46,902 bases of DNA, from NCBI GenBank assembly GCA_902553555.1, contig CACDLE010000006.1, forward strand, positions 1-46,902, written 5' to 3'. The notes under the pieces were generated by a model. It saw nothing but the letters and a program-made list of their open reading frames with translations, did not search any database and had not been told where the DNA came from. Within the stretch, counting starts at the first letter, position 1. Each line of letters starts with the position of its first letter. The DNA is from an uncultured Pelagibacteraceae bacterium (GTDB taxonomy: Bacteria > Pseudomonadota > Alphaproteobacteria > Pelagibacterales > Pelagibacteraceae). The translations under genes and the position numbers were made by a program. Positions 1-46,902 of the stretch are shown here, one piece after another.

Positions 1-33
1 TCGGGTAAATCAAAAAAAATTAGCAAAAAGTAA
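1..33 (+). CDS. 3' end of a gene cut by the window edge, probably trigger factor
   Basis: Frame 1 is open from the first base and ends at a TAA at 31-33, giving a lysine-rich C-terminus (SGKSKKISKK). In alphaproteobacteria the gene directly upstream of clpP is usually tig, and trigger factors often end in a lysine-rich tail, so tig is the best guess. Only ten residues are visible and no domain can be recognised, so the identity rests on gene order alone. Confidence 0.4.
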   Translation, partial: SGKSKKISKK

Positions 34-57
34 CCAATAGTTGTATAAATCAAATCT

Positions 58-669
58 ATGAGTCGTGAATTTGAAGAAAAAATGAATACTCTTATTCCTA
101 TGGTCGTTGAACAATCAAGTAAAGGGGAAAGAGCTTACGATATATACTCTAGACTTTTAAAAGAACGAATTGTTTTTTTAGTTGGACCTGTTAACGACAC
201 TGTTGCCTCACTAGTTACAGCGCAATTATTATTTTTGGAGTCAGAAAACCCAAATAAGGAAATAAGTTTTTACATAAATAGCCCTGGCGGCCTAGTAACA
301 TCTGGGTTAGGTATTTATGACACTATGCAATACATCAACTCACCTGTTTCAACTTTGTGTATTGGTCAAGCTTCATCAATGGGGTCATTTTTATTAGCAG
401 CGGGTGAAAAAGGAAAAAGATATTCATTGCCTAACTCAAGAATTATGGTTCATCAACCTTCAGCTGGTTTTCAAGGCCAAGCCACAGATATTCAAATACA
501 TGCTCAAGAAATTCAATCATTAAAAAATAGGCTCAATAATATATATTCAAAACATACAGGGAAAACTGTTGATGAAATTTCAAAAGCGTTAGAGAGAGAC
601 AATTTCATGACCGCTGATGAAGCAAAAAAATTTGGCTTAATAGACTCTGTTGTGGAAAAGAGAAAATAG
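58..669 (+). CDS. clpP: ATP-dependent Clp protease proteolytic subunit ClpP
   Basis: Serine peptidase subunit that forms the double-ring degradation chamber served by ClpX in the cytoplasm. The 203-residue length is normal for the family. The catalytic triad is visible: Ser107 in GQASSMG, His132 in MVHQPSAG and Asp181 in ERDNF. The YINSPGG motif near residues 72-78 is also present. The ATG at 58 puts the [20 protein letters not shown] processing-site region near residues 15-34, as in other alphaproteobacterial ClpP. clpX follows after about 80 bases, so the protease and its unfoldase are neighbours and probably share a transcript. Confidence 0.97.
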
Positions 670-732
670 AGTACTATATATAGAAACTACTACAACTTGA
701 GCTTGCTAACAATCGTTTAGAGTTTTATTATT

Positions 733-744
733 AATCAATTGATT
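733..744. repeat. 12-base perfect palindrome ahead of clpX
   Basis: The sequence AATCAATTGATT is its own reverse complement and sits 4 bases before the clpX start codon, in the 80-base clpP-clpX gap. It overlaps a GATTC (GANTC) site at 741-745. It could be an operator or a chance palindrome in AT-rich DNA; nothing else identifies it. Confidence 0.3.
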
Positions 745-748
745 CGTT

Positions 749-2002
749 ATGACTGAAAAAACAAATAAAAATATTCTTTACTGCTCCTTTTGTGGCAAGA
801 GCCAACATGAAGTTAGAAAACTCATAGCTGGCCCAACAGTTTTTATATGCGATGAATGTGTAGAGTTGTGCATGGATATTATAAAAGAGGAAAATAAGAG
901 TTCGCTTATAAAACATCAAGATGGCGTTCCAACTCCAAAAGAGATTTGTTCAGTATTAGATGATTATGTTATAGGTCAAAAGTTTGCAAAAGAGGTTTTA
1001 TCTGTAGCAGTTCATAATCATTATAAAAGATTAAATCATGAAGTTAAGAGCAGTAAAGATGTTGAATTGTCAAAGTCCAATATACTTCTTGTTGGCCCAA
1101 CAGGTTGTGGAAAAACTTTATTGGCACAAACTCTTGCTAAAATTTTAGATGTTCCTTTTACGATGGCTGATGCTACAACACTTACTGAAGCTGGTTATGT
1201 TGGTGAAGATGTTGAAAATATCATTTTAAAACTTTTACAAGCAGCAGATTACAATGTGGAAAAAGCACAGAGAGGAATAGTTTATATAGATGAAGTAGAC
1301 AAGATTAGCAGAAAATCTGAAAATCCATCCATTACAAGAGATGTTTCTGGAGAGGGCGTTCAGCAAGCTTTACTAAAAATTATGGAAGGTACTATTGCAA
1401 GTGTTCCTCCTCAAGGTGGAAGGAAACATCCTCAACAAGAATTTTTACAAGTTGACACTACTAACATTCTATTTATTTGTGGTGGTGCATTTGCTGGTTT
1501 AGATAAAATTATAGATAGTAGAGGAAAAGGAAGTTCTATTGGCTTTGGCGCAAAAGTAAAAAGTTACAAAGAGCTGCCATTATCTGAATTAATGAAGGCT
1601 TTAGAACCAGAAGATCTGATAAAATATGGTTTGATACCTGAATTTATAGGAAGAATGCCAATTATTGCTACCTTAGATGAATTAAATGAAAAATCACTAA
1701 TAAAGATTTTAAAAGAACCAAAAAATTCACTTATCAAACAATATAAAAGATTGTTTGAATTTGAAAATGTTGAACTAGAATTTCAAGACGATGCTATTAT
1801 GGAGATAGCAAAAAAGGCAATTAAGAAAAAAACTGGTGCGAGAGGCCTTAGATCTATTTTAGAAAATATACTTCTAAAAACTATGTTTGAGCTTCCCGAC
1901 AAAAACGATGTCCTAAAAGTCACGGTTGATAAATCATCAGCAAAAGGAGATAGTGACCCAATAGTGACATATGGCAAAAAACAATCAACATCAGTTGCTT
2001 AA
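749..2002 (+). CDS. clpX: ATP-dependent Clp protease ATP-binding subunit ClpX
   Basis: AAA+ unfoldase that selects substrates and threads them into ClpP. An N-terminal C4 zinc-binding domain is visible (CSFCGK near residues 13-18, CDECVELC near 35-42). The Walker A motif GPTGCGKT lies at about 116-123, the Walker B region [10 protein letters not shown] near 180, and the sensor and pore-loop region ([11 protein letters not shown]) follows. At 417 residues it matches the usual length and appears intact. It sits between clpP and the broken lon gene, so ClpXP would be the main intact ATP-dependent protease encoded here. Confidence 0.97.
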
Positions 2003-2054
2003 AGTAAATTTGCTCCTTGAAATATTGTATAAAACTATCATATAAGTAAATTAT

Positions 2055-3290
2055 ATGAACTTAACTTATACAAAGCCGTTATTACCGTTAAGAGATATTG
2101 TCATTTTTCCCTCAATTGTAGTTCCTCTATTCGTAGGCAGAGAAAAATCAATTAAAGCTCTTCAAGAGGCAATGAAAACCGACAAGTCAATAATTCTTGT
2201 TGCTCAAAAAAATTCTGAGATTGATGACCCTAAAGACAGAGATTTGTATGCTTTTGGCTGCTTAAGTAAAGTTTTACAACTTTTAAAACTGCCTGATGGA
2301 ACCGTCAAAGTTTTAGTAGAGGGTCAAAAAAGAGTTAAAATAGTAAAGGTTCAAAATGAAAAAGAATTTTTAAATTGTGAAGTTGAGTTAGCTGAAGATA
2401 TTAATGTGACTAAGGACTTAGATGTTTATGCTCAAGGTTTAGTTAAGAAGTTTGAAAAACTTATTGTGTTAAATAAAAAAGATTTAAATGACAATTTAAA
2501 CCTAATAAGAAATTCAAAAGATGCAAAGATTATCGCAGATAATATTGCCGCCAATCTGAATATAAAGATTTTTCAAAAGCAAGAAATTTTAGAAATTAGA
2601 GACCTAAGAAAAAGATTAGAAAAAATTTTTGAAATTGTTAATAAAGAAACAAGCGTAATATCTGTAGAGAAAAAAATTAGAGGTAGAGTAAAAAATCAGA
2701 TGGAAAAAACTCAAAGGGAATATTATTTAAATGAACAATTAAAAGCTATTCAAAAATTTACTGGTGGTGTTAGGGTAAACGAGTCCGACGGTTTTTGTGC
2801 TGCATTACCATATTTTTTATATGGTTATGATCTAAAAGATGTTTTAAAAATCATCAAAATAGTTACAGTTTCAAAAATGAGTATAAAATATGCAATTACG
2901 AAATTTCACCTAATAACTTTTGCTCTTAGAGGAGCAAAAAATCCCATTAAGGAATTTACAAAAAAATTTAAAAAAAATAATCTTTTTAAAGAAATTGTTA
3001 ATGACATTGAAAAGGTCAAGAAATTAAAAACAAAACCCCACTCTGTTGTGGTAAAGAAACTAGGTATGGCTTGTAGTTACCCTGGAACATTTAATAGCTC
3101 TATTCACTCAATTTTGACATCAAAAGATTATAAAACTGCAATTACAAAAACAATAAAAGCTGGGGGCTGTAATTGCTCTAGAGTAAATTTTATTGGAGCA
3201 TATTTTACAGCTTTAAAAGGTATGAGTTCTATTCCTAAATCTTGGATAAAAAAAACATATCCTGCAAAAAGAATATTAAAACAAAATTAA
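2055..3290 (+). CDS. lon: Chimeric ORF: Lon protease N-terminal half joined in frame to the C-terminal part of an ADP-ribosylglycohydrolase-like protein
   Basis: Residues 1 to about 233 are typical Lon: the LonN substrate-binding domain (PLLPLRDIVIFPS at the start) and the following helical stretch ending QREYYLNEQLKAIQK. At that point Lon proteins normally continue with ELG and then the AAA+ ATPase and Ser-Lys protease domains, together some 500 residues. Here the sequence changes to FTGGVRVNESDGF and continues to the stop with features of the ADP-ribosylglycohydrolase/J1-crystallin family: a CSYPGTF motif, then AGGCNCSR, then FIGAYFTALKG and IPKSWI. The N-terminal half of that hydrolase, with its first metal-binding motif, is missing. 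The result has neither a Lon ATPase/protease nor a complete hydrolase. It lies in the normal lon position after clpX. It is either a real in-frame deletion fusion or an assembly join. Family assignment of the second half is from remembered motifs, not a search. Confidence 0.8.
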   Translation: MNLTYTKPLLPLRDIVIFPSIVVPLFVGREKSIKALQEAMKTDKSIILVAQKNSEIDDPKDRDLYAFGCLSKVLQLLKLPDGTVKVLVEGQKRVKIVKVQNEKEFLNCEVELAEDINVTKDLDVYAQGLVKKFEKLIVLNKKDLNDNLNLIRNSKDAKIIADNIAANLNIKIFQKQEILEIRDLRKRLEKIFEIVNKETSVISVEKKIRGRVKNQMEKTQREYYLNEQLKAIQKFTGGVRVNESDGFCAALPYFLYGYDLKDVLKIIKIVTVSKMSIKYAITKFHLITFALRGAKNPIKEFTKKFKKNNLFKEIVNDIEKVKKLKTKPHSVVVKKLGMACSYPGTFNSSIHSILTSKDYKTAITKTIKAGGCNCSRVNFIGAYFTALKGMSSIPKSWIKKTYPAKRILKQN

Positions 3291-3293
3291 TTA

Positions 3294-4478
3294 TTATAAA
3301 TTTTCACAAAAATCTTTTATTCTTGACATTGCTTTCTCAAGATTTTCCATGGAGGTAGCGTAAGATATTCTAAAATGACCGTCTAATCCAAATGCAGATC
3401 CCTGAACAACTGCAACCATAGATCTATCTAATAATTTGCTGACAAACTCCGTGTCATTCTTTAATTTGGTTTTTTTATTTAACAAACCCTTACAACTTGG
3501 AAAAACATAAAATGCCCCATTTGGGTTCAAACAATTTATACCTTTAATATTGTTTAAACTTTTTACCACAAAGTCCCTTCTCTTTTTAAAAGCATCAGCT
3601 CTCTCATTTATAAAATTTTGCTGACCATTTAAGGCTTCGACTGCTGCCGCTTGACTAATTGAAGAAGGGTTTGAAGTTGATTGCGATTGAATTTTTCTTA
3701 TAGCGGTTATAATTTCCTTAGGTCCCGCAGCATAACCTATTCTCCATCCAGTCATGGCATACGACTTGCTTACCCCGTTCATTGTCAAAGTTCTCTCTTT
3801 AAGTTTTGGAATTTGAGCAATTGTAAAAAAATTAAAGTTATCGTATTTAATATGTTCATAAATATCATCACTCAAGATAAAAACTTTCTTATTTTTTAAA
3901 AGTACTTTTCCAAGTTCTTCAATTTCGTTTTGTGTATAACCAGCACCTGTAGGATTTGATGGTGAATTTAAAATGATCCATTTTGTTTTTTTATTTATTG
4001 TTTTTTTTAATTTACTTGCAGTAATTTTAAAACCATCTTTTTCTTCACATTTTATAATTTTAGGTTTACCACCAGCTAACAATACCATGTCAGGATAGGA
4101 TACCCAAAAAGGAGCTGGAATAATCACTTCATCGCCTTTATTTAAAGTAGCCATAAAAGTATTGTATAAAACTTGTTTACCACCAGTGCCTACTGTAATT
4201 TGTTCAGTTGTGTAATCTAAATTATTTTCTCTTTTGAATTTTTCAACAATGGCTTTTTTTAAAGCTGGTGTTCCATCAACTGCTGTATATTTAGTATCCC
4301 CCTTTTTTATAGCCTCTATAGCAGCTTCTTTAATGTTATCTGGTGTGTCAAAATCAGGCTCTCCAGCGCCTAAGCCTATCACATCTTTGCCAGCAGCACG
4401 CATTTCTCTAGCTTTTGTAGTAACGGCTATTGTGGGCGACGGTTTTATACGTTTTAAATTGTTGGAAACTATGCTCAT
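3294..4478 (-). CDS. aspC: Aspartate aminotransferase (class I, PLP-dependent)
   Basis: Transfers the amino group between aspartate and 2-oxoglutarate in the cytoplasm. The 394-residue length is typical of the bacterial class I gamma subgroup. The PLP-binding lysine is Lys238 in GVSKSYAMTGWRIGYAAGP; the conserved NSPSNPTG stretch at about 171-178 and the C-terminal FRISYA arginine motif are present. The ATG gives the usual N-terminus with KPSPT near residue 12. It is convergent with the Lon chimera (3-base gap) and divergent from uvrB (41-base gap). Related prephenate or tyrosine aminotransferases cannot be excluded by eye. The name aatA is used for the same group. Confidence 0.9.
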   Translation of the reverse strand: MSIVSNNLKRIKPSPTIAVTTKAREMRAAGKDVIGLGAGEPDFDTPDNIKEAAIEAIKKGDTKYTAVDGTPALKKAIVEKFKRENNLDYTTEQITVGTGGKQVLYNTFMATLNKGDEVIIPAPFWVSYPDMVLLAGGKPKIIKCEEKDGFKITASKLKKTINKKTKWIILNSPSNPTGAGYTQNEIEELGKVLLKNKKVFILSDDIYEHIKYDNFNFFTIAQIPKLKERTLTMNGVSKSYAMTGWRIGYAAGPKEIITAIRKIQSQSTSNPSSISQAAAVEALNGQQNFINERADAFKKRRDFVVKSLNNIKGINCLNPNGAFYVFPSCKGLLNKKTKLKNDTEFVSKLLDRSMVAVVQGSAFGLDGHFRISYATSMENLEKAMSRIKDFCENL

Positions 4479-4519
4479 TGAAATTTATAATATCTTATTT
4501 AAATTATTAATAACATAAA

Positions 4520-6691
4520 ATGAGTAATTCGTATCAAGAAAAATTTAACGAGCTAGAGAGCGGGTCAAATGCTATTAAGAAAAAACTTGAGGGAGGTATC
4601 AAGTTTAAAATTAAAAGTGATTTTCAACCCAGCGGTGATCAACCAGAGGCTATCAAAAAAATTATAAAGAACTTAAAAGGTGATAAGCAGGAACAAGTTT
4701 TATTAGGCGTTACAGGATCTGGTAAAACCTTTACAATGGCTAAAGTTATAGAAAGCGTAAATAGGCCTGCACTTGTTTTAGCTCCAAATAAAACTTTGGC
4801 AGCACAGCTTTATGGTGAAATGAAAAGTTTTTTTCCAAATAATGCTGTTGAGTATTTTGTTTCATATTATGATTATTATACACCAGAAGCATATGTTCCT
4901 AGATCAGATACTTACATAGAAAAAGAGGCTTCTATAAATGAACAGATAGACAGAATGAGACACTCAGCAACTCGTTCCCTATTAGAGCGCGATGATGTAA
5001 TTATTGTTGCCAGCGTTTCTTGTATTTATGGTTTAGGATCTGTCGAAGCATATTCTAAAATGACAATTACATTAAAAAAAAATTATGAATATGATAGAGA
5101 TCAACTTATTAGAGCCTTCATTAATTTACAATATAAGAGAAATGATCAAAATTTTTTTAGGGGTACTTTTAGAGTAAGGGGTGAGAACTTAGAGATTTTC
5201 CCATCTCATTTAGAAGATAGAGCATGGAGATTGAGTCTAAATCTAAATAAATTAGAAAAAATTGAGGAATTCGACCCTTTAACTGGAGATAAAACTAATG
5301 ACTTCTCGATAATTAAAATTTATGCGAATAGTCATTATATCACTCCCAAACCTACAATAGATCAGGCTATTAAAGAAATAAAAAATGAACTTGAAATTAC
5401 TTTAAAGAGGCATGAAAAAAATAACAAACTGTTAGAGGCGCAAAGACTAAGGGAGAGAACAAAATTTGACTTAGAAATGATCGAGGCTACTGGCACTTGT
5501 GCGGGCATAGAGAATTACTCAAGATTTTTATCTGGAAGAAAACCTGGTGAACCACCACCGACATTGTTTGAATACTTTCCTGATAATGCAATAATCTTTG
5601 TTGATGAAAGCCATGTTACGGTTCCTCAATTAAATGGTATGTATAAAGGTGACCACACTAGAAAGAAAACATTAGCTGAGTATGGTTTTAGGCTACCTTC
5701 TTGTATGGACAATCGACCTTTAAAATTTGAAGAATGGGATTTAATGAGAACTCAAACGGTATTTGTATCTGCAACACCAGGACCATGGGAATTAAAACAA
5801 ACAAAAAATGAGTATATTGATCAAATAATTCGACCCACTGGATTAATTGATCCACCAGTTGAAATTAGACCGTCTAAAACTCAAGTTGATGACCTTATGC
5901 ATGAAGCAAGAGAAATAGTGAAAAAAGGTTATAGAGTATTAGCTACTACACTTACAAAAAAAATGGCAGAAGATTTAACTGAATATCTTCATGAAAACGG
6001 ATTAAAGGTAAGATATATGCACTCAGATATTGATACTTTGGAAAGAATTGAAATCATCAGAGATCTTAGGATGGGGGTATTTGATATTCTTGTTGGAATT
6101 AATTTGTTGAGAGAAGGTTTAGATATACCAGAGTGTGCATTAGTAGCTATTTTAGATGCTGATAAAGAAGGTTTTTTAAGATCTGAAACATCTTTAATTC
6201 AGACAATAGGTAGAGCTGCGAGAAATGTAGACGGCAAAGTAATTTTATATGCTGATAAAGTTACGAAAAGTATTAATAAAGCCATTAAAGAAACTGACAG
6301 AAGAAGAAACAAACAGCTAGAGTATAATAAAAAAAATAAAATTACAGCAGAGTCAGTAAAAAAAGAAATTAGTGATATTTTGGAGTCGGTATATGAAAAA
6401 GATTATGTAAAAATAAGCGAAGGTTCAAATGTCGGAGGAAATTTAAAAAAACACTTAAAAGCACTTAATAGAAAAATGAAAGAGTCAGCATCTAATCTTG
6501 AATTTGAAGAAGCTGCCAAAATTAGGGATGAGATAAGGAAACTCGAAGCTAGCGAGTTAGAAATAACTTTAAATCCAAAAATTTCTCAATACAAACTTAA
6601 AAATAAAGTATACCCTAAAGGTAGATCAACTATGGGAATGCCAGGTACCAGGCCAAGAAAAGCTATAAAAAAATGGAAGCAAAAAAAATAA
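4520..6691 (+). CDS. uvrB: Excinuclease ABC subunit UvrB
   Basis: Helicase-like damage verification subunit of nucleotide excision repair that works with UvrA and UvrC. Walker A GVTGSGKT is at 63-70, the damage-probing beta-hairpin region with [12 protein letters not shown] at about 116-127, a DESH box in the middle, the helicase C-terminal motifs ([18 protein letters not shown]), and a C-terminal UVR domain ([15 protein letters not shown]) that contacts UvrC. At 723 residues it is slightly longer than usual, with a short N-terminal extension before FQPSGDQP. Its last 19 bases overlap the next gene. uvrC lies two genes downstream, so the two repair subunits probably share an operon. Confidence 0.97.
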
Positions 6692-7428
6692 TTATAACAG
6701 GCGGGGCTACTAGAATTGGTGCCGCGATTGCTAAAAGCTTAGCAACCTATGATAATGAAATTACTATTCATTATAATAAATCAATTAAACCAGCTCAAAA
6801 GCTTAAAAAAGATTTAGAAAAACAAGGCACTAAAATTCATTTAATCAAAGCAGATTTAAATAATTTAGCCCAGACACAAAAAATGATGAAAGAGGCTTTT
6901 AAAAAAATGAAAGGATTAGACTGTTTAATTAATAATGCATCTATTTTCGAAAATGATAATTTAAACAATTTCACAGACAAAAGTTTTATTAAACATTTAA
7001 ATGTTAATTTAAAGGCACCAGCTTTATTAACTCAGAGTTTTAGTAGATATGTTAGAAATTCGGATGGTATAATAATAAATATTATTGATCAAAGAATTGA
7101 AAAACTTACCCCTTTTTTCTTTTCTTATACTTTAAGCAAAACAGCACTAGGAACTCTTACTACTACTTCTGCTATGAGGTTAGCTCCAAATATTAGAGTA
7201 AATGCTGTATCTCCTGGACCTACACTAAAAAATAAAAGACAATCAGAAACTCATTTTAAAAAACAATGGAAATCTGTACCGTTAGAAAAAGTTGTTGATC
7301 TAAAAAATATTTGTAATTCTGTTAAATTTCTAGTTGAAAATGATAATATTACTGGGCAGATAATTAATGTAGATAGTGGGCAAAGACTTGCATGGTTAAC
7401 TCCAGATATAATAAATTCTAGAGAATGA
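6673..7428 (+). CDS. Short-chain dehydrogenase, pteridine reductase (PTR1/FolM)-like
   Basis: NAD(P)H-dependent reductase of the SDR fold, 251 residues. The nucleotide-binding loop reads TGGATRIG (9-16), with Arg where ordinary SDRs have Gly; this TGxxxRxG form is typical of pteridine reductases. NNAS is at 87-90. Tyr152 and Lys156 form the catalytic pair, and the usual SDR serine is replaced by Asp139 (NIIDQ). The Asp/Tyr/Lys spacing of 13 and 4 matches the Asp181/Tyr194/Lys198 triad of Leishmania PTR1. A folB-like gene follows directly, overlapping by 4 bases, which supports a pterin/folate role such as dihydrofolate or dihydromonapterin reduction. Exact substrate is inferred. It starts inside the end of uvrB (19-base overlap), so translation is probably coupled. 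Confidence 0.8.
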
Positions 7429-7811
7429 AAATTTTAAAATTTAAAAATAAACAAAAATATAAATATTCAAAAAAAATTTTAATTGAAGATTTAATTTTAT
7501 CTATATCAATAGGTATTCATAATTTTGAGAAATTAAAAAGGCAGAGAGTAAAATTCAATATTGAAATTACCACTGATCCTAATCTAAAAACTGACATCAA
7601 ATCGATAGTAAATTATGAAAATGTAATTATTACGATAAAAAAAATTACTGAAAAAAAACATTATGAATTGCTTGAGGAATTATCAGAGTCAATTCTCGAT
7701 GAAGTTTTTAAAAATAAAAAAATTAAAAAGATTAAACTCAAAATAGATAAACTTGATATCATCAAAGAAACAAAATCAGTTGGTATAGAAGTTATAAAAA
7801 CGAAGTTATAA
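7425..7811 (+). CDS. folB: Dihydroneopterin aldolase family protein (FolB-like)
   Basis: Probable 7,8-dihydroneopterin aldolase or epimerase of folate synthesis, 128 residues, close to the family's 120. The family pattern is recognisable but divergent: an N-terminal beta strand, then [21 protein letters not shown] (IGxxxxE.xxxQ.v), a central VNYENVI and a C-terminal SVGIEVI strand. The usual catalytic Lys-Pro motif appears as Lys-Leu (DKLDIIKE), so activity is less certain. The start ATG overlaps the reductase stop by 4 bases (ATGA) and the stop overlaps the uvrC start by one base, both signs of translational coupling. The protein is extremely lysine and isoleucine rich. Confidence 0.75.
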
Positions 7812-9646
7812 TGAACAGTTTAGAACAAGGTAAAAAAGTTATTAAGGACAAGATACCTTTAATTACAAACAATCCCGGAGTTTATAAAATGTTAAGCTCG
7901 ACAGGTGAAATATTGTATATCGGAAAGGCAAAAAATATACCTAATAGACTTAAAAGTTACGTTACAGAGTCTTATTTGCCTATTAGAACTGAAAGAATGC
8001 TATCTCTAACACATAATCTTGAAACTACAACTACTAGCAATGAGAGTGAGGCATTGCTATTGGAGGCAAATTTAATAAAAAAATATAAACCGAAATTTAA
8101 TATACTATTAAAAGATGATAAGTCGTTTCCATACATCTTTATTTCAGATCACAAATTTCCAAGAATTGAAAGACACAGAGGAGCAAAAAATAGAAAAGGG
8201 AAATACTATGGGCCCTTTGCAAGTTCTTTAGCCGTTAACATGGCAATAAAAACAATTCAAAAAATTTTTTTATTAAGATCATGCACAGATAAACAAGTAG
8301 AAGCTGGAGAAAAAACTTGTTTTAATTATTTGCTCAAGAGGTGTGCAGGACCATGTGGTGGAAAAATCAGTAAAAAGGAATATGCGAAATTAGTTGAGGC
8401 TGCTGATGAATTTTTAAGTAAAGGGAAATCAAGAAAAATTCAGAAAACCCTTTCTCAACAAATGGAGAAAGCTAGTGATGAATTGGATTTTGAAAAAGCA
8501 ACGATTATGAGAGATAAGATTAAATCTTTAAATATAATTCAATCATCATTAACTGTGACTGAGGCAAATCTCATAGAAGCAGATGTTATTGCTGGCTATA
8601 AAGAATCTGGCAAAACATGTATTCAAGTTTTTTTTTATAGATCTAAACAAAATTGGGGGAACCAAGCTTTTTTTCCAAAACATGATGAGGAAGATACAAT
8701 CAAAGATATTCTCTCATCTTTCATATCTCAGTTTTATGAAAATAAAACTATACCAAGTCTAATAATTACAAATTTTGATGTTAATGAGAAATCATTACTA
8801 GAGAAGACTTTTTCTAACAAAGAAAATAAGCAAATTATAATTAAACAGGCTAAATCAAAAAATGAAATTAGTATTTTAAATCTTGCAGAAAAAAATGCAA
8901 AACAAGCTTTAACTCAAAAACTAATTCAGTCAGATACCAATAATAATTTGATTGAGAATTTAGCTTCAAAATTTAAAATTAATGACAATATTGATTTAAT
9001 TGAGGTTTACGATAATAGTCATATTCAAGGCACTGACTCTGTAGGTGCTTTGATATGTTTTGGACGTGAAGGATTTATTAAAAAAAGATACCGGAAATTT
9101 AACATTAAAAATGAAAAAGTTAGAAATGATGATTATGGGATGATGAAAGAGGTATTATTTAGAAGGTTTTCAAAAGCAGTAAAAGAAAAATCGGGGTCTT
9201 TATCTTTGCCAGAATTAGTGATTATAGATGGTGGAAAAGGTCAGTATTCTGTGAGCAGAGAAATACTTAATGAATTAGGTCTTCATGATTTACCTATACT
9301 TGCAGTTGCGAAAGGGAAAAATAGAAATGCAGGTGAAGAAAAAATTTACTATGAAAGTAAGGAGTATATATTGCAAAAAAATGATCCTCTTTTATTTTTT
9401 ATTCAAAGATTGAGAGATGAGGCTCATAGGTTTGCTATTAGCACACATAGAGCTAAGAGAAAAAAAGCTCTAAGTAAATCATTATTAGATCAAATAATAG
9501 GTATAGGAAAACAACGAAAAAGGGCTTTGTTAAATCATTTTGGATCTGCTAGATCAGTTGAGTCGGCTAGTTTAGATGATTTAAAATCAGTCGAGGGTAT
9601 AGAGGAAAATATTGCTAAAAAGATATATGATTATTTTCACGATTAA
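7811..9646 (+). CDS. uvrC: Excinuclease ABC subunit UvrC
   Basis: Dual endonuclease that makes the 3' and 5' incisions in nucleotide excision repair. The N-terminal GIY-YIG nuclease is visible (GVY at 24-26, YIG at 36-38), then a UVR domain for UvrB contact ([18 protein letters not shown]), the RNase H-like C-terminal nuclease ([10 protein letters not shown] and VIIDGGKGQ with the catalytic Asp residues) and a final helix-hairpin-helix region ([19 protein letters not shown]). The 611-residue length is normal. It is followed after 2 bases by pgsA, the usual alphaproteobacterial order. Confidence 0.97.
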
Positions 9647-9648
9647 TT

Positions 9649-10233
9649 ATGAAATTTAAAATACCAAATATTTTAACTATTGGAAGAATTATCATTGTTC
9701 CTATTTTTGTATTAACATTTTTTCTTCCAGGATTTTTTGGAGATCTAATACCATTTTTTTTGTTTGTGCTAGCAAGTTTTACTGATTACTTAGATGGTTT
9801 ATTAGCTAGGGTATTCAAAGAAGAATCTAAGCTCGGTGAACTGTTAGATCCAATAGCAGATAAAATTTTGGTTTCGACTGCATTAGTATTATTAATAATG
9901 AATGGAACTATAAAAAATTTTGAGGTGATTGCTGCAATTATAATTATTACAAGAGAAATAATTATCTCTGGACTTAGAGAATTTTTAGCTAAAGGAAGTA
10001 TTTCAATGCCAGTAACGGGTTTAGCCAAAGTAAAAGCATTTATTCAGATGTTCTCTATATCAATTTTATTACTAGGAGATTTTGGAAATAAGATTATTAA
10101 TTTTCAAGACTACAATGCGCAAACTATAGGAATTATACTTTTATGGGTATCAGCAGCTTTTACTCTTTATACAGGCTATGACTATTTAGTTAAAGGTATT
10201 GATCACGCTTTAAGTGAAGACGATAAATCTTAA
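9649..10233 (+). CDS. pgsA: CDP-diacylglycerol-glycerol-3-phosphate 3-phosphatidyltransferase
   Basis: Inner-membrane enzyme making phosphatidylglycerol phosphate, the first committed step to phosphatidylglycerol and cardiolipin. The CDP-alcohol phosphotransferase signature is complete: Asp49-Gly50, Ala53-Arg54, Gly63, Asp67 and Asp71. Several hydrophobic membrane segments surround it, and 194 residues is typical. It closes the uvrB-to-pgsA run and overlaps the convergent ilvE by 4 bases at the TTAA shared by both stop codons. Confidence 0.95.
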   Translation: MKFKIPNILTIGRIIIVPIFVLTFFLPGFFGDLIPFFLFVLASFTDYLDGLLARVFKEESKLGELLDPIADKILVSTALVLLIMNGTIKNFEVIAAIIIITREIIISGLREFLAKGSISMPVTGLAKVKAFIQMFSISILLLGDFGNKIINFQDYNAQTIGIILLWVSAAFTLYTGYDYLVKGIDHALSEDDKS

Positions 10234-11117
10234 GCAGCCGATTTTTTTCTTACCATACTTTGATAACTATCGCTTAGATCTTTAATTAATTCACAAACCT
10301 TAAATTCATATTTATCTATTTGTGAAACTGGTGTTATTTCGGCGGCTGTACCAGTCAAAAAACATCCAACAAATTGACTCATTTCACTAGGTAATATTTT
10401 TCGCTCAGAAACTTTAATGTTTTTGGATTTGGCTATTTCGATTACAGCCCTCCGAGTTATTCCATCTAAAAAAGAGTCTGGTATTGGTGTGTGCAATTCT
10501 CCATCTTTAGATTTAAAAAAAATATTTGCACCAGTAGCCTCTGCAATATTTCCCTTAAAATCAAGCATTAAAGAATCAGTAAATCCCTGTGCTTCAGCTT
10601 CATGCTTAGATAAAGTACAAATCATATAAAGGCCTGCTGCTTTAGTATCCCATGGGATTGTGTTAGGAGCTGGTCTTCGCCATTTTGAAATATTTAATTT
10701 TATTCCCTCAATTTTTAACTTTGGATCAAAATATGATCCCCACTCCCAAGTTGCTATTGCTATATGTGTTTTATTTTTTTGAGCTGAGATTGCCATCATC
10801 TCGCTACCTCTCCAAATGACTGGTCTCACATAGCCATTTTTAACTTTTTGAATATTTACGATTTTTTTACAAGCATCATTTATTTCTTCTTGGGTGTAAG
10901 GGACTGTAATTCCCATTCTCTTAGCAGAATAAAATAATCTCTCGGTATGTTCCTCTAACTTGAATATCTCGCCATCATAAACACGTTCACCCTCAAAAAC
11001 ACAACTTGCATAGTGAAGGCCGTGGTTTAGAACGTGAATTTGAGCGTCTTCCCAATTAACTGCTTGTCCATTGAACCAAATCTTACCAGATCTTTTATCG
11101 TAAGGAATCATTTCCAT
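10230..11117 (-). CDS. ilvE: Branched-chain amino acid aminotransferase
   Basis: Class IV PLP-dependent aminotransferase that carries out the last step of leucine, isoleucine and valine synthesis and the first step of their breakdown. Length is 295 residues. The N-terminal pattern GKIWFNGQAVNWEDA and HYASCVFEG is typical, the PLP lysine is Lys159 in DTKAAGLYM, and the phosphate-binding GNIAEATGANIFF follows. D-amino acid transaminase is a relative but the length and motifs favour IlvE. It is divergent from the MarR gene with an 81-base shared upstream region. Confidence 0.92.
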   Translation of the reverse strand: MEMIPYDKRSGKIWFNGQAVNWEDAQIHVLNHGLHYASCVFEGERVYDGEIFKLEEHTERLFYSAKRMGITVPYTQEEINDACKKIVNIQKVKNGYVRPVIWRGSEMMAISAQKNKTHIAIATWEWGSYFDPKLKIEGIKLNISKWRRPAPNTIPWDTKAAGLYMICTLSKHEAEAQGFTDSLMLDFKGNIAEATGANIFFKSKDGELHTPIPDSFLDGITRRAVIEIAKSKNIKVSERKILPSEMSQFVGCFLTGTAAEITPVSQIDKYEFKVCELIKDLSDSYQSMVRKKSAA

Positions 11118-11140
11118 AGAAATTTAAATAATTTATTTAT

Positions 11141-11157
11141 TTTTTTGTTACAAAAAA
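11141..11157. promoter_or_regulatory. Odd-centred perfect palindrome between ilvE and marR-type gene, candidate operator
   Basis: TTTTTTGT-T-ACAAAAAA is a perfect inverted repeat with 8-base arms around a single T. It sits midway in the 81-base divergent gap, 42 bases upstream of the MarR start, and contains TTGTTACAA, the kind of short symmetrical site MarR dimers often bind. TTGTTA at 11145-11150 could also serve as a -35 element. Operator role is inference. Confidence 0.4.
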
Positions 11158-11198
11158 GTATATTTCTTAATAGAATAAGTCAATATAACTTACCAATT

Positions 11199-11636
11199 AT
11201 GAGAGACTTACTTTATCTTAAAGACGAGCAAATTAAAGATTTTATACAGTTGTTATATTATGCTTATAGGGAAACCTACTCTGACCCTAAAGAAATCCTT
11301 TCAAAGAAATATTTTGGGCCCGCGCATTTAAGAACTTTAAGTTTAATAGACAGTAATCCTGGAATAAGTTTAAGTGAATTAATTTATAAACTCAAAATAA
11401 CTAAACAAAGTATAAATAGAGTATTAAGGGATTTATTAAAAGAAAAAATGGTTAAGCAAATTAAAGATGAGAAAGACACAAGAAAAAAAAAACTATACAT
11501 TGATAGTGAGGGCAAAACATACTTTGAAATGATTTACAAAATGCAAAAAAAAAGAATTTTTAACGCTTTAAAAAATTCTGAACCAGACTCTGTGGTAAAA
11601 TTTAAAGAGGTTTTAAAAAAAATTATTAATGGCTAA
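11199..11636 (+). CDS. MarR-family transcriptional regulator
   Basis: A 145-residue winged-helix regulator. The central part fits MarR: a first helix pair (FGPAHLRTLSLID), a helix-turn-helix (ISLSELIYKLKITKQSINRVLRDL), and a basic wing (DEKDTRKKKLYI). The frame stays open upstream to 11034 but that extension runs into ilvE on the other strand; the ATG at 11199 gives the normal family length, so it is preferred. The stop overlaps the following response regulator by 8 bases. A MarR gene directly before an OmpR-type regulator recalls PetP-PetR of Rhodobacter, where both are needed for cytochrome bc1 expression; that parallel is inference. Confidence 0.85.
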   Translation: MRDLLYLKDEQIKDFIQLLYYAYRETYSDPKEILSKKYFGPAHLRTLSLIDSNPGISLSELIYKLKITKQSINRVLRDLLKEKMVKQIKDEKDTRKKKLYIDSEGKTYFEMIYKMQKKRIFNALKNSEPDSVVKFKEVLKKIING

Positions 11637-12303
11637 ATTAAATCACTTATTAGTTGTGGATGATGATAATAGAATAAGAGGCTTACTTAAAGAATATCTT
11701 AATGAAAAAAATTTTATAATTTCAACAGCTGAAAACTCTTTCGAAGCTAAAAACAAATTAAAATTTTTGAAGTTTGATTTGCTTGTAATTGACGTGATGA
11801 TGCCTGGACAAGACGGCTATGATTTAACTAAAGAAATAAAAAAAGAGTCCAATATCCCAATTATTTTATTGACTGCCAAAAGTGAGGTTGAAAACAGAAT
11901 AAAGGGTCTTGAACTAGGTGCGGATGATTATCTTAGTAAACCTTTTGAACCAAAAGAGCTTTTGCTCAGAATAAACAATATAATTAAAAAAAGTAAGAAA
12001 TTGGATACTAAAAAAAAATATTTTATTGGCAAAGCGCAAGTTGATTTAAATAAAATGACGATCCAACTAAATAACAATTTTAAGAAAATAAATGAGACTG
12101 AGAAAAAAGTTTTGCTTGAAATGCTAACTAATCCTGGAAAAACTTACTCCAGATTAAAAATTGCTAAAATTTCTGGTATAACTCAGGAAAGATCTATAGA
12201 TGTAATGATTACTAGACTAAGACAAAAGATTGAGCAGAATCCCAAAAAACCAAAGTATTTACAAACTGTAAGAGGATCAGGTTATGTTCTATGGATTGAA
12301 TAA
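11629..12303 (+). CDS. OmpR/PhoB-family response regulator (PetR/OmpR-like)
   Basis: Two-domain DNA-binding response regulator of 224 residues. The receiver domain has the acidic pocket Asp11-Asp12, the phosphoacceptor Asp55 in VIDVMMPGQDG, the conserved LLTAK threonine and a KPF lysine near residue 105. The C-terminal winged-helix domain ends with the family pattern TVRGSGYVLW. It overlaps the MarR gene (8 bases) and the histidine kinase (20 bases), so the three are almost certainly co-expressed and the kinase is its partner. Confidence 0.92.
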   Translation: MAKLNHLLVVDDDNRIRGLLKEYLNEKNFIISTAENSFEAKNKLKFLKFDLLVIDVMMPGQDGYDLTKEIKKESNIPIILLTAKSEVENRIKGLELGADDYLSKPFEPKELLLRINNIIKKSKKLDTKKKYFIGKAQVDLNKMTIQLNNNFKKINETEKKVLLEMLTNPGKTYSRLKIAKISGITQERSIDVMITRLRQKIEQNPKKPKYLQTVRGSGYVLWIE

Positions 12304-13603
12304 ATTTTTTAAAAAAATTTTACCTAAAGGTTTATTTTATAGGTCATTAATAATTGTAGCAGCTCCGACTATCATATTGCAATTAATTGTAACAATAGTT
12401 TTTTTTGATAGCATTTGGATAAAAGCAAATAAAGGTATGACGAGATCTTTAGTTGGTGAGATAAAAACCTTGAGTGATGTTTACAATTCTAACAATAAAA
12501 ATCAAATAAATTATATTACTGAAATATATAAAAAAAATTTCGATTTTGTAATAAATTCAAAAAATGAGAATTTCCCTGAGCAAAAATTTGAGCGAAGATT
12601 TAGTCCAATGGATAGATCTTTAAGAAGAGAATTGAAGTCTACTTTTGGTAATGGCAATTATTGGTTTAACACTATAAATTATTTAGACATTGTAGAGGTT
12701 AGAATTAAATCTGAGGGAAAACATTTACAGTTTTTTTTTCCTAAAGAAAGAATAGCAACATCTTCTGTTAGACTTTTTGTTCTATGGATTACATTGCCGT
12801 CTATAATTTTAATTTTAATAGCCATATTATTTCTCAAAAATCAAACACGGCCAATTACAAATTTAGCCAAAGCTGCCCAAAGATTTGGTAAAGGGGATTA
12901 TATAAATGAATTTAGACCTTCAGGGGCAAGGGAAATAAGAAACGCAGCGTATGAGTTCGACAGAATGGCAAAAAGAATTAATAGGCATTTGAATCAAAGA
13001 TCTGAAATGTTATCTGGAATTAGTCATGACCTTAGGACACCTTTAACAAGATTAAAATTACAACTTGAAATGTTAAAGGATAAGTCAGTTTCCCAACAAA
13101 TGTCTAAAGATATTGATGAAATGGAGAATATGCTTAATGATTATCTCCAATTCGCAAAAAGTCAAATAAAAGAAAATACTGAGAAAATCAAAATTAACGA
13201 TATTTTTTTCAATATACAAAAAAAGCTAAACACTAAAAATTTAGATATCGAAATAAATAATGAAATACACTTGCATGGAAGAAGGCAAGCTTTGGAGAGA
13301 TGTTTTTCAAATATAATTCAGAATGGCTTAGTGTACGGAAATAAAGTAAATATTTATGCCGAAAAAAGTTTGAACAGAGTAGTGATTCTTTTTCAGGACG
13401 ATGGTCCAGGTATTCCTCCTGAACATTATAGAAATGTTTTTAAGCCTTTTTTTAGATTAGATCGTAGTAGAAGCTTAAACAAATCGGGGGTTGGCTTAGG
13501 ACTTGCAATTGTCGAGGATATTGTAAATTCTCATGGCGGAAATATACAGTTAAGCAAAAGTCCTCTTAATGGTTTACAGGTTAAGATTTCTTTGCCTTTT
13601 TAG
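12284..13603 (+). CDS. Sensor histidine kinase, EnvZ-like
   Basis: Membrane sensor kinase of 439 residues. It has a transmembrane segment near residues 19-45, a periplasmic domain of roughly 120 residues, a second transmembrane segment near 160-185, a HAMP linker (RPITNLAKAAQRFGKGDY), the dimerisation/phosphoacceptor helix with His248 in GISHDLRTPLTRL, and an HATPase domain with DDGPGIPP and GVGLGLAI. The HDLRTPLTRL form of the H box is that of the EnvZ group. It overlaps its response regulator by 20 bases. The stimulus is unknown. Its 3' end overlaps the convergent ubiK-like gene by 23 bases. Confidence 0.92.
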   Translation: MFYGLNKFFKKILPKGLFYRSLIIVAAPTIILQLIVTIVFFDSIWIKANKGMTRSLVGEIKTLSDVYNSNNKNQINYITEIYKKNFDFVINSKNENFPEQKFERRFSPMDRSLRRELKSTFGNGNYWFNTINYLDIVEVRIKSEGKHLQFFFPKERIATSSVRLFVLWITLPSIILILIAILFLKNQTRPITNLAKAAQRFGKGDYINEFRPSGAREIRNAAYEFDRMAKRINRHLNQRSEMLSGISHDLRTPLTRLKLQLEMLKDKSVSQQMSKDIDEMENMLNDYLQFAKSQIKENTEKIKINDIFFNIQKKLNTKNLDIEINNEIHLHGRRQALERCFSNIIQNGLVYGNKVNIYAEKSLNRVVILFQDDGPGIPPEHYRNVFKPFFRLDRSRSLNKSGVGLGLAIVEDIVNSHGGNIQLSKSPLNGLQVKISLPF

Positions 13604-13820
13604 TTTTTTTTTGAAATTTTTTTATGATCTGTTCTTGCTTTTCTACTATTTTTTTTAGCACTTCAAACTCTTCTCTGGAGACTAAATCTAACTGATTAAT
13701 CAGTGAGTCTTTTCCAAACTTAACATTATTAATAAACTCTTTCTTTACATCGTTCGCTGTCAAAATTCCATTTTCTATAAGTTTTGACAAAATTTTTAAT
13801 ATTTTATCTCTTTCAGGCAC
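13581..13820 (-). CDS. ubiK: UbiK/BMFP-family accessory protein
   Basis: Small 79-residue protein ending in a lysine-rich coiled coil. The stretch LVSREEFEVLKKIVEKQEQII is the hallmark of the BMFP (YqiC) family, whose E. coli member UbiK assists the late ubiquinone-synthesis complex and interacts with membranes. A short leading helix region precedes it. It lies divergently next to lgt, the position this family occupies in many alphaproteobacteria. The last 23 bases overlap the kinase gene tail to tail. Confidence 0.8.
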   Translation of the reverse strand: MPERDKILKILSKLIENGILTANDVKKEFINNVKFGKDSLINQLDLVSREEFEVLKKIVEKQEQIIKKFQKKTKKAKKS

Positions 13821-13871
13821 ATTTAATCATATTTGATTAAGAAAAATATTTCAATTATGTTATTTTGTATA

Positions 13872-14651
13872 ATGTATATTCATAATTTAGACCCTGTTAT
13901 TTTTAATTTAGGTTTCTTGTCATTAAGATGGTATTCAGTAGCATATATACTCGGCATTATAATTGGCTGGTGGTATGGAAAAAAAATTCTTTCTCAAATT
14001 TGTTTAAATAACAACATAAATTTTAAGATAAGTTTATTTGATGACTATATTTCTTATGTAATAATATCAATAATTTTAGGTGGCAGAATAGGATATATTT
14101 TATTTTATAATCTTGAGTTTTACTTATTAAATCCATTGGAAGTTTTTTTCATTTGGAAAGGCGGCATGTCATTCCATGGAGGTCTATTAGGAATAATAAT
14201 CGCAACAATATTCTTCTCTAAAAAAAACAACTTAGATAAATTAATTATTTTTGATGTTGTGTCATGTGTGGCGCCTATTGGAATATTTTTAGGAAGAATG
14301 GCTAACTTTATTAATAGTGAACTTTTCGGAAAACCAACTGATTTACCTTGGGCTATAATTTTTCCATTAGTTGATGGACAACCTAGACACCCATCACAGA
14401 TTTATGAAGCATTTCTTGAGGGGATTTTGTTGTTTCTCATATTAAATATATTTATTAGAACATCAATTTACATAAAGGGGAAAGTAGCCTCTCTATTCTT
14501 AATTCTTTATTCAATTTTTAGACTAATTTCCGAGTTATATAGAGAGCCTGATCATCAAGTTGGTTATGTTTTAGATTTTTTAAGTATGGGATCTATATTA
14601 AGTTTTTTTATGATTGCGTTAGGCTTAATTATGTACATTAAAGTTAGATGA
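13872..14651 (+). CDS. lgt: Prolipoprotein diacylglyceryl transferase
   Basis: Inner-membrane enzyme that moves diacylglycerol from phosphatidylglycerol to the lipobox cysteine of prelipoproteins. Several membrane segments are visible. The Lgt signature is present: GGMSFHGGLLG, then GRMANFINSELFGKP with the essential Arg and Asn residues, and RHPSQIYEA. The frame opens at 13833, but the ATG at 13872 gives MYIHNLDPVIFNLG, the standard family N-terminus, and is preferred; no clear ribosome binding site helps to choose. The next gene starts inside its stop (4-base overlap). Confidence 0.93.
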   Translation: MYIHNLDPVIFNLGFLSLRWYSVAYILGIIIGWWYGKKILSQICLNNNINFKISLFDDYISYVIISIILGGRIGYILFYNLEFYLLNPLEVFFIWKGGMSFHGGLLGIIIATIFFSKKNNLDKLIIFDVVSCVAPIGIFLGRMANFINSELFGKPTDLPWAIIFPLVDGQPRHPSQIYEAFLEGILLFLILNIFIRTSIYIKGKVASLFLILYSIFRLISELYREPDHQVGYVLDFLSMGSILSFFMIALGLIMYIKVR

Positions 14652-15694
14652 TTAAACAAAAAAAAATTTTACCAATAGATAAATTTATTGATATCGCTTT
14701 GTACGACAAAAATTATGGTTATTACTCAAAAAATAATCCTTTGGGGAAAAATGGAGATTTTGTTACTGCGCCACTAATATCTCCCCTATTCAGCGAAATG
14801 ATATTTATCTGGGTAATTTCTTACTGGATCAAGATTGGAAAACCAAATAAATTTTCCTTTGTCGAGCTAGGTCCAGGTGATGGTTCTTTTTGCAAAACAT
14901 TTTGTAGAATATTGAAAAGATTTTCTGAATTTGAAAAATCTATAAAAATATATTTATTTGAAAAAAGTGAAAAACTAATTGGGACTCAAAAGAAAAACAT
15001 TAAATCAAAGAATGTAGTATGGATAAAAAATTTAAACGAAATTAAAAATGGTCCAATACTTTTTTTTGGTAATGAGTTTTTTGACTCTATCCCAATTAAA
15101 CAATTTATATTTAAAAAAAAGCAATTATATGAAAAATATATTGAATTAGATAAAGGCAAATTTAAAAAGTTTCATTTAAAAAAGACCTCAATAAAAATAA
15201 AAAAAGAATTAGATAGCTTAGATTTGATAAAAAAATTCAAATTGATTGAGTATCCAAAAATGGGATTAGAAATTTTAAAAAAATTAATAAAAAAGGTTAA
15301 AAAGTATAAAGGTGGAATTTTATTTATTGATTATGGCTACTTACAATCAAAGGGTATAGATACACTTCAATCAGTGATGTCTCATAAAAAGAATAAATAT
15401 TTTAATAATATAGGTAAAGCGGATATAACTTACTTGGTAAACTTTCAGCTATTAAAAAAATTTATAGAAAGTAATAGTTTATTTTTGAATGAGATTGTAG
15501 AACAAAGTTTTTTTTTAAAAAAAATGGGAATCTCAGAAAGGGCTGAAATTCTATCAAGAAAAATGACTTTTAAAGAAAAATCTGACCTTTATTACAGACT
15601 TGAAAGACTTTTGAGTGAGAAAAAGATGGGTAGTTTATTTAAAGTTTTGTTTGCTAACAGTGAGAACTTAAAATTTAACTTAGGATTTAAATAA
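14648..15694 (+). CDS. SAM-dependent methyltransferase of the NDUFAF7/MidA family
   Basis: A 348-residue DUF185 protein. An N-terminal substrate-side pattern (DKNYGYYSKNNPLGKNGDFVTAPL with GDFVTAP) precedes the SAM-binding loop VELGPGDGSF, and GNEFFDSIPIKQF follows. The mitochondrial relative NDUFAF7 methylates an arginine of complex I during assembly; the bacterial target is not established. The gene sits between lgt and pgeF as in many alphaproteobacteria, overlapping lgt by 4 bases and pgeF by 1 base. Confidence 0.88.
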   Translation: MIKQKKILPIDKFIDIALYDKNYGYYSKNNPLGKNGDFVTAPLISPLFSEMIFIWVISYWIKIGKPNKFSFVELGPGDGSFCKTFCRILKRFSEFEKSIKIYLFEKSEKLIGTQKKNIKSKNVVWIKNLNEIKNGPILFFGNEFFDSIPIKQFIFKKKQLYEKYIELDKGKFKKFHLKKTSIKIKKELDSLDLIKKFKLIEYPKMGLEILKKLIKKVKKYKGGILFIDYGYLQSKGIDTLQSVMSHKKNKYFNNIGKADITYLVNFQLLKKFIESNSLFLNEIVEQSFFLKKMGISERAEILSRKMTFKEKSDLYYRLERLLSEKKMGSLFKVLFANSENLKFNLGFK

Positions 15695-16461
15695 TGTTTT
15701 TTTCAAAAAAATTAAAGAAATTTAAAAATATAAATCACTGTTTTTTTTCAAGGAATGGAGGTTTTTCAAAAGGAATTTATAAAAGTCTTAATTGTGGTAA
15801 AGGATCTAAAGATAAAAAAATATTTATAAAAAAGAATTTGAATTTAGTTTCAAAAAAAATGAATATTAAAAGAAAACTATTCTTGATGTATCAAACACAT
15901 AGTAACAAAGTAATGATAATAACTAACAAAAATAAAAATTTAAATAAATTTAAGTCCGATGCTATTGTCACTCAACTTAGAGGTTATGGCCTAGGTGTAG
16001 TGACAGCTGATTGTGTTCCAATTGTTCTCTATGATAAAAAAAATCATACTATTGGATGTATTCATGCTGGTTGGAAAGGAGCTTTATCTGGCATTGTAGA
16101 AAATACAATTAAAACTTTTAAAAAAATAAGTCTAAATAACGAAATTTTTGCTGCGGTTGGTCCTTGTATTGATAAAAAAAGCTATGAAGTAGACTCAAAT
16201 TTCTACAAAGAATTTATTTTGAGATCTAAAAAAAATAAGATTTATTTTTTAAAAAAAAATAAAAACAAAAAACTATTTGATCTAAGAGGTTATGTTACCC
16301 ATAAATTACTAAAGCTAAATATAAATGTTGATCATATAAACCTTGACACATTTAAACAAAAAAGTAATTTTTTTAGTTATAGAAGATCTCAAAAAAAAGG
16401 TGAAACTGACTATGGCAGGTGTATTTCGGTAATCAGCTTGACAAATTTTGGCCAAAATTAA
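15694..16461 (+). CDS. pgeF: PgeF/YfiH-family protein (peptidoglycan editing factor, purine nucleoside phosphorylase-like)
   Basis: Laccase-domain (DUF152) protein of 255 residues. The zinc-binding catalytic residues His69 (YQTHS), Cys107 (TADCVP) and His124 (CIHAGWKG) are all in place. Family members act on purine nucleosides, and E. coli YfiH has been linked to peptidoglycan stem-peptide editing; which role applies here cannot be told. The C-terminus has the usual DYGR motif. It begins on the last base of the methyltransferase stop (TAATG). Confidence 0.9.
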   Translation: MFFSKKLKKFKNINHCFFSRNGGFSKGIYKSLNCGKGSKDKKIFIKKNLNLVSKKMNIKRKLFLMYQTHSNKVMIITNKNKNLNKFKSDAIVTQLRGYGLGVVTADCVPIVLYDKKNHTIGCIHAGWKGALSGIVENTIKTFKKISLNNEIFAAVGPCIDKKSYEVDSNFYKEFILRSKKNKIYFLKKNKNKKLFDLRGYVTHKLLKLNINVDHINLDTFKQKSNFFSYRRSQKKGETDYGRCISVISLTNFGQN

Positions 16462-16515
16462 TAATTATATTAATAATTGTTAAAACTCTTTAACGAAAAT
16501 CTTAACAACAAACAT

Positions 16516-16836
16516 ATGTATCAATTAGAACTGGATTTATTTCCTTATAGATCAAAAACTATTAGCGAGGGAGAAAATCAAATATTCTCTTGGTTTGATA
16601 ACATAAGTGAAGACCAGTATAAAATTTCCTACCATGAAAGTGTATATGTCAAAAATCAAAAGATGGATCTTGAAGATTGGATTCATATTAAAAGGAAAGA
16701 TTCGGGCAAACTAACACTTGAGTATTTTTATTCATTCTTAAAAAAAATTAAAGATAATAAATTGGATGTTCTTAAAGAATTTTTAACTCACAGAAAAATA
16801 GTTTTTGAGAAAGGTTCTTGGGAAAGTTTTGAATAA
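16516..16836 (+). CDS. Hypothetical protein between pgeF and prs
   Basis: I do not recognise this 106-residue protein. It has no signal peptide or membrane segment, and carries charged and aromatic residues throughout (ENQIFSWFDNI, YKISYHESVYV, DLEDWIHIKR, FEKGSWESF). The frame is open from a TTG at 16477, but the ATG at 16516 is the better start. It lies 54 bases after pgeF and about 70 bases before prs on the same strand, so it may be the tail of the lgt-pgeF transcript. Base and residue composition resemble its neighbours. Confidence 0.65.
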   Translation: MYQLELDLFPYRSKTISEGENQIFSWFDNISEDQYKISYHESVYVKNQKMDLEDWIHIKRKDSGKLTLEYFYSFLKKIKDNKLDVLKEFLTHRKIVFEKGSWESFE

Positions 16837-16864
16837 ATTAATACAATATTTGATTGGATTTGGT

Positions 16865-16893
16865 TTGAAAACATTTAAAAATAACTATATAAG
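16865..16893 (+). promoter_or_regulatory. Candidate sigma-70 promoter for prs
   Basis: TTGAAA at 16865-16870 and TATAAG at 16888-16893 each match the consensus at five of six positions and are separated by 17 bases. Initiation would fall around 16900, leaving almost no leader before the prs ATG at 16906, so the transcript could be leaderless or nearly so. Confidence 0.45.
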
Positions 16894-16905
16894 TAATAAT
16901 ATTTC

Positions 16906-17838
16906 ATGAAAATTTTATCTGGAACAAGTAATCTTAAACTTAGTAAAGAAATCTCTAAACAACTAAAGCTAAAATTAGTTAATACAAATATTAAAAGATT
17001 TGCGGACGGGGAAATCTACATAGAAATTAATGAAAATATTAGGGGTAATAGTGTTTTTGTTATTCAATCAACATCAAATCCTGCTAATGATAATTTAATG
17101 GAATTACTTTTGTGTATTGATGCATTAAGAAGGTCGTCAGCAAAAAACATTACAGCCGTAATTCCTTATTATGGATATGCAAGACAAGATAGAAAAGTTG
17201 TGCCTAGAACTTCTATATCTGCAAAAGTTGTAGCAAATTTAATTAGTAACGCAGGAGCTAGCAGAGTCGTTACTGTAGATTTGCATGCTGGACAAATTCA
17301 AGGTTTTTTTGATATGCCAGTTGATAACCTTTTTACAACACCGTTGTTTGCAAGATATATAAAAAAAAAATTAAAAAACAAAAAATTAATTTGCGTTTCT
17401 CCTGACGTAGGTGGGGTTCAAAGAACAAGAGGCTTAGCAACAAAAATTAAGGCTGATTTAGCAATAATAGATAAAAGAAGACCTAGGCCTGGTAAATCCC
17501 AAGTTATGAATATAATAGGAGATGTAAAAGGCAAAACTTGTATTATAGTTGATGATATAATAGATAGTGGTGGCACGATAGTAAATGCGGTTGAAGCTTT
17601 AAAGAAAAACGGGGCTACTGACGTTTATGTTTTTATTACTCATGCTGTTTTAAGTGGTGATGCAGTGAGAAAAATCAAAAATTCAAAAATAAAAAAATTA
17701 ATAATTACAGATTCAATAGACAACTCACAAAAAATAAAAAATAACAATAAAATAGAGGTATTATCAATATCCTCACTTATGGCTGAAGCAATTAAAAGAA
17801 TTTCAAACTCAACTTCGGTTTCAGATTTATTCAATTAG
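16906..17838 (+). CDS. prs: Ribose-phosphate pyrophosphokinase
   Basis: Makes phosphoribosyl pyrophosphate from ribose 5-phosphate and ATP for nucleotide, histidine and tryptophan synthesis. The 310-residue length is standard. Visible motifs include FADGEIYIEI, RQDRKVVPRTSISAK in the flexible catalytic loop region, the Mg-binding VTVDLHAGQIQGFF, and the PRPP loop CIIVDDIIDSGGTI near residues 211-224. A good promoter-like sequence lies just upstream. A weak inverted repeat starts at its stop codon. Confidence 0.96.
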   Translation: MKILSGTSNLKLSKEISKQLKLKLVNTNIKRFADGEIYIEINENIRGNSVFVIQSTSNPANDNLMELLLCIDALRRSSAKNITAVIPYYGYARQDRKVVPRTSISAKVVANLISNAGASRVVTVDLHAGQIQGFFDMPVDNLFTTPLFARYIKKKLKNKKLICVSPDVGGVQRTRGLATKIKADLAIIDKRRPRPGKSQVMNIIGDVKGKTCIIVDDIIDSGGTIVNAVEALKKNGATDVYVFITHAVLSGDAVRKIKNSKIKKLIITDSIDNSQKIKNNNKIEVLSISSLMAEAIKRISNSTSVSDLFN

Positions 17839-17865
17839 CACTTGTTTTATTTTAAAAGTGTGCTA
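17836..17865 (+). terminator. Possible hairpin between prs and rplY
   Basis: TAGCAC at the prs stop pairs with GTGCTA at 17860-17865, with an imperfect inner stem of T and A runs. There is no clean T tract after it, so intrinsic termination is doubtful; it could be an attenuating or processing hairpin. Confidence 0.25.
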
Positions 17866-17887
17866 AATACCATTTTCAAATTAAAAT

Positions 17888-18652
17888 ATGATTAATATAA
17901 AAGCTAACAAACGAGAGAAATCTTCTTCTGGTTTCACAAACAAATTGAGGTCTGATGGATTTATACCAGCTATACTTTATGGTGGTAAATCAGAGAATGA
18001 AAAAATATCTATTGCAAAAAAAGATATAAAGAATTTTATTCAATCTGAGTCTTTTTTATCAACTGTCATGGAGATTGAGCTTAATGGAAAAAAAGAAAAA
18101 GTCTTACCAAGAGAAGTCGCTTACCATGTTTTGACGAATGAACCAATTCACTTAGACCTGATGAGAGTAGTCTCAGGTTCGAAAATAATATTGGATATTC
18201 CAGTAAAATTTATTAACAATACTGATTGTCCAGGACTAAAAAGAGGTGGTGTACTAAACATTGTTAGACGAAAAGTTGAACTTAAATGTCCGACAGATAA
18301 TATTCCAGAAGATATTGTAATTGATTTAGCGGGAAAAGACATTGGAACAAGTATTAAAATTTCATCAGTTAAATTACCTGAAAATGTTTTGCCAACAATT
18401 ACAGATAGAGATTTTGTAATAGCTACAGTAGCAGCTCCTACAGTAATCAAAGAACCTGAAAAACCAGCTGAAGCTGAAACAGCTGAGGGTGAAGAAGGCG
18501 TATCAGCAGCTGAGGGTGGAGAACAGTCTCAAGACGCTTCTGCAAAAGAAGGAGATCAGAATAAAAAAGACGATAAAGGAAAAGAAGCTACTGGTGATAA
18601 AAAACCTGCTGATAAAAAAGCGCCTGAAAAAAAACCTGCTGAGAAAAAATAA
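17888..18652 (+). CDS. rplY: 50S ribosomal protein L25/general stress protein Ctc
   Basis: Binds 5S rRNA in the large ribosomal subunit. The N-terminal L25 domain (about residues 1-90, with GFIPAILYGG) and the C-terminal TL5/CTC beta domain (about 95-185) are present, so it is the long CTC form. It is extended by about 65 residues of low-complexity sequence, first acidic and alanine-rich, then a lysine-rich run of KPADKK, APEKK and KPAEKK units. pth follows after 3 bases, the common rplY-pth order in proteobacteria. Confidence 0.93.
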   Translation: MINIKANKREKSSSGFTNKLRSDGFIPAILYGGKSENEKISIAKKDIKNFIQSESFLSTVMEIELNGKKEKVLPREVAYHVLTNEPIHLDLMRVVSGSKIILDIPVKFINNTDCPGLKRGGVLNIVRRKVELKCPTDNIPEDIVIDLAGKDIGTSIKISSVKLPENVLPTITDRDFVIATVAAPTVIKEPEKPAEAETAEGEEGVSAAEGGEQSQDASAKEGDQNKKDDKGKEATGDKKPADKKAPEKKPAEKK

Positions 18653-18655
18653 TTT

Positions 18656-19228
18656 ATGCTTTTACTTGTAGGATTGGGAAATCCTGGACCAAATAGTGAG
18701 AATAATAGGCACAATATTGGCTTTAAGATTATTGATGCAATTAATACTCATTTTAAATTGTCAAAACAAAAGCCAAAATTTAAAGGTTTGCTTACCACAG
18801 GAAATATTGAGTCTAAAAAAGTTTACGCAATAAAGCCTCTTACATTTATGAATAATTCTGGAACAGCAATAAAAGAGCTAATAGATTACTTTAAAATTGA
18901 CTCTAAAAATGTAATTGTTTTCCATGACGATCTAGATATTGATTTTGGTAAAGTAAAAGCAAAAGTTGGCGGTACAAGCGCTGGACACAACGGTATAAAG
19001 TCAATTGATAAATTTATAGGCACAGAATATTCAAGAGTGAGAGTTGGTATTGGCCATCCAAAGGACAAAAGAACAGTCAATAATCATGTTTTAGAGGATT
19101 TTAAAGAAGATGAAGAAGAGAAGTTAAGAGAAATAACAGAAAGTATTGTAAAGTTAATACCAACCTTAATAGATAAAAAAATTGATCTTTTCTCAAGTAA
19201 AGTAAATCAGAATTTAAATGGGTTTTAA
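18656..19228 (+). CDS. pth: Peptidyl-tRNA hydrolase
   Basis: Releases tRNA from peptidyl-tRNA that has dropped off the ribosome. The N-terminal GLGNPGPNSENNRHNIGF contains the catalytic His, KPLTFMNNSG and the FHDDLDIDFGKVK stretch with the essential Asp follow, and GGTSAGHNGIKSI is conserved. The 190-residue length is typical. It overlaps ychF by 11 bases, so the two are translationally linked, as is usual in this lineage. Confidence 0.95.
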   Translation: MLLLVGLGNPGPNSENNRHNIGFKIIDAINTHFKLSKQKPKFKGLLTTGNIESKKVYAIKPLTFMNNSGTAIKELIDYFKIDSKNVIVFHDDLDIDFGKVKAKVGGTSAGHNGIKSIDKFIGTEYSRVRVGIGHPKDKRTVNNHVLEDFKEDEEEKLREITESIVKLIPTLIDKKIDLFSSKVNQNLNGF

Positions 19229-20288
19229 GTGTGGAATTGTTGGCTTACCTAATGTTGGTAAATCAACCTTGTTTAATGCTTTAACAACCTCTAAGAATGC
19301 AGAGGCAGCAAATTTTCCTTTCTGTACAATTGATCCTAATATTGGCGTAGTAGAAGTACCTGATAATCGCTTAGATACTTTGGCAAAACTATCAAGTTCA
19401 AAAAAAAAAATTTATGCATCTATAACTTTTGTTGATATCGCAGGATTAGTAAAAGGTGCATCAAAAGGTGAGGGTTTAGGAAACAAATTTCTTTCTCATA
19501 TTAGAGAAGTAGACGCAATTATACATTTGGTGAGGTGTTTTGAGTCAGAAAATATCCAACACGTAAATAATAAAATTAATCCTGTTGAAGACCTTGAGAC
19601 AATTAAAACAGAGATAATTTTATCAGACATAGAATCTATTCAAAAAAAGCTAGAAAAATCAAAGAAGAAAATGCTGTCTCAAAATCAAATAGAAATTTTA
19701 GAAACTGCTCTTAAACAACTAGATAAAGGAGATGAGCTTGAAAAACTCGAAGTAGAAAAGAAAGAATTTTTAAAACAAGTAGGCTTACTTAGTTTAAAAC
19801 CTAAAATATTGGTCTGTAATGTTGGAGAAACTGATCTTATTGACGGTAACGAACATACTAAATGCATATTTAAAAAATATCCGAATGAAAAAATAATAAC
19901 TATTTGCGCAGACTTTGAGGATCAACTCTCGAGCCTAAAAGGTGATGAAAAATTGAAATTTATGAAAGATACAGGTTTAGAAAAACTTGGAATTAGTAAG
20001 CTTATAAAATCTGGTTACGATTTACTGGACTTACAAACTTTTTTTACTTCAGGTCCAGAAGAGAGCAGAGCATGGACTATAAAAAAGAACACACTTGCTC
20101 CGAAAGCAGCTGGAGTAATTCACACAGATTTTGAAAAAAAATTTATTAGAGCTGAAGCTGTAGATGCCAATGATTTTATTAAATTTGGTAGTACAGAAAA
20201 ATGTAAAGAAAACGGTAAACTAAGAATTGAAGGTAAAGATTATATAGTTAATGATGGAGATGTTTTATTCTTCAGAGTTAACCCTTGA
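19218..20288 (+). CDS. ychF: Ribosome-binding ATPase YchF (OLA1 family)
   Basis: Obg-related P-loop protein that prefers ATP and binds ribosomes. G1 loop GLPNVGKS is at 9-16, the switch region VDIAGLVKGASKGEGLGNKFL follows near 70-90, a coiled-coil insertion lies in the middle, and a C-terminal TGS domain begins near FFTSGPEESRAW. The 356-residue length is normal. The last 24 bases overlap the convergent petC gene. Confidence 0.95.
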   Translation: MGFKCGIVGLPNVGKSTLFNALTTSKNAEAANFPFCTIDPNIGVVEVPDNRLDTLAKLSSSKKKIYASITFVDIAGLVKGASKGEGLGNKFLSHIREVDAIIHLVRCFESENIQHVNNKINPVEDLETIKTEIILSDIESIQKKLEKSKKKMLSQNQIEILETALKQLDKGDELEKLEVEKKEFLKQVGLLSLKPKILVCNVGETDLIDGNEHTKCIFKKYPNEKIITICADFEDQLSSLKGDEKLKFMKDTGLEKLGISKLIKSGYDLLDLQTFFTSGPEESRAWTIKKNTLAPKAAGVIHTDFEKKFIRAEAVDANDFIKFGSTEKCKENGKLRIEGKDYIVNDGDVLFFRVNP

Positions 20289-21041
20289 CCAGATTCTCTT
20301 CATACTCAAAAAAACTAGTATTGATAACAAAACTAGATATAAAATAACTTTAACGCCAGTTTTATGTCTAGTTTCTAATTCTGGCTCAGCCGCCCAACTA
20401 AGAAAGGTTGTAACATCTTTTGCCATTTGATCTACAGTGGAAACAGTGCCATCGGCATATTCTACTAAACCATCCGATAAATTATTTGGCATTTTAATCT
20501 TATTGCCAATCATATATTTATTGTAATACACACCTTCGTCTAATGTTACGCCTGGAGGCGGGTCTTCATAGCCAACTAATACAGAGTAAATATAATTTGC
20601 ACCCCCTTTTCTTGCTTTTACCAAAACAGACATATCAGGAGGATAAGCTCCTCCATTAGCTGCTGCTGCTGCATTAACATTTGGGTAAGGACTAACAAAT
20701 TTATCAGATGGCCTTCCAGGTCTGGTAAACATTTCTCCTTGGGCGTCTGGACCATCCGTTACTTCAAACCCAGCAGCTATAGCTTTAACTTCTTCCTCTG
20801 AAAATTCAGGTCCGCCGGGTTCTCCAAGATTTCTATAACTTAAATATTGCATAGAATGACAAGAGGCACAAACTTCATTATATACTTGATAACCTCTTTG
20901 TAATGACGCTCTATCAAACTTTCCAAGTAAGCCCTTAAAGCTCCAGTCTACTTTTATCGGATCAACCTGCTCTGCAGATTTTAAAGTGTTAAAAATAGTC
21001 AAAGATAAAAATATACAAAAGAATAATTTAAATTTTTTCAT
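20265..21041 (-). CDS. petC: Cytochrome c1 of the bc1 complex
   Basis: Haem c subunit of ubiquinol-cytochrome c reductase on the periplasmic side of the inner membrane. An N-terminal signal peptide (residues 1 to about 22) precedes the mature protein. The haem motif Cys58-x-x-Cys61-His62 and the probable axial Met in NKIKMPNNL are visible, and a C-terminal membrane anchor lies near residues 232-250. It overlaps petB by 14 bases, and its 3' end overlaps the convergent ychF by 24 bases. Confidence 0.96.
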
Positions 21042-22287
21042 TATCCTTCTTCGCCATTGAATAATCCGCCGATCCTGACAGAACTGGCTCAGATATACTT
21101 AAGGGGACAGGTTCAGTTTTTTCCAAATATCCAACAACTGGTAATATTACTAAAAAATGTAGGAAGTAATAGACTGTTCCAACTCTTGCCAAAACTAAAT
21201 AGATTCCTTCAGCAGGCATTGCTCCTACGTAACCAAGAACCAACACATCAACAATTAAAATCCAAAAGAACTGTCTATAAATTGGTCTAAACACTGCAGA
21301 TCTTACTTTTGATGTATCTAACCATGGCAATACAAATAAAATAAATATTGCACCAAACATAAGAATTACACCGCCAAGTTTATCTGGAACTGATCTTAGA
21401 ATTGCGTAAAAAGGTAATAAATACCACTCTGGAACTATATGTGCTGGAGTAACCATTGGATTAGCTTGAATATAATTATCAGAGTGCCCCAGAACATTAG
21501 GAGCAAAAAATACAAAACCAGCAAAAATAATCATAAATAAAAGTAAGGCAAAAGCATCTTTAATAGTTATATAAGGGTGGAAAGGAACTGTATCTTTTGA
21601 CGGTTTTTTAATGTCTATACCGACTGGGTTGTTATTCCCTGGTACATGAAGTGCCCATATGTGCAGAACCACAAGTCCTAAAATTAAAAAAGGTATTAAA
21701 TAATGTAGGCTAAAAAATCTTGTTAAAGTTGGATTGTCAACTGAGTATGCGCCCCACAACCATGTGGTAATGCTGTCTCCAACTAAAGGAATAGCGCTAA
21801 AAAGATTTGTAATAACTGTTGCTCCCCAAAAACTCATTTGACCCCAAGGCAAAACATAACCCATAAATGCAGCAGCCATCATTAAAAGATAAATCATCAA
21901 CCCTATTATCCAAATTATTTCTCTTGGAGACTTATAAGACCCATAAAATAGAGACCTAAAAATATGAATATAGACGGCGAGGAAAAACATTGAAGCCCCA
22001 TTACTATGAATATATCTAATTAACCAACCGTAATTAACATCTCTCATAATATGTTCTACACTCGCAAAAGCTAAATCTGCGTGTGCAACGTAATGCATTG
22101 CTAAAACTATCCCAGTAATGATTTGGGTAAGTAAACAAAAAGTTAATATACCACCAAAGGTCCACCAATAATTAAGGTTTTTTGGAGTTGGATAATCTGT
22201 TAAATGAGATGCCAATGATAACAAAGGCAGTCTATCATTAAACCACTTTCCTGCTTTAGACTTTGGTACGTATTCTTGTTCACTCAT
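21028..22287 (-). CDS. petB: Cytochrome b of the bc1 complex
   Basis: Membrane-core subunit carrying the two b haems and both quinone sites. The 419-residue, eight-helix layout is that of full-length proteobacterial cytochrome b. Visible features include the paired haem-ligand histidines in helices B and D ([12 protein letters not shown] and [15 protein letters not shown]), [19 protein letters not shown] at the Qo region, and the [13 protein letters not shown] motif (PEWY). It lies 3 bases after petA in the classic petABC order. Confidence 0.97.
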
Positions 22288-22290
22288 AAA

Positions 22291-22812
22291 TTATCCAATC
22301 TTAATTGTGTTAGCATCTACAAACTCATATTTTGGTATCTCCATATTTTTTGGAGCTGGACCTTTTCTAATTCTACCAGAAACATCATAGTGCGAACCAT
22401 GACAAGGACAAAACCATCCTTTATAATCACCTTTATTTGAAAGTGGAACACAACCTAAGTGGGTGCAAACTCCCAGCATAACTAACCACTCATCCTTTCC
22501 GTTTTTCACTCTCTCCTCGTCTTTTTCTGGATGTGGAAGATCATCTAAAGAAACTGATCTTGCCTCTAAAATTTCCTCTTGAGTTCGTCTTTTTAAAAAA
22601 ACTGGTTTTCCTCTCCACAATACAGTAATGGACTTACCAGGTTCAATTTGACTTATATCAACTTCTGTAGTTGCTAAAGCCTTTTGAGCCTTATCAGGAT
22701 TCATTTGGTCTATCAAAGGCCAAATTACTGCACCTAAACCTACTGCCCCAACTGTATAACTAGTGGTAAATAAAAAATCTCTTCTAGTTGTTTTTTTTTC
22801 TGATTTGTCCAT
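22291..22812 (-). CDS. petA: Rieske iron-sulfur subunit of the bc1 complex
   Basis: 2Fe-2S electron carrier of ubiquinol-cytochrome c reductase, 173 residues. A twin-arginine signal/anchor starts with TRRDFLF (Arg10-Arg11), so Tat export is expected, followed by a single membrane helix. The cluster ligands are Cys116 and His118 (CTHLGC) and Cys135 and His138 (CPCHGSHYD); Cys121 and Cys137 form the disulfide. It is the first gene of petABC; an 83-base divergent gap separates it from trmL. Confidence 0.97.
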   Translation of the reverse strand: MDKSEKKTTRRDFLFTTSYTVGAVGLGAVIWPLIDQMNPDKAQKALATTEVDISQIEPGKSITVLWRGKPVFLKRRTQEEILEARSVSLDDLPHPEKDEERVKNGKDEWLVMLGVCTHLGCVPLSNKGDYKGWFCPCHGSHYDVSGRIRKGPAPKNMEIPKYEFVDANTIKIG

Positions 22813-22827
22813 ATTGATGTTTATACT

Positions 22828-22864
22828 CTTATTTATTAAATAAGACAGAAAATTAACATTTTCT
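22828..22864. repeat. Two adjacent perfect inverted repeats in the petA-trmL gap
   Basis: CTTATTT/AAATAAG (22828-22844, 7-base arms, 3-base loop) is followed two bases later by AGAAAAT/ATTTTCT (22847-22864, 7-base arms, 4-base loop). Both lie in the only upstream region of petABC. They may be operators or leader hairpins; AT-rich DNA makes chance repeats common. Confidence 0.4.
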
Positions 22865-22895
22865 AGGGTCAGAATGACACATAATATTATTGATA

Positions 22896-23345
22896 ATGAT
22901 TAGTATTGCCCTTTATAAACCAGATATACCTCAAAACACCGCATCAATTATTAGGTTCAGTGCTTGTTATGGAATAAATGTGCATATTATTGAGCCTTGT
23001 GGCTTTAATTTAAATGACAGTAGATTTAAAAGAGTGGTTATGGATTATATTAATCTTGTTGAAATTAGTAGATATTATGATTTTCAAGACTTAGTGAAAA
23101 AAAATAAAAATTCAAGAATTATACTTATGACTACTAAAGCAAAAAAATCAGTATTTAAATTCGATTTCAAAAAAAACGATATTATTCTTTTAGGACGAGA
23201 GAGCAAAGGTGTACCTGAATTTATACATAATTTTTTAAATAACAAAATAAAAATACCAATCTCGAACAAATCAAGATCACTGAATGTAGCTTTAAGTGCT
23301 GCAATTTCGGCCACCGAAGCACTAAGGCAATTAAAAAAATTTTAA
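22896..23345 (+). CDS. trmL: tRNA (cytidine/uridine-2'-O)-methyltransferase TrmL
   Basis: SPOUT-fold methyltransferase that 2'-O-methylates the wobble base of tRNA-Leu. N-terminal IALYKPDIPQNTASIIR with the catalytic-site Asn, LGRESKGVPEFI in the knot, and IPISNKSRSLNVALSAAIS at the end are typical. A TTG at 22890 could extend the frame by two residues, but the ATG at 22896 gives the family N-terminus (149 residues). It begins a small plus-strand group with hemF and greA. Confidence 0.9.
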   Translation: MISIALYKPDIPQNTASIIRFSACYGINVHIIEPCGFNLNDSRFKRVVMDYINLVEISRYYDFQDLVKKNKNSRIILMTTKAKKSVFKFDFKKNDIILLGRESKGVPEFIHNFLNNKIKIPISNKSRSLNVALSAAISATEALRQLKKF

Positions 23346-23348
23346 ATT

Positions 23349-24176
23349 ATGAAAATAGAAGATAAAAAGAAATTTTCAGAAAAATGGTTCGAATATTTAC
23401 AGGATCAAATATGTGATTGCTATGAAAGCATAGAAAAAAAATTTGGAGGTTCACAAAAGTTTTTAGCAACGAAATGGTCTAAAAGTAAAAAATCAGAGGG
23501 TGGAGGAAACTACAGAATTCTAAAAGCGGGTAAGGTATTTGACAAAGTGGGTGTTAATAAGTCCACAGTCTCTGGCAAGTTTTCTAAAAAATTTAGAACA
23601 AATATTCTAGGTGCCCAAAAAGATGGAAACTACTGGGCTTCAGGAATTTCCGTAGTTGCGCATATGAAAAACCCAAAGATACCTGCAATGCATTTCAATA
23701 CTAGATTTATAGTTACTAAAAAAAGTTGGTTTGGTGGAGGGATTGATTTAACTCCAAGTTTTAAAGACAAAAAAGAAGAAATATATTTTCATTCTAAACT
23801 TAAAGAACTTTGCAATAATAATAGAAAAAATTATAATAAGTATAAAATTTGGTGTGATAAATACTTTTTTTTAAAACATAGAAATGAAAAAAGAGGTATA
23901 GGTGGTATTTTTTTTGACTATGAGAAAAAAAATTGGGAAAAAGACTTTCAATTTGTGAGAGAGATCGGAATTGGATTTATAGAATTATCATCTCACATTA
24001 TAAATAATAAAATTAAATTAAAATATAATAAAAGAGATAAAGAAAGACAATATTTGAAAAGAGGAAGGTATATTGAGTTTAATTTACTTTATGACAGAGG
24101 AACAAAATTTGGATTAAATTCTGGCGGAAACACTGAGGCTATACTTATGTCGTTACCTCCAAAGGCAAAATGGTAA
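23349..24176 (+). CDS. hemF: Oxygen-dependent coproporphyrinogen III oxidase
   Basis: Aerobic oxidative decarboxylation of coproporphyrinogen III to protoporphyrinogen IX in haem synthesis. Conserved stretches are present: HFNTRFI, WFGGGIDLTPSF, KRGIGGIFFDYE and the C-terminal YDRGTKFGLNSGGNTEAILMS split across the last 30 residues with PPKAKW. At 275 residues it is slightly short but lacks none of these. It starts 3 bases after trmL and serves the cytochromes encoded next door. Confidence 0.95.
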   Translation: MKIEDKKKFSEKWFEYLQDQICDCYESIEKKFGGSQKFLATKWSKSKKSEGGGNYRILKAGKVFDKVGVNKSTVSGKFSKKFRTNILGAQKDGNYWASGISVVAHMKNPKIPAMHFNTRFIVTKKSWFGGGIDLTPSFKDKKEEIYFHSKLKELCNNNRKNYNKYKIWCDKYFFLKHRNEKRGIGGIFFDYEKKNWEKDFQFVREIGIGFIELSSHIINNKIKLKYNKRDKERQYLKRGRYIEFNLLYDRGTKFGLNSGGNTEAILMSLPPKAKW

Positions 24177-24181
24177 AATAG

Positions 24182-24658
24182 ATGGATAAAGAACCGATTA
24201 CAAAAGAAGGATTACAAAAATTAAAAGAAGAGTTAGATAATTTAAAGAATATCGAAAGACCAAAGATTGTAGCAGCAATAGCTGAAGCAAGATCCCATGG
24301 GGACTTAAAAGAAAATGCCGAGTATCACGCAGCGAAAGAACAACAAGCTAAATTAGAGGGAAGAGTGCTTTATATAAATGACTCAATTGCACGAGCGAAT
24401 GTTATCGACGTTACTAAATTAGAAAATAGCGGAAAGGTTATTTTTGGATCGACTATAAAAGTTAAAGATTTAAATACTAATAAAGAAATTAAATATAAAT
24501 TAGTAGGCAAAGACGAAGCAGATATAAATCGAAATTTAATTTATTTTAAAAGTCCTATTGGTAAAGCTTTAATTGGTAAAAATTGTGATGAATTAGTAAC
24601 TGTTGAAACTCCTTCTGGTGAAAGAAACTTTGAAATTTTAAAAGTAGATTATGTCTAA
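24182..24658 (+). CDS. greA: Transcription elongation factor GreA
   Basis: Rescues backtracked RNA polymerase by stimulating transcript cleavage. Length 158 is standard. The N-terminal coiled coil carries the acidic tip (ARSHGDLKENAEYHAAKEQQ), and the C-terminal FKBP-like domain has SPIGKALIGK and ETPSGER. Six bases separate it from hemF. Confidence 0.96.
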   Translation: MDKEPITKEGLQKLKEELDNLKNIERPKIVAAIAEARSHGDLKENAEYHAAKEQQAKLEGRVLYINDSIARANVIDVTKLENSGKVIFGSTIKVKDLNTNKEIKYKLVGKDEADINRNLIYFKSPIGKALIGKNCDELVTVETPSGERNFEILKVDYV

Positions 24659-24663
24659 CTAAA

Positions 24664-25920
24664 TTAAGAATTATACTTTATGATTTTTTCAAAATCTTCT
24701 TTGGATAAATTAAAATCTTTTTGTAGCCATATTTTTTCAGCTTCTGATAAAATTGTTCCAATTTTTTTTCCTTCTTTAAAACCTCTATTAAGTAGCAATT
24801 TTCCATCGTAAGGGAATTTAGGTATAGTAATGTTTTCGATGGTTTTAAATAGATCAATTTCCTGCTTTGAAAATCTTTTCTTGTCTAAAAGATACAAGCA
24901 AAGTAAAATCTTTATATTATTAACCCCAACTTTAAAAATATTTCTTTTTAAATTCTTTTTGAAAAAATCTTTATCTTTGTTTAAATTTTCATAATTTTTA
25001 TTTATTAATTTTAAAATTTCGTTAATTTTATTTGAAGTATTATATTTGTGTATAAAATACTCATGGCTTTTTTTACTATCTATCAACAAAATCGATAAAA
25101 ATAATATGTCTGATTTTTCAATATAATCTTCTAAAGATTTAAACTTACCAAGTCTTGACGTATTTTTAAATTCAGGAAAAATTAATTCAAAAATTTCTAA
25201 CAACTCTTTATTATCAATAATGTCAGAAAAATTTTTTAATTTAATAATTTTAAGTAACTCCGACAAGATTCTCTCTTTAGATAAATTTTTTATTCCACTG
25301 AGATTTAACTTAATTGCATTAATAGTTGTTGTCTCAATTTCAGTGTTATATTGGGTTGAAAATCTTAAAAATCTAATAATTCTTAAAAAATCTTCTTCAA
25401 TTCTTGTTTGTGGATCGCCAATAAATTTTACAATATTATTTTTTAAATCATTTACCCCTTGCTGAGGGTCAAAAATTTTTCCCTTTTTACTTAAATAAAT
25501 TGCATTCATGGTGAAGTCTCTTCTCTTGGAGTCCTCTTGCCAATTATCAATTATCTCTATTTCAGCATGTCTTCCATCTGTTTTTAAATCTTTTCTTAGT
25601 GTCGTTAATTCAAATTTATAATTTTTTGATACAACGGTTACTGAGCCATGTTCTAATCCAGTTTCAATAACTTTAAATTGTGAATTTTTTAATTTTTCTT
25701 TTAATTGCTGCGGGGTAAAGATAGTTGCTATATCTATGTCATCTATTGGCTTTGATTGTATGTAATTTCTTACACAGCCGCCAACAAACATCGCCACCTC
25801 TTCGTTTGATTTCTTGTCAACTTCTAAGCATTTAAAAAGAAGTTTAATATCATTTGATTTATAAAATGGGAAAAAAATTTTAGTTAAAGAATTAGTAAAA
25901 TTTTCAATAAATTTTTTCAT
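24664..25920 (-). CDS. cca: CCA tRNA nucleotidyltransferase/poly(A) polymerase family
   Basis: Adds or repairs the 3' CCA of tRNAs. The class II nucleotidyltransferase core is visible: FVGGCVRNYI, the metal-binding DDIDIAT, and the RRDFTMNAIYL nucleotide-recognition stretch, then RFLRFSTQYN and an all-helical C-terminal body. The 418-residue length matches alphaproteobacterial CCA-adding enzymes; a poly(A) polymerase role cannot be excluded by eye. It lies five bases downstream of tRNA-Gln on the same strand. Confidence 0.9.
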   Translation of the reverse strand: MKKFIENFTNSLTKIFFPFYKSNDIKLLFKCLEVDKKSNEEVAMFVGGCVRNYIQSKPIDDIDIATIFTPQQLKEKLKNSQFKVIETGLEHGSVTVVSKNYKFELTTLRKDLKTDGRHAEIEIIDNWQEDSKRRDFTMNAIYLSKKGKIFDPQQGVNDLKNNIVKFIGDPQTRIEEDFLRIIRFLRFSTQYNTEIETTTINAIKLNLSGIKNLSKERILSELLKIIKLKNFSDIIDNKELLEIFELIFPEFKNTSRLGKFKSLEDYIEKSDILFLSILLIDSKKSHEYFIHKYNTSNKINEILKLINKNYENLNKDKDFFKKNLKRNIFKVGVNNIKILLCLYLLDKKRFSKQEIDLFKTIENITIPKFPYDGKLLLNRGFKEGKKIGTILSEAEKIWLQKDFNLSKEDFEKIIKYNS

Positions 25921-25925
25921 TTATT

Positions 25926-25999
25926 TGGCTGGGGCACTAGGATTCGAACCTAGGATGGCGGTACCAAAAACCGCTGCCTTACCGCTTGGCTATGCCCCA
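25926..25999 (-). tRNA. tRNA-Gln (UUG), CCA encoded
   Basis: On the minus strand a complete 74-base cloverleaf folds: acceptor TGGGGCA/TGCCCCA, D arm GCC/GGC, anticodon stem GCGGT/ACCGC with loop TTTTGGT (anticodon TTG), a 4-base variable loop, and T arm CTAGG/CCTAG with loop TTCGAAT. The U1-A72 pair and G73 discriminator are the usual glutamine identity features. The 3' CCA is genomically encoded at 25926-25928. Confidence 0.96.
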
Positions 26000-26032
26000 A
26001 AGCTAAAGCTGATATATCATAAATTTTTAAAA

Positions 26033-26869
26033 TTAAATAGTTTTTGTAACAACGCACCAATGTTTTGGATAACTTTTATTTGCTTGCTTTAATGCAAGTT
26101 TGGCTAATTTATGAGTTTTAAAAAGTCCAAAGCATGCAGATCCTGACCCTGTCATTCGTGAGAGAACGCAACCTTTCTGATTGCTTATAAAATCTAAAAG
26201 TGTTTTTATACCAAAGTATTTTTTCGATGATATTTTTTGAAGGTCATTTTTCTCTTCAATAAGGTAATTAATAAATTTTTTTTTTGTCTTAATTGTGTGA
26301 AAACTAATTCTACTGGGTTTGTTATATTTTTTAACTAAAGAATATATTTTTTTCGTAGAACATTTTATATTTGGAAATATTAAAATGAACCAAAATTTAA
26401 ATTTTTTTTTGTAAGGATAAACTTTTTTTAATCTTTTTTGAAAAGATTGATTAATACTCAATATTCTGAAATCACTTCCAATCCTATTCTCAAAAAAGTT
26501 GATAAACTCTTTTTTGAGACCTTTTTTCAATAAATGTTTTATAATTGAAACTGAATTACCAGTGCCCCCACCTAAACCTGAGAATACTGGTATATTTTTT
26601 TTAATTTCAATTTTATAAAAATTCTTAATTAATTTAAATTTTCTTAATAAATATAATGTTTCAACCACAGTGTTTTTTTTGGGATTAATGAATTCTTTAA
26701 ATTTTCCTTTAAAGCTAACAAGGTCTTTAGTTTTATTTGTTTTGACCAATTTAATCTCATCAAATACATTTACCATTACATTATTTGATTCAATGTCATG
26801 AAGATTATTATTTAGTTTTCTCAATACTCTAAGAGATAGATTTATTTTGCAGTAAGATTTTATTTTCAT
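26033..26869 (-). CDS. ispE: 4-diphosphocytidyl-2-C-methyl-D-erythritol kinase
   Basis: GHMP kinase of the MEP isoprenoid pathway. The 278-residue length fits. The N-terminal KINLSLRVL lysine motif, the ATP loop PVFSGLGGGTGNSVS and the C-terminal MTGSGSACFGLF are present; the sequence is otherwise very lysine-rich and divergent. It overlaps the upstream TPR gene by 4 bases, an arrangement seen in other alphaproteobacteria. It supplies the isoprenoid precursors used by the carotenoid genes in this window. Confidence 0.92.
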   Translation of the reverse strand: MKIKSYCKINLSLRVLRKLNNNLHDIESNNVMVNVFDEIKLVKTNKTKDLVSFKGKFKEFINPKKNTVVETLYLLRKFKLIKNFYKIEIKKNIPVFSGLGGGTGNSVSIIKHLLKKGLKKEFINFFENRIGSDFRILSINQSFQKRLKKVYPYKKKFKFWFILIFPNIKCSTKKIYSLVKKYNKPSRISFHTIKTKKKFINYLIEEKNDLQKISSKKYFGIKTLLDFISNQKGCVLSRMTGSGSACFGLFKTHKLAKLALKQANKSYPKHWCVVTKTI

Positions 26870-28587
26870 CTGGTTTGAAAATTTGGACCAAACAATAATT
26901 TATCATTTATTTTTATTCTTAGTTTTTCGTCCGTCTCTTTTAAACTTAATACATATTCCCAGTGATACCTAGCTTGTAAATTCTGATTAAGCATCCAAAG
27001 AGAATCTGCGTAATGATCATTTACAATAGGATCGGAAGGCATCAATTTTACAGCTAACTGTAGATATTTTTTGGCCTCAGTAAATTTTTTTAGCTTATAT
27101 AATGCCCACCCTAATGAATCTGTTATATAGCCGTCATTTGGTTTTAGTTCATTAGCTTTTTTTAACATTTTAAGAGATTTTTCAATATTGATACCTTTTT
27201 CTATCCATGAGTAAGCGAGATAATTTATAACGTAAGCTTGATCTGGGCTAACTTTTAAAGATTGTAAAAAATCTTTTTCCGCGATCTTCCAATTACCTAA
27301 TCTTTCATTGGCAATTCCTCTGCCATCTGTGGCCTTTGGATATAATTGATGTCTTTTATCAATGCTATTTAATACTTCTGTGTAAAATTTTATAGAGTCT
27401 TTGAATTCCTCATTATTTTTTAAAAAATTTGCATAATCGTAAATTTGATAAACGTTTGGATTACTTAATTTTTTGAAAGAGTGGCTCATGATATTAATTC
27501 CCTTTTTCAACTTATTTTTTTTATTTATTAGGATTATTGCTGTTTGTTTTGATGCATGCCAATCGTAAATTTCCCCGTAGTCTTTAATTTTTTTATACGA
27601 CAGCAATGCTTTTTCTATTTTATCATCCATATAAAAATTTTCGGCTAAAAGAATTTCAAAAGAAGGAAAATTAGGATTTAAATATTTTGCAAAACTTAAA
27701 TAATAGTTTGATAAATCATAAAGTGATTGAGTTGAAAAAGCATTAGCTATTAAATAAAATAATTCTGCATAAATATCTTTGATGTTTTTACAATCAAACT
27801 GATTTGTAACAATATTTTTTCTTTTGTTGTGTATATCTAACTTTGTTTGATTTAGTAAAAGATTTCTGGGAGATTGATTTAATGATTTTTCCAAAACAAT
27901 CTTAGCTTTATTTAAATTTTTATTTTTATATAAATAATTTATATAAAAATAATTATATCTAGAAAAATCTACGTTTGTTTCATTTATAAGCTTGTTATAA
28001 ATAAAATCAGTATTTTCTTTTCCATAATAACAATTTAAAAAAGCAAGTTGAATTTTTTTTATATTCTTAAATCTCTCATCTATATTACTAAAAGAAGTTT
28101 TAGAGTCTTCGAAGTTAGCGAGTTCAACTTTTGACCAGAAATAAAGTGTTTCTGCTATTAATTTTTCTAATGGAGATTTTTTGTGGTCATATAATAATTT
28201 AGAAAAATAGTTGTTTGCATCATCATATTTTGCATTTTTAAAATGATGAATTGCAATAATTAAATCACTTTCAAAAGAATTAATATTATTTTTTTCTAAT
28301 CTTTTTGCAAATTTTAAGGCTTCATTTAATTTTGAATTATTTATTAAAGATTTCATATAAATATTGGCAAATTTTGAATGCTCTAGTTCAAAACCTTCTA
28401 ATTTTTTTAAAAAATTTAGTGAAACGTCGTAATTATTATTATTTGATGAAACTATGCCTGAAAAATAATTGGAAATTAATTTTTTTTCATTAATTTTTGC
28501 AAAACTGTCTGTGGTAAAGTAATTTATAATTATTAACAAATATAAGGTTTGAATAAAAGTTTTTTTAATACTATAAAATGAATTCAT
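26866..28587 (-). CDS. Secreted or membrane-attached TPR-repeat protein
   Basis: A 573-residue protein with an N-terminal hydrophobic signal or anchor (residues about 10-31) followed by helical repeats. Tetratricopeptide units are clearest in the C-terminal third (ATDGRGIANERLGNWKIAEK, QAYVINYLAYSWIEKG, DGYITDSLGWALYKLKKFTE, DPIVNDHYADSLWML). Likely a periplasmic scaffold for protein complexes; no specific partner can be named. The ispE neighbour downstream is typical. Its ATG is only 3 bases from the divergent UDG start, so its promoter must lie within that gene. Confidence 0.8.
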   Translation of the reverse strand: MNSFYSIKKTFIQTLYLLIIINYFTTDSFAKINEKKLISNYFSGIVSSNNNNYDVSLNFLKKLEGFELEHSKFANIYMKSLINNSKLNEALKFAKRLEKNNINSFESDLIIAIHHFKNAKYDDANNYFSKLLYDHKKSPLEKLIAETLYFWSKVELANFEDSKTSFSNIDERFKNIKKIQLAFLNCYYGKENTDFIYNKLINETNVDFSRYNYFYINYLYKNKNLNKAKIVLEKSLNQSPRNLLLNQTKLDIHNKRKNIVTNQFDCKNIKDIYAELFYLIANAFSTQSLYDLSNYYLSFAKYLNPNFPSFEILLAENFYMDDKIEKALLSYKKIKDYGEIYDWHASKQTAIILINKKNKLKKGINIMSHSFKKLSNPNVYQIYDYANFLKNNEEFKDSIKFYTEVLNSIDKRHQLYPKATDGRGIANERLGNWKIAEKDFLQSLKVSPDQAYVINYLAYSWIEKGINIEKSLKMLKKANELKPNDGYITDSLGWALYKLKKFTEAKKYLQLAVKLMPSDPIVNDHYADSLWMLNQNLQARYHWEYVLSLKETDEKLRIKINDKLLFGPNFQTR

Positions 28588-28590
28588 ATT

Positions 28591-29307
28591 ATGTCAAAAA
28601 AAATTAATACAAAATTATCAAAATTAATCAAATATTATAATCTAATAAATTATAACCTAGTTTTTAATAATAAAGAAATAATCAGATACAAAAAAAAAGA
28701 GCTTGCTTCTGAAAGCACAATAGAAAAAAGTCTTAATAATTTATCCCAAGAAATATCTGAAATTAGGGGTTGTAAATTGAAAGATAACGCTAGTAAGCAA
28801 GTTTTTTCTGATGGCAATTCAAAATCAAAAATCATGATAATTGGAGAGGGTCCAGGAGCTAATGAGGATAAAGAGGGATTGCCGTTTGTCGGTAGAGCAG
28901 GACAACTTCTTGATAAGATGTTAGATGCTATTAATTTAAACCGTAGTAACGTATATATTACAAATGTTGTAAATTATCGACCGCCAGAGAATAGAAAGCC
29001 AACTGATGTGGAGGTAAAAAGATATCTTCCTTTTTTAAAAAAACATATTTCAATCATTCGCCCAAAAATAATTCTACTTTTAGGAAGTACGGCAATGAAT
29101 GCTATTCTGGAAAATTCAGATGTAATTTCAAAAATGAGAGGCAAATGGCATGAAGTAATAATTGAAAAATCTAAAATATTTACGATCGTTTCCTTTCATC
29201 CAGCCTATCTTCTAAGGCAGCCAGATCAAAAGAAATTTTCTTGGGAAGATTTAAAAAAGATTAGAGATAAAATAAAAAATTTAAATATAAAAATTGAAAA
29301 AAATTAA
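28591..29307 (+). CDS. Uracil-DNA glycosylase superfamily protein (family 4-like) without a full cysteine set
   Basis: Predicted to excise uracil from DNA. The family-4 active-site motif appears as [20 protein letters not shown], with [15 protein letters not shown] and the second catalytic motif [12 protein letters not shown]. Classical family-4 enzymes bind a 4Fe-4S cluster with four cysteines; this 238-residue protein contains only one Cys (RGCKLKD), and the usual VVKCRPP position is Tyr. The cluster is therefore probably absent. An extended N-terminal region of about 60 residues precedes the core. It overlaps the start of rnhB by 14 bases. Confidence 0.85.
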
Positions 29308-29867
29308 TTTGATAGCTGGTGTAGATGAAGTGGGCAGAGGTTGTCTTGCAGGACCAGTAGTTTCAGCTGCAGTTATAATTAAAAAAAGGCGCAAGACTGA
29401 GCGATGTAAAAGATTCAAAAAAATTGTCTTTTTTAAAGAGAAAAGAACTATCTAAAGAAATCAAAATCAAATCATATTTTTCAATAGGTATTTCCTCAGT
29501 AAAAGAAATTGAAAAATTAAATATTCTTCAGGCCTCGTTGTTATCAATGAAAAGAGCTATCTTTAACTTACCATTAATACCAGACTTAGTGCTAGTGGAC
29601 GGTAATTTTTCACCTAATATTGGTCACAAATGTAAATCTATCATAAAAGGAGATGAAAAAATAAAATGTATCAGTGCAGCTTCGATAATTGCTAAAGTTT
29701 ATAGGGATGAATTAATGATTAAGCTTTCAAAAAAATTTAAAAACTATCTTTGGAATAAAAATTTTGGATACGGTACTAAAGAACATTTAGATGGATTAAA
29801 AAAACATGGGGCATCAACAATACATAGAAAAAATTTTAATCCTATATACAAGATGTTGTTAAAATAA
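29294..29867 (+). pseudogene. rnhB: Ribonuclease HII, reading frame broken by one extra A
   Basis: The gene begins at a TTG at 29294 ([20 protein letters not shown], with the catalytic Asp-Glu) and runs in frame to an A7 tract at 29381-29387. There the frame is lost: as written it stops at 29453-29455. Removing one A restores [14 protein letters not shown], which continues through LVDGNFSPN, CISAASIIAKVYRDELM and the GYGTKEHLDGLKKHG motif to the stop at 29867, giving about 190 residues, a normal RNase HII. RNase HII starts removal of ribonucleotides from DNA. The lesion may be a sequencing indel in the homopolymer, a real mutation, or a site rescued by slippage. The start overlaps the UDG gene by 14 bases. 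Confidence 0.88.
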
Positions 29868-29918
29868 TTTTTTAGACAACTAAACCAACCTTTTTTCACG
29901 TAAAATAGTTTGACCAAA

Positions 29919-29939
29919 GATTCAATTTAAGGTTGAATC
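29919..29939. promoter_or_regulatory. Inverted repeat carrying two GANTC methylation sites ahead of ccrM
   Basis: GATTCAA (29919-29925) and TTGAATC (29933-29939) form perfect 7-base arms around a 7-base spacer, ending 5 bases before the ccrM ATG. Each arm contains a GANTC site, the recognition sequence of CcrM itself. In Caulobacter, GANTC sites in the ccrM leader are known to take part in its control, so methylation-dependent autoregulation is a reasonable inference. Confidence 0.5.
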
Positions 29940-29944
29940 CTTAG

Positions 29945-31018
29945 ATGCATAATTTTTCTAATAAAATAATAAATGGAGATTGTTTAAAAGAATTAAAAAA
30001 AATTCCGAGTAAATCCTTTGACTTGGTTTTTGCTGACCCTCCATACAATATGCAGATTGGTAAAAAATTAACAAGGCCTGATTCAAGCAAAGTCAACGGA
30101 GTAAATGATAAATGGGATCATTTTAATAGTTTTTCTCATTATGACATTTTCAGCAAAACTTGGCTTAGTGAATGTAGAAGAATTTTAAAAGACAATGGCA
30201 GCATTTGGGTAATTGGATCTTATCATAATATTTTTCGTCTCGGATATCATTTACAGAATTTAAATTTTTGGTTGCTCAATGACGTAATATGGAAGAAGAA
30301 TAATCCTATGCCTAATTTTAGAGGAACTAGATTCACAAATGCCCATGAAACATTAATTTGGGCCTCTAAAAATAAAAAATCAAAATATACCTTCAATTAC
30401 CAGTCTCTAAAATGCTTGAACGACGATTTACAAATGCGGTCTGATTGGATACTGCCAATTTGTAGTGGAAAAGAGAGACTAAAAAAAAATGGAAAAAAAT
30501 TACACTCAACACAAAAACCAGAATCTTTATTGCATAGAATTATTTTAGCAACTACCAATAAAGGCGACAAAATATTTGATCCTTTTTTAGGAACGGGGAC
30601 TACTGCAGTAGTTTCAAAAAAATTAGGAAGAACTTATTTTGGAATAGAAAAAGATAAAAAGTATTTTCAGGCAGCCCTAGAAAGGGTTAATAAGGCAAAA
30701 AAAATTGAAGATGATTTTCTTGATACAATTGAAAACAATAAATCAAAACCTAGAGTACCTTTTGGTTCATTAGTTGAATTAGGCATAATTCAACCTGGAA
30801 CAACTTTATTCGATCCAAAGAAAAAAATTAATGCTAAAATTATGGTTGACGGTAGCATCAAATACAAGGAGACTGAGGGATCGATTCATAAAATTGCAGC
30901 TAAAATTATGGGTGCTGAAAGCTATAACGGTTGGACGTATTGGCATTATAATATGAATGGGACACCAGTATTAATAGATAATCTTAGACAAAAATTTATA
31001 TTAGATAAAAAGTTTTAG
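29945..31018 (+). CDS. ccrM: Cell-cycle DNA adenine-N6 methyltransferase CcrM (GANTC)
   Basis: Beta-class adenine methyltransferase of 357 residues. The catalytic DPPYN lies at 31-35, and the SAM-binding DPFLGTGTTAVVSKKLGR comes later, the order expected for the beta class. A C-terminal domain of about 80 residues (RVPFGSLVELGIIQPGTTL, NGWTYWHYNMNGTP) is the CcrM-type DNA-binding extension. It is a solitary methyltransferase with no restriction partner nearby. Position after rnhB and near mutY is typical of alphaproteobacteria. Stop overlaps the convergent monooxygenase by 4 bases. Confidence 0.94.
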   Translation: MHNFSNKIINGDCLKELKKIPSKSFDLVFADPPYNMQIGKKLTRPDSSKVNGVNDKWDHFNSFSHYDIFSKTWLSECRRILKDNGSIWVIGSYHNIFRLGYHLQNLNFWLLNDVIWKKNNPMPNFRGTRFTNAHETLIWASKNKKSKYTFNYQSLKCLNDDLQMRSDWILPICSGKERLKKNGKKLHSTQKPESLLHRIILATTNKGDKIFDPFLGTGTTAVVSKKLGRTYFGIEKDKKYFQAALERVNKAKKIEDDFLDTIENNKSKPRVPFGSLVELGIIQPGTTLFDPKKKINAKIMVDGSIKYKETEGSIHKIAAKIMGAESYNGWTYWHYNMNGTPVLIDNLRQKFILDKKF

Positions 31019-32148
31019 TTTTTATAAACTACACCCAAATAAGCGTTAATAAAATTTTTCCTCTTCAAAAATATCTTCATCAAAAAGTTTCTAATAGATT
31101 GCATTATATAACTTGAAAAATGAAAAATGAAAAAGTTAAAATTTGACCTTTTTTTTACCAATGTTGCTTTTTTATATCTCGCTTGGAAATAAATTTTTTG
31201 AATATCTGAATTTTTATTTTTTATTAAATCAAACAGTTCATTAGCACTTTCTACAGATTGTCCAGCACCTTGAGCCATAGTCGGTAGAAATCCACTAAAT
31301 GCATCACCTATATAAAATACTTTATTGTTAGTAGATGGCAACATGTTTGGAGTTGAGTATAATGGCCAAGAAGTAAGATCATCTTTGAAAATATTTTTTA
31401 ATCCCATATTTTGAGATAGAACTTTTTTTTCAAGTAAATTTTTAATATTTTCTGGATCGTATTTTTTATTTCTTAAAATACAAACCATATTTATCTCATT
31501 TTTTTTATTAATTGGATAAAGAACTAAGTGGCAATTTCCCCCTAACATCAAACTAATATTTTGACTATTAATATTTAAATCGTCGTTAAACTTTAAGAGT
31601 GATCTTATTGCAATAGCATTCCGAAATTTAGGATTACTTTTTTTCTTTTCAAAAAAAGATCTTGTGTTTGAAAAAATTCCATCTGCACCGACCACATAAT
31701 CAACTAAATCATTTGTATTGTCATCAAATTTGATTAGGATTTTCTCTTTAATCTCAGATACCTCTTTAATTCTTTTTCCAAATCTTAAATGTTGAGCGTA
31801 AACATTGTCTTTCAAAAATTCTATCAAAGTTGATCTTTGTAAAGTTGTATATTTTTCATTACCTGTGTTGAACTGGGTCAAATCCAAATCACATATTTGT
31901 TTATTTTTTAAATTGTAAAAATCTATCTTATAAGGATTAAAAATATTATCGTCGTTTATTTTTTTAAAATTAATTTTGTTTAAAATTTTAATAATGTTTG
32001 GAGATAATTGAATTCCATAACCTTGATCGAGTGGTAAGCTTTCTGCTTTTTCATAAAGCATAAACTCATGATCTGAGAATTTTTTAATAAGATTTGCCAA
32101 CGTTAAGCCAGCTATCCCGGCACCAATTATAGCTAATTTTTTTTTCAT
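31015..32148 (-). CDS. FAD-dependent monooxygenase
   Basis: Class A flavoprotein hydroxylase of 377 residues. The N-terminal Rossmann motif GAGIAGLTLANL, the mid-protein VVGADGIFSNTR (DG motif) and the second FAD motif FYIGDAFSGFLPTMAQGAGQ are present. It resembles the UbiH/salicylate-hydroxylase-type group, but the substrate cannot be assigned; a ubiquinone hydroxylase role is possible yet unproven. It starts inside the mutY stop (4-base overlap), so it is probably co-expressed with mutY. Confidence 0.8.
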   Translation of the reverse strand: MKKKLAIIGAGIAGLTLANLIKKFSDHEFMLYEKAESLPLDQGYGIQLSPNIIKILNKINFKKINDDNIFNPYKIDFYNLKNKQICDLDLTQFNTGNEKYTTLQRSTLIEFLKDNVYAQHLRFGKRIKEVSEIKEKILIKFDDNTNDLVDYVVGADGIFSNTRSFFEKKKSNPKFRNAIAIRSLLKFNDDLNINSQNISLMLGGNCHLVLYPINKKNEINMVCILRNKKYDPENIKNLLEKKVLSQNMGLKNIFKDDLTSWPLYSTPNMLPSTNNKVFYIGDAFSGFLPTMAQGAGQSVESANELFDLIKNKNSDIQKIYFQARYKKATLVKKRSNFNFFIFHFSSYIMQSIRNFLMKIFLKRKNFINAYLGVVYKN

Positions 32149-33149
32149 TGGAATAAAGTAGAAACTTGCCTAAAAATTTTTTTTGTAAATGAGGGAATAA
32201 ACTCATTATTATTTTTAATAGAATACCAATTATAATCAACTGGTATTCTTTTTGAAAACTGGTAATACAAATTGATATTTAATTTTTTATTTGAAATAGA
32301 ATTTCGATATTTTTTAAGCAATTTCCATTTTTTAAAAGATCTTTTAGATTCTAATTTTTTTTCTATTTGAGGCAAATTAAATTTATTTAAAAAGCCAACT
32401 TTATTTTTTTTTGTTAAAGCTATCTTTCCATTTTTATTTAGGTAACAAAAAACATTTAATTCTTCATTAATTAAATTTTTTTTTGTTAGAATTAATTTTT
32501 TTTCACTTTTTTCAAATTTACAGTTTTTTTTAATCGGACATATGCTGCAACAAGGTTCTTTGGGTTTACAAATTAAGGCTCCGAATTCCATTAGCGCCTC
32601 TACAACATCGGAGTTACGATTTGTATTTAGTAGATTTTTTTTATTTGTATTTATAAATTTTTGAAAATCAATTTCATTTTCGGATTTGTTTAAAATCCTC
32701 GTAAATAATCTTTTAACATTGCCATCAATAGCAATTGTAGCTTTATTATGTATTAAAGCTGCTAATACATTTGCTGTATACTCACCCACGCCAGGTAAAG
32801 TTTTAATCTCATTAATATCTTTAGGAAGTTTTGAGTTGTATTTGTTAATTAAAATTTTTGAAGTGATTAACAAATTTCTAGCTCTTCTGTAATAACCTAG
32901 ACCCTCCCAAAGTTTTAAAACCTTTTTTTCACTAGAATTTGATAGGCTATTTAAATTTTTAAAGGTTCTTGTAAATTTAACAAAATAAGGGATAACTGTT
33001 TTAACTTGTGTTTGCTGGAGCATAAATTCGCTTAAAATACGATAATAGAGCCGATTAGGTGAGTTTTTACCAACACGCCATGGTAATATGCGCTTTTTAT
33101 TATCATACCAAGCTAGAATATATTTTGTTAAATTAAATTTTAAATGCAT
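32145..33149 (-). CDS. mutY: A/G-specific adenine glycosylase
   Basis: Removes adenine mispaired with 8-oxoguanine. The catalytic Glu in SEFMLQQTQVKT, the helix-hairpin-helix LPGVGEYTANVL with the catalytic Asp in AIDGNVKR, and the 4Fe-4S ligand set C-x6-C-x2-C-x5-C (CKPKEPC through KNC) are visible; the C-terminal NUDIX-like 8-oxoG domain follows but is divergent. The frame opens further upstream to 33185, but that would run into the divergent DUF721 gene; the ATG at 33149 gives the normal short N-terminus before LAWYD and ILPWR. That ATG is one half of the palindrome ATGCAT whose other half starts the DUF721 gene. Confidence 0.94.
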   Translation of the reverse strand: MHLKFNLTKYILAWYDNKKRILPWRVGKNSPNRLYYRILSEFMLQQTQVKTVIPYFVKFTRTFKNLNSLSNSSEKKVLKLWEGLGYYRRARNLLITSKILINKYNSKLPKDINEIKTLPGVGEYTANVLAALIHNKATIAIDGNVKRLFTRILNKSENEIDFQKFINTNKKNLLNTNRNSDVVEALMEFGALICKPKEPCCSICPIKKNCKFEKSEKKLILTKKNLINEELNVFCYLNKNGKIALTKKNKVGFLNKFNLPQIEKKLESKRSFKKWKLLKKYRNSISNKKLNINLYYQFSKRIPVDYNWYSIKNNNEFIPSFTKKIFRQVSTLFQ

Positions 33150-33626
33150 AAAAAGAATAATAATAAAACTAAAAGTTTCATACAAGGTTTAAGACCGTTT
33201 TCAAGTATTATACCTTCAAAAATTAAAAAAAATCTTAAAAAAAATGGTTACAACTTTGCAAGCATTGTTGATAATTGGACAAAAATAGTTGGAAAAGATA
33301 TTTCAGATAAATGCTTTCCTATAAACATAAAAATAAATAAATTATCTAATAAACCAAATTTAGTGATTAACGTGTTGCATGGAAAAGAAGTTGCTATAGA
33401 GTATAATAAAAATTCTATAATAGATAAAATAAATACTTTTTTCGGATATAATTATATTGAAAATGTTGAATTAAAACTACTTCATACTAGAAGAGAAAAA
33501 AACTCAAATAACCAGTCTCAATTTGATTTCAAGATATTTGATAAAGACTTGGAGCAAATAAAAGATTTAAAATTAAAGAGAAAACTTAATGAATTAATCA
33601 AAGCTTATAATGAAAAAAATAATTAG
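33144..33626 (+). CDS. DUF721 (DciA-like) protein
   Basis: A 160-residue protein whose central part matches DUF721: ASIVDNWTKIVGKDISDKCFP (Trp and VG core), hydrophobic strand LVINVLHGKEVAIEYNKN, and INTFFGYNYIENVELKLL. DUF721 proteins include DciA, the replicative helicase operator in bacteria lacking DnaC; that role is an inference here. Gene order DUF721-dsbA-smc is common in alphaproteobacteria. Its ATG overlaps the mutY ATG on the other strand. It overlaps the next gene by 17 bases. Confidence 0.78.
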   Translation: MHKKNNNKTKSFIQGLRPFSSIIPSKIKKNLKKNGYNFASIVDNWTKIVGKDISDKCFPINIKINKLSNKPNLVINVLHGKEVAIEYNKNSIIDKINTFFGYNYIENVELKLLHTRREKNSNNQSQFDFKIFDKDLEQIKDLKLKRKLNELIKAYNEKNN

Positions 33627-34200
33627 CCAACTAATATTAATATATTTATTTATAATACCAATTTCTCTAATTTCTGCAGAAACTGTTTTAAAAATAGGGA
33701 AAAGTGATGCAAAAGTAACTATAAAAGTTTTTTCTTCATTAACTTGTCCTCATTGTGCTAAATTTCATGAAAATATCTTTTCTCGTTTAAAGAGCGAATA
33801 TATTGATGCAGGTAAAGTAACTTTTGAACACCATTCATTTCCTTTAGATTTAGCCGCGCTAAATGCTGAAAAACTTATTCGTTGTTCTTCTAGCGTAGAA
33901 AAAAACTTTGATTTGTTAGCAAAATTATATGAGAAACAAAAAGATTGGGCGATCGGATCTGATATAAATGTAATCAATAAGTTATTAATAAAAATAGGGT
34001 TAGAGAATAATTTTGAAGAAAGTGCAATGAATAAATGTATAACAGATGACAAGATTCAAGAGATAATTCTTAATGAACGAATCGATGCTCAAAAAAAATA
34101 TAAAATTTCCTCAACCCCTACTATATATATCAATGATAAAAAGTATGAAGGTGGGCCAAAATACAAATCTTTAAAAAAGCAAATAGATAAACTACTATAA
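33610..34200 (+). CDS. DsbA-family thioredoxin-fold protein
   Basis: Exported thiol oxidoreductase of 196 residues. An N-terminal signal peptide (about residues 1-23, ending ISAET) leads into the thioredoxin fold with active site Cys46-Pro-His-Cys49 (SLTCPHCAKF), and the cis-Pro loop ISSTPTIYI near the end. It likely forms or isomerises disulfides in the periplasm. It begins within the DUF721 gene and is followed after 3 bases by smc. Confidence 0.88.
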   Translation: MKKIISQLILIYLFIIPISLISAETVLKIGKSDAKVTIKVFSSLTCPHCAKFHENIFSRLKSEYIDAGKVTFEHHSFPLDLAALNAEKLIRCSSSVEKNFDLLAKLYEKQKDWAIGSDINVINKLLIKIGLENNFEESAMNKCITDDKIQEIILNERIDAQKKYKISSTPTIYINDKKYEGGPKYKSLKKQIDKLL

Positions 34201-34203
34201 GAC

Positions 34204-36639
34204 ATGAAATTTAAAAAATTGGAGTTAACTGGATTTAAGTCCTTTTTTGATAAGACTACCTTTTTTATTGATGAAGGGTTAACTGGTATAGTAGGTCCTA
34301 ATGGTTGTGGTAAATCAAACATTGTTGAATCATTAAGATGGTGTATGGGAGAAACATCTGCAAAAAGTATGAGAGGTGCAGGCATGGAAGATGTTATTTT
34401 TTCAGGAACATCAAATCGCCCAGAAAAAAATTTTTCAGAAGTTTCAATTTTTCTAGATAATCAAAATAAGAGTGGGCCACAACAATACTCCTCAATGGAT
34501 GAGGTGCTGGTCTCAAGAAAAATTGAAAGAGACAAAGGTTCAAAGTATTACATTAATGGTAAAGAAGTTAGAGCAAGAGACGCACAAACATTTTTTGCTG
34601 ATCTGTCCACTGGTGCTCACTCACCATCAATGATTAGTCAAGGAAAAATTGGTCAACTAGTTATTTCAAAACCGGTTGAGAGAAGAGCTATTTTAGAAGA
34701 AGCCGCAGGTATAGCAGGAATTCATGCTAGAAGACACGAAGCTGAAACAAGACTAAATGCAGCTGAAAATAATTTAAAAAGAGCTGATGAATTAAAAAGA
34801 CAACAAGAAAAACAACTTGATAATTTAAAAAAACAAGCTGAAGAAGCAACTAAATACAAGGAAATATCAAAAAAAATTAGAAAAGCCGAATCTGGATTGT
34901 ATTACTTAAAATTAAAAGAAATAGAAAAAAATAAAAAAGAAATTATTGAAAATATAAGTGAACAAGATGATGAAATCAGCGCTTTAAAAATTGATATGAA
35001 TCATAATAATACTCTTTTAGAAGAAGAAAATAAAAAATTGTCACCTTTAAGAGATAAAAAAATAGAAAACTTAGCAAAACTTCAAAAGCTGAACCTTGAC
35101 ATGGTTAAATTAGAAGAAGAAGAGGAGAGAGTAAAGACTTTAAACGCAAAACTTAAAAATTCTATTGATACAATCGTTGCTGATTTAGATAGAGAAAGGA
35201 GTATTGCGCTTGACGCTTCTGTTAATGAAAAAAGAATATTGCAAGAAAAAAACGAATTAATCAAAACCGAAAAAGTTTTAAGTTCTTCAGAAATCCAATC
35301 TGATGAAAATAGAAAAAGATCATTAGAAATTTTGAATAATTTAAAAACTGAGTTAAACAAATCTATTGATCAAATAGAGGATTTAATTGACAATGACAAT
35401 AAAATTTCCAAAGACGTTTTTAAAAATCTTAAATCTATTATTAATAAGATTACACGTGCTCAAGAAGAATACGCACTTGCATCTGCAAAAAATGAAGTTG
35501 TCAAAAATGACTCTTTCAAACGTAAAGAAAGAATAAAAAATATAGACTTAGAACTTGAAAATTGGAAAAATTTGAAAACAAATTCCGAAAAAATGACAAT
35601 TGAGCTTAATAATAGAAAAAATAAAATCTTAAAAGAGTTTGATGATAACCAAAAAAATCCTGAGAAAATAGCTACGTCAAAGGGTCAAAATATTCAAAAT
35701 CTAGAAAATACTAAAAAAATTAATAAAGAATTAGAAGATGAGCTTATTCAATCAGAGAATAAATTTAATTCAATTAATAGTAATATCAAACTTATTCAAG
35801 AAAATTTATCTAATTTGAGAGAAAAAAAAGCGAGAAATGAAGCAACAATTGATGGAATCGAAAGTAGAAAAAAAGATTTATTTTATACAGTAACTTCAGA
35901 ATTAAACATTGAAAATGAAACAAAACTTTTAGCGTCTGCAGAGCTAGATCTGGATAACTTGCCATCGATTAATAGTCAAATAACACTGATTGATAAAATA
36001 AAAAAACAAAGAGACTCTATGGGATCAGTTAATTTAAGAGCGGATGAAGAAACAAAAAAATATGAAGATGAAATAAAAAAAATGGAAGATGATAGATCTG
36101 ATCTCTATTCAGCAATTGTTAAGTTAAAAACTAGTATTGATGAACTTAATCAAAAAGGTAGAGAAAGATTATTGGATGCTTTCGAGAAGGTAAATAGAAA
36201 ATTTAATGAAGTTTACACTAAACTTTTTAGTGGAGGAAATGCAAAATTAGAACTAGTTGACTCAGATGACCCGTTAGAGGCAGGACTTGAAATGTTTGTT
36301 TCACCACCTGGAAAAAGATTGCAATCAATAACTTTACTTTCTGGAGGTGAACAGGCTTTAACAGCATTGTCACTTATATTTGCTGTTTTTTTAGTTAATC
36401 CTTCACCAATTTGTGTTTTAGACGAAGTTGATGCACCGCTTGATGATGCGAATGTAACAAGATTTTGCGCTTTGTTAGATGAATTGACTAAAATAACAAA
36501 TACAAGATTTATAATCATCACACATCATGCCTTGACAATGTCTAGAATGCACAGACTATATGGTATAACAATGCCTGAAAAAGGCATAAGTCAACTAGTT
36601 GCTGTAGACCTAGAAAAAGCGGAAGAGCTAGTAGCATAA
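34204..36639 (+). CDS. smc: SMC chromosome-segregation ATPase, short form without an evident hinge
   Basis: The N-terminal head has Walker A GPNGCGKS at 31-38 and the SMC-specific FSGTSNRP region; the C-terminal head has the ABC signature LLSGGEQAL near 711 and Walker B CVLDEVDAPLDDAN near 740. Between them lies only about 450 residues of charged coiled-coil sequence, with no glycine-containing globular hinge that I can see. Bacterial SMCs are usually about 1,150-1,200 residues; this is 811. The head domains look fully functional. It sits downstream of dsbA as in other alphaproteobacteria. RecF or RecN do not fit the head motifs. scpA and scpB are not in this window. Confidence 0.92.
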   Translation: MKFKKLELTGFKSFFDKTTFFIDEGLTGIVGPNGCGKSNIVESLRWCMGETSAKSMRGAGMEDVIFSGTSNRPEKNFSEVSIFLDNQNKSGPQQYSSMDEVLVSRKIERDKGSKYYINGKEVRARDAQTFFADLSTGAHSPSMISQGKIGQLVISKPVERRAILEEAAGIAGIHARRHEAETRLNAAENNLKRADELKRQQEKQLDNLKKQAEEATKYKEISKKIRKAESGLYYLKLKEIEKNKKEIIENISEQDDEISALKIDMNHNNTLLEEENKKLSPLRDKKIENLAKLQKLNLDMVKLEEEEERVKTLNAKLKNSIDTIVADLDRERSIALDASVNEKRILQEKNELIKTEKVLSSSEIQSDENRKRSLEILNNLKTELNKSIDQIEDLIDNDNKISKDVFKNLKSIINKITRAQEEYALASAKNEVVKNDSFKRKERIKNIDLELENWKNLKTNSEKMTIELNNRKNKILKEFDDNQKNPEKIATSKGQNIQNLENTKKINKELEDELIQSENKFNSINSNIKLIQENLSNLREKKARNEATIDGIESRKKDLFYTVTSELNIENETKLLASAELDLDNLPSINSQITLIDKIKKQRDSMGSVNLRADEETKKYEDEIKKMEDDRSDLYSAIVKLKTSIDELNQKGRERLLDAFEKVNRKFNEVYTKLFSGGNAKLELVDSDDPLEAGLEMFVSPPGKRLQSITLLSGGEQALTALSLIFAVFLVNPSPICVLDEVDAPLDDANVTRFCALLDELTKITNTRFIIITHHALTMSRMHRLYGITMPEKGISQLVAVDLEKAEELVA

Positions 36640-36644
36640 AATTA

Positions 36645-36935
36645 ATGTCTAATAAAGATAATGACAATTTTAAAACTCGCTTAAAAATTGCAAAAAAACA
36701 GATATCGTCAAATAATACAAATGATGCCGATAATAAAGGGCTTTTTATGGGTTCCGCTTTTAGACTTGGAACAGAATTGGTTGCTGCAGTCGTGGTTGGG
36801 ACAATTATTGGGTTTATTTTAGATAGTTGGTTTGGTACTAAACCTTGGTTCATTATTATTTTCTTTTTACTCGGCGTTACAGCAGGTATTTTGAATGTTA
36901 TAAGGACAGCAAAAAAAATGCAGGACAATAATTAA
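36645..36935 (+). CDS. atpI: ATP synthase AtpI/AtpZ-family protein
   Basis: Small 96-residue membrane protein with two hydrophobic helices (about 38-60 and 66-88). The motif GSAFRLGTELVAAVVVGTIIGFILD with Gly-rich first helix and the DSWFGTKPW loop are typical of the AtpI group, thought to aid c-ring assembly or magnesium supply. It starts 5 bases after smc and leads the Fo genes. Confidence 0.85.
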   Translation: MSNKDNDNFKTRLKIAKKQISSNNTNDADNKGLFMGSAFRLGTELVAAVVVGTIIGFILDSWFGTKPWFIIIFFLLGVTAGILNVIRTAKKMQDNN

Positions 36936-36946
36936 ACGGAGTTAAA

Positions 36947-37681
36947 ATGTCAAAAAACCCAATGCATCAATTTGAAGTTTATAAAATTGGGCCAGAAATA
37001 AAATTTGGATCAGTAGATTTATCATTCACGAATGCAAGTTTATTTATGCTTATAAGTGCAACAATTATTTGTTTTTTTTTATTTTTAGGTTCAAAAAATA
37101 AAAGTATTATACCTAACAAAATTCAACTTATAGCGGAACTATTTTATAATTTTATAGCAAAAATGATAAGCGATACTGCAGGCTCAAAGGCTAAGCCGTA
37201 CTTTCCTTTTATATTTAGTTTGTTTATGTTTGTTTTGCTTTGCAATATGGTTGGAATGTTACCTTATTCATTTACTGTAACTAGCCATATCATAGTTACG
37301 CTTATAATGGCTTTATTCATTTTTATTGCAGTAACAATTATCGGTTTTTTAAAACATGGTTTCAAATATCTTTCAATTTTTGTACCAAAAGGTGTACCTG
37401 CACTTTTATTGCCTTTAATAACAATTATTGAGATTATTTCATATTTAAGCAGGCCAGTGAGTCTTTCGGTTAGATTATTTGCAAATATGATGGCTGGTCA
37501 CACTATGTTAAAAGTATTTGGTGGGTTTGTAATTAGTTTAGGGGTACTGGGTGGGTGGTTACCACTTAGTTTTTCAGTAGCATTGACGGGTTTGGAAATT
37601 TTAGTTGCATTTTTACAAGCTTATGTTTTTGCAATATTAACCTGCATCTACTTAAATGATGCATTAAATCTTCACCATTAA
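36947..37681 (+). CDS. atpB: ATP synthase Fo subunit a
   Basis: Membrane stator subunit with the proton half-channels. It has five or six hydrophobic helices; the essential Arg is in the SVRLFANMMAGH stretch and the C-terminal helix has GLEILVAFLQAYVFAILTCIYLNDA. The 244-residue length is typical. A GGAG ribosome binding site (36938-36941) lies 5 bases before the ATG. Confidence 0.96.
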   Translation: MSKNPMHQFEVYKIGPEIKFGSVDLSFTNASLFMLISATIICFFLFLGSKNKSIIPNKIQLIAELFYNFIAKMISDTAGSKAKPYFPFIFSLFMFVLLCNMVGMLPYSFTVTSHIIVTLIMALFIFIAVTIIGFLKHGFKYLSIFVPKGVPALLLPLITIIEIISYLSRPVSLSVRLFANMMAGHTMLKVFGGFVISLGVLGGWLPLSFSVALTGLEILVAFLQAYVFAILTCIYLNDALNLHH

Positions 37682-37682
37682 T

Positions 37683-37690
37683 AAAGGAGG
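37683..37690 (+). promoter_or_regulatory. Strong Shine-Dalgarno sequence for atpE
   Basis: AAAGGAGG, complementary to the usual 16S rRNA tail, ends 5 bases before the atpE ATG. Most starts in this window have weak or no such motif, so it stands out; the c subunit is needed in many more copies than its neighbours. Confidence 0.75.
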
Positions 37691-37695
37691 AAAAA

Positions 37696-37923
37696 ATGGA
37701 GTTAGAAGCAGCAAAGATGATTGGAGCAGGTTTAGCTGCAATCGCATTAGCAGGAGCTGGAGTAGGTATTGGAATTATTTTTGGTAACTACCTGTCTGGT
37801 GCTATGAGAAATCCATCTGCCGCTCAAAAGCAATTTCCAAACCTATTGTTAGGATTTGCTTTAGCTGAGGCAACTGGATTATTTGGACTAGTAGTTGCGC
37901 TTATTATTTTATTTGCGTTTTAA
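37696..37923 (+). CDS. atpE: ATP synthase Fo subunit c
   Basis: Proton-carrying ring subunit, 75 residues, two helices joined by a polar loop. The glycine-rich first helix (GAGLAAIALAGAGVGIGIIFG), the RNPSAAQK loop, and the essential carboxylate in the second helix (FALAEATGLFGLV) are visible. The site has no sodium-type ligand pattern obvious to me, so protons are assumed. A strong ribosome binding site precedes it. Confidence 0.97.
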   Translation: MELEAAKMIGAGLAAIALAGAGVGIGIIFGNYLSGAMRNPSAAQKQFPNLLLGFALAEATGLFGLVVALIILFAF

Positions 37924-37930
37924 ATAAAAT

Positions 37931-38506
37931 ATGAAAGTAAAAGTTTTATTAGTCGTATTAATTGTTTTTTATAAAATTAATTTGAATGCAGCTGAGGCTG
38001 GAATGCCTCAGCTTGACCCAACCTATTGGTTTTCTCAAGCCTTCTGGCTAATTCTAATATTTTCATTATTATATATTTCTATAGCTAAGTTTTTTATTCC
38101 AAAAATCAAAGATAATTTAGACGATAGAGAAAATAAGATAAAAGATGATCTTGATGAAGCAAAAGAGCTAAATGAATTGGCTGAAAAGAAAAATTTAGAA
38201 TATGAAAATATGTTGATTAAAGCAAAAAAAGATGTTGCCAAAATATTATTAGACTCAAAAAATCAACTTGATAAAAGTATTAATTCAAAAAAAGAAACTT
38301 TTGAAAAAGATTTAGAAAATCAAATTAAAAAAGTAGAAAATGAAATTATTGAAGCGAAAAAAAAATCGGCAAATAAAATTAATTTAATGTCAGAAGAGAT
38401 TTCATCTCAAATTATTAAAGAAGTTACTGGTCACAAACCAAATGATGCTACTTTAAAGAAAGCAGTTATAGAAATTTCAAAAGAAAGAGTAAATAAAAAC
38501 TTATGA
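37931..38506 (+). CDS. ATP synthase Fo subunit b' (AtpF2/AtpG type)
   Basis: One of two b-type peripheral-stalk subunits, as in photosynthetic and other alphaproteobacteria. It has 191 residues: a short hydrophobic N-terminus, the b' pattern GMPQLDPTYWFSQAFWL, a membrane helix near 35-52, and a long charged coiled coil. It overlaps the b gene by 4 bases. Confidence 0.92.
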   Translation: MKVKVLLVVLIVFYKINLNAAEAGMPQLDPTYWFSQAFWLILIFSLLYISIAKFFIPKIKDNLDDRENKIKDDLDEAKELNELAEKKNLEYENMLIKAKKDVAKILLDSKNQLDKSINSKKETFEKDLENQIKKVENEIIEAKKKSANKINLMSEEISSQIIKEVTGHKPNDATLKKAVIEISKERVNKNL

Positions 38507-39000
38507 CTATAGATGCAACATTTTGGGTAGCAATTTCTTTTATAATTTTTATATTATTATTATTTTACTTCAAAATACCAGCAAAAGTACAATCAGTTTT
38601 AGATGATAATATTAATAAGATAAAAGGCCAAATTGATGAGGCTGAAAGTTTAAAAGAAGAGGCCAAAAGTAATTTGGCTAATCAAGAGAAAAAGTTAGCA
38701 GACTCAAAAACAGAAATACAATCAATGATAAATGATGCTACGAGTGCGGCAGATAGAAAAGTTAAAAAAAGTAATGAAGACTTAGAGAGTTTTTTAAAAA
38801 TTAAAAGAAAAAATACTAGTGATAAGATTAAGCAAATGAAGAGCCAAGCTCTTAAAGACATAAAAAATACATCTGTAGAAATTGCCGTTGAAAGCGCAGA
38901 AAGAGTTATTAAAAATTCTTTAGACAAGAGCAAATTAGATGAAATTTTCAAGAAAAGTGTAGAGGAAACAAAGTTAGCACTTCAAAAGAAATCCAGTTAA
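38503..39000 (+). CDS. atpF: ATP synthase Fo subunit b
   Basis: Peripheral-stalk subunit of 165 residues: an N-terminal membrane helix (TFWVAISFIIFILLLFYF), then a coiled coil rich in Lys, Glu and Ser. It closes the Fo gene set; the F1 genes are not in the window, in keeping with the split atp operons of alphaproteobacteria. Only 17 bases separate its stop from crtI on the same strand, with room for little more than a ribosome binding site. Confidence 0.93.
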   Translation: MTIDATFWVAISFIIFILLLFYFKIPAKVQSVLDDNINKIKGQIDEAESLKEEAKSNLANQEKKLADSKTEIQSMINDATSAADRKVKKSNEDLESFLKIKRKNTSDKIKQMKSQALKDIKNTSVEIAVESAERVIKNSLDKSKLDEIFKKSVEETKLALQKKSS

Positions 39001-39017
39001 AATAAGCCATAATATTT

Positions 39018-40490
39018 ATGGCAAAAAAAATTATAATCATTGGCTCTGGTTTTGGTGGTTTAGCAGCATCCCTAAGACTTAGAGCAAAAGGATACAACGT
39101 AACACTTGTCGAAAAACATTCGAACTTAGGTGGTAGAGCTAGAGTTTTTAAAAAAGGAAACTTTATTTACGACGGTGGTCCTACCGTCATCACAGCGCCC
39201 TATTTACTCGATGAATTATTTGCTTTATTTGACAAAAAAATTTCAGACTACGCAAAAATAGTACCATTAGATCTATGGTACCGTTTCGTCTTTAGCAATG
39301 GTGATACTTTTGATTACAGTGGAAATGAGGATGCTATGAAAGAAGAAATTGAAAAATTTTCCTATGAAGACTTTAAGGGCTATAAAGATTTAGTAAATTT
39401 TACAGAAAAAATATTTAATAAAGGTTTTACTGATTTATCGGACAAACCTTTTAATAACTTATTGTTCATGCTTAAGCAAGTACCTTCTCTATTACACTTA
39501 AAGAGCTACAAATCTGTTTATGAATTGGTATCACATTATATATCTAATGAAAAACTAAGAAGAGTTTTTAGCATGCATCCTTTATTGGTTGGAGGCAATC
39601 CTTTCACAACAACATCTATATACACATTAATTCTTTTTTTAGAGAAAAAATGGGGAATTCATTATTCAATAGGCGGAACAGGAAATGTGGTCTCTGCACT
39701 TGAAAAACTTATGAACGAAGAAGGAATTGAAATAATTAAAAATGCAGAAGTTACAGAAATAATAACAAACAAAAATTTTATAAAAGGTGTAAAAATAAAT
39801 AATACAAAAATTATTAATTGTGATTTTATTATTTGTAATTCTGATCCACCTAATGTTTATAAAAATTTAATTAAATCTAAAGAAAAGTATAATTTCTTCT
39901 TTAAACAAAAAATAAATAGAATGGATTACTCAATGGGTCTCTTTGTTTATTATTTTGGGTCTAAGAAACAGTATAAAAACGTTGCGCATCATACTATTTA
40001 TTTTGGAGAATCCTATAAAGAGCATTTGGATAAAATTTTTGAAAAAAAAATTCTATCTGATGATATAAGTTATTATTTACATCGTCCATCAGCTACCGAC
40101 TCTAGTATGGCGCCCGATGGTCAAGATGCCTTTTATGTCTTAGTGCCAGTTCCTAATAATCTTTCAAATATAAATTGGTCTACAGAGGGTGAAAAATTTA
40201 AGGATTTAGTTTTAAACAAAATGGATGAATCAGTTTTACCTGGAATAAAAAATAATGTTATAAATGATTTTTATTTAACACCAAATTATTTTGAAAAGGA
40301 TTTATCTACTTTGCACGGTTCTGGTTTTTCTATACAACCCAAATTTTCTCAATCAGCATACTTTAGATTTCATAATAAATCAGAAGTAATTAAAAATTTA
40401 TATTTTGTAGGCGCAGGAACGCATCCAGGTGCGGGTATGCCTGGAGTTTTATCTTCTGCTAAAGTTTTAGATAAATTTTTTAATGAATAA
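39018..40490 (+). CDS. crtI: Phytoene desaturase
   Basis: FAD-dependent desaturase converting phytoene to lycopene. N-terminal dinucleotide motif IIIGSGFGGLAASLRLRAKG, then VEKHSNLGGRARVF and YDGGPTVITAP, and the bacterial CrtI C-terminal signature YFVGAGTHPGAGMPGVLSSAK. The 490-residue length is standard. First gene of the crtI-crtB-crtY-blh run; it overlaps crtB by 8 bases. Confidence 0.96.
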   Translation: MAKKIIIIGSGFGGLAASLRLRAKGYNVTLVEKHSNLGGRARVFKKGNFIYDGGPTVITAPYLLDELFALFDKKISDYAKIVPLDLWYRFVFSNGDTFDYSGNEDAMKEEIEKFSYEDFKGYKDLVNFTEKIFNKGFTDLSDKPFNNLLFMLKQVPSLLHLKSYKSVYELVSHYISNEKLRRVFSMHPLLVGGNPFTTTSIYTLILFLEKKWGIHYSIGGTGNVVSALEKLMNEEGIEIIKNAEVTEIITNKNFIKGVKINNTKIINCDFIICNSDPPNVYKNLIKSKEKYNFFFKQKINRMDYSMGLFVYYFGSKKQYKNVAHHTIYFGESYKEHLDKIFEKKILSDDISYYLHRPSATDSSMAPDGQDAFYVLVPVPNNLSNINWSTEGEKFKDLVLNKMDESVLPGIKNNVINDFYLTPNYFEKDLSTLHGSGFSIQPKFSQSAYFRFHNKSEVIKNLYFVGAGTHPGAGMPGVLSSAKVLDKFFNE

Positions 40491-41331
40491 TAATTTAATA
40501 AAAAAACATGCTAAATCTTTTTACTGGGCAAGTATATTTTTACCAAAACCAATATTTAAAAAATGCTCTTACCTATATAATTTTTGTAGGACATTAGATG
40601 ATATAGTTGATGATAAAAATGATATTGAAACTAAGAAAATTAACTTCTTAAAATTTAAAAAAAACTTCGAGAATAAAAATTTTAAAGATCCGATTATAAA
40701 GGAAATGTGGTCAATAATTTATAGTGAAAAAATTTCTACTAAAATCGTTTATGATTTATTTGATGGAGTTGAGACAGATTTAGTAAATAAACTTAGCATC
40801 AAATCAAAAAAAGACTTGCTGGTATATTCGTATAGAGTAGCTGGCACGGTTGGCTTAATGATGTCCAAAATACTTAAAGTTGAAAATAAAGAGGCACTTA
40901 AGGGCGCGATAGATCTAGGAATTGCTATGCAGCTAACAAATATTGCGAGAGATGTTTTTGAAGATAATGCTCGTAATAGAAAATACATTTGTACAAAATT
41001 TTCTTCTATAAAAGATACAATTAAAGAAGCTGATATTTTTTATCAAAAATCTTTTAACTCAATAAGTGTAATACCGTTAAGAACTAGGTTTTCTGTCATA
41101 GTGGCAAGACGAATTTATAAAAAAATAGGTGACTATATTCTTAAACATAAGGATATAGAGAGTTATGAAAAAGCTGGAAAAATTTATGTACCTATAATCA
41201 GCAAAATTAATGAGACCTTTTTATCGATTTTTGACTTTATAAAATTATTATTTATAAAAAAAATAAGCTACGATAATTATGACAATCATAATATTTTGGC
41301 GCAGGAGATAAATTTAAATGAAAGAGTTTGA
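40483..41331 (+). CDS. crtB: Phytoene synthase
   Basis: Condenses two geranylgeranyl diphosphates into phytoene. The first Asp-rich motif is RTLDDIVDD and the second is NIARDVFEDNARNRKY, both Mg-diphosphate sites; SYRVAGTVGLMM is also typical. Length 282. The partner crtE (geranylgeranyl diphosphate synthase) is not in this window. Squalene synthase is related, but neighbours make CrtB the clear choice. Confidence 0.94.
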   Translation: MNNNLIKKHAKSFYWASIFLPKPIFKKCSYLYNFCRTLDDIVDDKNDIETKKINFLKFKKNFENKNFKDPIIKEMWSIIYSEKISTKIVYDLFDGVETDLVNKLSIKSKKDLLVYSYRVAGTVGLMMSKILKVENKEALKGAIDLGIAMQLTNIARDVFEDNARNRKYICTKFSSIKDTIKEADIFYQKSFNSISVIPLRTRFSVIVARRIYKKIGDYILKHKDIESYEKAGKIYVPIISKINETFLSIFDFIKLLFIKKISYDNYDNHNILAQEINLNERV

Positions 41332-42382
41332 TTATATAATCGTTGGTGGTGGATGTGCTGGATTGTCTTTGGCTTATGAGCTTGAAATTAAAGGAAAGCT
41401 AAAAGATAAAAGTCTAGCAATAATTGAGAATCGTGAGAACTATCTAAGAGACAAAACTTGGTCATTTTGGAAAGTTATTGACCATAATTTTGAAGATTGT
41501 GTGATAAAAAGTTGGAATAATTTTACGATAAATTCTGCAGAAAAAACTAATGAACTAAATGCTGATAAATTTCCTTATCAAAGTATCGATAGTGGTAAAT
41601 TTTATAAAAAAGTTAATGATAAACTCTCTACTAATCCGAAAATTAGTTACCTTAAAAATATTAATGAAATAAATACTCAAAAATCAATAATCTTTAATAG
41701 TGTTTTTAATGGGGAACGTGATGAGTCACAACTTTGGCAACATTTTCAAGGAATTGAAATTGAAACGACAAGAGATATTTTTGATGATCAAATCTTAAAT
41801 CTTATGGATTTTAATTGTGATCAAGGGGACAGTGTTCATTTTTTTTATACTTTGCCATTTAGTAAAAATAGAGCGTTAATAGAAACTACATGGCTATCAG
41901 ATCTAAAGAATAAAAGTATAATGGACTATGACATTCAATTAGAAAATTATATAAAAAATAATTTAGGGATAAAAAATTATAAAATTCAATTTACAGAAAA
42001 AGGTGCAATACCTTTGTTTTATCCCGAAAATCAAACTAACAAAAGAACAATAAACATTGGTTCCCTTGGAGGAATGACAAGATTGAGCACAGGTTATACT
42101 TTTTTAAATATACAAGAACATAGTAAATATATTTGTGATAATATTGAAACTATTTTAACAAAAAAAAAATTCACAATAGGAAAGAAGTATCAATTACTTG
42201 ATAAAATTTTTTTGAGGGTGCTAAAGAATAACCCTGAAAAAATGCCAAAAATATTTTATGACATGTTCCAAGGTTCATCAAATAAAATAATAAAATTTCT
42301 ATCAAATAAAAGTAATTTTTTTGATGATCTGTCTATTATTATGAAAATGCCAAAATTACTTTTTTTAAAAGCTTTGATTTAA
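41318..42382 (+). CDS. crtY: Lycopene beta-cyclase (CrtY type)
   Basis: Flavoprotein converting lycopene to beta-carotene. N-terminal YIIVGGGCAGLSLAYEL dinucleotide motif, RDKTWSFW, FNSVFNGERDESQLWQHFQG and the later GAIPLFYP, IGSLGGMTRLSTGYTF stretches match the bacterial CrtY family. The 354-residue length is slightly short of the usual 380. It overlaps crtB by 14 bases and ends one base before blh. Confidence 0.92.
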   Translation: MKEFDYIIVGGGCAGLSLAYELEIKGKLKDKSLAIIENRENYLRDKTWSFWKVIDHNFEDCVIKSWNNFTINSAEKTNELNADKFPYQSIDSGKFYKKVNDKLSTNPKISYLKNINEINTQKSIIFNSVFNGERDESQLWQHFQGIEIETTRDIFDDQILNLMDFNCDQGDSVHFFYTLPFSKNRALIETTWLSDLKNKSIMDYDIQLENYIKNNLGIKNYKIQFTEKGAIPLFYPENQTNKRTINIGSLGGMTRLSTGYTFLNIQEHSKYICDNIETILTKKKFTIGKKYQLLDKIFLRVLKNNPEKMPKIFYDMFQGSSNKIIKFLSNKSNFFDDLSIIMKMPKLLFLKALI

Positions 42383-42383
42383 A

Positions 42384-43280
42384 ATGACCAATACTTATAT
42401 AAATAAATATCATTCATTATTATTTTTTTTTATATGTTTTGTTTTAAATTTTTTTAAAGAGGTTTTACAATTAAATCACGATCTAGGTGCTTTTATTTGT
42501 TTTTTTTTAATAGCTACTCTTGGTATTTCACATGGTGCTTTGGATAATCAGAAAGGATTAAATTTATTCAAAAAATTAGAAATTAAAAATATTGCATTTT
42601 TTTATTTAGGTTATGTGGTTTTGGCTATATTGGTAATATCATGCTGGTTGATATTTTCTACATTTACCCTAATTATATTTCTATTGGTAGCAGCTTTCCA
42701 TTTCGGGAAGGAAGATAATGTTTTTGAATTAAGAAAAATTAAATTAGTAAATCTTTTGCATCTTTCAAAGGGATCTCTAATTATTTTAGCTCCGCTATAC
42801 TTTAAAACCAAAGAAACTGTTGAAATTTTTACAATTTTAAATGTCAGCATGGGAAACATTGATGAAAGACTTATAATTGGATTTATGATACTTGGTATAT
42901 TTAGCAGTTTTATTGTAAATAGAGATTTTTTATATTCTTTTTTAGATTGTTTTTCTATCATATTGTTAAATTATACCTTTTCACCTTTAGTTGCTTTTAC
43001 GATTTATTTTTGTTTTTTGCATTCAATTAGACACTCAATTACCTTAGTATTTGAGTTGGATAATAAAAATTTTTTAAATGGTGCTAAAATTTTCTTTAAA
43101 AAAGCATTGCCGTTGACAGTCATCACGGCAATAATTTTTGTATCAAGTTTTTATGCTATTAATAATTATTATTCGTTAAATTCATCAATTTTAAAGGTTG
43201 TTTTTATTGGTTTGGCCTCTTTAACTTTTCCGCATATATTGCTTGAATATCTAATAGAGAAATATGAAAAAAGAACTTAA
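42384..43280 (+). CDS. blh: Beta-carotene 15,15'-dioxygenase (Brp/Blh family)
   Basis: Membrane oxygenase that splits beta-carotene into two retinals. The 298-residue protein is mostly hydrophobic helices, with the candidate iron-ligand histidines in ISHGALDNQ, AAFHFGKEDN, FLHSIRHS and FPHILLEYL. Retinal is the chromophore of proteorhodopsin, which is not in this window but must be expected elsewhere. It overlaps ispH by 17 bases. Confidence 0.93.
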   Translation: MTNTYINKYHSLLFFFICFVLNFFKEVLQLNHDLGAFICFFLIATLGISHGALDNQKGLNLFKKLEIKNIAFFYLGYVVLAILVISCWLIFSTFTLIIFLLVAAFHFGKEDNVFELRKIKLVNLLHLSKGSLIILAPLYFKTKETVEIFTILNVSMGNIDERLIIGFMILGIFSSFIVNRDFLYSFLDCFSIILLNYTFSPLVAFTIYFCFLHSIRHSITLVFELDNKNFLNGAKIFFKKALPLTVITAIIFVSSFYAINNYYSLNSSILKVVFIGLASLTFPHILLEYLIEKYEKRT

Positions 43281-44208
43281 AATATTTTTAGCTTCACCGA
43301 GAGGTTTTTGTGCAGGAGTGGATAGGGCTATAGAAATTGTAAATAAAGCTCTAAATAAATATGGCTCTCCAGTTTATGTGAGACATGAGATAGTTCACAA
43401 CAAGCAAGTTGTTGAAGATCTGAGAAATCGAGGAGCAATATTTATTGAGGAGTTATCAGAAATAAAAGACCACTCAAGGCCAGTAATTTTTTCTGCGCAT
43501 GGAGTACCAAAAAGTGTTCCAGCAGAGGCAATAGATAAAAAACTAAATTATGTAGATGCAACTTGTCCTTTGGTATCTAAGGTTCATAGGGAGTCTGAAC
43601 AGCTGTACAAGAAAGGATATGATATAATTTTAATTGGTCACAATCATCACCCTGAAGTAATAGGAACAATGGGTCAATTACCAGTTGGGTCAATAAAATT
43701 AGTAGAGACAATAAAAGATGTTGAAAATATAAACCTTGCAGATCTCAAAAAACCTTTGGCGTATATTACTCAAACAACTTTATCTGTTGATGATACTAAA
43801 GAAATAATTGATTTATTGAAAAAAAAATTTCCCAATATTAAAGGACCTATAAAAGAGGATATTTGCTATGCAACAACAAATAGGCAGATGGCGGTGAAAG
43901 AGATAGCAAAAAATTGCGATTTATTTTTTGTTATTGGAAGTAGAAATTCATCAAACTCTGTAAGACTAGTAGAAGTGGCCAAAAAGGCTGGGTGTAAAAA
44001 TTCTTATCTAATGCACCATGGAAAAAAACTTCCACTGAATGAAATTGAAAAAAGTAATGCAATTGGGATTTCTTCTGGCGCATCTGCTCCAGAGGGTCTA
44101 GTTCAAAATTTAATTAAAGAAATTAAAGAAAATTTTAAAGTTTCAATTGTAGAAATCAAAGTTGCTGAAGAAAAAGTAGTATTTAAACTTCCAAAAGAAT
44201 TAAACTAA
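43264..44208 (+). CDS. ispH: 4-hydroxy-3-methylbut-2-enyl diphosphate reductase
   Basis: Last enzyme of the MEP pathway, giving IPP and DMAPP. The three iron-sulfur cysteines are in GFCAGVDRAI, ATCPLVSKVH and EDICYATTNRQ; the conserved SAHGVP and GHNHHPEVIGTMGQ follow. The 314-residue length is normal. It begins inside blh, so the precursor-making enzyme is translationally tied to the retinal genes; thrB follows with no gap. Confidence 0.96.
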   Translation: MKKELKIFLASPRGFCAGVDRAIEIVNKALNKYGSPVYVRHEIVHNKQVVEDLRNRGAIFIEELSEIKDHSRPVIFSAHGVPKSVPAEAIDKKLNYVDATCPLVSKVHRESEQLYKKGYDIILIGHNHHPEVIGTMGQLPVGSIKLVETIKDVENINLADLKKPLAYITQTTLSVDDTKEIIDLLKKKFPNIKGPIKEDICYATTNRQMAVKEIAKNCDLFFVIGSRNSSNSVRLVEVAKKAGCKNSYLMHHGKKLPLNEIEKSNAIGISSGASAPEGLVQNLIKEIKENFKVSIVEIKVAEEKVVFKLPKELN

Positions 44209-45177
44209 ATGGCAGTATACACAAAATTTAACCAAAAAGACTTTGAAAATATTTTAAAAGAATATTCAATTGGGGAATTGAATGACTTTAAAGGAATTAA
44301 AGAAGGTATCGAAAATACAAATTATTTCTTAAAGGTTGGTGAAAAAAAATACATTCTCACAATTTACGAAAAACGTGTAAAGGAGGAGGATCTCCCTTTT
44401 TTTGCAGAGCTAATGTTGAAATTAAATGCATCAAGATTTGATTGTCCTGTTCCAATTTTAAACAAAAAAAAAGTAGCAATAACAAAATATAAGGAAAAAA
44501 AATTAATGATTTCCTCATTTCTTGATGGCTCAGCAAAAGACATTCTCTCTCCAGATAATTGTAAATCTGTTGGAAGAGAGGCCGCAAAATTACATGAAAT
44601 AACTAAGAATTTTAAAATAAATAGAAAGAATGATCTTTCTGTAAATTCCTGGAGAAAGATTTTTAATTCTGTAAAAGAGTCATGTGGAAAAATACATAAA
44701 GAACTTCCAAATCTTATTGAGACAAACTTAATTGATGTTGAAAAAAATTGGCCAAATGACCTTCCTAGAGGAATAATACATGCAGATTTATTTAATGATA
44801 ATATTTTTTTTGAAAAAGAAAAATTCAGCGGAATAATTGATTTTTATTTTTCTTGTAATGATTTTTTTGCATTTGAAATAGCAATTTGCTTTAATGCCTT
44901 ATGTTTTGATGGTTTGAAAAGTAATTTAAGCTTCAATGTAACTAAAGCGAAAAATTTCATCGATGGCTATACATCAATTAGAAAACTTACCAACATGGAA
45001 ATTGACAGTATGAAAGTATTATCCCAAGGAGCTGCATTAAGATTTTTATTAACTAGGGTTTTTGATGCACTTAATACTGTAGAGGGTGCTATAGTAAAAA
45101 TTAAAGATCCAATGGAATATTTAAAAAGATTAGAATTTCACAAGAATTCAAAAAATCATGAGGATTATTTCTTTTAA
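44209..45177 (+). CDS. thrB: Homoserine kinase (ThrB, phosphotransferase-fold type)
   Basis: Phosphorylates homoserine on the way to threonine. It is the aminoglycoside-phosphotransferase-fold form common in alphaproteobacteria: GIENTNYFLKV near the start, the catalytic loop GIIHADLFNDNIFF and the metal-binding GIIDFYFSCNDFFAFEIA. Length 322. ispH-thrB-rnhA is a standard alphaproteobacterial order, and threonine synthase lies nearby on the other strand. Confidence 0.93.
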   Translation: MAVYTKFNQKDFENILKEYSIGELNDFKGIKEGIENTNYFLKVGEKKYILTIYEKRVKEEDLPFFAELMLKLNASRFDCPVPILNKKKVAITKYKEKKLMISSFLDGSAKDILSPDNCKSVGREAAKLHEITKNFKINRKNDLSVNSWRKIFNSVKESCGKIHKELPNLIETNLIDVEKNWPNDLPRGIIHADLFNDNIFFEKEKFSGIIDFYFSCNDFFAFEIAICFNALCFDGLKSNLSFNVTKAKNFIDGYTSIRKLTNMEIDSMKVLSQGAALRFLLTRVFDALNTVEGAIVKIKDPMEYLKRLEFHKNSKNHEDYFF

Positions 45178-45620
45178 TGAGTTGTAAAATATATACAGAC
45201 GGATCATGCATAGGGAATCCTGGTAAAGGAGGTTGGGCTGCAATAATTATCAAAAACGGTAAGAAAAAAATTATTTCAGGTTCTGAAAATTATACTACGA
45301 ATAACAGGATGGAAATAATAGCAGTGATAAAAGCCCTGAATACTATTAAATTAAAACAGGCTACATTAATTACTGACTCTCAGTATGTAAAAAATGGGAT
45401 AGAAGTTTGGATACATAAATGGAAAGACAATGGCTGGATGACAGCAGAAAAAAAACCAGTAAAAAATAAAGATTTATGGACTAAGCTGGATAAAATTCAA
45501 AAAACAAAAAAAATTAAGTGGGAATGGGTCAAGGGCCATTCGTCTGACAAGCTTAATAATGAGGTTGATAGAATTGCCCGCGAACGAGCAGAGTCTATTG
45601 GTTATAGTGAAAAGATTTAA
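45177..45620 (+). CDS. rnhA: Ribonuclease HI
   Basis: Cleaves RNA in RNA-DNA hybrids. Catalytic Asp in IYTDGSCIGNPGKGGWA, Glu in NNRMEIIAV, Asp in TDSQYVKNGI and the final Asp in NNEVDRIARERA are all present, with the HSSD loop His. Length 147. It begins on the last base of thrB (overlapping TAATGA). It is the intact RNase H in this window; rnhB is frameshifted. Confidence 0.96.
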   Translation: MSCKIYTDGSCIGNPGKGGWAAIIIKNGKKKIISGSENYTTNNRMEIIAVIKALNTIKLKQATLITDSQYVKNGIEVWIHKWKDNGWMTAEKKPVKNKDLWTKLDKIQKTKKIKWEWVKGHSSDKLNNEVDRIARERAESIGYSEKI

Positions 45621-45621
45621 A

Positions 45622-46110
45622 TTAAATATTTTTTAAAAAATTTTCTGCTGCTGACAATTTACAAGTGGCAGTCTCTTTTTCTTCTTCTACTTTTTTTACT
45701 TCATTATTCTCAACTAACATAGTATATCTATTTGATCTAATTCCTAATCCTTTTTCAGATTTATCTACCTCTGCACCAATAGCTTTTGTAAATTTAAGAA
45801 AGGGATCGCCGGCCATAAATATTTTATCTCCAGCATTTTGATTTTCACCCCAAGCTTTCATGACATTAGGATCATTAACTGCAATACATATAATTTTTGA
45901 AATTCCTTTTTTTGAGGCTAATTCATAGTTTTTAATATAACCAGGCAAATGTAGAGCTGAACAAGTTTTAGTAAAAGCTCCGGGCATACCTAAAATTATA
46001 ATCTTATTATTTCCGCACAAATCTAAAATATCAATTTTTTTAACATTATTACTTTGGTCTAGATAAAAAAGTTCTGTGCTAGGTAATTTATCTCCAACTT
46101 TTATTTTCAT
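45622..46110 (-). CDS. Peroxiredoxin, Prx5 type
   Basis: Thiol peroxidase of 162 residues. The active site PGAFTKTCSALHLPGY carries the peroxidatic Cys, with the conserved Pro and Thr; the Prx5-type VNDPNVMKAWG follows. A second Cys in ATCKLSA near the C-terminus could be the resolving residue. It is convergent with rnhA (1-base gap) and directly follows thrC on the same strand. Confidence 0.9.
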   Translation of the reverse strand: MKIKVGDKLPSTELFYLDQSNNVKKIDILDLCGNNKIIILGMPGAFTKTCSALHLPGYIKNYELASKKGISKIICIAVNDPNVMKAWGENQNAGDKIFMAGDPFLKFTKAIGAEVDKSEKGLGIRSNRYTMLVENNEVKKVEEEKETATCKLSAAENFLKNI

Positions 46111-46902
46111 TACGTTTTTTCCCTAATATATTTTTTTATATCTTCTAGTTTGTTATCAATTATTTCAAATTTTTCAATTTTTTTAGATAAATCTGAAAAC
46201 TGTTTTGGCGGATCAACATTCTTTCCTATTGCCAATTTAATTGTCTCTAAAAATTTGTAAGGATGGGCTGTGCCTAATACCACAGTTTTTGACTTATTTT
46301 TAACTTTGTATGAAGCACCCACAGCTGTTGCTGTGTGTGGGTCTAAGATAAATCCATAATTCATAAAAAAATCTTTAATGATTCTTAAAGTATCTGCGTC
46401 ATTTATTTTTTCAGCAGAAAAATTTTCCCTAATTTTTTTTAATTCATCTTTTTCTAATTTAAAAAAACCATTTTCATTTAAATTTTGCATTGATTTTGAG
46501 ACTTTTTGATCATCATTGTTAAGTACGTCAAACAACAGCCTTTCAAAATTACTTGCAACTTGTATATCCATACTGGGAGAGAGAGACGGTTTGACTTTAG
46601 AAGGTCTATATTCTCCTGAATTTATAACTCTACACAAAATATCATTTTCATTTGTGGCTACAATTAACTTGTCTATAGGTAATCCCATTTTTTTTGCAAT
46701 ATAACCTGCATATACATCTCCAAAATTTCCAGTTGGAACAGAAAAATTTATTTTTGTGGACATTTGAAAATATGCGTAAAAATAATAAACAATCTGACAA
46801 ATAATTCTTGCCCAATTAATTGAATTTACACCTGACATATTTATTTTTTCTCTAAATTTTTCGTCATTAAACATTTGCTTAACGATTTTTTGGCAATCAT
46901 CA
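46110..46902 (-). CDS. thrC: Threonine synthase, 5' end beyond the window
   Basis: PLP enzyme turning O-phosphohomoserine into threonine. The visible part starts mid-protein (DDCQKIVKQMFNDEKFREKI) and the frame is open to the window edge, so the N-terminal half with the PLP lysine lies outside. The phosphate-binding VPTGNFGDVYAGYIAKKMG, the C-terminal DPHTATAVGA and GTAHPYKF are recognisable. Its stop and the peroxiredoxin start share one base. Together with thrB it completes the last two steps of threonine synthesis. Confidence 0.94.
   Translation of the reverse strand, partial: DDCQKIVKQMFNDEKFREKINMSGVNSINWARIICQIVYYFYAYFQMSTKINFSVPTGNFGDVYAGYIAKKMGLPIDKLIVATNENDILCRVINSGEYRPSKVKPSLSPSMDIQVASNFERLLFDVLNNDDQKVSKSMQNLNENGFFKLEKDELKKIRENFSAEKINDADTLRIIKDFFMNYGFILDPHTATAVGASYKVKNKSKTVVLGTAHPYKFLETIKLAIGKNVDPPKQFSDLSKKIEKFEIIDNKLEDIKKYIREKT

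Follow-up and report, generated by a model that had tools for sequence, protein, structure and literature searches.

Does the perfect inverted repeat of GANTC motifs in front of a GANTC methyltransferase gene of an uncultured Pelagibacteraceae bacterium control that gene, and at what step? The repeat was analyzed within a 46,902-nt stretch of contig CACDLE010000006.1 (hereafter, the window). The gene, ccrM, encodes a 357-aa CcrM homolog with a DPPY motif, an N6_N4_Mtase domain, and a RAMA domain. The nearest named relative, with a 99% identical CcrM, is a single cell of uncultured Pelagibacteraceae; close matches also included SAR11 isolate HIMB058. The upstream neighbor is rnhB (RNase HII), whose stop codon lies 77 nt before the ccrM ATG. 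rnhB itself (window 29290-29867) is apparently split by a frameshift close to a run of A at about 29380, with the N-terminal portion (GVDEVGRG) in a different frame from the remainder, through either an assembly error or a real break. The features of the locus are as follows:

29892..29905, plus strand: UP-element-like tracts TTTTT (29892-29896, predicted -53 to -49) and AAAA (29902-29905, predicted -43 to -40)
29910..29915, plus strand: predicted -35 hexamer TTGACC, at a fixed 17-bp spacing to the -10
29919..29939, plus strand: inverted repeat GATTCAA-TTTAAGG-TTGAATC, with conserved core ATTCAATTT-nnn-GTTGAAT
29919..29923, plus strand: GANTC site 1 (GATTC), predicted -26 to -22, inside the -35/-10 spacer
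29933..29938, plus strand: predicted -10 hexamer TTGAAT, non-consensus at -11, its register aligned with TCTAAT/TCTATT of sister genera
29935..29939, plus strand: GANTC site 2 (GAATC), predicted -10 to -6, overlapping the -10
29945..31018, plus strand: ccrM, GANTC adenine methyltransferase (NF050803, 4.7e-170, below its curated cut-off; PF01555; PF18755)

Direct reading of the sequence confirmed the perfect inverted GANTC pair that the sequence-only reading had placed 5 bases before the ccrM start. GATTCAA (29919-29925) and TTGAATC (29933-29939) flank the loop TTTAAGG (29926-29932), and CTTAG separates the second arm from the ATG at 29945. With imperfect pairing, the arms reach 10 nt (AAAGATTCAA/TTGAATCCTT, 90% complementary). 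GANTC was depleted in the window (81 observed, 119 expected). When pair frequencies were compared across the window, proximity within 30 bp did not single this pair out (3 observed, 7.75 expected under a first-order Markov model); its form did, as it was the only perfect inverted repeat with 7-nt arms each carrying GANTC (0.4 expected). Because close GANTC pairs are not rare by chance and 0.4 perfect repeats are expected, symmetry alone is weak evidence. As read from the sequences, the strong evidence for the repeat is its position at ccrM and its conservation across species.

Conservation was scored in 92 distinct upstream regions from the window's genus and its sister genus, chosen for carrying TTGAC and TTGAAT correctly spaced. 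Save for one base in one sequence, ATTCAATTT and GTTGAAT were invariant, while neighboring bases varied; selection of the sequences accounts in part for the invariance of the eleven TTGAC/TTGAAT bases, and not for that of ATTCAATTT or the G preceding TTGAAT. Site 1 kept its G in 84/92 regions and ATTC in at least 91/92, and site 2 kept its final C in 74/92. Among the 112 rows of a CcrM tree, 91 had this layout, and 69 of these retained both GANTC sites. The pair at the ccrM start is thus conserved among close relatives, but not completely; in part agreement with the loss that the sequence-only reading would count as refutation, 22 of the 91 lacked one or both sites (14 with site 1 only, 6 with site 2 only, 2 with neither) and nevertheless kept the core ATTCAA/TTGAAT. 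Losses were scattered at tree tips, except for a ten-member group, the sister genus, without site 2; g172 species lacked site 2, and two g1 species lacked both. Given that the core was kept after GANTC loss and that the free N of both sites was nearly invariant, we infer a constraint besides methylation.

The register of the conserved bases suggests a core promoter. TTGAC-18-TYKAWT matched 121 of 129 distinct ccrM upstream regions of the family and had no match in a 152.8-kb coding control. The same spacing from TTGAC reaches TTGAAT, or in other genera of the family TCTAAT, TCTATT, or TTTATT, and GANTC starts at fixed positions, at -26/-27 and then at -15 or -10. Upstream, the T tract was conserved in 77-89 and the A tract in 86-92 of the 92 distinct relatives, with variable bases between, in a register that presumably fits the Escherichia coli UP-element consensus. 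In most relatives (L002-L023), further GANTC sites (GAATC and GACTC), absent in the window species, lay downstream of the rnhB stop and before the T tract. The predicted +1 of ccrM falls at the ATG or 1 nt before it. Likewise, of 93 TTGAAT-type promoters, 91 had the ATG at the predicted +1 or at the next base, and genera with the other -10 hexamers (TCTAAT, TCTATT, TTTATT) had leaders of 6-19 nt. The repeat is therefore best described as the putative core promoter of ccrM, with a predicted leaderless transcript and no leader element. Caulobacter-like sites in the ccrM leader had been proposed from the sequence; because the -35/-10 register puts the ATG at the predicted +1, that leader becomes the predicted core promoter, with both sites inside it (-26 and -10). 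Counting against the promoter reading, TTGAAT has no A at -11, and for this reason a standard sigma70 scan requiring that base did not call a promoter at ccrM.

Related architecture recurred at ccrM across the class. TTGAC followed by GANTC within 5 nt was found in 38 of 68 alphaproteobacterial ccrM upstream regions, with 0.22 expected, and in 0 of 298 coding segments. A second GANTC was present in 25 of those 38, usually 4-6 nt later, and its last C lay at -12 in 21 of the 25. Another family of the same order follows this layout (TTGACC-TC-GATTC-TATTTT-GAATC-ATATT), and Pelagibacter-like relatives retain both sites, at about -26 and -15. The window carries the first element (TTGACC-AAA-GATTC), its site 1 occupying the same spacer region as site 1 of the class-wide ccrM promoters, whereas its second GANTC follows after a gap of 11 with the C at -6, rather than 4-6 nt later with the C at -12. 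With site 1 in its usual position and site 2 lying 5 bp further downstream, where it overlaps the -10, the window's genus appears to have a rearranged form. Several ccrM promoters of genera g5 and g181 (L103, L277, L290-L291, L295, and L298-L299) had no GANTC in the -35/-10 region, with GcrA still encoded. A broad GANTC-spacer regulon was rejected, as TTGACN{2,6}GANTC was no commoner than the backwards pattern in this and related genomes.

GcrA is encoded in this genome (PF07750, 140 bits, cut-off 26.9; NF050816, 126 bits, below the cut-off of 280) and was present in 50 of 61 genomes searched. GANTC between or on the -35 and -10 elements, a feature of GcrA/CcrM-dependent promoters, occurs here at predicted -26 and -10. 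The class-wide architecture was found in 32/54 GcrA-positive and 6/14 GcrA-negative upstream regions (p = 0.37). The extended GcrA motif YGAKTCK was absent from both sites (AGATTCA and GGATTCA); the motif is a Caulobacter preference (PMC7987155) that may not be universal. Since YGAKTCK was unmatched, we describe the locus as working like a GcrA/CcrM-dependent promoter and not as a proven member of that class. In published work, ccrM has been proposed as a core GcrA target across the class (2021, PLoS Genet; PMC7987155), promoters with GANTC between the -35 and the -10 form a timing class of their own in Caulobacter (PMC4287350), the GcrA mechanism has been reviewed (PMC7403470), and in vivo GANTC methylation has been measured in Pelagibacter (PMC9516812, PMC12570018). 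At gcrA itself, the 160 nt upstream contained no GANTC in close relatives (L050, L051, and L065; plus-strand loci), and GTTGAATT/GTTGAAAT stood directly before the ATG, which may reflect a leaderless start or an element common to both start regions.

A CtrA-type input, also raised by the sequence-only reading, was rejected. None of the four PF00486 (OmpR/PhoB-type) genes in the 63% complete assembly scored as CtrA; they encode PhoB, two other full response regulators, and one protein without a recognizable receiver. Upstream of ccrM the TTAA-N7-TTAA box was absent, the lone TTAA (29928-29931) having no partner at N7. Near-complete relatives had just 4-5 PF00486 genes each, and published surveys report ctrA to be absent in Pelagibacter (PMC2877005, PMC7987155). 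The gene at G000:C1:56426-57055 (L335:127-753) encodes a DNA-binding protein of OmpR type with an N-terminal region not recognized as a receiver domain, and near-complete relatives likewise carry a weak fourth PF00486 gene.

On balance, we favor the repeat being a methylation-responsive, probably GcrA-assisted, autoregulatory promoter of ccrM. As this deeply conserved putative promoter carries two target sites of CcrM, one of them inside a hexamer that RNA polymerase would contact, ccrM is probably tuned by its own product; many Alphaproteobacteria show such tuning, but the layout here is new. The autoregulatory or GcrA-type switch proposed from the sequence agrees with the conserved pair and the encoded GcrA, and less well with the loss of sites in 22 of 91 rows. 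Sigma70 RNA polymerase would use TTGACC and TTGAAT and begin the transcript at the ATG, so that the mRNA would have no leader. CcrM would methylate both sites, the one in the spacer and the one overlapping the -10, and their state, full before passage of the replication fork and hemimethylated afterward, would alter promoter opening, most likely via GcrA binding methylated GANTC and sigma domain 2. ccrM output would in this way be coupled to replication as well as to its own methylation. Supporting this promoter reading are the register across the family, the fixed GANTC positions, the T/A tracts, the class-wide TTGAC-n-GANTC arrangement, the presence of GcrA in the genome, GANTC methylation in Pelagibacter, and the earlier studies (PMC7987155, PMC4287350). 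Several points count against a simple GcrA story, namely the unmatched YGAKTCK, GcrA presence not being a significant predictor of the layout, the retention of GcrA in g5 without GANTC in the promoter, and a core conserved beyond methylation needs. Because of these points, we regard a separate dyad-binding protein as possible, if unlikely.

Such a protein, dimeric and possibly CcrM itself, would bind the repeat as an operator overlapping the promoter, with GANTC mainly a by-product at its flanks. This would account for the conservation of ATTCAATTT/GTTGAAT beyond the GANTC requirement, for the 22/91 rows that lost sites and retained the core, and for TTCAA-N7-TTGA[A/C]-like sequences at ccrM in sister genera at other positions, over the -35 in the Pelagibacter-like genus and downstream of the -10 in g173. 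However, the flanking G and C were still kept in 84/92 and 74/92 upstream regions, the GANTC losses at tree tips look recent, and the invariance comes partly from -10 contacts and sequence selection. The exact dyad is also essentially confined to ccrM within the genus, which led us to reject a regulon for it; in the 715-kb assembly, ATTCAA-N7-TTGAAT occurs once, at ccrM. We also entertain, doubtfully, a methylation switch in the -10 itself, in which the methyltransferase modifies adenines within the hexamer to be melted by sigma, the promoter being leaderless; methylation would then act directly on promoter opening or via a CcrM- or GcrA-bound dyad present only at ccrM.

Less probable is that the GTTGAAT box functions in a leader or in translation, with transcription from further upstream and the repeat forming an RNA hairpin at the ribosome site. 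Consistent with this, GTTGAA also directly precedes the ATG in g173, g177, g181, and g5, genera that seem to have a distinct -10 further upstream. The hairpin was nonetheless rejected, because the minimum-energy fold was a different hairpin and not significant (z = -1.33), and no compensatory changes were seen, the stem bases being unvarying in 92 sequences; moreover, these bases are already accounted for by the -35/-10 register and its T/A tracts. A plain constitutive promoter with two GANTC sites by chance is very improbable. In its favor, a simple model gives about 8 pairs within 30 bp per window, and site 2 is missing in g172 species and both sites in two g1 species. Pair density by itself gives no ground for rejecting it; the genus-wide conservation and the class-wide recurrence of GANTC in the same spacer, far above chance, led us to reject it.

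The methylation-responsive promoter that we favor would bear on regulation in SAR11 bacteria, in which regulators are very few and CtrA has not been detected but CcrM and GcrA are retained. If it does respond to methylation, it may be among the simplest replication-coupled feedback loops, with one enzyme, one promoter, and two sites. Across genera, site 2 occurs at -15 or -10 or is missing, a natural series for probing the role of each GANTC. Since ccrM was already proposed as a core GcrA target in 2021, class-wide and general GcrA control of ccrM is not new; the layout of this genus and the predicted leaderless promoter are the new details.

The locus shares with the GcrA/CcrM sigma70 promoters of Alphaproteobacteria a GANTC within the -35/-10 region of ccrM and the coding of both GcrA and CcrM. 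Unlike the class promoters of ccrM, in which site 2 ends at about -12 after a gap of 4-6 bp, site 2 here lies on the -10 after a gap of 11 bp, the transcript is predicted to be leaderless, YGAKTCK is absent, and GcrA action is putative. Relative to sister genera with TCTAAT/TCTATT, site 2 begins at -10 rather than -15. The Caulobacter ccrM promoter, which we take to be CtrA-activated with GANTC sites in its leader, also has GANTC near the ccrM start; in contrast, neither CtrA nor a CtrA box was found here, and the sites lie in the core promoter, not the leader. Promoter P1 of Caulobacter ctrA, activated by GcrA and hemimethylation, carries GANTC near -28/-29 (PMC4287350), almost where site 1 lies in the spacer, although it serves a different gene and has a single site where the ccrM promoter here has two.
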